From Halococcus morrhuae DSM 1307 (GTDB lineage Archaea; Halobacteriota; Halobacteria; Halobacteriales; Halococcaceae), in the NCBI RefSeq assembly GCF_000336695.1, contig NZ_AOMC01000043.1, positions 4,956 through 56,683 on the forward strand: a stretch of 51,728 nucleotides of DNA, given 5' to 3'. A model generated the notes under the pieces. The model was given only the letters and a program-made list of their open reading frames with translations, was not told where the DNA came from and searched no databases. The translations under genes and the position numbers were made by a program. Positions 1-51,728 of the stretch are shown here, piece by piece (position 1 is the first letter of the stretch; the number at the start of each line of letters is the position of its first letter).

Positions 1-403
1 GGTGCGCGCTCCGCGCGCACCACTCTCTGCTCGCGGGCGTGCGAGGCGGCTTCGCCGCCTCGAACTCGCGGCGCGTAGCGCCGCGCATGGCCCGCTCGCA
101 CGGTATGAGGGACCGGAGGTCCCTCACTACTCGCAAAACCTGGACTAAAAAGGACCGCTCGCTCCCGACGGTCGCTCACGGTGAACCGCGCTCACATTCG
201 TTCGCGCGGACGGTTCATTCACAGCACCGCACCAACGCCGCCCACATACCTCCCCAGCCGATTCGCTCTGCTCACTTCGTTCGCGTCGCTCATCCCTCGC
301 ACAATGTTCGCGCTCGGTGCTCACTTCGTTTCGCACACGAGCGCGAGCGCGCGCCACAGCAACCGCCAGCGATGCATCGTCCATCGTGGTTCACGCGCTC
401 ACC
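1..403. repeat. gene-free spacer with mosaic repeat blocks
   Basis: No convincing gene is present; the open frames here read through low-complexity Arg/Ser/His-rich sequence. The spacer is built of short GC-rich inverted and direct repeats. Three blocks recur in other spacers of the window: 131-156 (inverted copy at 13238-13263), 179-211 (copy at 38822-38854, one mismatch) and 241-268 (copies at 47954-47981 and, inverted, 21759-21781). It lies downstream of the broken GH15 gene. Confidence 0.7.
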
Positions 404-2250
404 TCAACTGGTCCCGTCGGGCGCGTCGACGCCGATGGGGGTCGGAGTTCTGGGGTCGGCACCTTCGCTGACGTAGATGGCGCTGTTGATGAGACCGAGA
501 TGGCTGAACGCCTGCGGGAAGTTGCCCCGCTGTTCGCCGGTCTCTCCGTCGACCTGCTCGGCGAACAGACCGAGCGAGGTCGCGTGTTCGAGCACGTCCT
601 CGTAGAGTTCGCGGGCTTCCTCGCGACGGCCGGCCAGCGCGAGCGCATCGACCAGCCAAAACGAACAGAGAACGAATGGATTCTCCTCGCCGTCGAGCCC
701 GTCGTCGGTGTCGTAGCGATAGACGAGTCCCTCGTCGGTCGCGAGATGGTCCTGGACCGCCTCGATCGTCCCGAGAATCCGGTCGTCGTCCGGTTCGAGA
801 AAGCCGACGACAGGGAGACGGAGCAGCGATGCATCGACGTTGTCGGTTCCGAACGAGCGGGTGAAATTCCCCATCTCCTCGTCGTAGCCCTCGTCGAGCA
901 CGCGCTCTTCGATCTCGGCACGGACAGCCTCCCACTCGTCGGTCGGGGCCTCGTAGTCGGTCGCCTCGGTCATCGTCAGCGCCCGATCGATGGCCGCCCA
1001 GCACATCACCTTCGAGTAGACGAACTGCTTGGGATCGACGCGATCCTCCCAGATGCCGTAGCCCGGTTCGTCCCAGACTTCACAGACGTGATCGATGACG
1101 TCACGGAGCACCGCCCAGTTCTCCTCGGTGAGAGTCTCGCCGTACTGCGTCGTCTCGTGGACCGCCAGAACGAGCTCGCCGTAGACATCGAGCTGGCGCT
1201 GGTCGCCCGCCGCGTTGCCGATGCGCACCGGCGATGACCCTCGATAGCCTTCGAGATGGTCGAGCTCCTCCTCGTCGGGGAGTTCTTCGCCGTCGACGCC
1301 GTAGAAGGGCTGTTCGACCCGTCCAGGTTCGCCCTCGGCGATCCGGGCGAGACACTCCTCGAAGAAATCCTCGACCTCCCCGGCGTGGCCGAGTTCGTGG
1401 AGCGCTTGCACGGTGAACGCCGCATCACGGATCCAGTTGAACCGGTAGTCCCAGTTGCGCTCGCCGCCGATCGTCTCCGGCAGCGAGGTCGTCGGCGCGG
1501 CGGCGATGGCGCTGGTCTCGCGACGCATCAGCAGTTTGAGCACGAGCTCCGAGCGGATCACGAGCTCGTGCCACGGCCCGTAGAACAGACAGCGCTCCGA
1601 ATCCGTGCAATGGTGAACCCAGCCCTTCCAGAACTGGGTCGTCGCCTCCAGCATCGCCGCCGCTTCATCGTCGTCGAGTCGTCCGCGCTCGCCTTACTGA
1701 CAGACGAACCAGACGGTATCGCCCTCGTCGAGCGTGACGGTTCCCGTCGCCGTCGAACCATCGGTATCGAGCGCGACCGAGCTCTGGCAGAACAGTTCCT
1801 CGTCGTTGCCGGTCGCGAGCACGCCGCCGTCGACCGCTTCGACGGTCGTCTCGGCGCGCGCGTAGTCGAAGCGCGGCGCGAACTCGACGTCGAATTCGAT
1901 CGAACCCTCTCCGCACTCGACGCGTCGGTAGAGGGCGTGCTCGGCGATATCGAGAGTCTGCTGCTCGCCGACGATCGGCATGAAGTCGGTGAGGGTTGCC
2001 GTGCCGGATTCGGTCGCGAGGGAGGTCTCGAGCTCGTTCGTCCGCTCGACGTACTCCTGATCGCTTTCGAACTCGCCGGTGGGCTGGACCGCGAACTGTC
2101 CGCCGACCTCGGGATCCAAGATACCGGCGAAGACGCTCGACGATTCGATATGTGGAGACACCACCAATCGACCGTCCCGTCGCGCCCGACCAGCGCGCAG
2201 GTTTCGAGGTTGCCGACGACACCGTAGTCGCCGATCGGCAGGAAATCCAT
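404..2250 (-). pseudogene. broken glycoside hydrolase family 15 (glucoamylase/trehalase-type) gene
   Basis: Read from a Met at 2250 (motif MDFLPIGDYGVVGN), the gene encodes a GH15 protein of about 615 codons if repaired. It has the N-terminal beta-sandwich start, then the (alpha/alpha)6 barrel motifs RNWDYRFNWIRDAAF, GYGIWEDR (expected general acid Glu) and NFPQAFSHLGLINSA. Two lesions break it. One base is missing near 2154-2155, after the DWWC motif, so the continuation PHIESSSVFAGI is in another frame. An in-frame TAA lies at 1696-1694 after WFVCQ, where the family has a Tyr-Gly (TAC/TAT expected), and the frame continues unchanged beyond it. Intact members hydrolyse alpha-glucosidic bonds of maltooligosaccharides, dextrins or trehalose. 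A further Met at 2301 is possible. Two independent lesions favour a real pseudogene over a single sequencing error. Confidence 0.85.
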
Positions 2251-2301
2251 ACGGAAGGCTGCGGTGGCGGCTTCATAACGCTCCCGCCCGTGAGACGCCA
2301 T

Positions 2302-2310
2302 CGTTTTGTC
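2302..2310 (+). promoter_or_regulatory. TATA-like box of the M24 peptidase gene
   Basis: The box CGTTTTGTC is centred 26 nt before the ATG at 2332. This is the spacing expected for a leaderless haloarchaeal transcript, and it supports 2332 as the start rather than the longer upstream frame. Confidence 0.5.
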
Positions 2311-2331
2311 GGCCACACCCGAATTTCCGTT

Positions 2332-3489
2332 ATGGATCCGGATCTCTCCGCGCTCGACGCGGAACTCGCCGACGACGATGCCGATGGTTACCTGCTCGAT
2401 GCCGATTCCGACGATCCCGACCAGCGCTATCTCTCCGGGTTCGTCGCACCCGACCCCTTCGTGACCCTCTACGACGGCGACACCCACCTCCTCGTCTCGG
2501 CGCTCGAATACGGCCGCGCGAAAACCGAGAGCCGTGCCGCGACCGTCTCCCGTCACGCCGACTATGCCGACGACGCTGGCGGGCGCGAGGCGAACACCGA
2601 ACTGCTCGGGCGCTTTCTCGACGATCACGACATCGACTCGCTGCTCGTTCCGGAGCGCTTCCCGGTCGGAACCGCCGATGGCCTCCGCGAACAGGGCATC
2701 AACGTGACCGCCGAGGACGACGGGATCCTCGTCGACATCCGCTCGGTCAAGACCGACGAGGAGATCGAGAAGGTCAGAGACGCCCAGCAAGTCAACGAGC
2801 GCGCGATGGTCGCCGCCGAGAACGCCATCCAGGGAGCCGACGTCGAGGACGGCCAGCTCGTCGCCGACGGCGAACCGCTCACCTCCGAGCGCGTCAAGAC
2901 GGCCGTCGAGACGACGCTGCTCCAGCACGGCTACAGCTCCGGCGAGACGATCGTCGCCGGCGGTGCCGACGCCGCCGACCCGCACAACGACGGCAGCGGT
3001 CCCCTCGCCGCCGGTGAGCCGATCATCGTCGACATCTTCCCGAAGAGCACCGACACGGGCTATCACGCCGACATGACCAGGACGTTCGTGAAGGGTGAGC
3101 CGAGCGAGCGCGCCGAGGAGTGGTACGAGCTCTCGAATGAAGCCCTCGACGCAGCGCTCGACGTCGTCGAACCCGGCGCGACCGGCGAGGAAGTCCACAA
3201 CGCGGTCTGTGACGTCTACGAGGACGCTGGCGAGCCAACGCTGCGCGACGATCCCGAAACCGAGACGGGCTTCATCCACGGAACCGGTCACGGCGTCGGA
3301 CTCGCGGTCCACGAGATGCCGAGCCTGAGCTTCGAGGGTGGCGAGCTCGAAGCGGGCAACGTCATCACGATCGAGCCCGGCCTCTACGACCCCGACGTCG
3401 GGGGCGTGCGCGTCGAGGACTTCGTGCTCGTCACCGACGACGGCTACGAGAACCTCACCGACTACCCGAAGCGCCTCCGCATCGAGTAG
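2332..3489 (+). CDS. M24 family Xaa-Pro peptidase (aminopeptidase P-like)
   Basis: This 385-residue cytosolic protein has the creatinase-like N-domain followed by the pita-bread metallopeptidase fold. The five metal ligands are visible in order: Asp in IIVDIFP, Asp in HADMTRTF, His in HGTGHGVGLAVHE, Glu in ITIEPGLY and Glu in VRVEDFV. Members remove an N-terminal residue next to proline, or cleave Xaa-Pro dipeptides, using two divalent metals; which of these applies here cannot be read from sequence. The start at 2332 is chosen because the upstream extension of the frame is Arg-rich shadow sequence and a TATA-like box lies 26 nt before it. The gene is divergent from the broken GH15 gene. Confidence 0.92.
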   Translation: MDPDLSALDAELADDDADGYLLDADSDDPDQRYLSGFVAPDPFVTLYDGDTHLLVSALEYGRAKTESRAATVSRHADYADDAGGREANTELLGRFLDDHDIDSLLVPERFPVGTADGLREQGINVTAEDDGILVDIRSVKTDEEIEKVRDAQQVNERAMVAAENAIQGADVEDGQLVADGEPLTSERVKTAVETTLLQHGYSSGETIVAGGADAADPHNDGSGPLAAGEPIIVDIFPKSTDTGYHADMTRTFVKGEPSERAEEWYELSNEALDAALDVVEPGATGEEVHNAVCDVYEDAGEPTLRDDPETETGFIHGTGHGVGLAVHEMPSLSFEGGELEAGNVITIEPGLYDPDVGGVRVEDFVLVTDDGYENLTDYPKRLRIE

Positions 3490-3490
3490 C

Positions 3491-3526
3491 TCCCGACAAC
3501 GTTTTTCAGCGACACGGCTGTCGGGA
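3491..3526 (+). promoter_or_regulatory. promoter box inside an 8-bp inverted repeat
   Basis: TCCCGACA (3491-3498) and TGTCGGGA (3519-3526) form a perfect inverted repeat. It encloses the TATA-like run GTTTTTCAG (3501-3509), centred 27 nt before the ATG at 3532. It could be an operator over a leaderless promoter or a hairpin terminator for the M24 gene ending at 3489. Confidence 0.4.
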
Positions 3527-3531
3527 AATAC

Positions 3532-4332
3532 ATGCGCCGCCCGTCGTTCGATTCGTTGGCCCTGGCGATCGGTCTCTTCGCGGGTGCTGTCGTCTTCGTC
3601 GGGGTCGTCACAGCGACCAGAATTCGTTTTCTCGCCCCCACCCCGCTCGTCACCGGCATCATCACACTGCTCGTCGTTTCCGGCATCGCAACGACACGGA
3701 CGAATCTCGTGTCGTGGATCGTTGATCACCGAATCCACACCACGCTTGCGCTCGGCATGTCCGTCATCACGGCCGTTGTCGGAATCCTGGTATCGTTCGG
3801 AATCGTCCCCAGTGAGACTGGGAACAGGCTATTGCTCGTCATTCTGGCTCCCCTGATAGCCGCGTTCCTCGTATACATCACGACGATGCGCCGCTATGAA
3901 GCATATCTGCACGATCACGAACGCGTGCTCGCCGAGTGGACCGCTGCGCCCGATACTCGCTACAAACGGATCGTTCGAGGATTGTCGCTCGTCGGTGCAG
4001 CGGTGTTCTTCGTTGGCGGAGTGCTGATCGTTCTCGAATTAGATACGGAAGCGAGCTTTATTGGACCGCTGGCGGGCGTCTTGCTCGGGCGCGCAGCAGT
4101 AATCGGACGATATCGACGATACACGCTCTACGGGAATGGCCTCGTAATTCGGGTTTCGGGCTCTGTGAGCGGGCTGTTCGTCCCCCGTGACCAGCTCCGC
4201 TCGGTTTCGCGCTCGGAACGTGCACTCACCATCCGCCGAGGATTGCCGTGGCCACTCCCGATTCGCTGCTCGACCGCGGATCTCGACGATCCATGTGGAC
4301 TCGAAGCGACGCTCCGTAAGTGGATCGGCTGA
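3532..4332 (+). CDS. multi-pass membrane protein with C-terminal PH-like domain
   Basis: This 266-residue protein is not recognised as a named family. Six hydrophobic segments can be seen (around residues 9-28, 36-53, 62-84, 101-120, 147-166 and 172-190). They are followed by a roughly 75-residue tail with the pattern of a bacterial PH-like domain: YTLYGNGLVIRV, then VPRDQLRSVSRSERALTI, ending LEATLRKWIG. Such domains usually sit at the cytoplasmic face of membranes in small orphan proteins of unknown role. The start is supported by a TATA-like box 27 nt upstream. It stands between the M24 peptidase and tyrA without an evident operon link. Confidence 0.75.
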   Translation: MRRPSFDSLALAIGLFAGAVVFVGVVTATRIRFLAPTPLVTGIITLLVVSGIATTRTNLVSWIVDHRIHTTLALGMSVITAVVGILVSFGIVPSETGNRLLLVILAPLIAAFLVYITTMRRYEAYLHDHERVLAEWTAAPDTRYKRIVRGLSLVGAAVFFVGGVLIVLELDTEASFIGPLAGVLLGRAAVIGRYRRYTLYGNGLVIRVSGSVSGLFVPRDQLRSVSRSERALTIRRGLPWPLPIRCSTADLDDPCGLEATLRKWIG

Positions 4333-4371
4333 CTCGAAGGGGCTTTTGCCAGCCGCTCGCAACGGCGCACA

Positions 4372-5106
4372 ATGACCCTTCTCGTCGTCGGCGCGGGCAC
4401 GATGGGCGAGTGGTTCGCCCGCACGCTCGCCGAAGCGACCACAGTCACCCTCACCGACACCGATCCCGAGAGAGCCGCCGCAGTCGCCGACCGCCTCGAT
4501 GCGCGGTCGGTGGCGCTCGACACCGACGAACGGTTCGACACCGTCTGTTTCGCCGTGCCGATGCCGGCGGTCGAAGCGGCCATCGCCGAGCACGCGCCGA
4601 CGGCCGAGCGCGCCGTGATCGACGTCACCGGGAGCATGGCCGAACCGATCGAGGCGATGCGAACACACGCACCCGATCGCGAGCGACTGAGCCTCCACCC
4701 TCTGTTCGCGCCCGAAAACGCCCCTGGCCGGATCGCGACGGTCGCCGACGCGGCCGGCCCGGCGACCGACGAAGTTCGCGCGGCGCTGGCCGCCGAAAAC
4801 GAACTCTTCGAGACGACGCCCGACGAACACGACCGGGCGATGGAGACGGTTCAAGCCGGCGCGCACGCGGCCGTGCTCGCCTACGCGCTCGCCGCCGAGG
4901 ACGTCCGCGAGGAGTTTCATACCCCCATCTCCGGCCCGCTCGACGACCTCGCGAGCCAGGTACTGTCTGGATCGCCGCGGGTCTACGCCGAGATCCAGGA
5001 GCGATTCGACGGCGCGGAAGCGGTCGCCGAGGCCGCGGAGCGCATCGCCACGGTCGACGGGACGGGTGTCGAGGAGCTGTACCGCGAGGCGCGCGAGCAG
5101 CGATGA
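4372..5106 (+). CDS. tyrA: prephenate/arogenate dehydrogenase
   Basis: This 244-residue enzyme has an N-terminal Rossmann fold with the dinucleotide motif VVGAGTMGEW at residues 4-13. The alpha-helical dimerisation part follows, with the family motif SLHPLFAP around residue 105. It catalyses NAD(P)-dependent oxidative decarboxylation of prephenate (or arogenate) on the tyrosine branch. The length is typical of the short archaeal form without chorismate mutase or ACT domains. A CTTTTGCC box is centred 26 nt before the ATG, indicating a leaderless transcript. Its TGA overlaps the ATG of the next gene (ATGA), so the two are almost certainly co-transcribed and translationally coupled. Confidence 0.85.
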   Translation: MTLLVVGAGTMGEWFARTLAEATTVTLTDTDPERAAAVADRLDARSVALDTDERFDTVCFAVPMPAVEAAIAEHAPTAERAVIDVTGSMAEPIEAMRTHAPDRERLSLHPLFAPENAPGRIATVADAAGPATDEVRAALAAENELFETTPDEHDRAMETVQAGAHAAVLAYALAAEDVREEFHTPISGPLDDLASQVLSGSPRVYAEIQERFDGAEAVAEAAERIATVDGTGVEELYREAREQR

Positions 5107-6614
5107 ACGACGACCAGCACGCGGCGATCCGTGCGAACGCGAACTACCTCCGGGAGGTGCGCCCGATCGACCCCGAGGAGATCGACGAGTACGTCACCGG
5201 CCAGCCCCACCCCGCCGTCGTCCGGGAGGTGCTCCGCGAGTCGGCCGCCGAGCTCGACCTCATCGAACGCGACGACGGCACGTTCGTCCCCGTTGCCGAG
5301 GAACCGATCACGACCGATTTTTCGGGCGTCGCGGCGCTGCCCGAACCCCATGTCAGAGCGCTCGAAGAGCTGCTCGTCGACGAGTACGGGGCCGGCTGGC
5401 CGACGGGCGACTCCGGGGAACGCCTCCGTGAGCGGATTCGGACGTTCAAGGAGTCGTACTTCGCCGGCGAGTCGGTGAACTACGACCGCGAGACGGCGCT
5501 CGCCTACGCCATCTATCACCACCCCGACTACTACGCGACCGTCCAGTACGTTCTCGCCGATCTCGCACGCGATGGACTGCTTCCGAAGGGGCTCCGCGTG
5601 CTCGACGTCGGCGCTGGCGTCGGCGGACCGGCGCTCGGGCTCGCCGACTTCCTCCCCGACGATGCGCTCTGCGAGTATCACGCGGTCGAGCCGAGCGCCG
5701 CCGCGGACGTGCTGGACGCGCTGCTCGACGACACGGACAAGAACTTCCATCCGACCGTCCACCGCACGAGCGCCGAGGGGTTCGATCCCGACGGTGAGTA
5801 CGACCTGATACTGATGGCGAACGTGTTGAGCGAGATCGACGATCCGACCACGGTCGCACGACAATACATGGACGCGCTCGCGCCCGACGGCTCGCTCGTC
5901 GCCATCGCACCCGCCGACCGCGAGACGTCGATCGGTTTGCGGGGGATCGAACGCGCACTCGCCGACGGCGGTGAGCGAGCCGGTGGCTTGCGAACGACGG
6001 AAGACGAGTGGAGCGAGTCTTCCGGTAGTGAGCGCGCCTCCGGCGCGCGATCCTCGTCGGTCGAGCGAAGTGAGTCCGACGGTAGTCCGGCGACGGCGTA
6101 CGCACCGACCGTCCGCCTCTGGCCCGGTCACGCACCGACCGACAGGGGCTGGTCGTTCGACGTGAAGGGCGATCTCGACGTGCCACCGTTCCAGCGCCGC
6201 CTCGCCGAAACTGCCGACGAGGGCGCGGCGTTCGTCAACGTCGACGTCCAGTACTCGTATTCGATCCTTCGCCGGGACGGAGCGCGCCGCATCGAGTTCA
6301 CGCCCGATCCGAATCGCGTGGCGAAGATGGCCGACAGCGAGCGCCACGTTTCCAGTCGGGTGGACTGTATCGCCGCGAAGCTCAGCCACTCGCTGTCGGA
6401 CGGCAATCCCTTATTCAAGATCAGCGACGGCAGCGAGGCGGTCGATCACTACGCCGTGCTGACCCGCGAAACGACACTCAACCGGGCACTCTCGGACGCG
6501 GACTACGGCGCGCTCCTGGAGTTCGAGAACGTGCTCGTGCTCTGGAACGACGACGAGGAATCGTACAATCTCGTCGTCGACGACGAGACGATCGTCGACC
6601 GGATCCCCGTCTGA
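5103..6614 (+). CDS. Rsm22-type small-subunit rRNA methyltransferase homologue
   Basis: This 503-residue protein has a helical N-domain, then a class I SAM-methyltransferase core with motif I VLDVGAGVGGPALGLADF around residues 163-180 and a DLILMANVLSEI acidic loop near 236. These are typical of the mitochondrial Rsm22/haloarchaeal family linked to the ribosomal small subunit. The segment around residues 290-330 is Gly/Ser/Glu/Arg-rich and looks foreign. Its DNA (5999-6080) holds three consecutive short hairpins like those of the window's non-coding spacers, yet the frame stays open and conserved-looking sequence resumes at AYAPTVRLWPGHAPTDRGW. The gene is coupled to tyrA by a 4-nt overlap. 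The target base cannot be deduced. Confidence 0.8.
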   Translation: MNDDQHAAIRANANYLREVRPIDPEEIDEYVTGQPHPAVVREVLRESAAELDLIERDDGTFVPVAEEPITTDFSGVAALPEPHVRALEELLVDEYGAGWPTGDSGERLRERIRTFKESYFAGESVNYDRETALAYAIYHHPDYYATVQYVLADLARDGLLPKGLRVLDVGAGVGGPALGLADFLPDDALCEYHAVEPSAAADVLDALLDDTDKNFHPTVHRTSAEGFDPDGEYDLILMANVLSEIDDPTTVARQYMDALAPDGSLVAIAPADRETSIGLRGIERALADGGERAGGLRTTEDEWSESSGSERASGARSSSVERSESDGSPATAYAPTVRLWPGHAPTDRGWSFDVKGDLDVPPFQRRLAETADEGAAFVNVDVQYSYSILRRDGARRIEFTPDPNRVAKMADSERHVSSRVDCIAAKLSHSLSDGNPLFKISDGSEAVDHYAVLTRETTLNRALSDADYGALLEFENVLVLWNDDEESYNLVVDDETIVDRIPV

Positions 6615-6615
6615 G

Positions 6616-6771
6616 CTACTCCATCGACTCGTCGACCACTGCCCGCAACCGGGCGCGCTGTTCCTGCTGTCGTTCGTGCCCGTCGCGCCCGAGGAGTTTC
6701 GAGAGCAGCGCCGGCCCCTTGTGGCTCCGCTGACCGGTTTCATCCGGCTGTCCGTCGTCGCTCCCACTCAT
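6616..6771 (-). CDS. small charged protein (51 aa), function unknown
   Basis: The Met at 6771 starts a 51-residue polar protein beginning MSGSDDGQPDETG with an amphipathic Arg/Gln/Glu-rich C-terminal half (KLLGRDGHERQQEQRAR). No family is recognised. Its start codon overlaps the stop of the upstream membrane-protein gene (ATGA), the main support for its being real. This tight coupling suggests it acts with that membrane protein. Confidence 0.6.
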   Translation of the reverse strand: MSGSDDGQPDETGQRSHKGPALLSKLLGRDGHERQQEQRARLRAVVDESME

Positions 6772-7280
6772 GCTCCGAAATAGGTCACGACCGGGTAAAA
6801 AGCCACGCTCGCGGTGAGGGCGACGATCCCGACGACGAACAGCGCTTGCGTGTAGAAGAGCAGGCGGCCGTTGTCGGCGATGTCGGCGGCGTTGCTCTCG
6901 GTCCACGAGGCGAGTTCGACGAGGAAGTCGAGCTCCCAGTCGGCATCGTCGCCCGTCGCCAGCGAGACGGCGTACGCGCCGCTCGGGCCGACCACGAGGT
7001 CGGATTCGCCGTAGGTGAGCACGCCGACGATGGCCGAGAGAACGAGTGCGAGCACACCGACGGCGGCGAGAAGCGGTTGAAAGGTGACGGCCGCGAGACC
7101 GGCGGCGGGAACGACGACGCCGAGCAGCAGCGCCGTGATGCGCACCGTGCGTAGCGCCTTGTCGTCGATGTCGTCCATCACGGACTGCTGGCTGTTGAGG
7201 ACGTCCCGTAGTTCGCGATAGACGGTCTCGCGGCGCTTGCTCGACCAGCCCCGTCGCGGCGCGTCGGATCCCTCACTCAT
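6768..7280 (-). CDS. membrane protein with three predicted helices
   Basis: This 170-residue protein starts MSEGSDAPRRGWSSKRRE. It has a basic cytoplasmic N-terminus with an amphipathic stretch around residues 15-40, then a helical hairpin of two hydrophobic segments (about 48-66 and 70-90). A charged loop and a last hydrophobic segment at the C-terminus follow. The family is not recognised. The longer upstream reading (to 7514) would run into surE on the other strand and is discarded. The gene is divergent from surE, and the 51-aa gene follows with overlapping stop and start codons. Confidence 0.75.
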   Translation of the reverse strand: MSEGSDAPRRGWSSKRRETVYRELRDVLNSQQSVMDDIDDKALRTVRITALLLGVVVPAAGLAAVTFQPLLAAVGVLALVLSAIVGVLTYGESDLVVGPSGAYAVSLATGDDADWELDFLVELASWTESNAADIADNGRLLFYTQALFVVGIVALTASVAFYPVVTYFGA

Positions 7281-7352
7281 CCGTTCGTTCTCGCACAGCG
7301 AAGCGATGACCCTTAACGGTGCGCTTTTGCGCTGGGCCACCGCAGACCGGAC

Positions 7353-8135
7353 ATGCAGATCCTGCTGACGAACGACGACGGCATCGAGAGCACGGGGATC
7401 GCCGTGCTCGCCGATGCGCTCGCCGATCACGGCGAGGTGACGGTCGTCGCGCCCGCCGAGGACCAGAGCGCCGTCGGGCGCACGCTCTCCGATCGGGTCA
7501 TCGTCGAGGAGCACGACCTCGGCTATGCCGTCGGAGGAACGCCCGCCGACTGCGTGGTGGCAGGTCTGGGCTCACTCTGTCCCGACGCGGACCTCGTGGT
7601 CTCGGGCTGCAATCAGGGCGCAAACCTCGGCGAGTACACGCTCGGGCGCTCGGGGACGATCAGCGCCGCCGTCGAAGCGAGCTTCTTCGACGTCCCGGCG
7701 ATCGCCGTCTCGCTGTACGTCCCCGGCGGCGACATCGACTTCCGCGAGTACGTCGCTCGTGAAGGCGAGTACGAGGAGGCCATCCGGGCGACGAGACATC
7801 TCGTGACGAACGCGCTCGGCGACGGGATCTTCGAGCGTGCCGACTATCTGAACGTCAACGCACCGGTCCCGGCGGCCACCGACGGCGAGCACGCCGGCAT
7901 GGAGATCACCTACCCGTCGGACGTCTACCAGCTGACCGCCGTCGGCGACGACGGCGACCTCACACTCCGGGATCGCATCTGGCAGCGGATGGCCGACGGG
8001 GCGATCCCCGACCCGGAGGGCACCGATCGTCGGGCGGTCTTCGAGGGGCACGTGAGCGTCTCGCCGCTGACCGCACCGCACACGACCGAAGCCCACGACG
8101 CACTCAGCGCGGTCGCCGAATCGTACGGGCGGTAG
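7353..8135 (+). CDS. surE: 5'/3'-nucleotidase SurE
   Basis: This 260-residue cytosolic phosphatase dephosphorylates nucleoside 5'- and 3'-monophosphates and is metal-dependent. The N-terminal signature ILLTNDDGIESTGI carries the Asp-Asp metal ligands. The Ser ligand lies in APAEDQSAVGRTLS, and the Asn ligand in SGCNQGANLGEYTLGRSGT, which also holds the dimer-loop glycine-rich pattern. The length matches the family. The box GCGCTTTTGC (7321-7330) is centred about 27 nt before the ATG and supports this start. Confidence 0.95.
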   Translation: MQILLTNDDGIESTGIAVLADALADHGEVTVVAPAEDQSAVGRTLSDRVIVEEHDLGYAVGGTPADCVVAGLGSLCPDADLVVSGCNQGANLGEYTLGRSGTISAAVEASFFDVPAIAVSLYVPGGDIDFREYVAREGEYEEAIRATRHLVTNALGDGIFERADYLNVNAPVPAATDGEHAGMEITYPSDVYQLTAVGDDGDLTLRDRIWQRMADGAIPDPEGTDRRAVFEGHVSVSPLTAPHTTEAHDALSAVAESYGR

Positions 8136-8147
8136 TTCGAGCCAGCG

Positions 8148-8420
8148 CTACTCCGTATCGAGAAGCCCGTAGTGGCCCGGTTCGTCGTCACTTTCGGGAT
8201 CGCCGAAACAGAGTTCGTCGGCGTTCGTGACCAGCCACGGGATCGCCCAGTCGAGCAGGATACCCTCCGTCTCGATGTCGAGTTCGGTGTCGGGTTCCAA
8301 TCCTTGCAAGAGGCGAGCGATCTCGTAGACGGTGTACATCGCGTCGGGATCGAGCACGTCGGCCGGCTCGCGGAACTCGAAGGGACGCAACCGGTTGAAG
8401 GAGGATTTCTGGCGCGGCAT
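8148..8420 (-). CDS. small acidic haloarchaeal protein (DUF5827-like)
   Basis: This 90-residue acidic soluble protein begins MPRQKSSFNRLRPFEF and contains the stretch DAMYTVYEIARLLQGLEPDT. I associate that stretch with the haloarchaeal family DUF5827; the assignment is from memory. There is no membrane segment or metal motif. It is convergent with surE, with the stop codons 12 nt apart. The function is unknown. Confidence 0.7.
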   Translation of the reverse strand: MPRQKSSFNRLRPFEFREPADVLDPDAMYTVYEIARLLQGLEPDTELDIETEGILLDWAIPWLVTNADELCFGDPESDDEPGHYGLLDTE

Positions 8421-8590
8421 ACCGACAATAGGCCGGAACGGCCTAAATCCTCGGCGGTGTCGGGTTCGATCAGCCGGCCAGCAGGCGTCGCCATCGTCGT
8501 TCGGGCTGTTCGTGATGTACGCACGACGAAAACAGAACGGATACGAGAATAATCGGCGGAGGCGGTTTGCGGTGCGGGTGCGGTTTTTCA

Positions 8591-8646
8591 CTACGTTTTT
8601 GCCCGGCTGAGCGAGTCGAAGACGAGCGAAGCCGGGCAAAAAGTAG
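8591..8646 (-). terminator. long hairpin downstream of tRNA-Ala
   Basis: CTACGTTTTTGCCCGGCT (8591-8608) pairs with the segment 8630-8646 over 17 bp with one bulged G, around a 21-nt loop. On the minus strand it starts two nucleotides beyond the tRNA-Ala 3' end, so it could end or process the tRNA transcript. Its A/T-rich base and GC-rich top resemble an intrinsic terminator on either strand. Confidence 0.5.
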
Positions 8647-8648
8647 GA

Positions 8649-8720
8649 TGGACTCGTCGGGATTCGAACCCGAGGCCTTCTCCTTGCGAAGGAGACGATC
8701 TACCACTGATCTACGAGCCC
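8649..8720 (-). tRNA. tRNA-Ala (anticodon CGC)
   Basis: This is a 72-nt cloverleaf without encoded CCA. The acceptor GGGCTCG pairs with CGAGTCC with one G-U pair, and the discriminator is A. The anticodon loop TTCGCAA gives anticodon CGC, reading GCG. The T loop is TTCGAAT. There is no intron. It begins 10 nt after the rhomboid gene on the same strand. Confidence 0.95.
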
Positions 8721-8730
8721 GCGTCCCGTT

Positions 8731-9339
8731 CTACCCGGGCGGTCCGCTTGTATGTTGTGTTTGCCCGCGACGCCGGTTCGTCCCCAAGACGCCGAGGCGA
8801 CCGGTGAGCAGCCCGAGCAGGAAGCCGGTGAAATGCGCCACCAGTGCCACACCCGGCGCACCGGTCAGTAGCGTGACGACGACCGCGAGCAGCGCGAACA
8901 GCACGAGCTGGGTGCGCCGGCGTAGTCGGAGCACGTCGAGCACCGAACTCGACACCGGGTTGGCGGCGACGAGATAGCCGAGGAAGGCGAAGATCGCACC
9001 GCTCGCGCCGAGCACGCGACTGCCGGGCAACAGCGTGATCTGGGCGAGTCCCGAGAGCGCGCCGGTCGCGATGAAGAAGGCGTGATAGCGCGCGGTCGTC
9101 GTGAACGACTCGACGATCAACCCCACGAGGACGAGCATGGCCGCGTTGCCGAGCAAATGGGGCAGACTCCCGTGAGCGTAGATGCTCGTCAACAGCGTCC
9201 ACGGTCGGAGTGGGACGGTCGGCCCGAGTACGAAGAGAAACCCCATCGCGCCGATCAGCCCGGCGACCTGCTGGCCGAGAAAGACGACGGCCATCACCGC
9301 GAGCGTCTGGACGGTCGGACTGCCCCCGAGACGAGCCAT
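8731..9339 (-). CDS. rhomboid family intramembrane serine protease
   Basis: This 202-residue protein has six hydrophobic segments. The first membrane loop carries HGSLPHLLGNAAML, the catalytic Ser lies in GASGAIFAFLGY (GxSG) and the catalytic His in the last helix, VAHFTGFLLG. Rhomboids cleave transmembrane segments of substrate proteins within the bilayer. All expected catalytic elements are present, so it should be active. It lies upstream of tRNA-Ala and downstream of the EF-1alpha/S10 pair, a location that says nothing about substrates. Confidence 0.9.
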   Translation of the reverse strand: MARLGGSPTVQTLAVMAVVFLGQQVAGLIGAMGFLFVLGPTVPLRPWTLLTSIYAHGSLPHLLGNAAMLVLVGLIVESFTTTARYHAFFIATGALSGLAQITLLPGSRVLGASGAIFAFLGYLVAANPVSSSVLDVLRLRRRTQLVLFALLAVVVTLLTGAPGVALVAHFTGFLLGLLTGRLGVLGTNRRRGQTQHTSGPPG

Positions 9340-9395
9340 ACGCCCTCCTCACGGCTGGGGATGGAAAGCGTTGCGGGTGAAAACCGGTAAAATCC

Positions 9396-9704
9396 TCAGT
9401 CTTCGAGGACGATCTCGATGCTGACGTCGTTTGGCACCTGAATGCGCATGAGCTGGCGGAGTGCGCGCTCGTCGGCGTCGAGGTCGATGAGCCGCTTGTG
9501 GACGCGCATCTCCCAGTGCTCCCACGTCGCGGTCCCCTCACCGTCGGGCGATTTCCGTGCCGGGACTTCGAGCTCCTTCGTCGGCAGCGGGATCGGCCCG
9601 CTGAGGTTGACCCCGGTCTTGGTGGCGATCTCGCGAACGTCGTCACAGATGTCGTCCAGATCCTCGGGGCTCGTGCCGGCGAGGCGGACTCGCGCCTGCT
9701 GCAT
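9396..9704 (-). CDS. rpsJ: 30S ribosomal protein S10 (uS10)
   Basis: This 102-residue component of the small-subunit head starts [18 protein letters not shown]. It contains the uS10 signatures [20 protein letters not shown] and [12 protein letters not shown]. Its ATG overlaps the TAA of the EF-1alpha gene by one base (TAATG), the usual archaeal tuf-rps10 coupling. No own promoter is seen. Confidence 0.97.
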
Positions 9705-10969
9705 TATGCTTCGTCGACCGAGAGCACTTTGCCGGCGGCGATGGTCTGACCCATGTCGCGGATGGCGAAGCTCCCGAGTTCGGGGATCTCGCCCGATGGC
9801 TCGATGCTGAGCGGTTTCTGCGGGCGCACGGTGACGACGGCGGCATCACCCGACTGGATGAAGTCGGGCTCCTCCTCGGCGACCTCGCCGCTTGCCGGGT
9901 CGATCTTCGAGTCGATCGACTCGATCGTGCAGGCGACCTGCGTCGTGTGGGCGTGGAACACAGGCGTGTAGCCCGACGTAATCACGCTCGGATGCTGCAT
10001 CACGACGACCTGTGCCTGGAACGTCTCGGCGACCGTCGGCGGGTCGTCGGCCGGACCACAGACGTCACCGCGGCGGATGTCGTCCTTGCCGATGCCGCGG
10101 ACGTTGAAGCCGACGTTGTCGCCCGGCTCGGCGTTGGGGACCTCCTCGTGGTGCATCTCGACGGTCTTGACCTCGCCGCCGACGTCGCTCGGCTGGAAGG
10201 AGACGTTGTCCCCGGTCTCCAGAACACCGGTCTCGACGCGGCCCACCGGTACCGTACCGATGCCCGAGATGGTGTAGACGTCCTGAATCGGCAGCCGAAG
10301 CGGCGCGTCCGTCGGCGGCTTCGGCTCGGGCAGGTCGTTGAGTGCCTCCAGCACCGTCTCGCCGTCGTACCACGACGTGTTGTCGGAGCTCTCGGCGATG
10401 TTGTCGCCCTCGAACGCCGACACCGGGATGAACCCCGCGTTGTCGGTGTCGAAGCTGACCTGATCGAGCAGGCCCTTGACTTCCTCGACGGCCTCGTCGT
10501 AGCGGTTCTCCTCGTAGTCGACGAGGTCCATCTTGTTGACCGCGATGATGAGCTCGTTGATGCCCAGCGTGCGGGCGAGGAAGACGTGCTCCTGAGTCTG
10601 GGGCTGGACGCCGTCGTCCGCGGCGACGACGAGCACGGCGTTGTCGGCCTGGCTCGCGCCCGTGATCATGTTCTTCACGAAGTCGCGGTGGCCAGGGGTG
10701 TCGACGATGGTGAAGTAGTACTCGTCCGTGTCGAACTCCTGGTGGGCGATATCGATCGTGACACCGCGCTCTCGCTCCTCGGCGAGGTTGTCCATCACGT
10801 AGGCGAACTCGAAGCCACCCTTGCCCTGTTCTTCGGCTTCCTCTTTGTGCTGTTCGATGACGTGCTCGGGAACGTTCCCCGTCTCGTAGAGGAGTCGTCC
10901 GACGAGCGTGCTCTTTCCGTGGTCGACGTGGCCGATGACGGCCAAGTTCTGGTGTGGTTTGTCTGCCAT
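9704..10969 (-). CDS. tuf: translation elongation factor EF-1 alpha
   Basis: This 421-residue GTPase delivers aminoacyl-tRNA to the ribosome. G motifs are visible: GHVDHGKST (P-loop, near residue 13), the switch I region [14 protein letters not shown] and NKMD. Domains 2 and 3 follow, with [15 protein letters not shown]. The start is the ATG at 10969 ([15 protein letters not shown]); the open frame continues 31 codons upstream, but family starts and the promoter exclude these. The upstream run GTTTTAACC (near 11023-11031) is a TATA candidate about 58 nt before the ATG, implying a short leader. Co-transcribed with rpsJ. Confidence 0.97.
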
Positions 10970-11101
10970 TGGTGTCTCACGCGCAGGGGCGCTATGTCGG
11001 ATGTTTACTGTGGTTCCGGTTAAAACGATTACGATACCTCCCGCAGCGAATCGGGCGCACACGGCCGATTCGACCCGACTGTCGACGGTTTCGGTCTCGT
11101 C

Positions 11102-12052
11102 TCAGGGCAGTCGGCCGATGTCGGCGAGCACCGCCGACGCCGTCGCCCGTCCGCCCGCACCGCGCCCGCTGAGGTTCAACTGCCCGGCGTGGCGCGTCTC
11201 CAGCTGGACGATGTTCTGGGTGCCCGTCACCGCGAGCGTCCCGTGCTCGGGGACGAGTCGCGGGCCGACGCGCACGGTCGGATCCTCGCCGTCGGTGACT
11301 TCGCCGACGAGTCGCACCGTCCGTCCGTCCTCGCTCGCCAGATCGAGCGCGCTCGGCGTGAGTCGCGTGATCCCCTCGACCTGCGCATCGTCGAGAGTCA
11401 CGTCGCCGTCGCCGAGTACGTTCGCGAGGATGACGCACTTGAGCGCGGCGTCGGTGCCCTCGACGTCGAAGGTAGGGTCGGTTTCGGCCACCCCGAGATC
11501 CTGGGCCTCGGCGAGCACGTGCTCGTAATCCAACCCTTCGGCGCTCATTCGTGAGAGGACGAAGTTCGCCGTCCCGTTGAGAACGCCACGGACCGCCGTC
11601 ACGTCCTCCGAACCGAGATCGGCGATGGTCGAGAGGATCGGGATCGCCCCGCCGACCGTCGCCTCGAACAGGACCGTTCCCGCGCTGTCACGTTCCGCGG
11701 CGCGGAGATCGCCGTAGCGCTCGGCAACCGGTCCCTTGTTCGCCAGCACAACGTGCGCGTCGCGGGCGAGCGCGCGCTCGGCGTGGGAGAACCCGGGTTC
11801 GGCGTCGCCGAGCGTCGTCGGCGTGGCCTCGACGAGGACATCGTACTCGCTGGCGAGGGCATGCTCCCGGTCGCCTGATCCGACGGTGCCGCGCTCGGCT
11901 TTGCGATCGAGAACGGTTGTGACGTCGAGACCGTTCTCGTCGACGGCAGCGCTCGTCGAGTCGGCGATCGCAGTCACACGATGGCCGTAGCTTCCGGCGA
12001 GTTCGCAGACCGCGCGCCCGACCGCACCACAGCCGACGACGGCGATGTTCAT
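11102..12052 (-). CDS. hom: homoserine dehydrogenase
   Basis: This 316-residue enzyme reduces aspartate semialdehyde to homoserine with NAD(P)H, feeding threonine and methionine synthesis. The Rossmann motif VVGCGAVGRAV is at residues 5-15, LANKGPVAERY near 100 holds the conserved catalytic Lys, and GVLNGTANFVLSRM lies in the substrate domain. It lacks a C-terminal ACT domain. That role may be played by the ACT protein encoded just upstream, whose stop overlaps this start (ATGA), pointing to coupled translation and probably feedback control. Confidence 0.92.
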   Translation of the reverse strand: MNIAVVGCGAVGRAVCELAGSYGHRVTAIADSTSAAVDENGLDVTTVLDRKAERGTVGSGDREHALASEYDVLVEATPTTLGDAEPGFSHAERALARDAHVVLANKGPVAERYGDLRAAERDSAGTVLFEATVGGAIPILSTIADLGSEDVTAVRGVLNGTANFVLSRMSAEGLDYEHVLAEAQDLGVAETDPTFDVEGTDAALKCVILANVLGDGDVTLDDAQVEGITRLTPSALDLASEDGRTVRLVGEVTDGEDPTVRVGPRLVPEHGTLAVTGTQNIVQLETRHAGQLNLSGRGAGGRATASAVLADIGRLP

Positions 12053-12576
12053 CGGTCGCCCCCTGCGAGCGGCTCGACGAGGTGGAGGTCCTTCTCGTCG
12101 GCGAGTTCGCGAACGGTATCGAGCGCGCGCTCGCGCTGGCCGGTCTCGGTCGCGAGCCGGAGTCGCGCGCTCGACGGTTCGTCGGTGCCGGCCGGTGCCG
12201 AGAGCGCGACGTCGGCCACGGCGGCGTTCGCCTGCTCGACGCGCGAGAGCGTATCCGAGAGGTCGGTCTCGACGAGATCGCCGATGAGCACGACCGAAAG
12301 TTCCTCGCCGTAGCGCTCCGCGCCCGCCCGGATGACGTTGACGCCGGCCTCGCGGAGCGCGCTCACGATCGTCTCGAAGCGCTCGGGCGTCGCCTCCAGA
12401 TCGACCTCGACGGGGATGTGGCCGCGCGGCGTGAGCGAGCCGCGCTCGTGGAAGATCGAGAGCAGATTGCCGCCGTTGTCGGCGATGGGTGCGAGCGCAC
12501 GGAGCAGCTCGCCGGGTTCGTCGACGAGTTCGAGGCGCACGGTGTAGGCCGAGCGCGATTCCGACGCGTCGCTCAT
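12049..12576 (-). CDS. ACT-domain amino-acid-binding regulatory protein
   Basis: This 175-residue soluble protein begins YTVRLELVDEPGELLRALAPIADNGG from about residue 11 (quoted in part: VDEPGELLRALAPIA), a textbook ACT start. A second half resembles a further regulatory domain (ELSVVLIGDLVETDLSDT). It overlaps hom by 4 nt. In most organisms an ACT domain is fused to homoserine dehydrogenase or aspartokinase and binds threonine or another end product. Here it is a separate subunit candidate, which is inference. A TATA-like GTGTTTATC lies roughly 60 nt upstream of the ATG. Confidence 0.85.
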   Translation of the reverse strand: MSDASESRSAYTVRLELVDEPGELLRALAPIADNGGNLLSIFHERGSLTPRGHIPVEVDLEATPERFETIVSALREAGVNVIRAGAERYGEELSVVLIGDLVETDLSDTLSRVEQANAAVADVALSAPAGTDEPSSARLRLATETGQRERALDTVRELADEKDLHLVEPLAGGDR

Positions 12577-12699
12577 CGTTCCCCACCCGTCGGCCGCTCG
12601 ACTCGATGCATACCACGCTGTCACACAGCGGCAGTGATAAACACCAGCGTTTCCGCTCGCGTCCGAACCGTTTAGGCCGCCCGCGCTGCTATCGGCCGC

Positions 12700-12918
12700 A
12701 TGTCCGTCGCCTATCAGATCGTGGACGTTCTCATCGCAGGGGTGGTCGCCGGCCTCTCGGCGTTCGTCCTCAGCGCCATCACGCCGCGATTTTCCGTCAC
12801 CATTGGTGTGATCCTCGCGAGCATGTATTACTTCTCGCGCAACCCCTGGGGCTCCCAGAGTGGTGACGATCTCAACCGCCGGATCGACGATCTCTACGAT
12901 CGCTATCTGCCGTTTTGA
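12700..12918 (+). CDS. small membrane protein (72 aa), unknown
   Basis: One long hydrophobic stretch (residues 6-26), a second (31-44) and an acidic amphipathic tail ending DDLYDRYLPF can be seen. The family is not recognised, but the box GTTTAGGC is centred 27 nt before the ATG, as in the window's other leaderless genes, which supports expression. It is divergent from the ACT-hom pair. Confidence 0.7.
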   Translation: MSVAYQIVDVLIAGVVAGLSAFVLSAITPRFSVTIGVILASMYYFSRNPWGSQSGDDLNRRIDDLYDRYLPF

Positions 12919-13315
12919 GTTGATCGAGCCGCCGTGTCGCGGCCGCGGTGCGGTGGCTGTGCGGTGGTGGTTTTCGGTTCCTGGCGGATGAAGGGCGAAC
13001 GAGTGAACGTAGTGAGCGAGTGAGGGCTTCTGCGGTGCTGTGCGGTTTGCGGTAGCGGATGTCCGGGCGAGTGAAACGAGCGCGGTTCACGAGAGACGTG
13101 GTCCGAGACGCCAAAGGCGTCTCGTCATCACGAGAGAGTTCCGCCCTCTCGAACGACTTCGCGTCTCTCTGGCTCTCGTTCACTCCCTGCGGTCGTTCAC
13201 GAGAACACTGCGAACGAGGCCGGAGGCCGAGTGAGCAGGTCTTTTTAGTCCAGGTTTTTGCGACGAGCGGTGGCCGACCGCAGGGAGGCCACCCGAGGAG
13301 TAAAAAAGTGGAGTT
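12919..13315. repeat. gene-free spacer with mosaic repeat blocks
   Basis: No gene is seen. Segments 12980-12998 and 13021-13043 recur inverted at 38918-38936 (19 of 19) and 38881-38903 (one mismatch). Segment 13238-13263 recurs inverted at 131-156. A six-A run at 13302-13307, just past the aEF-2 stop codon, gives a T tract on the minus strand that may end the aEF-2 transcript. Confidence 0.75.
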
Positions 13316-15502
13316 CTAGAAGTAGTCGACGCTCGCGGGCAGTTCGAGCTTCATGCCCTTGCGCTCGCGGATTTCCATGATCGTGTCGGGCTGGAGATTG
13401 TCGGCCATCACCTGGAAGCCGGCGTTCTCGGTGTTCCAGGAGGCACGACCCTCGGTGGCCGAGCGGATGTCGGAGGCGAAGCCGATCATCTCGTCGACCG
13501 GGGCGACGCCCTCGACGACCATCAGATCGCCTTCCTGATACATGTCGTCGACGCGGCCACGGCGACCCTGGAGCTCGCCGGAGGCGGGACCCATGTGCTC
13601 GCTCGGGACGTCGATGCGGACGTTCTGGATCGGTTCGAGCATCGAGATGCGGCCGTCGATGAGTGCGCCGTGGACGGCCTGGCGAACGGCCGGAATGACC
13701 TGTGCCGGACCGCGGTGGATGGCGTCCTCGTGGAGGCGGGCGTCTTCGAGACGGATGAGCGTCCCCTGGACGGGTTCGGCGGCCAGCGGGCCGTCATCGA
13801 GTGCCTCTTCCCAGCCCTCGACGACGAGTTCCATCGTCTCGTTGAGATGCTGGATGCCCTTCGTGTCGTCGACGAGGATGTTGGTCCCGTGGATGGTCTC
13901 GATCTCCTGGGAGGTGTCCTTGTCCATGCCCGCTTCCTGGAGCGCCTCGCGGCGTTCGGTTTCGGGCATGTCCATCGACGCCTCGCCGCGTTTGAGCGTC
14001 TCGGTGATCTCCTTCGAGAGCGGTTCGACGGTCAGATAGAACCGGTTGTGCCGGTTCGGCGACTGACCTTCGACCGTGTCGGAGGGCTGCTGGACGGCCT
14101 CGCGGAAGACGACGATCGGCTCACCCGTGGTGACGGGGATACCCTGATTGCGCTCGATACGCTGGGTAATCACTTCGAGGTGGAGCTCGCCCTGCCCCGA
14201 GATCAGGTGTTCGCCGGTGTCCTCGTTGATCTCGATCCGGATCGTGGGGTCCTCCTTCGAGACCTGCTGGAGTGTCTCGATCAGTTTCGGGAGGTCGTCC
14301 ATGTTCTGTGCCTCGACGGATTTGGTGATCACCGGCTCGGAGATGTGCTCGATCGACTCGAACGGCGTCATCTCCGACGACGATACCGTGGAGCCGGCGA
14401 TCGCGTCACGAAGGCCGGTGACGGCGGCGATGTTGCCTGCGGGGACGCGCTCGACCTCCTCGCGCTCGCCACCCATGAAGATCCCGACCGACTGGATGCG
14501 GTTCGTGCCGGCGGTGCCGGAGACGTAGAGGTCCTGACCGCGTTCGAGCGTTCCCGAGAACAGTCGTCCGGTGGCGATCTCACCGGCGTGGGGGTCGATA
14601 CCGATGTCGGTCACCATGAAGACGACATCACCCTCGTCGTCGACGAGACGCATCCCCTCGGCGAGTTCGGTCGTGTCGTCGCCACGCCAGACGGTCGGTA
14701 CCCGTTCGGGCTGGGCCTTGACCGGGTTCGGGAAGTGTTCGGCGACCATGTCGAGCACGACCGTCGAGAGCGGCGAGTATTCGCGCAGCTCGTCGATCTC
14801 GTCGTTGCGGTTGTAGTCGATGATGTCGGCGAAGTCGATGCCCGTCGCCTGCATCTGGGGGACGCTGGTCGCCCAGTTGTAGAGCGCCGAGCCGAAGGCC
14901 ACAGTCCCGTCCTGAACGGAGACCTGCCAGCCTTCCTCCTCGTATTTCTCCTCGGCCATCCCACGGATGAGCTCGTTGACGTCGCCGATCACGGTTTGGA
15001 GGCGCTCCTGCATCTCCTCGGGGCCTTCCTGGAGCTCGTTGATGAGCCGGTCGACCTTGTTGATGAACAGCGCGGGTTTGACGCCCTCGCGGAGCGCCTG
15101 GCGCAGCACGGTCTCGGTCTGGGGCATCGTCCCCTCGACCGCGTCGACCACCACCAAGGCCCCGTCGACCGCGCGCATCGCCCGCGTCACGTCGCCGCCG
15201 AAGTCGACGTGACCGGGGGTATCGATGAGGTTGATGAGGTGGTTGGTCTCTTGGTACTCGTGGGTCATCGAGACGTTCGCCGCGTCGATGGTAATTCCCC
15301 GTTCCTGCTCGTCCTCCTCGGTGTCCATCGCCAGCTGCTCGCCGGCGAGGTCCGAGGAGATCATGCCCGCGCCCGCGAGCAGGTTGTCGGTGAGGGTGGT
15401 TTTGCCGTGGTCGATGTGTGCGGCGATGGCGATGTTCCGGATGTTCTCCGGATTGTCCATCAGCCGTTCGCATTCCTGAACGATCTTCTTACGTCGGCCC
15501 AT
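13316..15502 (-). CDS. fusA: translation elongation factor aEF-2
   Basis: This 728-residue GTPase drives ribosomal translocation. Motifs include [39 protein letters not shown] and NKVDRLI. In domain [18 protein letters not shown] holds the His expected to be modified to diphthamide. The start at 15502 ([15 protein letters not shown]) fits the family; ten extra codons upstream are an open extension. The run CCCTTTTGACC about 28-35 nt upstream is the likely promoter box, so the mRNA is near-leaderless. In related genomes this gene lies close to rps7; here the DUF6230/DUF6114-like cluster and one plus-strand gene separate them. Confidence 0.97.
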
Positions 15503-15747
15503 TATGCGAATTCGTATCGGAAGGAGGGTCAAAAGGGTGCTGTTTCCAGTCCCGGAGCCGATGACGTCGGGAAATTCGGCCGGCTTCGCTACTCACGACG
15601 AATAGAAATCGAACGACGAACCGTCGTGACACACAGCGCCCGACGAAAGCGGAACGGGATCGAGAGTCCGGCCCGATCACGAACTCCGGCGGGCGTCTTG
15701 CCCCCGACACAAGAATCATACCGCCACAGCCCGTGTTAATAGAACAC

Positions 15748-16497
15748 ATGGACGTTCGCGTGCATTCGCCCGGTCCGGCGGACCCGTTCCTGGGGGCGCA
15801 GGATCTCTTCACGACCGAACACGACCTCGCGCTCCCGGTTCACGTCCACGTTCGCACCGATCCCGATTCACGGACGTGGAGCGCTCACTACGACGACCGG
15901 CATGTGCTCAACATTTCCCGTCAGACCGCGACCAGCGCGATGGCGCGCCCGCTCGCGCTCCACGAATACTCACATATGCGTCGGTACGAGCAGTCGCATC
16001 CGTCACATATCCAATCGACCACGGAGGCGCTCACGCTCGCGCTCGCGGGCCACTCGGTCGAGCGCCGGCGACTCGTCCACTGCCATCAGATCGCGAACCA
16101 CATGAAGGACATCTACGCCGACGACATCACCCTGAGCGTTGGACCGGCCGACAGGCTCGTGTCCTTCCTCGAATCGAGTCTCGCGGGTGCGATCGCCGAC
16201 AGACCGGTCGACCCGCCCCGCTGGACGCGGCTGACGCCCGCGGCCGACCCCGAGATCACGGCCGTCAACGCGGCCTTCGCGCTCGCCCTCCTGGAACGCC
16301 ACGACTGCATCGCCGACGATCACCGCCTCTACGACCTCGCCCACGCCGCCGCCAACGACGCTCCGGGAACCGATCTCGCAGCGTTCAAACACCGCTTTCG
16401 AGAGCTCGTCGACGATCCCGACGAGAGCCAGTACCGACAGGCGCTCGTCGACGCGACCCGCGAATACGCCCTCCAGACGGGTTCCGCCGCCGACTGA
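15748..16497 (+). CDS. DUF5781-like protein with HExxH zinc-peptidase motif
   Basis: This 249-residue protein carries HEYSHMRRYEQSH around residue 74, an HExxH motif typical of zinc metallopeptidases. A later acidic stretch could supply the third ligand. No signal peptide or membrane helix is visible, so it would act in the cytosol. I associate it with the haloarchaeal family DUF5781, commonly found beside the aEF-2 gene; this is from memory. A GTG at 15733 is an alternative start. ATG 15748 is preferred because MDVRVHSPGP starts the conserved-looking part. Peptidase activity is inferred from the motif alone. Confidence 0.75.
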   Translation: MDVRVHSPGPADPFLGAQDLFTTEHDLALPVHVHVRTDPDSRTWSAHYDDRHVLNISRQTATSAMARPLALHEYSHMRRYEQSHPSHIQSTTEALTLALAGHSVERRRLVHCHQIANHMKDIYADDITLSVGPADRLVSFLESSLAGAIADRPVDPPRWTRLTPAADPEITAVNAAFALALLERHDCIADDHRLYDLAHAAANDAPGTDLAAFKHRFRELVDDPDESQYRQALVDATREYALQTGSAAD

Positions 16498-16514
16498 CGG
16501 ACCCGACACCGTGC

Positions 16515-17045
16515 TCAATCGGCGGTTTCGTTCCCGTCGGCCGGCTCGCCGGCCGGGAACTCCTCGACGGCGACGGTCGATCGCTCCGTCGTGGTCCGTT
16601 CGGTCGCCGACGGGGTCGTTATCGGCGTGTTCCGTGTCGACCGCGCTGTGTCCCGCGTCGACGAGCGATTGGGTACCGATGCGTCCGTCGTCGGTGGTGC
16701 GACCGTCACCACGATCTCCGTCGAGGGGTCGGTCGGCGTTGTCGGCGTCGAAACGTTCCCCGAGCCGCCACCGTCTCCCGGCACACGCCCGTCGGTCGGT
16801 CCACCGGTGTCGAACGCACCCATCACGACCGGATAGGCCACCGCCCCGGCGACGGCGACCAACACGGCCACCAGCACCACCGTCGCGACCGTCGTAGTGA
16901 TGCCGTCAAGCGACGATCGTTCAGGGGATGCGGCTCCGTCGTTCGACCCGAAGCGTCGCTCGCCGTTGCTTGACGCCGTATCGGACGACCCGAACAGCGA
17001 TTCGTCCTCGTCGCCGAAGACGAACCCGTCGTCATCGTCGCTCAT
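16515..17045 (-). CDS. single-pass membrane protein with Ser/Thr/Pro stalk
   Basis: This 176-residue protein has an acidic cytoplasmic N-terminus with SLFGSSDTASS. One transmembrane helix follows (about residues 50-72, ending AYPVVMGAF), then an extracellular Gly/Thr/Ser/Pro-rich stalk. The segment before and through the helix resembles the part of the 17507-19534 product around its fifth helix (DDGLFG, then AFAHPFMTAA), suggesting common origin. It is the last gene of the four-gene minus-strand cluster, 90 nt after the 17136-17510 gene. The family is not recognised; the stalk is probably glycosylated. Confidence 0.7.
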   Translation of the reverse strand: MSDDDDGFVFGDEDESLFGSSDTASSNGERRFGSNDGAASPERSSLDGITTTVATVVLVAVLVAVAGAVAYPVVMGAFDTGGPTDGRVPGDGGGSGNVSTPTTPTDPSTEIVVTVAPPTTDASVPNRSSTRDTARSTRNTPITTPSATERTTTERSTVAVEEFPAGEPADGNETAD

Positions 17046-17135
17046 CGGCCCACCCGTGCTGGACGGACGGTGGGGGGACAAGGGACGCGGGACGCAGTCG
17101 ATGCTGTCATCGGTTGCACTCGACCGCGCGGGGAG

Positions 17136-17510
17136 TTAGCTCTCCGCCTCGGGCTGCCAGGCATAGCAGAGGTTGCCGCCGAGGATCGAGAGCACCACGC
17201 CGAGGACGGCTCCGAGCGGCGTGCCGACGAGCGAAACGACGACGGAGACGACGCCGGCCACGCCGAGCAGCCCCGCGAGATCGGGTTCGACGAGCGCGAA
17301 GACGCCACAGAGAAAGGTCGCCGTCGCCGCGACGAGTGCGAACGCCGACGGGCTGGCTCGGGCGAACGTGATCCCCATCGAAAATATCAGCACGAACGCG
17401 ACGGTGACGCCACCGAGTGCCAACAGCACGCCGCCGAGAAACGGCCGCGATGCCCGCCACTCGCCGAACCGTGCCCGATGGGCCGACAGCCCCAGCCGTT
17501 CGGTGCTCAT
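17136..17510 (-). CDS. four-helix membrane protein, DUF6114-like
   Basis: This 124-residue protein has a cytoplasmic start with RFGEWRASRPFLGG, four hydrophobic helices (about residues 24-46, 52-69, 74-93 and 96-115) and a final GGNLCYAWQPE. The RxxWRxSRPFxGG opening and the (C/A)(Y/F)AWxP end are the pattern I associate with DUF6114, a membrane family paired with DUF6230 in actinobacteria. The same module forms the N-terminus of the protein encoded just upstream, whose stop overlaps this start (ATGA). Function unknown; possibly a membrane partner or exporter-like scaffold for the DUF6230-type proteins. Confidence 0.75.
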   Translation of the reverse strand: MSTERLGLSAHRARFGEWRASRPFLGGVLLALGGVTVAFVLIFSMGITFARASPSAFALVAATATFLCGVFALVEPDLAGLLGVAGVVSVVVSLVGTPLGAVLGVVLSILGGNLCYAWQPEAES

Positions 17511-19534
17511 CGTCGCCTCTGACGATCGCTCGCCAACACGGGGGTGCCGATGAGCGCCGAGCCGTTCGTGCTGTTTTGCCGAGCGGTCGGGGCCGCCGTC
17601 TCCGTGGTCGCCGATGCGTTTCCGGCTCCCGCTGCCGCGGCCGTGGCGGTTTCCGTGGTCGTCGCCGTCGGTGCATCGGTTGCTGTCGGCGTCGGCGAGG
17701 CGGTGTCAGTTGCGCTCGTCGACGGAGCGTCGCCCGATGGAGTCGGAGTGGGCGTCGCCGTCGTCGGTTCGGCTGCCGTCGTTGGCTCAGCCGTCGTCGG
17801 CTCGGACGTCGTAGTCGTCCCGTTTTCGTCGGGCATGCTCGTCTCGTTCCCTGTACTCGTCCGGTTCGGACTGCTCGTCGCGTTCGCCGATTCGTTCGTG
17901 CCGTTTGCAGCCGCAGTCGACACGTTGGTCGAGGCGTTGCTCGCGTTGGCCGAGGCGTTGGACTCGTTCGCCGAGCTGTTCGGCGCGGTGATGGTGAGGG
18001 TTCCGGTGGTCTCGTTCGCGCCGGCCGTGATAGCGTGGTCGTACTCGCCCGGGCTCAGTCCGTCCGTACCGATATCGGTGAACGAGACGGTCGTCTCGTT
18101 GTCCGGACCGAGCGTGACGTTGCGCTGGGCCAGCGTCTCGCCGTCACGGCGATAGGTGACGGTCGTCTCGTCCTCGATGTAGCCCGCGTTCGTCACGGTC
18201 GCGTTCACGTCGTAGCTCTCGTTTCGCTGGACCTCGGCGGGTGCCGCAAAGTCGCTGACCGTGAAGTTGTTGGTCGTCACGTTCGGGCTGATGACGCCCT
18301 CGTCGGTCAACAGCGCGAGCGCGTTCGCCGTGATGAGGTCCAACACTGGCTCGATCGGGTTTTTCGTACACTCGGGGGTCCCCGAGACGCTCGTCGATTT
18401 CGTCCCGCCCTGCATCGTGAGCTCGAGGTTCTCGATGGTGATCGACTGCGCGGACAGCTGATGCGTGTTCGTCACCACCTTGCTCGAATCGATCGGCGGA
18501 CCGGGCAGCGGCCCCAGATCACCGATCGAGAACAGGAAGTCCTCGCCGGGACACGTCGACCACTTCTTGCGTGCCGCCGGGATGACGACCGGATCCTTGC
18601 CGATCCCCAGTCGTCCGAAATACGCCTCCGAGGCCGTCAGCGAGAGCCCGCCCGGAGCCGACGCCGACGATCCCTTGATCGTGAGATGTGACGCTCCACC
18701 CGGGCCGCCACGGAAGTTCTTGTACATCGTCAGCCCCTCGATATTCACGTTGCTCTTGAACGAGAACTTCCCCGCCGGGACGCTCTCGCGGTTCGAACTG
18801 TCGGTCGTGACGTTTTCGTGGTTGAAGCCGCTGCCCGAGAACTCATCGGCGACGACGACGGTGCCGTCGATCCCCTCCTGTTTGGGGAAGTCGCGGGCTG
18901 CCGCCGTCATGAACGGATGGGCGAACGCCCCGAGAACGATCACCGAGACGAGCAGGAGGGCGATCGACGCGGTTCGGCCGCCCGCACCGCCGCCGTCGGC
19001 GCTCGTCGCACGCCGCACGCGCGATCGAGTCCCGAACAGTCCGTCGTCCGACTCCTCGGCAGCCGTCTCGTCGTCGGTGAACTCGAAATCGGCCTCCGTG
19101 GTCCCGCCGGAGCCGCCCCCGCCGTTGTCCCCGTCTTCGGTGTCCTCGTCACGCCAGGCGTAGCAGAGCACGCCGCCGATGATGCCGAGACCGGTACCGA
19201 TGACGAAGCCGCCGAGCGCGCCGTAGAGCGAGAAGATCGAGAACACGACGCCGAAGATCCCGAAGATGTCGGCGTTGCCGGGACGAGTGAGCGCGAAGAT
19301 GCCACAGAGGAACACCAGCGCGGCGAACAACAGCCCGATCGGCGAGAGCGTCTCACCAATGAGGATGGTGTCGGGCGCGATGTTGATCGGAATCCACGCG
19401 ATGACGAGCGACGCCACCACCAACAGCGCACCGCCGGCGAACGGCCGGCCGCGCCGCCAGCGGTCGAACCGGGCGCGTCGCGTTCCAACCGACCCGTTAC
19501 CACCGCCCGACCCGGACTGTGTCATTTCAACCAT
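17507..19534 (-). CDS. DUF6114-like membrane domain fused to DUF6230-like ectodomain, CARDB-like domain and stalk
   Basis: This 675-residue protein has four parts. Residues 20-135 form a DUF6114-like four-helix module (RFDRWRRGRPFAGG to GGVLCYAWRDED). An acidic Gly-rich cytoplasmic linker follows, and a fifth helix lies near 185-205. The ectodomain (about 206-410) is rich in beta-strand patterns, with two cysteines (CPGED and PECTKNP) that may pair; part of it (IEGLTMYK) parallels the separate secreted protein (IDGLELAK). Residues about 425-515 look like a CARDB/Ig-type domain. The last 160 residues are Ser/Thr/Asn/Ala-rich with many N-x-S/T sites. No C-terminal anchor is seen. Either Met (19534 or 19525) may be the start. 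Confidence 0.75.
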   Translation of the reverse strand: MVEMTQSGSGGGNGSVGTRRARFDRWRRGRPFAGGALLVVASLVIAWIPINIAPDTILIGETLSPIGLLFAALVFLCGIFALTRPGNADIFGIFGVVFSIFSLYGALGGFVIGTGLGIIGGVLCYAWRDEDTEDGDNGGGGSGGTTEADFEFTDDETAAEESDDGLFGTRSRVRRATSADGGGAGGRTASIALLLVSVIVLGAFAHPFMTAAARDFPKQEGIDGTVVVADEFSGSGFNHENVTTDSSNRESVPAGKFSFKSNVNIEGLTMYKNFRGGPGGASHLTIKGSSASAPGGLSLTASEAYFGRLGIGKDPVVIPAARKKWSTCPGEDFLFSIGDLGPLPGPPIDSSKVVTNTHQLSAQSITIENLELTMQGGTKSTSVSGTPECTKNPIEPVLDLITANALALLTDEGVISPNVTTNNFTVSDFAAPAEVQRNESYDVNATVTNAGYIEDETTVTYRRDGETLAQRNVTLGPDNETTVSFTDIGTDGLSPGEYDHAITAGANETTGTLTITAPNSSANESNASANASNASTNVSTAAANGTNESANATSSPNRTSTGNETSMPDENGTTTTSEPTTAEPTTAAEPTTATPTPTPSGDAPSTSATDTASPTPTATDAPTATTTETATAAAAGAGNASATTETAAPTARQNSTNGSALIGTPVLASDRQRRR

Positions 19535-19570
19535 TCTGTGTGTCGTGGTGGAAAAACGTATCGACCGTCG

Positions 19571-20248
19571 TTAGCTCAGCGTGACGTCGCCGTCGTCGGT
19601 GTAGTCACCGTCACCGTTGTTGTCGTACTCGGCGGCGAGCGTGAGACCCGGAATCGAGATCTCGTTGACCGCCTGGTAGTGGGCCCGGATCGTCGCGTTC
19701 TGGAGGACGATCCCCGGGTTCGACGCGTTCGAGAAGTCAAGCGTCTTCGGACCACCCGTCGCGCTATCGACGCCTTCCTGACGCTGTTCGCCCGTCGATG
19801 GGGCGACCTGCTTGAACGAGTCGCTGTATTTCGCGTTCTCTTCGTCGATCAACAGTCCGTTGAACGTCGACGAACTGGCCTGAAGCTTGGTCTGTTTGAC
19901 GAGGAGTGAATCCGCCGTCACGGTGTCCGTCGAAGTGATCACGATACGCGCGTTACCGCCGATGGCCGGCACGTCCTCGAGCTCCTTGGCGAGTTCGAGG
20001 CCGTCGATCTCGACCGAGGAGAACTCCGCGGTCGCCACCGGGACACCCTCACGCTCGCTCGTGTCGCTCACGCCCGGATAGAGGTACAGGTCGTCGCCCC
20101 GGAGCTCGTCGGCCTTGATCGTGAACCCGCCGATGCCGCTGATCGGTGCGGCGAAGGCCATGCCGCTGCTCACGATGAGCATCGCCACGAGCGCGACGAC
20201 GCCGAACGACACCGCCGTCCCCTTCGCCAAGACTTTCTTATCGTACAT
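19571..20248 (-). CDS. secreted or membrane-anchored DUF6230-like protein
   Basis: This 225-residue protein has a positively charged start (MYDKKVLAKG), a hydrophobic stretch at about 13-33 and a likely signal-peptidase site after GMAFA. The mature part has regular short beta-strand patterns (GGFTIKADELRG, VEIDGLELAKEL, ARIVITSTDTVTADSL) like the actinobacterial DUF6230 family, sometimes mislabelled cholesterol esterase. The tail DNNGDGDYTDDGD is a possible calcium-binding loop. It is the first gene of the cluster, 36 nt before the fused gene. The start is fixed by the SD match AGGTGAT at 20254-20260. Function unknown; a surface role together with the DUF6114-like proteins is inferred. Confidence 0.75.
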   Translation of the reverse strand: MYDKKVLAKGTAVSFGVVALVAMLIVSSGMAFAAPISGIGGFTIKADELRGDDLYLYPGVSDTSEREGVPVATAEFSSVEIDGLELAKELEDVPAIGGNARIVITSTDTVTADSLLVKQTKLQASSSTFNGLLIDEENAKYSDSFKQVAPSTGEQRQEGVDSATGGPKTLDFSNASNPGIVLQNATIRAHYQAVNEISIPGLTLAAEYDNNGDGDYTDDGDVTLS

Positions 20249-20460
20249 GGTGTATCACCTGTTGTCGAGTGCGACGCCCGAACGGTGTGTGCCGGCAACC
20301 CACCGCCATCGGTGGCTCCCCGCGTGTGCGGCCGGGGGACGCCTGCGTGGAGGCTTCCGCATCGCGTCGACGTCCCACGCTACGACACCGTCCATGACAC
20401 CCGTACTAACCATACCCATGCCTGTGACTGTTCCCCCCGCTATACATGGTTGTTTATATA
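20249..20460 (-). promoter_or_regulatory. long leader with SD site and TATA box for the DUF6230-like gene
   Basis: On the minus strand TATATAAACA (20460-20451) is the best TATA box of the region. A start site about 25 nt further would give a leader near 180 nt. The leader ends with AGGTGAT (20260-20254), a 7-nt match to the SD consensus with 5-nt spacing. It contains a 6-bp hairpin at 20300-20315 (CCACCG/CGGTGG). Confidence 0.5.
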
Positions 20461-20506
20461 ACAGTCGTTGCTGTCAAAGCGATGGCTGACCGAACGGCAA
20501 GGATCG

Positions 20507-20521
20507 AAAACCGAAAAGAAC
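20507..20521 (-). terminator. T-rich tract after rps7
   Basis: On the minus strand the sequence just past the rps7 stop contains runs of four T in succession (TTCTTTTCGGTTTTCG), the simple U-rich type of archaeal terminator. It would separate the ribosomal operon from the cluster downstream. Confidence 0.4.
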
Positions 20522-20532
20522 TGTGCGAACGG

Positions 20533-21144
20533 TCAGCGGGCGGCGGCCGCGACGCGCTCTTTCTCCTCTTTCTGGTTGACGGCGTACGTCTGGACGTCGT
20601 AGTTCGCCGCACCGGTGAGCTGCTCGGCGAGCGCCTCGTGGGCGTCGGTCGGCGACTTGAACGAGGCGCTGTGGGTCCCTTCGGCGATGAACTTGAGCGC
20701 CTGATCGACGCGGCGCTGGGGAGCGACGTCGACGGCCTGGGGGACCGAGATCCCGCCATATTTCAGCCGGACGGTCTCCTCGCGCGGGGCGGCATTCTCG
20801 ACGGCGCTGACGAGCACCTGCACCGGGCTCTCCTCTGTGCGCTCGGCGATGAGATCGAAGGCGTTGCGCACGATACGGGTGGCCTGCTGTTTCTTGCCCG
20901 TGTTCTCGTCGGTCTGCATCAGTCGGTTGATGAGTCGCTCGACGATGGAGATCTCGCTTTTCTGGAACTGCTTGCCGGCGTGACGACCCATCGTGTGCTC
21001 GACCGGCGTCACGGTGATGTAGCGCTCGGTGCTCGGATCGTCGTACTCGATCCCGGTCACGTCCCAGCGCTCGAACAGCTTCGCGCCGGTCGCTTCCTCA
21101 GCGCCGGCGGGCTGGTCGGGCTCGGGGGCTTCGGATTCGCTCAT
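20533..21144 (-). CDS. rpsG: 30S ribosomal protein S7 (uS7)
   Basis: This 203-residue protein nucleates the 30S head domain on 16S rRNA. An acidic haloarchaeal N-terminal extension of about 20 residues is followed by conserved parts: [34 protein letters not shown] and [20 protein letters not shown]. Its start overlaps the stop of rps12 by 4 nt, so the two are translated from one message. The C-terminal arm ends [10 protein letters not shown]. Confidence 0.97.
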
Positions 21145-21569
21145 CGGACGGGTTTCTCCGCGTTACCGCGCACGAGTTCGATGAGCGAGACGCCGTTGAC
21201 CTTCTCGACCTTGTAGTTCACCGCAGAGAGGTCGCCCATCGCACGACCCTTCGCGCCGCCGATGCCGGCGATCGTGACCTCGTCGTGCTCGTCGATGAAC
21301 GAAATCGCGCCGTCGCCCGGACAGAAGGCCGTGACCTGCTGGCCGTTCTTGATGAGCTGGACCCGCACACACTTGCGGATCGCGGAGTTGGGCTGTTTGG
21401 CCTCGATGCCGACTTTCTCCAGGACGATGCCCCGACCCTGCGGCGCGCCTTCGAGCGCGTCGGTCTTCTCCTTCAGTCCGCGGGCGCGTCGGGCGTACTT
21501 CGAGTCGGACCACCGATGATTTTGGCGGTCCTTTTTGAGTTTCCGCGCAGCGTACTTGCCGTTGGCCAT
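21141..21569 (-). CDS. rpsL: 30S ribosomal protein S12 (uS12)
   Basis: This 142-residue decoding-centre protein shows the archaeal N-terminus [16 protein letters not shown] and the conserved loops [19 protein letters not shown] and [17 protein letters not shown]. It overlaps rpsG by 4 nt. A CATAAG sequence about 27 nt upstream of the ATG may be its own promoter, which matters because a 364-nt spacer separates it from nusA. Confidence 0.97.
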
Positions 21570-21933
21570 ATACCCCTGCTATCCGATGGGCGCACTTATG
21601 CCTCCCGTTTCAGGCCGCCCCGAGCGCCGACGGGCGAGTTCCTGGAACGAGTCGGTCATTGAACCGAGTCAGTAGCGGTGGCGCGCGATGAATCCGGCCG
21701 GAGGCCGGAGAACGCGCGAGGGATGAGCACCACAGCGAGCGGAGCGAGCGAGGAGCGCAATCGGCTGGGGAGGCATGTGGGCTGTGCGGGTAGTGCGGTT
21801 GCGGTCCCTCATTGTCGTCGGTTTTCGCAGCGTTGCGGTGGAACACCGAACGCGACACTAACTTCACAGATACAATAGAGTGACGAACACGGCACCGATA
21901 GCAGGATTTCAGGGAAAGCTCAGATCGTTCGAT
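21570..21933. repeat. repeat-bearing spacer between rps12 and nusA
   Basis: No gene is seen. Positions 21675-21714 match 48074-48113 perfectly over 40 nt in opposite orientation, and 21759-21781 is an inverted copy of the block at 241 and 47954. The spacer therefore carries a member of the window's dispersed family and interrupts what is normally a tight operon. Confidence 0.8.
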
Positions 21934-22353
21934 TCAGGCCAGTTCGATGTCGTCGATGTCGAACTGACGCTCCGCCAGCCGGCGAGCGGTCTCGATCGTC
22001 TCGCCGTCGCGGCCGATCGCGACGCCGGTGTCGGCTCGATCGACCTCGGCGTAGGCCACGGTCGAAGCGTTCTCGCTGATCGTCACGTTGTGCACCACCG
22101 CGGGTGCGAGCGCGTTGGCGACGAACAGTTCGGCCGTGTCGGCGTTCTCGACGAGCGAAACCCGCTTGTCGAGGCGCTCTTCGACCTGCTCGACGGTCGT
22201 CCCGTCGGGGCCGATCGCGTCGCTCATCTCGCCGGTGGCCACCAGAAAGCAGACGCGGTCGTCGTCGACGAGACAGTCGACCGCGCTTGCGCCCGTGACG
22301 TCCTCGAACAGGGCGATGTGTCGGAGTGCGGTGTCGGAAAGCGTGACGCGCAT
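21934..22353 (-). CDS. nusA: NusA-like KH-domain transcription factor
   Basis: This 139-residue protein is the short archaeal NusA, made of two KH domains without the S1 and C-terminal parts of the bacterial protein. The KH signature appears as AIGPDGTTVEQVEERL near residue 47 and AIGRDGETIETARRLAE near 115. It is thought to bind RNA and to affect elongation or termination by the polymerase encoded upstream, 42 nt from rpoA''. The position between rpoA'' and rps12 is the classic archaeal order. Confidence 0.93.
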   Translation of the reverse strand: MRVTLSDTALRHIALFEDVTGASAVDCLVDDDRVCFLVATGEMSDAIGPDGTTVEQVEERLDKRVSLVENADTAELFVANALAPAVVHNVTISENASTVAYAEVDRADTGVAIGRDGETIETARRLAERQFDIDDIELA

Positions 22354-22395
22354 GGTGAGTGAAGTGTGGTTCGGCGGGCGATGCGGGGTCGGGAG

Positions 22396-23577
22396 TCAGT
22401 CCGCGCGGCCGGAGCCGTCGGTCGTCGCGCCGCCCATTCGGAGGTTGACGTCGCCGGTGCCGAGCTTGATCGGCTTGCCGACGATGACGTTCTCGGTCAC
22501 GCCGTCGAGATCGTCGACCTCGCCGTGGACCGCGGCGTCGAGCAGGTGGTTGACCGTCACCTCGAAGGCCGCGCGCGCGAGCACGGAGTTCTTGTTGCCC
22601 GAGATGCCGTGGCGGCCGATCGACTCGATCGTCCCCTCGGCGGTCATGATATCCGCGACCAGCATGAGATGGCGGATGTTCACGTCGCCGAGCCCCTGCT
22701 CTTCGAGCGTGTTCATCGTCTCGTCGATGATCGTCTCGCGGGCGGCCTCGACACCCAGGTTTCGGTAGACCTCGTGGATGTTGTTACAGGTCGTCCGCGA
22801 GGCGTCGACGCCCTCGATGTCGAGTACGTCGCCGAAGGCCGACCCCTCGGTGTAGAGGATGAACTCCTCACCGTCATCGACATCCTCTTTGCGGATGACG
22901 ACCCGCGATACCTCCTCGATGCCCTTGAAGACGATCTCGCGCAGCTCCTCGACCAGCTGGAGCAGACGGCGATAGCTCGGCTCCGCGGGGCCGAACTCGA
23001 TCGTCGTGCCCGTCTGCGTGACCTCCACGCCGAGTGAGTCCTCGATGATCTCGGCGACCGTCTCGGCCGAGATCATCCGCTCGTCCAGAGTCTGCTCGTT
23101 CAGGTTCACCTGCACGAGCATGTCGGCGACGTTCGTCGAGACGTCGCCGAGCGCCAGGATCCGCGTCGATTCGATGTTCCAGACGACCTCGTGGGCTTTC
23201 TCCCGATTCTCGGCGTGCTGATCGTCGAGATACACCGTCATCATCGGCGTATCCGGCGTCTTCCGCGCGTCGACGAGCTCGATGAGCCTGGGCAGCCCCT
23301 GCGTGACGTCGATCTCGGCGACGCCCGCGTAGTGGAACGTGTTCATCGTCATCTGCGTTCCCGGCTCGCCGATCGACTGTGCCGAAACCGTTCCAACGGG
23401 ATCGAGCGGTTCGACACGCGTGTCGAGATAGCGCGATTCGACGGCCTCGGCGATCGAGACCGCCTGCTCGTCGGTGACGTCGCGCCCTTCGATGCTCTCG
23501 TACACCTCGTCCTTGAGCCGCTTCGGGAGATCCGTCCCCTCGACGGTGCGCTCGATCGCGTTCGTGATCTCAGTCAT
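22396..23577 (-). CDS. rpoA2: DNA-directed RNA polymerase subunit A''
   Basis: This 393-residue protein corresponds to the C-terminal third of the bacterial beta' subunit. It carries the bridge-helix-to-jaw part with [21 protein letters not shown] (quoted in part: [15 protein letters not shown]) near residue 62 and the trigger-loop environment [10 protein letters not shown]. The C-terminal [19 protein letters not shown] is conserved. Its start overlaps the end of rpoA' by 8 nt, consistent with translational coupling of the split subunits. No intein is present. Confidence 0.97.
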
Positions 23578-26527
23578 CGCCCACCTCCGGGACGTCGATC
23601 GGCGAACTCGGCCGATCGCGGTCCATCCGATCGTCGGCGCTCTCCGAGAGGTTCGTCGCCTGCTCGCCGGCGAACTCCTCGCCCTCGTCCTCGAACTCCG
23701 CGGCGAGAACGCGGTCGGCGATCTCGTCGACGTCGATCTCGTTGTCGTCGCTCGACGAGACCTTCACCGGACTCGTGTTGTCCTCGCCGAACTCGAACTG
23801 GACGATGTTGTCCGAGGTGTCCCGAACAGTACCGTCGTACTGCGTTTCGAGCTCGGAGAGTGCGTTGATGAGGCGGCGCTGGAGATAGCCGGACTTCGAG
23901 GTTCGCACTGCGGTGTCGACCAGCCCCTCACGACCGCCCATCGCGTGGAAGAAGAACTCCCGGGGCGTCAGCCCGCTGCGATAGGAGTCCTCGACGAAGC
24001 CGTGCGCCTCGGCCGAGAGATCGCCCGGCTTGAAGTGACTCAGCGTGCGACCCTCGTAGCCGCGGTTGATGCGCTCGCCACGTACTGCCTGCTGGCCGAC
24101 ACAGGCGGCCATCTGCGTGAGGTTGAGCATCGAGCCACGCGCGCCCGACTCGGCCATGATGACCGCCGGGTTGTCGTCGTCGAAGTGCTCGTCGGCGATG
24201 TCACCCGCCGAGTCACGGGCCTTTCCGAGCGTCTGCATGATCTTCATCTCCAGGGTCTCGTCGACCGTCCGCCCGGGCAGCGATTCGAGATCGTCGTTCT
24301 CGTAGGTGTCGATGAGCTCCTGGACGCGCTCGTAGGCGTTGTCCATGCTCTCGTCGATCTGTGCCTCGGCGGCGTCGGAGATCGACTCGTCGTCGATACC
24401 GATCGAGAAGCCGAAGTGCATGATGGCGCGCATCGCCAGCGAGGCGACCTCGTTGATGAACACGCGGGCACGCGTCTCGCCGTACTGCTTGACGATCGTG
24501 TCGACGATCTCGCCGCCGAACGCGCCGACGGCGTCCTCGTCGATCGTGCCCTCGACGAGTGCGCCCTCGTCGATCATCACTGTGTCGCCCGTCGAACTCG
24601 TGAATTCGAGATCGAGCGCGCTCGGCAGCAGTTCGGAGAAGATCGTTCGGCCGGTCCAGTACGGTCTCCCCTGCTCGTCGTCGTCATCGGGCTCGGGCAG
24701 CGTGTCGACGCCCGTCGCGCGCAGCAGGTCGAGCGCCTGCGTTTCGTTGAACCGCGGCAGCCCACCCATCTCGGGATCGTCGTGGGTGAGGAGATAGGTG
24801 CCCGAAACGTGGTCCTGAATCGCACCGATGATGTTCTCGCCGAACCGCGGCGAGAGGATCTGTTCCTGGACGCGCATCAGCACGCGCGCCTCGGCACGCG
24901 CCTCCTCGTTCTGGAGGGCGTGCATGTTCATCTCGTCGCCGTCGAAGTCGGCGTTGTACGGCGGACAGACAGTGGTATTCAGCCGGAACGTCTTGTACGG
25001 CATCACGACCACCTCGTGGGCCATGATACTCATCCGGTGGAGCGACGGCTGGCGGTTGAAGATCACGATGTCGCCATCGGAGAGATGGCGCTGGACCTGC
25101 CAGCCCGGCTCGATGCGCTCGGCGAGCTCCTCCTTCGCCTGATCGAGAATCTTCATCACCTTTCCATCGGGCCGAATCACCCGATTCGCACCCGGATGCG
25201 CCTCGGAGCCGTTCCGGACGTACTGGCGCGCCTCCTCGATGTTCTGCTCGTTGACGTTCATCGTCTGGGTCATCTCGCGCGCGACCCGTTCGGGAACGCC
25301 GACCTCGTTCAGGCTCAGTGTGGGGTCCGGCGAAATCACCGTTCTGGCCGAGAAGTTCACGCGCTTGCCCGACAGGCTCCCACGGAATCGACCCTCTTTC
25401 CCTTTGAGCCGCTGAGAGAGCGTCTTCAGGGGCCGGCCGGAGCGGTGACGGGCCGGCGGCGTGCCCGAGATCTCGTTGTCCATGAACGTCGTCACGTGGT
25501 ACTGGAGCAGCTCCCAGAGGTCCTCGATGATGAGCTGGGGCGCACCCGCCTCACGGTTCTCCATGAACCGCTGATTGATGCGGATGATGTCGACCAGCTT
25601 GTGCGTGAGGTCGTCCTCGGAACGCTGGCCGTTGTCCAGCGTGATCGAGGGGCGTGCCGTCACCGGCGGCACCGGAAGCACGGTCAACACCATCCACTCG
25701 GGCCGCGAGCGCTCGGCGTTGATCCCGAGCACCTCGATGTCCTCGTCGGGGATGGCCTCGAACCAGTCACGGATGTCCGACGGCATCAGCTTGTTCAGGT
25801 CCTCCTCGGAGAGATCGACGTCGAGCGCGCGCTCGATCGCCTCCCGGCCCTCCTCGCGCGGGCGGAACTCCCCACCCAGAATGTCGTTGATCCGCGAGAG
25901 CTCGATATCCGTCGCGTCGGCGAGCTCCTGGGGCGAGGTCGCCGGCCGCTCTTCCTCCTCGTCGGGCTGCATCGCCTCGGCGATGAGCTGGGGATATTCG
26001 GCGGCGAGCACGTCCTGGACCTCGTAGTAGGTCGTCGGCTTCTCGTGCTGGACATCGTACTGCTCCTCGCCGCAGTACGGACAGCGATCGGCCTTCCGTG
26101 CCTGCCGGATCGCCGCCTTCGTCACGTCGTTGACGTCGTCGTCGAGATCGCGCGCCCGCTGGAGGCGCTCGGCGAACTCGTCGCGCTCGTGCTCGTCGAG
26201 CAGCAGGCGCGAACACTCCCGGCAGGTTCCCCGGAGGAGCCGCCGGATGAGCTTCGTGAAGCCGACGTGGATGACGGGTGCGGCGAGCTCGATGTGGCCG
26301 AAGTGGCCGTTGCAGGAGCCCGAATGCTGGCCACAGGTCTTACACTCCAGCCCGGGATCGATGACGCCCAATCGCGGGTCCATCAACCCCATGTCGATCG
26401 GGTAGCCGTCGTCGTCGTAGGTGTCGGCGGTGATGATCTTCGTCGCGCTCATGTCGCGATACTCCTCCGGGTTCATCAGCCCGAAGTCGATCGCGCCGAT
26501 CTCTTTCGGTGTTGCGTTGGTACTCAT
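23570..26527 (-). CDS. rpoA1: DNA-directed RNA polymerase subunit A'
   Basis: This 985-residue largest polymerase subunit shows zinc ligands [17 protein letters not shown] and CRECSR near the N-terminus, with a further CPYCG pair near residue 147. The catalytic magnesium loop [12 protein letters not shown] lies near residue 523, and [19 protein letters not shown] near 790. The length is normal, with an acidic haloarchaeal C-terminus ([14 protein letters not shown]). No intein interrupts the active-site motif. The long open frame on the opposite strand (23474-26611) is a codon-bias shadow. Confidence 0.98.
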
Positions 26528-26540
26528 GGTTGTCGTGATC

Positions 26541-28376
26541 TCAGACCGCGTCCAGCAGTTCGAGCCGCGGGGCGATGCCGAGCGCCTTCATCTCGTCGAG
26601 CAGGAGCTTGAACGCGTAGCTCATCTCGATCTCGTGGATGTCGGTCTCCTCGCCACAGTTCGGACAGTAGACACGGCGCTGTTCGACGTTCTCGACCGCA
26701 CTCATCCCACATTCGCCGCAGACGTAGATGAACTCCCTGTCGGACTCGTCGAGCAGGCGCTCCTTGAGCGCCATCGCCGCACCGTGCCCGATCAAGACGT
26801 CGCGCTCCATCTCGCCGACCCGGAGCCCACCCTCGCGGGCACGCCCCTCGGTCGGCTGGCGGGTGAGGACCTGCACCGGCCCGCGGGAACGGGCGTGGAT
26901 CTTGTTCGAGACCATGTGGTAGAGTTTCTGATAGAAGATGGTCCCGACGAAGATCTCGGCGTCGATCTTTTCGCCTGTCACGCCCGAGTGCATGATCTCC
27001 TTGCCGCTCGAATCGAAGCCGTGCTCTTCGAGCGACGAGCGGAGCTCCTCCTCTTCCTCGCCGGTGAAGGCGGTCCCATCGACGCGGCGGCCTTCGAGCG
27101 AACCGACCTTGCCGCCGAGCATCTCCAGAACGTGACCGACCGTCATCCGCGAGGGCAGCGCGTGCGGGTTGACGATCAGATCGGGGACGACACCCTCCTC
27201 GGTGAACGGCATGTCCTCCTGCGGTGCGATGTGGCCGACGACGCCCTTCTGGCCGTGTCGGGAGGCGAACTTGTCGCCGAGTTCCGGTACTCGCTGGTCG
27301 CGCACGGAGACCTTCGAGAGCTTCGAACCGTCCTCGCCCTGCATCAGCGTCACCGTGTCGACGATGCCCGATTCGCCGCTTCGCATCGTCACGCTCGTCT
27401 CGCGGCGTTTCTGCGGGCTGAGACCGCCCATATCGTCCGGCTCTTCGAGGAATCGCGGCGGGCTCGTCTTCCCGAGCAGGACGGCGCTCTCGCCGACCTT
27501 CGTCTCGGGGTTCACCAACCCGTCCTCGTCGAGATGGGTGTAGGCCTCCTCGCCGTGTGCGCCGCGCACGTCGTCGTCGGGGATCTCGAAGCGATCCTCC
27601 TGACCGCCGGGATAGCGGCGCTCCTCGCCCTCGTAGGTACGGAAGAAATGCGAGCGCGCGAGCGCACGGTCGACCGACCCCTCGTTGAGCACGAGCGCGT
27701 CCTCGATGTTGAACCCCTCGTAGCTCATGACGGCGACTACGAAGTTCTGGGCCGCCGGCCGGTCGTCGTAGCCGATCTGCTCGGTGGTCTGGGTCTTGAC
27801 CATCGACAGCTGCGGGTAATGCAGCAGATGCTGGCGCGTGTCCGGGCGAATGCGGTAGTTCGCCGACGGCAGCCCGAGCGACTGCTTGATCATCCCCGCA
27901 CCCATCGTGATCCGGGGGGAGGCGTTGTGCTCGGGATACGGGATCATCCCCGCACCGATCCCGAAGATGAGCTGCGGGTCGATCTCCAAGTGAGTGTGAT
28001 CCTCGGTGAGGTCCTCCTCGTCGACGCCGACGAGGATGTCCTCCTCTTCCTCGGCGTCGATGAACTCGATATACCCTCGCTCGACGAGCTCCTCGAACTC
28101 GGTGTCGCCCTCGGTGAGTGACTCGACCTCCGATTCGGTGATGAGCGGCTCGCCGTCTTCGACGATGATCAGCGGCCGGCGGGCCCGTCCCGCGTCGGCG
28201 TTGATGATGACCTCGTTGGTCGTGTCCTTGACCGAGACGTTGACCGTCCGGCCGACGTCGCCGCGTCGGCGTGCCTGCCGGACCTGGGTTGCAAGCTGTT
28301 CGGGGTCGGCATGCGTGCCGACCAGACTTCCGTTCACGTAGACTTTGGCGTCGCGTGCCTGGCTTTGGCTACTCAT
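26541..28376 (-). CDS. rpoB1: DNA-directed RNA polymerase subunit B'
   Basis: This 611-residue protein is the C-terminal half of the beta-like subunit. Conserved parts are GYNIEDAL-type [29 protein letters not shown], the [16 protein letters not shown] segment and the C-terminal zinc site [14 protein letters not shown] plus CPNCGEE. It begins one nucleotide after the rpoB'' stop codon, so the two halves are co-translated. It contacts A' around the active centre. Confidence 0.97.
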
Positions 28377-28377
28377 A

Positions 28378-29937
28378 TCAGTCTCCCGCCGATGTGACGC
28401 CCTCGATACCGGGGATGCCGTCGACCCCCATCGAGGACAGTTCGCGTTTGAGTTCCCGTTCGTCGTCGACGTCCTGCGACAGCTCCATCGACTGCGCGAA
28501 GTTCTTCACCAGCCCACAGTTCGGGCCTTCGGGCGTCTCGGAGGGACAGATGCGCCCCCACTGCGTGGCGTGCAGATCGCGCGCCTCGAAGTGTGGCTGA
28601 CTCCGCGAGAGCGGGCTGCGGAGCCGCCGGAGATGCGAGAGGACGCCCATGTAGTCGGTGCGGTCGACGAGCTGGGACACGCCAGAACGCCCGCCGACCC
28701 AGTTGCCCGTCGCGATCGGATGCTCCAGGCGCTCGGTGAGAACGTCCGAACGAACGACCGTGTTGACCGAGAGCTGCCGATTGCGCATGTTCGCGCGCTC
28801 CAGCTGGTATTTCACGTCGCGCGCGAGCTTGTTGAGCGCCGTGCGGAACAGGTCGGTCATCAGATCGCCCGACACCTTGAGGCGCTTGTTGGCGTAGTGG
28901 TCCTTGTCGTCGGCCTCGCGCCGGTCGAGCGCGAGCTCGAAACAGGCCTCGGCCATCCGACAGAGGTAGAACGCCTTGTTGATCCGGGTCTCCTCGTCGG
29001 GAACGCCCTCCTCGTGGAGATGCGGCAGCAGGTAGCGGTCGATGACGTAGTTCGCCCGCTTCAGCTGGTAGTTCTTCCCCTGGCCGGAGGCGACGCGCTC
29101 GCCGAGGGTCTCGATGGCTTCCTCTTCGGTCTGGACCTCGGCCATCTCTAGGTTTTCGAGCATGAACTTCACGACCTCGGGATCGTCGCTGACCCGATGG
29201 ACGATCTCCTCGTCGGATTCGAGGCCGAGCGCACGAACAAGGGTGACGAAGTCGATCGATCCCGAGACGCTCGGGAAGGAGACTTCGAGGAGCCCCTCAC
29301 GATTTCGCTCGCAGAGCACGAGCGCGCGGTAGCCACGACGCTGGCTGAACGTCTTGGCGACCTGGATCTCGTCGTCGTATTTCGTGTCGTACTCCGCGAG
29401 GATCTTGTTCGGTGCGAGATCCTCGCTGGTCATCAGCACGCGCTCGGAGCCGTTGACGATGAAGTAACCACCGGGGTCGGCGGGATCCTCGCCGAGATCG
29501 ATGAGCTCCTCGTCGCTCGCATCGGCGATGTTGCACTTGTCCGAGCCGACCATGATCGGCATGCGCCCGATCTGTGTCTCGGTCGTGTCGACGACGCGCT
29601 CCTCCTCTTCCTCGCCGCCGACGACGACCGCCATCTCCATGAAGACGGGCGCGGCGTAGGTGATGTTCCGGAGGCGCGCTTCCTGGGGGTTGAGCCGTTC
29701 TTCGCTCCCGTCGGCCTCGCGGACGCGCGGCGTCACGACACGGACGTCGCCGAGTTCGACGAAGACGGGCTCTTCGCCCTCCTTGTCGCCGATGTCGGTG
29801 TCGATCGTCTCCTTCTCGTCGACGACCTGCTGCATGCCGCCGTTGAGAAAGGCGTTAAACGAGCTGAAATGGTGTTCTGCGAGCCGTTCACGGGAGAAAT
29901 ACTCCCTCGATATCGAGCGCCGTAGTTCCCTGTTCAT
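28378..29937 (-). CDS. rpoB2: DNA-directed RNA polymerase subunit B''
   Basis: This 519-residue protein is the N-terminal half of the beta-like subunit. Visible motifs are [36 protein letters not shown] and the fork-loop region [19 protein letters not shown] near the C-terminus. The split between B'' and B' is the usual state in Halobacteria and methanogens. Its ATG shares a base with the rpoH stop (TAATG). Confidence 0.97.
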
Positions 29938-30164
29938 TATTCGATGACGAGTCGATGGACCACCGCACGGTCGGTCGTTCGCGAGTCCCGTTCGATCCGG
30001 ACGACGTCGCCGGTCGCCGCCTCGTCGGGCAGCGCCGGATCCGTCCGTTTGATCTTCGGAAGGTCGGTGCGACTGATGTCGTACTCCGCGAGCAGCGCGT
30101 CGATCTCGTCGTCGTCGATGAGGCGATGCTCGGGAACGAGTGTGTGTTGGCTGACCTCTACCAT
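29937..30164 (-). CDS. rpoH: DNA-directed RNA polymerase subunit H
   Basis: This 75-residue small subunit is homologous to the C-terminal domain of eukaryotic RPB5. It starts [20 protein letters not shown] and contains [16 protein letters not shown] and [15 protein letters not shown], all characteristic. It is the first gene of the polymerase operon. The promoter candidate is the CTTAAGTTCG motif (30232-30223 on the minus strand), 59-68 nt upstream. Confidence 0.96.
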
Positions 30165-30222
30165 GTGTACCTATCCGGGGGAGAAGTTGCTATCACGAGA
30201 GACTACAGTCCATATATCACCG

Positions 30223-30232
30223 GCGAACTTAA
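30223..30232 (-). promoter_or_regulatory. TATA-type element of the polymerase operon
   Basis: The minus-strand decamer CTTAAGTTCG lies about 60 nt before the rpoH ATG, giving a leader of roughly 35 nt. The same decamer stands before the divergent tRNA-Asp. An alternative box, GATATATGG, lies nearer at about 30210-30218. Confidence 0.45.
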
Positions 30233-30358
30233 GCATTGCTACCGACGACCCGAACGAGTCGCCGACAGCGCAGCAGTCGTGAGAGCCGCGCTTGCCCGGC
30301 CCGACGCGGCCATGGACTATAGCGCTTTGGGCCACCGTGGGCGAGGTCGTTTGAAAAC

Positions 30359-30369
30359 CCTTAAGTTCG
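30359..30369 (+). promoter_or_regulatory. TATA-type element of tRNA-Asp
   Basis: CTTAAGTTCG lies about 24-33 nt before the first tRNA nucleotide, the correct place for a TATA box with the start site close to the mature 5' end. It is identical to the element before rpoH on the other strand. Confidence 0.5.
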
Positions 30370-30392
30370 TCTCCGGAGTACGGATGGTTGTT

Positions 30393-30465
30393 GCCCGGGT
30401 GGTGTAGTGGCCCATCATATCACCCTGTCACGGTGATGACGCGGGTTCAAATCCCGCCTCGGGCG
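30393..30465 (+). tRNA. tRNA-Asp (anticodon GTC)
   Basis: This is a 73-nt cloverleaf. The acceptor GCCCGGG pairs with CTCGGGC (one G-U), with discriminator G. The anticodon stem TCACC/GGTGA encloses loop CTGTCAC, anticodon GTC. The T arm is GCGGG-TTCAAAT-CCCGC. No CCA is encoded and there is no intron. Confidence 0.95.
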
Positions 30466-30573
30466 CTTTCTGCCGACGCCAACTCGTGAGCGAGAGGAGC
30501 GAAGCGACTGGGGGCGACGTCGAGGGCGTCGAATGCCGATCGTTTATGTGGTCCGGCATGAACTACATACCCA

Positions 30574-31518
30574 ATGTACGAACTGCGGCAGCTGCGGCGC
30601 GTGCTTGAGGAACCGAAACTCTTCGTCCGTGAACTGAACCGGCTCTACTACACCCGTCTCAACAGCCGGGAGTACAACCCCGACGGCGTCGACGTCATGG
30701 CCGCCGACTGGGACAACCTCCTGCTTCTCGATGCCTGCCGATACGACGCCTTCGCCGCCCGTGCCGATCTGCCCGGTCGGCTGGAAAAGCGGCGCTCGCG
30801 CTCGTCGATGACCAGCGAGTTCTTCGCAGCCAACTTCGATGGACGCGAGATGCACGACACGGTCTACGTCACCGCCACGCCGATGCTCTACTGGAACCGC
30901 AACCGAGGCGACGTCGAGGCGAGCTTCCACCGCGAGATCAACGTCTGGCGCGACGGTGGCTGGGACGAGGAGTTCAACACGGTCCGCCCCGAGACGGCCG
31001 CCGAACACGCCAAACGCGCCGCCGAGGAGTATCCCGACAAGCGTCTGTTCGTCCACTTCCTCCAGCCGCATTTCCCCGCGATCGGCCAGACGGGTCGCGA
31101 ACATCCCGAGCTCAACGATCTGCGGGCGTGGGACGCCATCAACAGCGGCAGGCTCGATCTCCCCGATTCGGTGCTCCGGCGTGCGTTCGTCGAGAACCTC
31201 GATGCGATACTCCCGCACGTCGAGGACCTCCTCGAAACGCTCGGCGGCAAGACGGTCGTCACCGCCGATCACGGCCAGATGATCGGCGAGCGCTCGTTTC
31301 CGATCCCGTTCAGGGAGTACGGCCACCCGCCGGGCATCTACACCGACGAGCTGCTTTCGGTGCCGTGGCACGTTCACACCAACGGTCAACGCCGGGAGAT
31401 CGTCGCGGAGGAGCCCGAGCACGAGCCCGAACGCGGCGACGAGACGGAGCCGGCGGACATGGGCATGGACAACGATGTGGTGGCCGACCGACTCGAAGAT
31501 CTCGGCTACAAGATGTAA
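30574..31518 (+). CDS. alkaline-phosphatase/sulfatase superfamily protein
   Basis: This 314-residue protein lacks a signal peptide. DNLLLLDACRYDAF near residue 50 gives the first metal-binding Asp of the superfamily. FVHFLQPHFPAIG near 164 and VVTADHGQMIGE near 228 give the further His/Asp ligands. Haloarchaeal members of this type often sit in surface-glycan gene sets and may hydrolyse or transfer phosphate or sulfate esters; no substrate can be named. The classic sulfatase CxPSR motif is absent. The nucleophile may lie in the Ser-rich SRSSMTSEFF stretch. The box CGTTTATG is centred 29 nt before the ATG. Confidence 0.75.
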   Translation: MYELRQLRRVLEEPKLFVRELNRLYYTRLNSREYNPDGVDVMAADWDNLLLLDACRYDAFAARADLPGRLEKRRSRSSMTSEFFAANFDGREMHDTVYVTATPMLYWNRNRGDVEASFHREINVWRDGGWDEEFNTVRPETAAEHAKRAAEEYPDKRLFVHFLQPHFPAIGQTGREHPELNDLRAWDAINSGRLDLPDSVLRRAFVENLDAILPHVEDLLETLGGKTVVTADHGQMIGERSFPIPFREYGHPPGIYTDELLSVPWHVHTNGQRREIVAEEPEHEPERGDETEPADMGMDNDVVADRLEDLGYKM

Positions 31519-31661
31519 CTCCCGATCCGATCGGGAACCGTATCGCGAACGAGCAGCGTCGTGTCCGTGAGCGTCAGCGGGGTGTTCGAGGATCCGTGGC
31601 GATCAGTGGAGGGGACGGTTCACGACTGCCGCTCGAACGGCTGCGTGTCGGTGCCGCACGC

Positions 31662-31690
31662 AAAAAACGGGACGACCCGTCGGGGGTCGT
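31662..31690 (-). terminator. hairpin plus T tract after the beta-helix gene
   Basis: On the minus strand ACGACCCCCGACGGGTCGT folds into a stem immediately after the stop codon. It is followed by CCCG and a run of six T. This is the bacterial-type intrinsic terminator layout. Confidence 0.6.
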
Positions 31691-33825
31691 TACTCGTCGA
31701 GCGTTTCGGGGTCGGTGGTGATCGAGACCGAGTCCTCGATCGATGCCTGGACGAGTTCGCCGGTGTAGGTGTACTCGTCGCGGAAGCTGCCGACGCCGCC
31801 CGAGACCGAGCTGTTGTCGTCGGAGATCGGGTCGGTCGAGTCGTCGGCGTGTTCGAGTTCACCGGTGACTTCGAGCGAGTAGTCGGTGCCGCTCCCGTCC
31901 TCGCCCATCACCGTGATGGTGCCCGCGTCGCCGTCGAGCTTGATCGTCGCACGGTCGTCGACTTCGAGTGAGACGATCTCGCCCTCGTACTCGTAGGCGT
32001 CGCGCCACTCGTTGACGCCGCCCGAGGCGCTCTTGCCGGAGATGTCGTCGTTGGAGTCCTTGGTCGCCCCGCCAGTCCCGGCCTTGTCGATGTTGCCGCT
32101 CGTCTCGACGTCGTAGGGGATGCGTCCGCCCGAGGTGTCGGTATCCGTGACGACGAAGTTGGCGTTGTCGGATGGTTCGGGGACGTCGGACTCGTTGACG
32201 TCGCCGCTCAGTTCGTCGTCGGAGCCCGCACCGTCGTCGTTGTTCGACGAGTTGTCCGAATCGGACGAGGAATCCTTGGAATCGGAGTCGTCGCTCGATT
32301 CCGAGGAGGAGTCGTTCGACGAGGACTCACTCGACGAATCGTCGCCCGACGACTCGTTACTGGACGAGTCGCTGCTGGACGAGTCATCGCCCGAAGAGCT
32401 GTCGGAGCTATCCGAATCGGAACCGCTCGAACCCGACGAGCCGCTGTAGCTCGACGAGTCGAGGTTCGGGGCGGGACAGCTGCCGCTCTTGTCGATCCCG
32501 CTGACGTTCACGTCACCGTTGCGGACGCGGACCGCCTGTGCGCCCGCGTTGATGGTGGAGTTCTTGACCGTACTGCCACCACAGTTGTGCAGTGCGAGAC
32601 CGGTCCGCCCGCCGCCGGTCTGCTGGATACAGCAGTCCTTGACGGTCGTACCGGAACGATCCTCGATGAGGACGCCGACCCAGTCGGAGGCGTCGCCGGT
32701 GACGCTCACGTTCTTGAACGTGCCGCTGCCGGAGCCGCCCGGCTTCGCGCGGATCGAGTAGCCCTGTGGGTTGTACTCAACGTTCGTGTTCTCGATGGTG
32801 AACTCGCCGTAGTTGCCGAAGATCTGGATCCCACCGTCGGCGTTGACCTCGGGGCCGACGCGGACGTCACAGTTGCGGACGACGGCACCGGAGCCGCCAC
32901 GGTCGCTTTCGAGGCGGATGCCCGAGCCGTTGAGCATGTCCTTGGGGTTCGGCGATCGGCTGTCGGAGACGTCGGCCTCGATCGTCGCGCCATCGACGTA
33001 GCTGCCCGAGCTGCCGATCCGGACCTGCGAGAGGTCGTTGTTCCGGTAGGTGCCGCCCTCGACCTTCACCACACCGGGGGTACGGCTGGCGTAGACGCCG
33101 TTGTTCGAGAAGCCCTCGACGTTGCAGTTGCGCAGGGTGATGGTCCCCTTGTTCGAGCTGCCGATCCAGATACCGGAGCGGGCGTAGGCACCCATCCGGC
33201 CCTCGTTGTGCGCGACGAGGTTTTTGACCGTCCCCGAACCGCCCGAGGAGCGAATCATCGGCGTGAACGCGTCCTCGGCGCTATCGCTCGATTGGAGGCT
33301 CTGGCCTTTGATCGTGACGTCGTGAACCTGGAGGTTGTCGTCGGGAGCGACCTGGAGGTTCGGACACGCGCCGCTCTGGTCGATCGTGATGTTTTCGACC
33401 AGCGCGCCCGACCCGCCGTTGATCGCCAGCAGCGTGTCGTTGAAGCCGTCGGGGACGGTGAAGGTGACGTCGCCTTCGCCGACAATACCGACGCTACCGC
33501 CGCTGATGACGTTCTTCTGGGTGAACTTGTACGTTCCCGAGGGGAACTTGAGCAGGGTGTTGCTGCTTGCGGCCGACTGAAGTGCACCGTCGGACGCCTC
33601 GTTGCCGTTCGGGTCGGCACCGGCATCAGCCATGTTTACAACGTTATCGAAGCTGATCCCGTGGCGTTCGGTCGCCGCCGCCCCCTCCCCAGCGAGCAGC
33701 GGAACCGACACGGCAGCCGCACCGGCAGCCTTGAGATACGACCGTCGGCTTGGTTTGAAACCGTCGTCTGTGCTATCGCTATCGTTGCGTACTCCGTCGC
33801 GTGGCATCGTCTGCTCATTAGGCAT
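31690..33825 (-). CDS. Tat-exported parallel beta-helix protein with Ser/Asp linker and C-terminal repeats
   Basis: This 711-residue secreted protein has a twin-arginine signal SRRSYLKAAGAAAVSVPL with the Arg pair at residues 27-28. A right-handed beta-helix of pectate-lyase type follows (about 50-440), with recurrent turns such as VKNLVAHNEGRMGAYARSG and ENTNVEYNPQG. Then come about 85 residues almost wholly of Ser, Asp, Asn, Glu and Gly (about 455-540). At the end, two similar modules share SGGV-x3-RD-x-Y-x-Y-x-GE (about 595 and 670). Such proteins bind or cleave polysaccharides. Catalytic residues cannot be assigned. Starts at Met 33825 or 33807 are both possible. Confidence 0.8.
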   Translation of the reverse strand: MPNEQTMPRDGVRNDSDSTDDGFKPSRRSYLKAAGAAAVSVPLLAGEGAAATERHGISFDNVVNMADAGADPNGNEASDGALQSAASSNTLLKFPSGTYKFTQKNVISGGSVGIVGEGDVTFTVPDGFNDTLLAINGGSGALVENITIDQSGACPNLQVAPDDNLQVHDVTIKGQSLQSSDSAEDAFTPMIRSSGGSGTVKNLVAHNEGRMGAYARSGIWIGSSNKGTITLRNCNVEGFSNNGVYASRTPGVVKVEGGTYRNNDLSQVRIGSSGSYVDGATIEADVSDSRSPNPKDMLNGSGIRLESDRGGSGAVVRNCDVRVGPEVNADGGIQIFGNYGEFTIENTNVEYNPQGYSIRAKPGGSGSGTFKNVSVTGDASDWVGVLIEDRSGTTVKDCCIQQTGGGRTGLALHNCGGSTVKNSTINAGAQAVRVRNGDVNVSGIDKSGSCPAPNLDSSSYSGSSGSSGSDSDSSDSSSGDDSSSSDSSSNESSGDDSSSESSSNDSSSESSDDSDSKDSSSDSDNSSNNDDGAGSDDELSGDVNESDVPEPSDNANFVVTDTDTSGGRIPYDVETSGNIDKAGTGGATKDSNDDISGKSASGGVNEWRDAYEYEGEIVSLEVDDRATIKLDGDAGTITVMGEDGSGTDYSLEVTGELEHADDSTDPISDDNSSVSGGVGSFRDEYTYTGELVQASIEDSVSITTDPETLDE

Positions 33826-34033
33826 TTGTAAAATACCGCTTCTGGCCAATTAGTTACGTTTACGTATTTTTCAGCTAGCATAGACGGCATTTCGTGACGA
33901 ACCGAAATAGATGCGCTTTCGGTTTTCCTGTAATAATATGTCTGAGGGCATCGAGACGGTGATCCGTGCGCGAGTGGTAGATCGTGGCATGACACGGTAG
34001 CGGCCGCCGCGGGCCGTCTCGCCGGGAAACGGG

Positions 34034-34771
34034 CTACTGATGGTCCCAGTCGATCCAGTCGTGTTCCCAGCCGTTGTGCCGCTCGGCGCTCGCCCGTGCG
34101 CGCTCGCGGTCCTCACGAACAGTTCTATTGCGCTCGACCGCGTCCGACTGTTCGCCCTCGACGAGCAGCGGCGCGAACCGCACCGGGCCGAACCGCTCGC
34201 GCGCTCCCTGTTCGTCGACGGCGACGAGCGACTGCTCGTGGTTTCCAACGGGTGCGACGAGCCGTCCATCGGGGGCGAGCTGGTCGACGAGCGCGCTCGG
34301 TGGTCGGACGACGGCGGCTTCGAGAAGGATACGATCGAAGAGTGCGTAGTCGGGAAAGCCGTACGTTCCGTCGCGCCTGTCGACGAGCACGCCGCCGTAG
34401 CCCGCGTGCGAGAGGTTCCGGCGCGCGTCGACGACGAGCCGACGGGCGATGTCGACCGCGTGAACGTTCTCCTGACCCACGATCTCGGCGGCCACCGCGG
34501 CCGTATAGCCGACACCAGCGCCGACGACGAGCACGCTATCGCCAGAAGCGGGCGAAAGCGCCTCGAACAGGCGTGCGACCGTACTTGGTGCGAGCACGCG
34601 CGTGTTCGCGTGCTCGGTCGTCCGATCGGCGTAGGCCGCACGCTCCTCGGGGAGGAACTCGTGGCGCGGGACGGTCCGCATCGCCACGCTGAGTGCCTCG
34701 CTCTCGACGACCCCCTTGCTCTCGTGTTCGAGGCCGTCGACCATGTCCTCGCGCACCGCCGCAGGCTCCAT
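34034..34771 (-). CDS. PIMT-like methyltransferase paralogue
   Basis: This 245-residue protein has the SAM-binding core SVLVVGAGVGYTAAVAAEI near residue 77 and overall PIMT layout (AMRTVPRHEFLPEERAAYAD). It does not have the family's QTISAP substrate loop, where it reads NTRVLAPSTVARLFE. It may thus have a changed substrate or be inactive as an isoaspartyl repair enzyme. The gene directly downstream of it in the map, and upstream in transcription, is a canonical pcm 50 nt away, so this is probably a tandem duplicate that diverged. The long upstream open extension is rejected because it overlaps pcm. Confidence 0.8.
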   Translation of the reverse strand: MEPAAVREDMVDGLEHESKGVVESEALSVAMRTVPRHEFLPEERAAYADRTTEHANTRVLAPSTVARLFEALSPASGDSVLVVGAGVGYTAAVAAEIVGQENVHAVDIARRLVVDARRNLSHAGYGGVLVDRRDGTYGFPDYALFDRILLEAAVVRPPSALVDQLAPDGRLVAPVGNHEQSLVAVDEQGARERFGPVRFAPLLVEGEQSDAVERNRTVREDRERARASAERHNGWEHDWIDWDHQ

Positions 34772-34821
34772 GCGGAACGAACGCCGCGTAGAGCCTTGAA
34801 TCGCGTGCCTTCGGCTGCGCG

Positions 34822-35442
34822 CTAGCCTTGCATCGGGACGAACCGCACGCCGCCGTGCTCGGTCCTGTCGAGGCTGCCGTCGGCCCGCCGGCGAGCACGC
34901 ACGAGCGTCTGTCGTCTCGTACCGATCGGCGCGACGATCGCTCCGCCAGGACGGACCTGCTCGGCGACCGCCTCGGGGATCTCGGGGGCTGCACATGTGA
35001 GATACGCGCCGTCATAAGGCGCGTGCTCGGGCCAGCCGTCGTGGCCATCGCCGACGCGGATGTCGACGGTGTAGCCGAGTTCCGAGAGACGTTCACGGGC
35101 GTTCTCGGCGAGCGATGCGTGATACTCGATGCTCTTCACGTCGCCGGCGATCGCGGCCGTGACGGCGGCGTGATAGCCACAGCCGGTGCCGATTTCCAGG
35201 ATCGAGTCGTTCGCCTCGGGCGCGAGCAGATCGCTCATGATCGCCACCATATGTGGGGCACTGATCGTCTGATCCGCGCCGATCGGCAACGGCCGGTCGT
35301 CGTAGGCGTCTTTCCGTCGACTCTCGGCGACGAACTCGTGGCGGGGGACGGCGAGCAGCGCCTCGCGGGTTGCGTCGCGCTCGATGCGACCCTGCTCGTC
35401 GAGCCGAGCGACGAGTCGCTCGCGGGCGCGCTCGTGATCCAT
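34822..35442 (-). CDS. pcm: protein-L-isoaspartate O-methyltransferase
   Basis: This 206-residue repair enzyme methylates isoaspartyl residues in damaged proteins using SAM. Key motifs are VPRHEFVAESRRKDAYDD, the substrate loop RPLPIGADQTISAPHMVA and motif I ILEIGTGCGYHAAVTA. PYDGAYLTCAAPEIPE follows. The start is the ATG at 35442, which overlaps the TGA of the upstream zinc-finger gene (TGATG). Confidence 0.95.
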   Translation of the reverse strand: MDHERARERLVARLDEQGRIERDATREALLAVPRHEFVAESRRKDAYDDRPLPIGADQTISAPHMVAIMSDLLAPEANDSILEIGTGCGYHAAVTAAIAGDVKSIEYHASLAENARERLSELGYTVDIRVGDGHDGWPEHAPYDGAYLTCAAPEIPEAVAEQVRPGGAIVAPIGTRRQTLVRARRRADGSLDRTEHGGVRFVPMQG

Positions 35443-36086
35443 CACCAGGCGGACCAGGCCGAACTCGACTCGTCATCGGCGTACACCCGGTTGATGTCCT
35501 TGGCGAAGGCCATGTCGTCCTCGTGATCCAGGTGCTCGAAGCCGTATCCCTCGGCATCCGCGCGCAGGTGGATCCCCTTCACCGTGAAGCTCTCGTCGGC
35601 GAGGTCCTCGCGCTCGCCGACGGTAAACTCGTAATCGCCGGGCACGCGGAGTTCGATGCCGCGCGTCTCGTCGCCGCCGCCGGTGGGGTTGAGCGTCACG
35701 TCGACGGCGACGTTGCCGACGACGCGCGTCCAGACGGTCCGGATGTCCGGGACGTCGGCCTCCTCGGTGCGCCCGCCCTCGACTTCGAGGCTCGTGATCC
35801 GCACAGTCAGGAGTGCCTCCGGCGTGTCGAGGACGAACTCCTCGCCGACGGCGAGTTGCTCCTCGCGCGGGATCTCGGTCGTCGTCGAGAACGACTCGCC
35901 GTCCTGGGAGACGATGACGTCGCGCTGTTCGGTGGTGGGTTCTTCGAGGCGCGTCTTGTGGACGTGACTGCACTCGCCGCAGCGGACGGTCGACTGGCCG
36001 CCGGATTTCAGCAGTTCGTGGACCACGGGTGTGTCGGGTGAACACGCCGGACAGGTGGTGCCGACGCGCTCGGTGGCTTCGCTCAT
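35442..36086 (-). CDS. HVO_0476-type zinc-finger protein
   Basis: This 214-residue protein has an N-terminal zinc ribbon, TTCPACSPDTPVVHELLKSG followed by VRCGECSHVH (residues 10-43). A beta-rich domain with conserved ELRVPGDYEFTVGERED and VKGIHLRADAEGYG follows. I associate it with the haloarchaeal HVO_0476 family, of unknown function. It is co-transcribed with pcm through a 1-nt overlap of stop and start. It could bind nucleic acid or act in protein quality control; both are inference. Confidence 0.8.
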   Translation of the reverse strand: MSEATERVGTTCPACSPDTPVVHELLKSGGQSTVRCGECSHVHKTRLEEPTTEQRDVIVSQDGESFSTTTEIPREEQLAVGEEFVLDTPEALLTVRITSLEVEGGRTEEADVPDIRTVWTRVVGNVAVDVTLNPTGGGDETRGIELRVPGDYEFTVGEREDLADESFTVKGIHLRADAEGYGFEHLDHEDDMAFAKDINRVYADDESSSAWSAW

Positions 36087-36128
36087 GGACGACCTATCGG
36101 TCGCACGGATAAAAGCCCGTGGCGTTCG

Positions 36129-37097
36129 CTACGCCCCGTTCGGCGTCGGCAGGTCGATTGCCTCGCCGTCAGCATAGACGGTCGGCTCGCGGAGAATCCC
36201 GTCGAGATGGAGCGGTGCCTGCGTGTCGCCGCCGATGCCGTGGTCGTCGCCGATGGCGATATGAACTGTGCCAGCGGCCTTCTCGTCTAGGAGAACGGAT
36301 CCAACTAGTTCGGTGACGGCGACGTTCGTCCCGATGCCGAGTTCGGCGAGGTTGTAGGCGTCGTCGCCGACCTCCTCGGCACCGCGCTCGACCTGCTCGC
36401 GAACCTCCCGATCCGAGATCTCGGTCACGAAACCGTCCTCGACGGTGAACTCCAGCTCCTCGTCGAGCAGCCCGTGTGGCATCATCGTGCCGTCGACGAC
36501 GTAGGTTCCCGACGCGCTCTCGGGGCTGACGAACACTTCTCCTGCTGGAAGGTTCGACATCGCACCCGCCTCGTGGACGATGCCCGTATCGGCGAGCCAC
36601 TCGCGTTCGCCGGGCTCGAACGTGATGTCCGTGCCTGCGGGCGAGGTGACGCGGATCTCGCTCGCGTCGGCGACCACATCCAGGATCGACTCACAACTGC
36701 CCTCGATGGAGCGATAGTCGGCATCGAGCCCGGTGCGGAACACCTCCTCGGTGATTCCCGGTAGAGTCGCGACGCGCGCGCCGGCCTCGTTGGCCCCCGA
36801 GCGGGCGCGCGTGTGACTCAGGCTCTTCGTCGTCGGGCAGAACACGACGTCCGCCCCGCGCATCGCCGCGGCGACGGGTGCCGGCGGTTCGGTGCCGTGC
36901 TGGTCACCCGGCGGATAGCGCAGCAACACGACGTCGTCGCTCACCGCGCATGCAGCGTCGTACAGCGCCTGCCCGATCGAGAGGCGCTCGTCGTCGGTGA
37001 TCACGGCACAGGATTCGTCGTTCCCGAGCGCGAGACACTGGTCGACGGCCGTCTCGGCGGCGCTGTCGAGCGTCGCGTCGGTGTTCGTCCGGCTCAT
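36129..37097 (-). CDS. M29-like aminopeptidase
   Basis: This 322-residue protein resembles the M29 (aminopeptidase T-like) family. There is an N-terminal nucleotide-free alpha/beta part, then ITSPAG-type [15 protein letters not shown], and [16 protein letters not shown] with a conserved Glu. The C-terminal LAELGIGTN and [16 protein letters not shown] carry the expected His/Asp ligands. Members use two metal ions to release N-terminal residues from peptides. Haloarchaeal copies are shorter than the 400-residue thermophile enzymes, so activity is inferred. The gene is divergent from GAPDH. Confidence 0.75.
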
Positions 37098-37180
37098 AGA
37101 ACCACCGACGGGGCAGCCGTGCCTGAGGCTTTCGGCTGTCGGAGCCGTCCCATCGGGCCATCCGTCGAGCGACAGTAGAA

Positions 37181-37190
37181 ACGATTATCC
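37181..37190 (+). promoter_or_regulatory. TATA-like box of the GAPDH gene
   Basis: ACGATTATCC is centred 27 nt before the ATG at 37213. This supports a leaderless message and excludes the longer frame starting at 36997. Confidence 0.5.
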
Positions 37191-37212
37191 CGGTCGGTCG
37201 AACAGCATTACT

Positions 37213-38226
37213 ATGCTCAGCGTCGGCGTCAACGGCTACGGCACGATCGGCAAACGCGTCGCGGACGCGGTGGTCGCCCAGCCGGACATGGAGCTCGTGG
37301 GAGTGGCAAAGACTCGGCCGAACTACGAGGCCGAACGTGCTGTCGCGAACGGCTACCCGCTCTACGCCGCCATCGAGGAGCGCGCCGAAAAGTTCGACGC
37401 GGCCGACATCGATCTCGCGGGACTGGTCGAAGAACTCGTCGAGGAGGCGGACGTGATGGTCGACGCCACCCCGTCGGGCATCGGCGCGGAGAACAAATCG
37501 CTCTACGAAGAACACGACACGCCCGCGCTCTACCAGGGTGGCGAGGACGCCGATCTCGTGGACACGAGTTTCAACGCCCGCGCGAACTTCGCCGACGCCG
37601 CAGGGGCCGACCGCGTGCGCGTCGTCTCGTGTAACACCACCGGATTATCGCGGCTCGTCGCCCCGCTCGAAGAGGAATACGGCATCGAGAAGGTGCGCGC
37701 AACGCTCGTCCGGCGCGGCGGCGACCCCGCCCAGACCGACCGCGGCCCGATCAACGACATCCTGCCGAACCCGCGGACGATCCCCTCCCATCACGGCCCC
37801 GACGTCCAGACGATCTTCCCCGATCTCGCCATCGACACCTTGGGGCTCAAGGTACCCGCGACCCTGATGCACACCCACTCGATCAACGTCTCCCTGACCG
37901 GGGACGCCACCGCCGACGAGGTTCGTGAGCTGCTTGAATCCCAGACCAGGACGTTCGTCATCCCCGAACACCTCGACATCGACGGGGCGGGCAAACTGAA
38001 GGAGTTCGCGCTCGACGCCGGCCGCCCGCGCGGCGATCTCTGGGAGAACTGCATCTGGGGCGAGTCGATCTCCGTCGAGGGCGACGATCTCTATCTGTTC
38101 CAGGCGATCCACCAGGAATCCGATGTCGTCCCCGAGAACGTCGACGCCATCCGCGCGGTGGCCGAGACGGCCGACGCCGACGAAAGCATCGAGACGACGA
38201 ACGACGCCCTCGACATGGGCCTCTGA
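37213..38226 (+). CDS. gap: archaeal type II glyceraldehyde-3-phosphate dehydrogenase
   Basis: This 337-residue enzyme interconverts glyceraldehyde-3-phosphate and 1,3-bisphosphoglycerate, and the archaeal form usually serves gluconeogenesis. The Rossmann motif [17 protein letters not shown] is at residues 4-20. The catalytic Cys lies in [13 protein letters not shown] near 141, and the sugar-phosphate site in [20 protein letters not shown]. The start at 37213 ([10 protein letters not shown]) is fixed by the family and the TATA-like box. Confidence 0.95.
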
Positions 38227-38314
38227 AGCCCCGCGAACACGAGTCGCGCGATCACCGAATCACAGTTCGGATCGACCATCTCACGGCCGATCGCAATCGT
38301 TCCCCTGACGCGAA

Positions 38315-38324
38315 CCCTTTTGTC
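38315..38324 (+). promoter_or_regulatory. TATA-like box of hsp20
   Basis: CCCTTTTGTC is centred 27 nt before the ATG at 38347 and only 21 nt before the ATG at 38341. The former is therefore the better start for a leaderless message. Confidence 0.45.
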
Positions 38325-38346
38325 CCGTCCGCACCAACCGATGGTC

Positions 38347-38727
38347 ATGCAACCGGGCGACCGTGACGACCGCGATCCCTTCGACGACATCTTCGACGAA
38401 ATCGAACGGATGATGAACGGCATGATGAACGGCAACGTCGATATCCGAACCGAGGGTATGGGCACCGACGCCCACATCGACATCCAGGAGGACGGCGAAC
38501 TCGTGCGCGTGATCGCCGACATGCCGGGCGTCGCCAAGGAGGCCATCGATCTCACCTGCGACGGTCGCCACGTCACCATCGAGGCCGCGAGCAACCGCCG
38601 CGAGTTCGACGAACGCGTCTCATTGCCGGTCCGTGTCGACGAGCAGTCCGCGAACGCCTCCTACAACAACGGCGTCCTCGAAGTCGTCTTCGAGCGCGCC
38701 GACACCTCCGCCGACATCGATCTGTAG
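38347..38727 (+). CDS. hsp20: Hsp20/alpha-crystallin small heat-shock protein
   Basis: This 126-residue protein has a Met/Asp-rich N-terminus (DDIFDEIERMMNGMMNG) and then an alpha-crystallin domain: VRVIADMPGVAKEAIDL, RREFDERVSLPVRVDEQ and the signature YNNGVLEVVFER near the end. It lacks a clear IxI motif at the C-terminus. It would hold unfolding proteins in an ATP-independent way. ATG 38341 would add two residues. A T5 tract at 38732 just past the stop may end the transcript. Confidence 0.88.
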   Translation: MQPGDRDDRDPFDDIFDEIERMMNGMMNGNVDIRTEGMGTDAHIDIQEDGELVRVIADMPGVAKEAIDLTCDGRHVTIEAASNRREFDERVSLPVRVDEQSANASYNNGVLEVVFERADTSADIDL

Positions 38728-39046
38728 TACCTTTTTACTTCGTCGGGTTCGCGCGAAGCGCGAACCACTCCTCGCAAAAATCTACGCTAAAAACTCCCCG
38801 CTCGTTCGCTGCGCTCACTCGCGGTGAACCGCGCTCACATTCGTTCACGCGGACAGGACCACTCTCCACAACTGCCCTCCGCACAGCACCGCCGAAGCCC
38901 TCAACCGCTTCGCGGTCTCGCCCTTCATCCGCCAGGAGAGCAAGCTCTCCTGAGCCTGCGGTCGCAGAGCGACCGCAGACGCCAGGACAACACCGCTACC
39001 GCCACCGCACCGCGGCCGCGGGCCGCCACAGCCGGCCGCACCGCGA
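38728..39046. repeat. gene-free spacer with mosaic repeat blocks
   Basis: No gene is seen. Block 38822-38854 equals 179-211 except for one base. Blocks 38881-38903 and 38918-38936 recur inverted in 13021-13043 and 12980-12998. Upstream, CTCGCAAAAATCTACGCT (38771-38788) is a degenerate relative of the 131-156 block. Confidence 0.75.
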
Positions 39047-39910
39047 TCACACCTGCGCTTCGATCAGAGCAGCTAATTCGTCGTAGAACCCAGGTTCGTA
39101 CTTCGTTTCGTCGTCGATCGTCGGGCGCGCGTTGGTCTCGGAAACCACTACGCGATCATCGGTGACGAGCAGATCGACGCCGAGCCACGGGATATCGAGC
39201 AGTCGTGCGGTGCGCTCGGCGATCCCCCGAAGGTTTTCGGGGAGGTCGACACCCGTGGCCTCGGCCCCCCGGTGGACGTTGTGTTTCCAGTCACCCGCGG
39301 CGCGGGCTGCGTCAGGAAGTCGGCGTTCGACCGCGCCCGCGTAGCGACCGTCGATGCACATCGCGCGGTAGTCAGTCGCGTCCTCGATATATTCCTGGAC
39401 CAGAAACGAACGGTCGCCGGTCGCCGGGTTGCGGTGGATGAGTCCGAGATAGTCCGCCACGCCGAGAAACGAATCGCGATCGGTGATCTTCACCACGCCT
39501 GTCCCCCGCGTCGTCGAGTTCGGTTTCACGACGAGCGGCGGATCGAACCGGGAGAACACCGCCACGAGCTCGGCCTCGTCGACGGGGTTCGAGATCAGCG
39601 TCGTCCGCGGAACAGGGAGTCCCGCGCGCGCGAGGCGGGCGATGACCCCGGCCTTGTTCCGCGAGGTCAAGATCGCGTCGCGGTCGTTGACCCACGGCAC
39701 GTCGAGCAGTGCGTCGGCGACGCCACCCTCCATGAGACGCGACGGATGGACAAAGCCGACGTCGAAGCCCGCCCACTCGTCTCCGGGGTCAGTGAGCGAG
39801 ACGGTTCGCTCCTCGGTTGCGACGTGGCGAACCTCTATGCCGCGCTCGGCGAGCGGGTCGGCCATCCGTCCGAAGGTCTCCTTTCTGGTGGCGACGGCGA
39901 GAGTGAGCAT
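39047..39910 (-). CDS. RimK-type ATP-grasp ligase
   Basis: This 287-residue ATP-grasp protein has LTSRNKAGVIARLARAGLPV (residues 81-100) before the grasp domain, and PLVVKPNSTTRGTGVVKI as the nucleotide-binding loop. LVQEYIEDATDYRAMCIDG follows, and WLGVDLLVTDDRVVVSETNA holds the Mg2+ ligands. Relatives join amino acids to a carboxylate (glutamate to S6 or lysine to LysW), or make small-molecule amides; the substrate is not evident here. It stands alone, 29 nt downstream of the ribosomal L10e gene on the same strand, and so may be its operon partner. Confidence 0.85.
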   Translation of the reverse strand: MLTLAVATRKETFGRMADPLAERGIEVRHVATEERTVSLTDPGDEWAGFDVGFVHPSRLMEGGVADALLDVPWVNDRDAILTSRNKAGVIARLARAGLPVPRTTLISNPVDEAELVAVFSRFDPPLVVKPNSTTRGTGVVKITDRDSFLGVADYLGLIHRNPATGDRSFLVQEYIEDATDYRAMCIDGRYAGAVERRLPDAARAAGDWKHNVHRGAEATGVDLPENLRGIAERTARLLDIPWLGVDLLVTDDRVVVSETNARPTIDDETKYEPGFYDELAALIEAQV

Positions 39911-39939
39911 GGGACGTCGAAAACAGCCGCAGAGAGGCT

Positions 39940-40470
39940 TTATCTGACGAGCAGCTCGGCACCGCGCTCGACGGTGATGTCGCAGGGCGAGCCGAGCTTG
40001 TTGTACGCACGCCGGAACGCCTCTTTGGCCACGTCGGCCTGATCGACGTCACACCAGATGGTGAAGATGCGCTCGTTGGCACCGACGCGGGCAGCGGTGC
40101 CCACGGGTTTGCCGAACGCCTGACGCATCCCGTCCGAAACGCGGTCCGCGCCCGCACCGGTCGCCTGTTTGTTCTCCCGAAGCACGTGGTGGGGGAACTT
40201 CCGGAGGATCATCTTGTAGTTTCCCTCGCCGAGGTTCTTCAGGAGATAGCGGTTCGCCGAGAGCCGCGAGGATTCGAGCGCGCCGTGGCGGAGCTGGATC
40301 TCCTCCTCAACCGAGAGGCTGATCTGGACCGGGAACTCCTCGGGGTCGGCGCGAACGTCACCCATCTTGTGCTGGGCGATCTTCGAACCGGGAATGCCGG
40401 TGATGTACTCCTTGCGGGTGTATGCGGGTTTGGAGATCTCCCGATACATCGAGGCGGGTTTGTCGGCCAT
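39940..40470 (-). CDS. rpl10e: 50S ribosomal protein L10e (uL16)
   Basis: This 176-residue large-subunit protein lies near the tRNA-accommodation path. It shows the archaeal/eukaryotic L10e N-terminus [19 protein letters not shown], followed by the loop [23 protein letters not shown] (quoted in part: [18 protein letters not shown]) and [16 protein letters not shown]. All conserved parts are present. Confidence 0.96.
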
Positions 40471-40571
40471 GGGAATCGGAGGCCGAGGGCGCGAATAAAC
40501 CCTTCGAAGCCACCGTAACGGGCGGGAAACACCCGCGACGGGGCTTTATTCGTCGAGACCCTACCCGCTAC

Positions 40572-41567
40572 GTGAACCAACTCGTCGACGGGGAGTGGCG
40601 GACCGACGTCTACGAAACGACGAACGACGACGGCGAATTCGACAGAGAGGAGACCAGTTTCAGGAACTGGGTGAAAGCCGATCCCGACGCGGAGTTCCCG
40701 GCCGAGGCGGGGCGCTACCACCTCTACGTCTCCTATGCCTGCCCGTGGGCACATCGGACGCTCGTGACGCGGGCGCTACGCGGTCTCGACGATGTCATCT
40801 CTGTCGACATCGTCGATCCCTACCGCGCCGAGGACGGCTGGCAGTTCACGCCCACGCGCGAGGGCGCGACGACCGACTCGCAGAACGATTTCGACTATCT
40901 CCGTGAGACCTACGTCGCGGCCGATCCCGACTTCACGGGACGGGTAACGGTGCCCGTGCTCTGGGACACGGAGAAAGAGACCATCGTCAACAACGAATCC
41001 GAAGAGATCATGCGGATGCTCAACCCGGCCTTCGCGGAGTTCGGCAACGACGTGACGCTCTATCCCGAGGGGCGTCGAGAGGAGATCGACGAGACCATCG
41101 ACGCCATCTACGACCCGATCAACAACGGCGTCTATCGCGCGGGCTTCGCCGACACCCAGGAGGCCTACGAGAACGCCGTCGGCGATCTCTTCGACGCACT
41201 CGACCACTGGGAGGGAGTACTCGCCGATCAGCGCTATCTCTGTGGTGACGTTCTCACCGAAGCCGACGTTGCCATGTTCACGACGCTCATCAGGTTCGAC
41301 GACGTCTACCACACCCATTTCAAGTGCAACGTCCGGAAGATCGCCGAATATCCGAATCTCTGGAACTACCTGAAGGAGCTCTACCAACTCCCTGGCGTGG
41401 CCGACACGGTGTGGATGGACCACATCAGGGAACACTACTACGAGACCCACACCGACGTCAACCCGAAAGGCATTGTCGCCGTCGGGCCCGATCACGATTT
41501 CGACGCCGAGCACGACCGTGATCGGCTGGCCGGCGGGCCGCCAACCGATCTGTTTGCTGCTATTTAG
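40572..41567 (+). CDS. glutathionyl-hydroquinone reductase-like (Xi-class GST) protein
   Basis: This 331-residue protein has an N-terminal thioredoxin-like domain with the catalytic Cys in YVSYACPWAHRTLVTRALRG (near residue 55), VPVLWDTEKETIVNNESEEI, and a helical C-domain with YLCGDVLTEADVAMFTTL. Xi-class members reduce glutathionyl-quinones. Haloarchaea use gamma-glutamylcysteine instead of glutathione, so that is the likelier thiol (inference). A GTG start is used; the box CTTTATT centred 25 nt upstream supports it and the frame upstream has no conserved sequence. Confidence 0.88.
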   Translation: MNQLVDGEWRTDVYETTNDDGEFDREETSFRNWVKADPDAEFPAEAGRYHLYVSYACPWAHRTLVTRALRGLDDVISVDIVDPYRAEDGWQFTPTREGATTDSQNDFDYLRETYVAADPDFTGRVTVPVLWDTEKETIVNNESEEIMRMLNPAFAEFGNDVTLYPEGRREEIDETIDAIYDPINNGVYRAGFADTQEAYENAVGDLFDALDHWEGVLADQRYLCGDVLTEADVAMFTTLIRFDDVYHTHFKCNVRKIAEYPNLWNYLKELYQLPGVADTVWMDHIREHYYETHTDVNPKGIVAVGPDHDFDAEHDRDRLAGGPPTDLFAAI

Positions 41568-41651
41568 ATAAATCTGAAGACTGGTGTAAATAACAACTAT
41601 CCTATATCTGGAGGCTGAGCCGTTACTGGTAGACGGCCCGGTTGCGTCCTG

Positions 41652-42011
41652 TTATTCTTCGAGTACGACCCGCTCAATGGCGATATCGTCGAACGCTTGG
41701 TCGCTCGACAGAATCGCGTCGCCCGCAAGCGCCGCGTGAAACGCATCGAACGTGTTCAGGCCGTCGTCGATGTACTCCGAGGCCTGAAAGACGATGTCCG
41801 TGTCAACGGTCGTCTCGGCCAGCTCGAAGATCGCAAGGGTGGCCTGTTCGCGGTCGAAACCGTATCGCTCCTCGATAAGGAACAGTTCCACGAAGGTCAC
41901 GAGAGAGACTTCGGGGTCACCGTCGTGCATTTCGAGGTACTGTTCGGCGCGCTCGGCCAGCCAGTCGTCGTCCTTCAGCAGGGCGAGCCAGAAATCGACG
42001 TCAGCGTACAT
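41652..42011 (-). CDS. vapC: PIN-domain toxin, VapC-like
   Basis: This 119-residue putative ribonuclease has acidic residues of the PIN active site in MYADVDFWLALLKDDDW (residues 1-17), VSLVTFVELFLIEERYG (Glu near 42) and FDAFHAALAGDAILSSDQAFD (quoted in part: FDAFHAALAGDAILSSDQ). It would cleave RNA when free of antitoxin. Its ATG lies inside the antitoxin gene (11-nt overlap), so it is made from the same message. Confidence 0.88.
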   Translation of the reverse strand: MYADVDFWLALLKDDDWLAERAEQYLEMHDGDPEVSLVTFVELFLIEERYGFDREQATLAIFELAETTVDTDIVFQASEYIDDGLNTFDAFHAALAGDAILSSDQAFDDIAIERVVLEE

Positions 42012-42252
42012 TCTCACCCGCCTGCTCCTGTGCCTCGTCGAGGCCTTCTGCACGCAGTTCGTCCATCGCCGCCTGTTTGAACGCCTCGCTTGCCGCCCCG
42101 CGGAGCGCGGCCACGGGATCGTCCGGCCGCGGCAGGAGTTTGATCCCGTCACGGAGTTCGACAAGTCGATAGCGTTCGCCGAACCGTTCGCGGAGCTCCT
42201 TCGGGATGGTGATGCGCCCGCGTTCGTCGGTCGCCACCTCACTCGTTCCCAT
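42001..42252 (-). CDS. vapB: AbrB-type antitoxin, VapB-like
   Basis: This 83-residue protein shows the swapped-hairpin AbrB DNA-binding motif VATDERGRITIPKELRERFG (residues 6-25). The acidic helical C-terminus (DELRAEGLDEAQEQ) is expected to plug the VapC active site. It is the first gene of the pair and probably represses the operon. It lies 147 bp from the duplicated tRNA-Phe end. Confidence 0.88.
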   Translation of the reverse strand: MGTSEVATDERGRITIPKELRERFGERYRLVELRDGIKLLPRPDDPVAALRGAASEAFKQAAMDELRAEGLDEAQEQAGENVR

Positions 42253-42398
42253 ACAGATACAAGAAGTGGGAAACCTATGAATATATCCCCGCTCAACCGC
42301 GCTGGCCGGTTCACTTGAGCAGCGGCCGAATCAAAAATTCTCGAATGTGAACTGGAGCAAGACGGTCCTGCTCGTTCGCGTCGCTCACGGTCTCGAAG

Positions 42399-42422
42399 TA
42401 TGCCGCCTCCCGGATTTGAACC
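42399..42422 (-). repeat. second copy of the tRNA-Phe 3' end (att-like)
   Basis: Twenty-four bases are identical to 42509-42532, covering the 3' 22 nt of tRNA-Phe (part of the T loop and the 3' acceptor strand) plus two flanking bases. The copies lie in direct orientation, 110 bp apart, on the side to which tRNA-targeting integrases add DNA. No integrase is present between them. Read as an attachment-site remnant; not a full tRNA. Confidence 0.6.
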
Positions 42423-42510
42423 ACGGTCGTTCCGGTCACATCACTCTCTGATTCAAATCACGGTCGGCGTCGTTTCTTCGGCCACTCACTCCGTTCGTCG
42501 CCGCAGAATA

Positions 42511-42584
42511 TGCCGCCTCCCGGATTTGAACCGGGGACAGCTCGATCTTCAGTCGAGTGCTCTCCCAGTCTGAGCTAAGGCGGC
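42511..42584 (-). tRNA. tRNA-Phe (anticodon GAA)
   Basis: This is a 74-nt cloverleaf with acceptor GCCGCCT pairing GGGCGGC-type AGGCGGC, and discriminator A. The anticodon loop CTGAAGA gives GAA. The T arm is CCCGG-TTCAAAT-CCGGG. No CCA is encoded. Confidence 0.95.
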
Positions 42585-42632
42585 TCACTCCGATCGATGT
42601 CGACCGAACGAAAAAGGATTTCGAAAGGCGGC

Positions 42633-42758
42633 TCAGTGGACGAACAGATCCGCCACGTCGAACTCGGTCCCACAGTCGGTGCAGACGTAGCCGAGTCCGT
42701 CCTGGGTCTGCACGTGACCGCCGCATTCGGGACACGTCGAGCCGGATATCATCACCAT
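42633..42758 (-). CDS. 41-residue zinc-finger micro-protein
   Basis: This short frame begins MVMISGSTCPECGG and carries two CPxCG-type knuckles, CPECGGH and CTDCGTEFD, spaced 14 residues apart. It ends DVADLFVH. It belongs to the CPxCG micro-protein type common in haloarchaea, some of which affect growth or swarming in Haloferax. The exact start (42758 or 42752) is open. It lies between tRNA-Phe and a tiny plus-strand gene. Confidence 0.75.
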   Translation of the reverse strand: MVMISGSTCPECGGHVQTQDGLGYVCTDCGTEFDVADLFVH

Positions 42759-42840
42759 TATTTCGCCACGGCGGGCAAAGCCACTTTCGCTCGGCGAACG
42801 TCGCCCGACCGGTTTTTGCGCTCCAGCGACAACTCACACC

Positions 42841-42930
42841 ATGACGACTGGACAGACGATGGCGGTGCTCTTCGGGCTCGTAATGGTGATGTTCACGGCG
42901 GGGTTCGTGATCGTCATCCTCCTCGGTTGA
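42841..42930 (+). CDS. 29-residue single-helix membrane peptide
   Basis: The frame begins MTTGQTMAVLFGLVMVMFTA and ends FVIVILLG followed by TGA. It is one uninterrupted transmembrane helix with a very short polar N-terminus. It is divergent from the zinc-finger micro-gene. No family is known to me. Support is the codon usage and the clean hydrophobic pattern, so confidence is moderate. Confidence 0.5.
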   Translation: MTTGQTMAVLFGLVMVMFTAGFVIVILLG

Positions 42931-42952
42931 TCGACGAAACCACACAGATCCG

Positions 42953-42977
42953 ATGGGCTCGGGCGGAGTCGAACCAC
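42953..42977 (-). repeat. second copy of the tRNA-Val 3' end (att-like)
   Basis: Twenty-five bases are identical to 43070-43094, the 3' 24 nt of tRNA-Val plus one flanking base. The copy is in direct orientation, 117 bp away, on the 3' side of the tRNA. The arrangement mirrors that at tRNA-Phe, though the DNA between the copies differs. Confidence 0.6.
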
Positions 42978-43070
42978 GCGAACGTCGCTCGCTCCGCTCG
43001 CTCGTTCTCTCCTTCGAACCGCCCTCGCGTGATACGGACGCGGCTCGCGTCCGCTCGCCGCGGTCCGGTA

Positions 43071-43144
43071 TGGGCTCGGGCGGAGTCGAACCACCGATCT
43101 CGGCCTTGTAAAGGCCGCGTCATAACCAACTAGACCACGAGCCC
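43071..43144 (-). tRNA. tRNA-Val (anticodon TAC)
   Basis: This is a 74-nt cloverleaf. The acceptor GGGCTCG pairs CGAGCCC perfectly and the discriminator is A. The anticodon stem CGGCC/GGCCG encloses loop TTTACAA, anticodon TAC. The T loop is TTCGACT. No CCA is encoded. Confidence 0.95.
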
Positions 43145-43224
43145 TCATCGGGGGAACTGCCGCACGTCGAATAACCCTTTCTCTCCGTCGGAACGTTTAG
43201 GCCTCCGCTCGTCAATCTCCATCC

Positions 43225-43734
43225 GTGAACCGCGGACGCGTTCTCAACGTCCTGTTCGCGCTGGCCGTCGTCGCGCTGGCCCTGACGACGGCCGTCGCCA
43301 CCGGCGTCGTGCCGCCGCCAGCGACGCTGTTCGACGCCGGCGAATACGATCACGCGGAGATCACGATCACGAACAACTGCTCGCAGGAGTTGGGGACGGT
43401 CGACGTGCGCATCGCCGACTCGCGCCAGCAGAAGATCGTCGGCCTCTCCGAAACGCCGACCCTCCGGAACGGTTCGGGCATGCTCTTCCCATACGATGAC
43501 TCGGGCGACCACACCTACGTGATGCGCGGGATGGACTACCCGCTCGACATCGTGTTCGTCGGGGGCGACGGGCGGATCAACGCCATCGAGAGCGCGCCCG
43601 CACCCGGACCGAACCAGGACGGTAACGACATCCAGCGCACCGGCACGGGGAAATACGTCCTCGAAGTGCCTCGTGGCTGGATGGAAAGTCATGGGATCGA
43701 CATCGGCCATCGCGTGACGATCGATCGTTCGTGA
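43225..43734 (+). CDS. DUF192 family exported protein
   Basis: This 169-residue protein has an N-terminal hydrophobic segment (residues 8-26) that is a signal or anchor. The DUF192 domain follows: VRIADSRQQKIVGLSETPTL, GMLFPYDDSGDHTYVMRGM, YPLDIVFVGGDGRI and YVLEVPRGWMESHGIDIG. The biochemical role of DUF192 is unknown. A GTG start is used. The box CGTTTAGG (43194-43201) is centred 27 nt upstream and supports it. Confidence 0.88.
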   Translation: MNRGRVLNVLFALAVVALALTTAVATGVVPPPATLFDAGEYDHAEITITNNCSQELGTVDVRIADSRQQKIVGLSETPTLRNGSGMLFPYDDSGDHTYVMRGMDYPLDIVFVGGDGRINAIESAPAPGPNQDGNDIQRTGTGKYVLEVPRGWMESHGIDIGHRVTIDRS

Positions 43735-43790
43735 GCCAACGGCGATGCCCGAGTTCGAGGGTATGGAACTGTTTCACAGGCCCGAGAAGC

Positions 43791-43800
43791 CTTTTAGGTG
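43791..43800 (+). promoter_or_regulatory. TATA-like box of the ABC exporter gene
   Basis: CTTTTAGGTG is centred 27 nt before the ATG at 43822. It fixes that start over the longer reading from 43798, whose first codon would lie inside the box. Confidence 0.55.
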
Positions 43801-43821
43801 CGCATCCGCTTTATTGGTTCA

Positions 43822-45741
43822 ATGAGTTTTTCTTCCGACGACGAGGATCCCTTCGAGGATCAACGGGAGGGGACCGACAACGCCATGCGACGGCTGTTTG
43901 CCGAGTACGGTCGCAAGAACGCGTTCTCCTTTCTCGTCGGTACGCTGACAAGTGTGGTCGCGCGGATGCTCGATCTGCTGCCGCCGCTGCTGCTCGGTAT
44001 CGCAATCGACGCCGTGCTCAATCAGAACCAGCCGTTCGGGCTGGGGCCGGTTCCACAGGCGTGGTTGCCGACCACCCGCACCCAGCAGTTCTGGCTCATC
44101 GCCGGCATCATCGCCTTCGCCTTCTTCGGCGGCGCGATCTTCCACTACGGACGTAACTGGGGCTGGAACTCCTTCTCGCAGAACATCCAGCATCAGATTC
44201 GGACGGACACCTACGACAAGATGCAGCGGCTGAACATGGATTTCTTCGCCGACAAACAGACCGGCGAGATGATGTCCGTGCTCTCGAACGACGTGAATCG
44301 GCTCGAACAGTTCCTCAACGGCGGGATGAACTCGGTGTTCCGCCTCGCGGCGATGGTGCTCGGGATCGCGACCGTAATGTTCCTCACGAACTGGCAGCTC
44401 GCACTCATCGCGCTCTCGCCGATCCCGCTGATCGCGGCGTTCACCTACTACTTCGTGAAGAAGATCCAGCCGAAGTACGCCGCCGTCCGCTCGTCGGTCG
44501 GCGAGATGAACTCCCGCCTCGAAAACAACCTCGGCGGGATCCAGGTGATCAAATCAACCAACACCGAGGGCTACGAGTCCGACCGCGTCGACGACGTCTC
44601 GCAGTCGTACTACGATGCCCAGTGGGGCGCAATCAAGGTGCGCATCAAGTTCTTCCCCACACTGCGCGTCATCTCGGGGATCGGCTTCGTCGCGACGTTC
44701 ATCGTCGGCGGCATCTGGGTGTTCCAGGGCCCACCGGGACCGTTCACGAACAGCCTCTCGGTCGGACTGTTCACCACGTTCATCCTCTACACCCAGCGGT
44801 TCATCTGGCCGATGGCGCAGTTCGGTCAGATCATCAATATGTATCAGCGCGCCCGCGCCTCCGCCGAGCGCATCTTCGGGCTGATGGACGAGCCGAGCCG
44901 GCTCGCACAGGACCCCGACGCGGATGAACTCGCCGTTTCGGAGGGGCGCGTCGAATACGACGACGTGAACTTCGGGTACGACGACGAGCGCACGGTCAAG
45001 GACGTCTCCTTCGACGTGGACGGTGGCGAGACGGTCGCGCTCGTCGGCCCCACGGGAGCGGGGAAATCGACCGTGCTGAAACTCCTCCTCCGGATGTACG
45101 ACGTCGACGACGGCGCGATCCGGATCGACGGCCAGGACATCGGTGACGTGACGCTGTCGAGCCTGCGCCGGTCGATCGGCTACGTGAGCCAGGATTCCTA
45201 TCTGTTCTACGGCACGGTGAAGGAGAACATCGCCTACGGGAGTTTCGACGCGAGCGACGAGGAGATCGTCGAAGCCGCGAAGGCGGCCGAGGCCCACGAG
45301 TTCATCGAAAACCTCCCGGAGGGCTACGAGACGATGGCCGGCGAGCGCGGCGTCAAACTCTCGGGCGGCCAGCGCCAGCGCATCACCATCGCACGGGCGA
45401 TCCTCAAGGACCCCGCGATCCTCGTGCTCGACGAGGCGACCTCCGACGTCGACACCGAGACGGAGATGCTCATCCAGCGCAGCCTCGATCGGCTGACCGC
45501 GGATCGCACCACCTTCTCGATCGCCCACCGACTCTCGACGATCAAGGATGCCGACCAGATCGTCGTTCTGGAGGACGGACAGGTGAAAGAACACGGCACG
45601 CACGACGAACTGCTCGAACTGGGCGAGCTGTACGCGAACCTCTGGGCCGTCCAGGCCGGCGAGATCGACGAGCTTCCCGAGGAGTTCGTCGAACGTGCGA
45701 CCCGCCGACAGGCCCAAACGGAAGCCGGAACCGGCGACTAA
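43822..45741 (+). CDS. ABC exporter half-transporter (fused permease and ATPase)
   Basis: This 639-residue protein has a six-helix type IV exporter domain (about residues 30-345) followed by the ATPase domain. The latter shows Walker A GPTGAGKST near 409, Q-loop YVSQDSYLFYGTV, signature LSGGQRQRITIARAIL near 512, Walker B ILVLDEATSDVDTE near 533 and switch His AHRLSTI near 572. It would work as a homodimer exporting a lipid, drug or peptide; the substrate cannot be told. Its stop codon overlaps the stop of a minus-strand gene by 4 nt. Confidence 0.93.
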   Translation: MSFSSDDEDPFEDQREGTDNAMRRLFAEYGRKNAFSFLVGTLTSVVARMLDLLPPLLLGIAIDAVLNQNQPFGLGPVPQAWLPTTRTQQFWLIAGIIAFAFFGGAIFHYGRNWGWNSFSQNIQHQIRTDTYDKMQRLNMDFFADKQTGEMMSVLSNDVNRLEQFLNGGMNSVFRLAAMVLGIATVMFLTNWQLALIALSPIPLIAAFTYYFVKKIQPKYAAVRSSVGEMNSRLENNLGGIQVIKSTNTEGYESDRVDDVSQSYYDAQWGAIKVRIKFFPTLRVISGIGFVATFIVGGIWVFQGPPGPFTNSLSVGLFTTFILYTQRFIWPMAQFGQIINMYQRARASAERIFGLMDEPSRLAQDPDADELAVSEGRVEYDDVNFGYDDERTVKDVSFDVDGGETVALVGPTGAGKSTVLKLLLRMYDVDDGAIRIDGQDIGDVTLSSLRRSIGYVSQDSYLFYGTVKENIAYGSFDASDEEIVEAAKAAEAHEFIENLPEGYETMAGERGVKLSGGQRQRITIARAILKDPAILVLDEATSDVDTETEMLIQRSLDRLTADRTTFSIAHRLSTIKDADQIVVLEDGQVKEHGTHDELLELGELYANLWAVQAGEIDELPEEFVERATRRQAQTEAGTGD

Positions 45742-46058
45742 AGCGACTGCTCGCCGTCGCCGTCAGTCACCGTCGAGGTACCGCGGTCGGAGTAGTTCTC
45801 GCGGCCGATCGCGTCATCGCCGACCAGGTTCAGGATCATCGTTTCGAGCTCGTCGGCATTCTGGTAGGTCTGCTCTTCGTCCTGTAGCGGTGCGAGCAGT
45901 TCGTCGAGACGCGTCTCGCCGTCGGACAGCCCGATCTCGGCGTCGCCGTGTTCGTCGAGCAGCGTTTCGTGATCGAGCGGGTAGTCGAATGAGTCCATGC
46001 GATCGCCGAACGAACCGAACTCGACGCCATGCTGTCGCGTGTCGTCTGCGTCGGTCAT
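45738..46058 (-). CDS. small acidic protein, DUF5789-like
   Basis: This 106-residue very acidic soluble protein contains SFDYPLDHETLLDEHGDAE, TRLDELLAPLQDEEQTY and ILNLVGDDAIGRENYSDRG, the pattern I associate with the haloarchaeal family DUF5789 (from memory). No motif hints at function. It is convergent with, and overlaps by 4 nt, the ABC exporter gene. Confidence 0.75.
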   Translation of the reverse strand: MTDADDTRQHGVEFGSFGDRMDSFDYPLDHETLLDEHGDAEIGLSDGETRLDELLAPLQDEEQTYQNADELETMILNLVGDDAIGRENYSDRGTSTVTDGDGEQSL

Positions 46059-46129
46059 GCACCCGCCCTGCGCGGAGCACGGTCAAATCAGTTCTGCCTG
46101 CTTAAGCCGCTGGCTCCGTTCGTCGGGAT

Positions 46130-46852
46130 ATGCAGCTCACCGAGGCGACGTGGACCGACGCCGACGGGCTCGATACGGACCTCGCGCTCCTCCCCGTCGG
46201 CAGCACCGAACAGCACGGCCCGCACGCCCCGCTCGGTACCGATCGACTGACCGCCCGCGCGGTCGCAAGGAGCGCAGCCGACGTTCGCGAGGAGAACGGT
46301 GAAGAGACCGTCGTCGCGCCCGCGATCCCCGTCGGCATCGCCGAAGAACACCGCCAGTTCACGGGCACGCTCTGGGTCTCGCCCGACAGCTTCCGGAAAT
46401 ACGTCCGCGACGTCCTCACGAGCCTCGCGTCACACGGCTGGCGGAAGATCGTGGTCGTCAACGGACATGGGGGCAACGTCGGCGCGCTGCGGGAGGTCTG
46501 CGCGGACGTGACGCGCCACGAGGAGGCCTACGCCGTCCCGTTCACGTGGTTCGACGCCATCGGCGCAACGGAGATGGGCCACGGCGGCCCTGTCGAGACG
46601 GCCATGCTCAGAGCCACCGATCCGGAGCTCGTCCACGACGAGCGCATCGAGGAGGCGAGCGCGGGCGCGAGCGACGGCTGGGGCGAGTGGGTGTCGGGGA
46701 CGAACCTCGCCTTCGACTCGGCAGAGTTCACCGACAACGGCGCGGTCGGCGACCCCGGTGAGGGAACCATCGAGCGCGGCGAGGAGCTGCTGGAGGAAGC
46801 GACGGCGGCGCTCGTGACGCTGCTCGATGCCGTCGACGAACGGGATCGTTGA
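46130..46852 (+). CDS. creatininase-family amidohydrolase (ArfB-type candidate)
   Basis: This 240-residue metalloenzyme shows LLPVGSTEQHGPHAPLGTD with Glu/His/Asp ligands near residue 24, PVGIAEEHRQFTGTLW, VVVNGHGGNVGALREV with a further His, and ATEMGHGGPVETAM. In archaea a member of this family (ArfB) removes formate from a ribosylaminopyrimidine in riboflavin and F420 synthesis, a likely role here, not proven by sequence. CTTAAG (46101-46106) is centred 26 nt upstream. It is convergent with the DUF5790-like gene. Confidence 0.87.
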   Translation: MQLTEATWTDADGLDTDLALLPVGSTEQHGPHAPLGTDRLTARAVARSAADVREENGEETVVAPAIPVGIAEEHRQFTGTLWVSPDSFRKYVRDVLTSLASHGWRKIVVVNGHGGNVGALREVCADVTRHEEAYAVPFTWFDAIGATEMGHGGPVETAMLRATDPELVHDERIEEASAGASDGWGEWVSGTNLAFDSAEFTDNGAVGDPGEGTIERGEELLEEATAALVTLLDAVDERDR

Positions 46853-46858
46853 GCCTGA

Positions 46859-47335
46859 CTACTCGGCGACTTCCTCGCGGTCGTCGCCCGCCTCGGTGCT
46901 CATCTCGCTTTCGTCCTCACTCTCCCCGTCTGCATCCCCACCGTCCGCACGGAGATCGTCGAGCGCACCGCGGAGTTCGGGAACCGTGCTCGCGAGTTCG
47001 CTCGCGTGCTCGTGGGCCGCTTCGACGTCGGCCATCGCATCTTCGAGCGCCACGATCCGTCCGTTGAGTTCGTCGGAGTCGTCGAACACCTCGGCGCGCT
47101 TGCCCATCATGTACGACTTCTTCGCGTCGCGGAGATGCCCGGTGGCGTCGCCGATGTCGAGCGCCGATCTGAGCGCGTTGAGCACCCCGAGCGTGTTCTC
47201 GGCTTCGGCCTCCCAGATGGCGTCGCCGTCGGGTAGCGCCGCCTCGGCCGCGTCGAGATGCCCCTCGACGTCCGCCCGGATGTCGTCGGCTGCCTCGTCG
47301 AAGAGGTCGTCCTCGTCGAACGTCGCCTGGCTCAT
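46859..47335 (-). CDS. DUF5790-like acidic protein
   Basis: This 158-residue soluble, helix-rich protein has the conserved-looking parts ALPDGDAIWEAEAENTLGVL, NALRSALDIGDATGHLRDAK and KSYMMGKRAEVFDDSDEL. These resemble the haloarchaeal family DUF5790 (from memory). Heptad-like Leu/Ala spacing in the second half suggests a coiled coil. The acidic tail (about 25 residues of Asp, Glu, Ser, Gly) is probably disordered. Confidence 0.75.
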   Translation of the reverse strand: MSQATFDEDDLFDEAADDIRADVEGHLDAAEAALPDGDAIWEAEAENTLGVLNALRSALDIGDATGHLRDAKKSYMMGKRAEVFDDSDELNGRIVALEDAMADVEAAHEHASELASTVPELRGALDDLRADGGDADGESEDESEMSTEAGDDREEVAE

Positions 47336-47419
47336 GCCATGGGATTCGGTCCCATGTGATTTAAAAGCGTGCCCGAAAGCGAAAGTGAAAATCGGTTCGA
47401 CAGTGAGGTTCGCCGTTGC

Positions 47420-47785
47420 TCAGCGATCTTCGACCGATGCGATCTCCATCAGCGGGTAGCCATCGTCCATCGCCATCCGTGCGGTGACGGTCCGCCCTTC
47501 GCGTGCGACCACGATCTCGACGGTCATGAACCGGCCGGTGAGCTCGGTGTATTCTCCATCGGCGGCTGCCGCGAGCGCTTCCTCGTCCATTTCGATCGCG
47601 ACTGACTCGCAGTGGGGTTGGTTCTTGATTGCGTCCTCCATCGCGCGGGCGAGACTGTCGGCGCTCTCTGGGTTCACGGGGGTGCCCGCGAACTGGTGGT
47701 ACAGCGTCCCGAACTTGATGCCGACCTCGAAACACGCGATCTCGGCCTTGGTCGGGTCCGTATCGTCGCTCTCTGCGCTGCTCAT
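47420..47785 (-). CDS. mptD: archaeal dihydroneopterin aldolase, MptD-like
   Basis: This 121-residue protein matches the short archaeal MptD family: AEIACFEVGIKFGTLYHQFA near residue 14 with conserved Glu and His, GTPVNPESADSLARAMEDAI, KNQPHCESVAIEMD and GYPLMEIASV at the end. It cleaves dihydroneopterin to 6-hydroxymethyl-dihydropterin and glycolaldehyde on the tetrahydrofolate/methanopterin route. The assignment rests on pattern memory. Confidence 0.82.
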   Translation of the reverse strand: MSSAESDDTDPTKAEIACFEVGIKFGTLYHQFAGTPVNPESADSLARAMEDAIKNQPHCESVAIEMDEEALAAAADGEYTELTGRFMTVEIVVAREGRTVTARMAMDDGYPLMEIASVEDR

Positions 47786-48219
47786 TGTCGGTCGGTTCGT
47801 GATGCCCGAACTAATGTGCTATCAATCGAATACACGAGAGCTGATCGACGACGTGTATCAGCGGCGTATCGGCGATGGCGATCACGTCCTCAACAGCGAT
47901 CTCAGCCGCCGCGTAAACTAACAAAAAGGAGAGACCGCAACCGCCCCGCACAGCCCACACACCTCCCCAGCCGATTCGCTCGCTGCGTTCGCTTCGCTCA
48001 CTTTGCTCGCTCATCCACCGTCAGAACGAAGTTCTGACGAGCCTGCACTCACTTCGCTCGTGCAGACCTCGCACGTTCTCCGGCCTCCGGCCGGATTCAT
48101 CGCGCGCCACCGCGTTCGGTATTTGGTGAGATTCGGGAAGTGACGGGGCTGCGAGCGGACAACGGGCCTGTTGCGCTCTCTCACGGAATCCATTTAGGTC
48201 GGAAGCATCGATTTCGGGT
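47786..48219. repeat. gene-free spacer with mosaic repeat blocks
   Basis: No gene is seen. Block 47954-47981 matches 241-268 with one mismatch. Block 48074-48113 is a perfect 40-nt inverted copy of 21675-21714. At 48020-48038 TCAGAACGAAGTTCTGA is a palindrome. At 48191-48200 CATTTAGGTC is the likely TATA box of aIF2-beta, 25 nt before its ATG. Confidence 0.75.
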
Positions 48220-48828
48220 ATGGACTACGAAGCAAGCCTCGATCGCGCGATGGACTCGGTGCCGGATCTCGACACCGGCGATTCGCGCCTCGACGTCCCC
48301 GATGCGGAGGCCCAGAAGGACGGTGCGTTCACCCGGCTGACGAATCTCGGCAACGTCGCCGATGCGCTCTCGCGCGATCCCGAACATCTCCATCGGGTGA
48401 TCCAGCGCGATCTCGGGACCAACGGCCAGTTCAGCGGCGATCGCGCGCGCTACAACGGCACCTTTTCGGGCGAGGACTTCGACGCGGCCATCGACAGCTA
48501 CAGCCAGGAGTTCGTCATCTGCTCGGAGTGTGGGCTTCCCGACACGCGACTGGAGATGGAGGGTCGAACCCAGATGCTGCGCTGTGAGGCCTGTGGCGCG
48601 TTCCGCCCCGTCGAGAAGAACACCGGCTCCCAGGAGACCGAACAGCGCCCCGACGTCGAGGAGGGTCGCACCTACGAGGTGAAGATCACGGGCACGGGCC
48701 GCAAGGGCGACGGCGTGGCCGAACAGGGCAAATACACCATCTTCGTCCCCGGTGCGCAGGAGGGTGACGTGGTCGATATCTACATCGAGAACATCAGCGG
48801 AACGCTCGCGTTCGCGCGACTGGCCTGA
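48220..48828 (+). CDS. eif2b: translation initiation factor aIF2 subunit beta with C-terminal TRAM domain
   Basis: This 202-residue protein is the beta subunit of the heterotrimer that brings initiator tRNA to the small subunit. It has a central alpha/beta domain with LHRVIQRDLGTNGQFSGDR, then the zinc ribbon VICSECGLPDTRLEMEG and LRCEACGAFRPV. From about residue 140 a TRAM-type RNA-binding domain follows (YEVKITGTGRKGDGVAEQ, KYTIFVPGAQEGD). The TRAM extension is usual in Halobacteria and absent from most other archaeal copies. The leaderless start is supported by a TATA box 25 nt upstream. Confidence 0.95.
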   Translation: MDYEASLDRAMDSVPDLDTGDSRLDVPDAEAQKDGAFTRLTNLGNVADALSRDPEHLHRVIQRDLGTNGQFSGDRARYNGTFSGEDFDAAIDSYSQEFVICSECGLPDTRLEMEGRTQMLRCEACGAFRPVEKNTGSQETEQRPDVEEGRTYEVKITGTGRKGDGVAEQGKYTIFVPGAQEGDVVDIYIENISGTLAFARLA

Positions 48829-48878
48829 GCGGAAAAAACCGCACGGTACTTACCGGTGCCTGCCCGATCCACACCCGA

Positions 48879-49634
48879 ATGTCGGGGAGGCCACGGGAGC
48901 CGACGGTGTTACTCACCGGCGCGTCCGGGCGCGTCGGTCGCGCGATCCTCGGCCGGCTCGGCGACACCTACGACTGGCGACTCGTCGACCGCGAGCCACC
49001 GACCGGCGAGACCGAACACATCTATCTCGTCGCCGACGTCACCGATTCGGAAGCGATGGTCGAAGCGATGGCCGACGTCGATGTCGTGGTCCATCTCGCG
49101 GGCGATCCGCGCCCGGAAGCGCCCTGGGACAGCGTGCTCGCGAACAACATCGACGGCACCCAGACCGTGCTCGACGCGGCCGCGACCGCCGGCGTCGAGA
49201 AATTCGTCTTCGCCTCCTCGAACCACGCCGTCGGTGGCTACGAGACCGACGAGCGGACGCCGGGGATGTATCGTTCTGACGATGACTTCGACCTCGACGG
49301 CACTGAACTTCCGCGCCCGAGCAATTTCTACGGCGTGAGCAAGGCCACCGGCGAGACGCTCTCTCGGTACTACCACGACGAACACGACATGAGCGTCATC
49401 TGTCTGCGCATCGGCAATCTGACGGAGAACCATCCGCCCGAGGACTACGAACGCGGGCAGGCGATGTGGCTCTCCCATCGGGACTGCGCACAGCTCTTCG
49501 AGCGCGCCATCGAGGCCGACTACGACTACGAGATCGTCTACGGCATCTCCGACAACGATCGAAAATACTACTCGCTGGAGGGTGCTCGCGAGGTGCTCGG
49601 CTACGAACCGGAGGACAACTCCGCGGAATACTGA
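48879..49634 (+). CDS. NAD-dependent epimerase/dehydratase family, Azf-like sugar dehydrogenase
   Basis: This 251-residue extended SDR protein shows LLTGASGRVGRAILGRLG at residues 11-28, VVVHLAGDPRPEAPWDSVLA, VFASSNHAVGG and catalytic Tyr-Lys in NFYGVSKATGE. The sequence resembles uronate dehydrogenase-like proteins and Haloferax Azf, an NAD-dependent glucose-6-phosphate dehydrogenase of the oxidative pentose phosphate route. A sugar-phosphate dehydrogenase role is likely, the exact substrate uncertain. Confidence 0.8.
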   Translation: MSGRPREPTVLLTGASGRVGRAILGRLGDTYDWRLVDREPPTGETEHIYLVADVTDSEAMVEAMADVDVVVHLAGDPRPEAPWDSVLANNIDGTQTVLDAAATAGVEKFVFASSNHAVGGYETDERTPGMYRSDDDFDLDGTELPRPSNFYGVSKATGETLSRYYHDEHDMSVICLRIGNLTENHPPEDYERGQAMWLSHRDCAQLFERAIEADYDYEIVYGISDNDRKYYSLEGAREVLGYEPEDNSAEY

Positions 49635-49635
49635 G

Positions 49636-50247
49636 TTACGCCTCGAACAGCCCGTCGACGTCGTGCTCGCGGGCGCGACGGCGCTCGGTATGTTCGGCGA
49701 GGCGCTGGTGGACGATCCCCCTGTTCTCCCCGCGCGCGAAGTCGAGCACGAGCGTGACGAACGGACTGGTGGGTCGGCCGTCGTCGAGATCAGCGCGAGC
49801 GTAGCCGACGGCGCGCTCGATCATCGTCTCGTCGTAGTCGCTGTTTTCGGCGAACACCGCCGCAGTGATCGTGCTCGCGTCGAAATCGAGGTCGGTGAGC
49901 GTGAGTTCTCGATCCTCGTGGGTGAGCGCCAGCGGCGGCGCGCGCTCGATGCGCTCGGGGTCCGCACGGAGAGCAACGAGGAACCCCCGCACCGCGGCGA
50001 CATCCACCCCGCGATAGGGCGAAGGGAGCGAGGCGAGATAGTCGCTGGCGCTGTCGGCGAGCCCGGTCGCCCCGGTCCAGTTGCGTTCGCGAGCGTGATG
50101 GATCGCGGCAGTGAACTGGATCAGTCCGTGGAGAAACCGTTCGTCGTCGCCATCCGATTCGAGCCAGCGCTCCTCCCAGGCGTCGTGGGCGGCGTGGTGG
50201 TTGCCGGCGTTGTGGATGGCGATGCCGGCGCGGAGATGCGATCGCAT
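49636..50247 (-). CDS. DUF309 family protein
   Basis: This 203-residue helical protein has the DUF309 pattern near its start, GIAIHNAGNHHAAHDAWEER, and FLHGLIQFTAAIHHARERNW. Clustered His and Glu residues there suggest a metal site. The function of DUF309 is unknown. The start at 50247 (MRSHLRAG) is taken because longer readings enter the next gene. The stop codon is 2 nt from the end of the convergent dehydrogenase gene. Confidence 0.82.
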   Translation of the reverse strand: MRSHLRAGIAIHNAGNHHAAHDAWEERWLESDGDDERFLHGLIQFTAAIHHARERNWTGATGLADSASDYLASLPSPYRGVDVAAVRGFLVALRADPERIERAPPLALTHEDRELTLTDLDFDASTITAAVFAENSDYDETMIERAVGYARADLDDGRPTSPFVTLVLDFARGENRGIVHQRLAEHTERRRAREHDVDGLFEA

Positions 50248-50273
50248 GGCTGCTCGGTTTTCGACCGACGGGT

Positions 50274-50657
50274 TCAGACGACGTCCTCGCGGTCGGCGAG
50301 GTGGTCTTCGAGCAGCGAGACGTTGCGCTTGTTCGCCTTCCAGGCGGCGTCGACGAGCGTGCCGAGCACCGGCACCGACCCGCCGAGGGTGTCGAGGGCC
50401 ACGTTGGCGACCATCCTGAGCAGTGTCTTCGGCGGGACGCCAAGCCGAGTGGCTTCGGCGATGATGTAGAGCGACAACGCCGCGCCGGCGGCATCGCCCG
50501 AAACGGGGGCGATGCTGAGTAGCGGGTCGAGACCGACGCGGTAGCCGATGCCGGGGATGGCGACCGCCTCGTCGAGCAGTCGTGCCATCGTTCTGGTACG
50601 CGCGAGAGCCGCTTGCTCGCGGCCCGTGAGCGCGTTCTCGTCGAGTTCGTCCGTCAT
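50274..50657 (-). CDS. DUF4112 family membrane-associated protein
   Basis: This 127-residue protein shows the DUF4112 pattern: RLLDEAVAIPGIGYRVGLDP, GDAAGAALSLYIIAEATRLG as a hydrophobic helix, LLRMVANVALDTLGGSVPVL and DAAWKANKRNVSLLEDHL. The function is unknown. It lies 26 nt upstream of the DUF309 gene on the same strand and may share its message. Confidence 0.87.
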   Translation of the reverse strand: MTDELDENALTGREQAALARTRTMARLLDEAVAIPGIGYRVGLDPLLSIAPVSGDAAGAALSLYIIAEATRLGVPPKTLLRMVANVALDTLGGSVPVLGTLVDAAWKANKRNVSLLEDHLADREDVV

Positions 50658-50796
50658 GCATCTCGATGGGATCCCCGCACGGATAGGTGCGTTGCCAGCA
50701 ATCGCCGACGACGTGGTTCTCCTTTGTCTCCCTTCCCCCACCCCACCCCAGAGTCGGCACGGGAACAGCTATCACGCCGGCGGGTCGGGGGGATGC

Positions 50797-51237
50797 ATGG
50801 GTCGCGACTATTTCGAAGACGTCGAGGTCGGCGAAATGCGCACGTTCGGCGAGCGCGACGTCACCCGTGCGGAGATACTCGAATTCGCCGAACGCTACGA
50901 TCCACAGCCGTTCCACACCGACGAGTCGGCCGCGAGTGACTCCCTGTTCGGTGGGTTGATCGCCAGCGGCTGGCACACCGCCGCGATGACGATGGAGTTG
51001 CTCGTCACGAACGTCTTCGCCGACTCGGCGGCGACGGGTGCGCTCGGCGTCGACGAACTGCGCTGGCCGAACCCCGTTCGGCCCGGGCACGTGCTCTCGG
51101 TACGAACGGAGGTCATCGACACCGAACCGTGGGACGAGGAGTTGGGGCTCGTGAAGAGTCGAACCACGACGCTAGCCGGCGAGACCGAGGTCATGTCGAT
51201 GGTCGGGCTCGTGCTCTACGAGCGCCGCGAGCGCTAG
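50797..51237 (+). CDS. MaoC-like hot-dog fold hydratase/dehydratase
   Basis: This 146-residue protein has the MaoC hydratase signature AERYDPQPFHTDESAA with Asp and His, LFGGLIASGWHTAAMTM, and LRWPNPVRPGHVLSV. It is expected to hydrate enoyl-CoA or act on a similar thioester. A GCTATCAC box is centred about 25 nt before the ATG at 50797. Its end overlaps the convergent small membrane gene by 4 nt. Confidence 0.88.
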   Translation: MGRDYFEDVEVGEMRTFGERDVTRAEILEFAERYDPQPFHTDESAASDSLFGGLIASGWHTAAMTMELLVTNVFADSAATGALGVDELRWPNPVRPGHVLSVRTEVIDTEPWDEELGLVKSRTTTLAGETEVMSMVGLVLYERRER

Positions 51238-51506
51238 GAGCCGAGGACGAACAGTCCGACGCCGGCGAGGACGAACCCGGCCGGCACCGCGAGCACGGTC
51301 TGGGGGATCGAGCAGATGCTCGCGCCGCCGTCGCGGCTGTAGACGAGCGCCCCGTCGGCGAGTTCGACGAACTGAACCGGCCCCAGTCCGCCGATCGTGT
51401 CGCCGGTCTGCACACAGGTCGCGGTCGGTTCGAGCACGGCGATGGCGGCGATAGCGGCGACGCCGAGCGCGACGACGGCGATCCCGACGCCCGTTTTGCC
51501 CTCCAT
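51234..51506 (-). CDS. small membrane protein with two helices
   Basis: This 90-residue protein has hydrophobic segments at residues 6-24 and 69-88. They flank an extracellular loop with two cysteines (TCVQTGDT and SICSIP) that may form a disulfide. The family is not recognised. Confidence 0.7.
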   Translation of the reverse strand: MEGKTGVGIAVVALGVAAIAAIAVLEPTATCVQTGDTIGGLGPVQFVELADGALVYSRDGGASICSIPQTVLAVPAGFVLAGVGLFVLGS

Positions 51507-51604
51507 GCGGCGATATCGTGCATCATGACAGTAATAATCATGGGTCCGATGGATTGCAGTTGCCGGATGAACACTGATAAGCGCTGCCGTCGAAACGGGG
51601 GCGA

Positions 51605-51728
51605 ATGAGTGACCACGATCACGAGTACACCCTCGCCGTCCGGCCGAACGCCACGGTTCAGCTCGCCTACAGTACCGACGACGGCAAACTCGCGGACGCC
51701 TTCCTCGCCGTCGAGTACGGTCGTGAGG
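51605..51728 (+). CDS. start of a gene cut by the window end
   Basis: Forty-one codons are visible, beginning MSDHDHEYTLAVRPNATVQL. The protein is not recognised. ACTGATAAGC (51573-51582) is centred 27 nt before the ATG, as for a leaderless gene. Confidence 0.55.
   Translation, partial: MSDHDHEYTLAVRPNATVQLAYSTDDGKLADAFLAVEYGRE

Follow-up and report, generated by a model that had tools for sequence, protein, structure and literature searches.

A probable DUF6230/DUF6114 surface module of Halococcus morrhuae and its possible role in the handling of hydrophobic compounds

The window analysed here, i.e. a stretch of 51,728 nucleotides from Halococcus morrhuae DSM 1307 (contig NZ_AOMC01000043.1), contains four open reading frames between positions 16515 and 20248, all of which lie on the minus strand (Table 1). 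An earlier note on this DNA had described them as a cluster of four genes, transcribed in the order gene 1 to gene 4 with an overlap and short gaps, and the coordinates agree: a gap of 36 bases separates genes 1 and 2, genes 2 and 3 share 4 bases, and 90 bases lie between genes 3 and 4. Ribosomal protein S7 and elongation factor EF-2 are encoded on either side of the cluster, each by a gene that scores above its NCBIfam cut-off, and a DUF5781 gene in opposite orientation lies between gene 4 and EF-2. The placement between S7 and EF-2 is common to Halococcus, another genus of the same family (locus L061) and Halorientalis, where both flanks are present in three loci (L054, L073, L168), the S7 side in L051 and the EF-2 side in L072. 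The octamer listed in Table 1 as a probable TATA box is the sole copy in the whole window and did not occur in 100 shuffles. Hereby, the same octamer is also found upstream in both other Halococcus regions that were aligned (L060 and L062; L068 was left out), and L061 from the other genus carries a different sequence at this position. A role in translation was rejected, since a probable promoter of its own precedes the cluster and the module is found elsewhere in quite different neighbourhoods. Compared to three Halococcus relatives, dN/dS amounts to 0.05-0.22 for gene 1, 0.14-0.33 for gene 2, 0.14-0.32 for gene 3 and 0.29-0.42 for gene 4. Values in this range (0.05-0.42) indicate that all four are real genes under purifying selection.

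Table 1. Coordinates of the genes and the putative promoter element of the cluster (positions in the window).
Feature	Position	Strand	Description
gene 1	19571..20248	-	DUF6230 protein, 225 aa
gene 2	17507..19534	-	DUF6114 and divergent DUF6230-like domain, 675 aa
gene 3	17136..17510	-	stand-alone DUF6114, 124 aa
gene 4	16515..17045	-	stalk protein, 176 aa, without Pfam match
probable TATA box of the cluster	20454..20461	-	TTATATAA, palindromic, about 200 bases upstream of gene 1

The family assignments proposed in the earlier note were borne out by the HMM search, in which genes 1 to 3 all exceed the Pfam cut-offs. Gene 1 matches DUF6230 (PF19741) with 39.9 bits against a gathering cut-off of 27.5, and DUF6114 (PF19609; cut-off 27.9) is found in residues 23-128 of gene 2 with 86.5 bits and in gene 3 with 74.6 bits. 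The gene 1 product starts with a hydrophobic signal helix (residues 6-39, from hydropathy) that contains an A31-F-A33 box, followed by a beta domain (residues 42-209). Both alanines of the box are invariant in 16 of 16 haloarchaeal and bacterial sequences. An AlphaFold2 model of gene 1 (mean pLDDT 78, pTM 0.71) consists of a helix and 15 strands, eight of which comprise at least 6 residues; most core blocks reach pLDDT values of 84-96, with residues 131-180 at only 51-72. For the DUF6230 structure alignment near-duplicates were removed, reducing 63 sequences to 47 (48 with the window), and across these 48 sequences F42 is the sole invariant residue. Profile building used only matches of 110 to 330 residues. 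A known fold for DUF6230 was rejected on the basis of weak Foldseek and PDB sequence matches: Foldseek gave no match (best E 0.18 against the PDB and 0.025 against the viral library, with TM-scores of about 0.1), and the best 60 of 594 matches in the sequence search against the PDB were antibody light chains with E values of at least 0.014.

Gene 2 encodes, in this order, an Arg-rich N-terminus, the DUF6114 domain, an acidic linker, a fifth membrane helix (residues 183-213), a DUF6230-like domain (approximately residues 186-383) and a Ser/Thr/Asn-rich tail. Between the DUF6230-like domain and the tail a CARDB-like stretch can be discerned by eye, for which no Pfam match was obtained. The second domain is not detected by the Pfam DUF6230 model. 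A haloarchaeal hold-out profile was built from stand-alone DUF6230 proteins only, with four gene 2 relatives excluded: it matches gene 2 (E 1.3e-7) and its counterparts L060_7 (E 1.4e-8) and L062_7 (E 2.4e-8), and gave no match up to E 10 for the fourth held-out protein, L068_6. Profile-profile comparison likewise places the domain close to DUF6230 (probability 92). Judged from these sequence comparisons, gene 2 is the DUF6230/DUF6114 pair joined in one chain, as the earlier note had claimed, and the note's idea that a membrane part carries the beta-rich ectodomains is supported. In gene 2, the C-terminal 155 residues contain 37% Ser and Thr and 14 N-X-S/T sequons; altogether 21 of the 28 sequons in genes 1, 2 and 4 fall into residues 401-675 of gene 2. 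At the end of the helix we read an A-F-A-H-P box in gene 2 (fifth helix) and an A-V-A-Y-P box in gene 4. Both are of the same type as the A-F-A box of gene 1, and the gene 2 product may thus be cut into two parts.

For the gene 3 product membrane helices are predicted from hydropathy, and a structure model of DUF6114, which is of low confidence (pTM 0.42), shows a first helix at residues 14-28 and four more. The corresponding structure alignment (A6) used 48 of 70 sequences, and the best match of DUF6114 against the PDB had an E value of 2.6. Gene 4 possesses an acidic N-terminus, a single hydrophobic segment (residues 44-80) and a Ser/Thr-rich outer part. Homologues are present in three Halococcus relatives (82, 84 and 53% identity); none was found in L061.

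To survey the gene neighbourhood, one genome per species (84,980 species) was scanned with a pattern derived from the DUF6114 alignment, which yielded 224 candidate stretches and at least 67 confirmed loci. By the phyla to which we take the organisms to belong, these are 21 loci of haloarchaea, 4 of Bacilli and 42 of Actinomycetota, two of the latter from Rubrobacter. In 62 of the 67 loci and in the window, DUF6114 is immediately preceded by a DUF6230 gene of the same strand, which confirms the pairing noted earlier. The earlier note had placed this pair in actinobacteria; it is indeed present there, but is not confined to them, as it also occurs in Bacilli and other haloarchaea. The five loci that lack an upstream DUF6230 gene are all from Halorientalis, and in two of them (L055, L083) DUF6114 forms the end of a long membrane protein. 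Within 292 haloarchaeal genomes DUF6114 is found in 32 and DUF6230 in 31, the two sets being identical apart from one genome with a weak DUF6114 match (G253). The DUF6230 count (31/292) comes from a survey that superseded one with the Pfam model (17/292), in which the window's own genome had been missed. Halorientalis is the genus with the most DUF6114 matches, with up to 8 DUF6114 and 7 DUF6230 matches per genome. Plasmid searches returned one Natronococcus and five actinomycete matches, none of them over an annotated gene.

The pair is commonly accompanied by further genes. In all four Bacilli loci there is a third gene, whose product is predicted to be secreted and contains a DUF6230-like domain (profile probability 98). 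Of 16 DUF6230-bearing loci of haloarchaea, 13 have a secreted family (c5) and 13 a membrane family (c7), which is DUF5518-like at a score below the cut-off. The c5 proteins and the third genes of Actinomycetota were rejected as relatives of DUF6230, and we call them analogous by position because the profile-profile probability is at most 3.5. Single chains that combine DUF6114, a helix and an outer domain also occur in Halorientalis, Microbacterium, Corynebacterium and Nocardiopsis. DUF6230 proteins may carry a PKD (L051) or a PA14 (L057) domain, and a neighbouring surface protein in L054 contains CARDB, which extends the decoration postulated for Halococcus to its relatives. Two loci (L069 and L070) contain six DUF6230 genes beside one DUF6114 each, and in Rubrobacter a DUF6230-like domain is joined to transglycosylase and M23 peptidase domains. 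In this light the Halococcus cluster corresponds to the common three-part module in a form where the second and third parts are fused and where another DUF6114 and a gene for a stalk have been added.

A first indication of function comes from Geobacillus thermoleovorans B23, in which the proteins P21 and P16 appear in the insoluble membrane fraction during the degradation of long-chain alkanes. According to the sections of this study drawn on here (PMC2676291), the proteins comprise 201 and 196 aa and have signal peptides that are 38 and 45 residues long, their N-termini were sequenced, and their induction coincides with alkane degradation and increases with chain length; palmitic acid, tributyrin and trimyristin caused no induction, and disruption of the P21/P16 genes was unsuccessful. 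The same sections give a P21 message of about 700 bases for an ORF of 603 bases, and because of this small difference P21 seems to be transcribed alone, i.e. without DUF6114, which speaks against the two families being strictly paired. We searched six published P21/P16 peptides against 7491 six-frame ORFs from the 67 loci and the window. For each of the two N-termini the top 12 of 12 matches are DUF6230 proteins. Gene 1 of the window ranks third for the P21 N-terminus with a score of 60, compared to 34 for the best non-DUF6230 match, and the mature N-termini of P21 and P16 align from its residues 33 and 34. For the internal peptide P16-16, four of the top 12 matches are DUF6230, the best of which, from Anoxybacillus, scores 58 vs 33 for the best non-DUF6230 match; DUF6230 accounts for 8 of the top 12 with P21-37, 4 with P21-20 and 2 with P21-14. 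Two of the six peptides (P21-14, P21-20) give no clear DUF6230 signal. Neither DUF6230 nor DUF6114 is mentioned in the parts of the two Geobacillus papers (PMC2676291, PMC10867098) that were considered. From the parts of PMC10867098 considered here, database models depict P21 and P16 as large beta-barrels that bear a helix at the N-terminus, and the P21 orthologue of G. kaustophilus, GK2770, adjoins GK2771, the gene for the alkane monooxygenase R2loxI, within a cluster (GK2769-GK2782) that contains alcohol and aldehyde dehydrogenases, an acyl-CoA ligase and beta-oxidation genes. Citing Kumar et al. 2020, the same part of that paper reports an R2lox gene induced on hexadecane in Halorientalis hydrocarbonoclasticus, an organism described as degrading hexadecane in the portion of PMC12292952 used here.

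At two of the four loci from Bacilli, the two that were covered by a scan further out, catabolic genes also adjoin the module itself. In Salinibacillus (L109) thiolase, SCP2, R2lox (380 bits vs a cut-off of 194) and acyl-CoA ligase precede a LuxR-type regulator and are found together with two DUF6230 genes, DUF6114 and the third gene, and in Terrihalobacillus (L108) aldehyde dehydrogenase, SCP2, acyl-CoA ligase and a regulator accompany the module. The LuxR-type regulator is divergent and adjoins the module in all four Bacilli loci; a TetR-type regulator lies near the module in all four actinomycete loci scanned. Locus L163 of Halorientalis has a DUF6230 gene that lacks a DUF6114 partner and adjoins genes for 3-hydroxyacyl-CoA dehydrogenase, thioesterase and MaoC, and in Halococcus thailandensis a DUF6230 fragment of 34 residues at a contig end (G236:C96:82-183) is located 4.3 kb from an R2lox-like gene.

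The co-occurrence with R2lox was evaluated by running the model NF006202 over the 292 haloarchaeal genomes, 159 of which gave some match; the match counts include weak matches, which are probably ribonucleotide reductases. A best match with E ≤ 1e-20 is present in 30 of the 31 module-bearing genomes vs 63 of 261 others (Fisher p 7e-16), the remaining module genome (G175) having only a weak match (E 1.7e-9), and three or more matches occur in 25 of 31 vs 10 of 261 genomes (p 1e-22). When the module label was shuffled (20,000 times each), 54.9 copies were expected within families and 92.5 within genera, compared to 107 observed, a value that was never reached; within genera this corresponds to p 5e-5 for all 292 genomes. 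An initial within-genus test that left out genomes without a listed match gave 63 copies vs 49.7 expected (p 1e-4). Of the controls, genome size (p 0.13 within families, 0.36 within genera) and rhodopsin (23/31 module genomes vs 179/261 others, p 0.68) show no association, and sulfatase, whose counts run to about 7 with the top ones being lower bounds, gives p 0.31 within genera and a borderline 0.052 within families. Haloarchaea with the module thus carry more R2lox-like genes, also within genera, and the controls show little or nothing of the kind. In bacteria the link is not general, R2lox exceeding the curated cut-off in only 5 of 19 module genomes. The proteins of the window's genome, which are encoded on contigs other than that of the cluster, reach 149 bits, and as this is below the NCBIfam cut-off of 194 we refer to the haloarchaeal proteins as R2lox-like. 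Five such proteins that were scanned all score below the NCBI cut-offs with R2-like ligand-binding oxidase as the best models, and R2lox chains are nearest in the PDB to the two that were compared. For the protein from L159 the nearest solved chain is 4hr0 (E 5e-27), which we take to be R2loxI of Geobacillus kaustophilus. With the match to the alkane-induced P21/P16 N-termini and the link to R2lox-like oxidases, the statement of the earlier note that the pair has no known function has to be qualified.

Taken together, the module very probably resides at the cell surface, and we hold the pairing of DUF6230 with DUF6114 with equally high confidence. Relatives and statistics further suggest that it may handle hydrophobic compounds such as long-chain alkanes and lipids while anchored in the membrane at the surface, a role to which we give an even chance. 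That this would amount to uptake, as opposed to protection or adhesion, is what we infer, and binding, the direction of transport, the substrate, the processing of gene 2 and the formation of a complex are presumed in the following scheme. The gene 1 product would be exported and cut at its A-F-A box, with the beta domain acting at the outer face. DUF6114 would sit in the membrane, keep the outer domains in place and might also be the point at which the substrate enters the membrane. Gene 2 would supply such a membrane part together with an outer beta protein and its stalk in a single chain, gene 3 a second DUF6114 and gene 4 an extra stalk, the stalks presumably reaching through the cell surface layer. 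A captured hydrocarbon could then be oxidized by R2lox-like monooxygenases, whose genes lie elsewhere in the genome, and be passed on to beta-oxidation. To our knowledge, the uptake of long-chain alkanes by cells without an outer membrane is poorly known. More broadly, we tentatively propose, with somewhat less than even confidence, that DUF6230, DUF6114 and a stalked third protein constitute an unrecognised hydrocarbon and lipid uptake machine of such cells, common to Bacilli, Actinomycetota and haloarchaea, expanded in Halorientalis and feeding R2lox-type oxygenases in part of its range, of which Halococcus would combine membrane port and outer receptor in one chain.

Alternatively, the module could be a general surface-display or adhesion complex, in which DUF6114 serves as the anchor of beta ectodomains and stalks for attachment to surfaces or other cells, and the hydrocarbon link would be ecological, reflecting adhesion to oil drops or organic particles. 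The variable decorations with PKD, PA14 and, in the L054 neighbour, CARDB would fit such a complex, as would the six DUF6230 genes per single DUF6114 in L069 and L070 and the Rubrobacter fusion to transglycosylase and M23 peptidase domains. However, the R2lox link persists within genera, and catabolic genes adjoin the module in both Bacilli loci scanned further out, so that we regard adhesion as rather unlikely. Still less probable in our view is a function in envelope protection, according to which the module is induced by hydrophobic compounds that enter the membrane and shields or repairs the envelope without taking up a substrate. Such a response would agree with the P21/P16 induction, which tracks alkane degradation and chain length in the sections of PMC2676291 used here, and with the divergent LuxR-type regulator beside the module in every Bacilli locus, but the neighbours in L108 and L109 (acyl-CoA ligase, SCP2, R2lox, thiolase, aldehyde dehydrogenase) are catabolic and not repair genes.

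An enzymatic role of DUF6230 as a member of the actinomycete cholesterol-esterase family appears very improbable indeed. It derives from the similarity of the P21/P16 N-termini to a Streptomyces lavendulae cholesterol esterase reported by the authors of PMC2676291, who, in the same part of the paper, rejected the relation for negligible full-length similarity. F42 as the sole invariant residue among the 48 DUF6230 sequences also argues against it, as does gene 1, in which no G-x-S-x-G motif is seen by eye; cholesterol esterase activity was rejected for DUF6230 since no catalytic Ser, His or Asp is conserved in these sequences. In the parts of PMC4098958 and PMC12772271 considered, cholesterol esterase is used as a name only, and no tie to DUF6230 was found for SCO5420, the esterase of PMC7494193, in the part of that paper considered.

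Should the proposed handling of hydrophobic compounds hold, two Pfam families of unknown function would gain a concrete, testable role, tied to R2lox enzymes and to alkane-induced proteins described in 2009. Archaea and bacteria are both covered by this link, which directs attention to organisms like Halorientalis. In the literature, as far as it was covered in part, DUF6230 is mentioned only in a promoter table, and no paper on DUF6114 was found. As far as our searches show, the link between DUF6230, P21/P16 and R2lox-like proteins in archaea is not in print. The families themselves are already known, and the fused and duplicated form at the S7/EF-2 site is a variant. Compared to the Streptomyces cholesterol esterase, which resembles P21/P16 at the N-terminus according to their authors, DUF6230 is set apart by its own conservation (F42 alone), a comparison made without the esterase's own sequence. 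In the GK2769-GK2782 cluster the P21-type gene GK2770 lies beside R2lox, whereas the R2lox-like genes of the window's genome are on other contigs. P21 and P16 share with gene 1 the mature N-terminus (AFPLSGVGGFTISADLI in P21 vs AAPISGIGGFTIKADEL in gene 1), a signal peptide and a similar size (201 and 196 vs 225 aa), but are bacterial, and P21 seems to be transcribed on its own. With the Pfam DUF6230/DUF6114 pair, finally, the Halococcus cluster has in common that both families exceed the cut-offs and that DUF6230 precedes DUF6114; it differs by an additional fusion of the pair, a duplicated DUF6114, the extra stalk gene and the location of the whole between the S7 and EF-2 genes.

At two Rubrobacter loci (L115 and L121), a DUF6230-like domain is fused with domains of the transglycosylase SLT and peptidase M23 types. 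This fusion suggests a connection with cell-wall remodelling.

Coordinates of the features discussed
Locus	Position	Feature	Remark
L115	4041-6380	DUF6230-like, transglycosylase SLT and peptidase M23 domains in one protein	Rubrobacter
L121	827-3331	same domain combination	Rubrobacter
L061	6099-7514	third haloarchaeal protein with long Asp/Thr-rich repeat	second genus of the Halococcus family
L065	2002-4708	R2-like oxidase, 2Fe-2S ferredoxin and SCP2-domain genes	module a few kilobases away
L158	G236:C96:82-183	34-residue end of second DUF6230 at contig border	Halococcus thailandensis
Window	12700-12918	72-aa membrane protein	
Window	31690-33825	711-aa protein, twin-arginine-like start (by eye)	

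In each of two haloarchaeal genomes of family f11 (L069 and L070), both small (2.1-2.3 Mb), six DUF6230 genes lie next to one DUF6114. DUF6114 itself forms the end part of a long membrane protein in Halorientalis (L052, L055, L058, L083 and L084); a scan of the L052 protein gave no other Pfam family over the cut-off. Stand-alone proteins similar to the repeated part of this long protein are encoded close to the module at other loci (L061_8, L078_9 and L079_5).

In H. thailandensis, an R2lox-like gene lies 4.3 kb from the fragment of the second DUF6230. Within the window, neither the 72-aa nor the 711-aa protein had a Pfam match; the former recurs adjoining EF-2 in Halococcus and Halorientalis.

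The L061 repeat stayed under the cut-off when scored with models of apolipoproteins and phasins. Its pattern looks amphipathic and may be of interest with regard to lipid binding.
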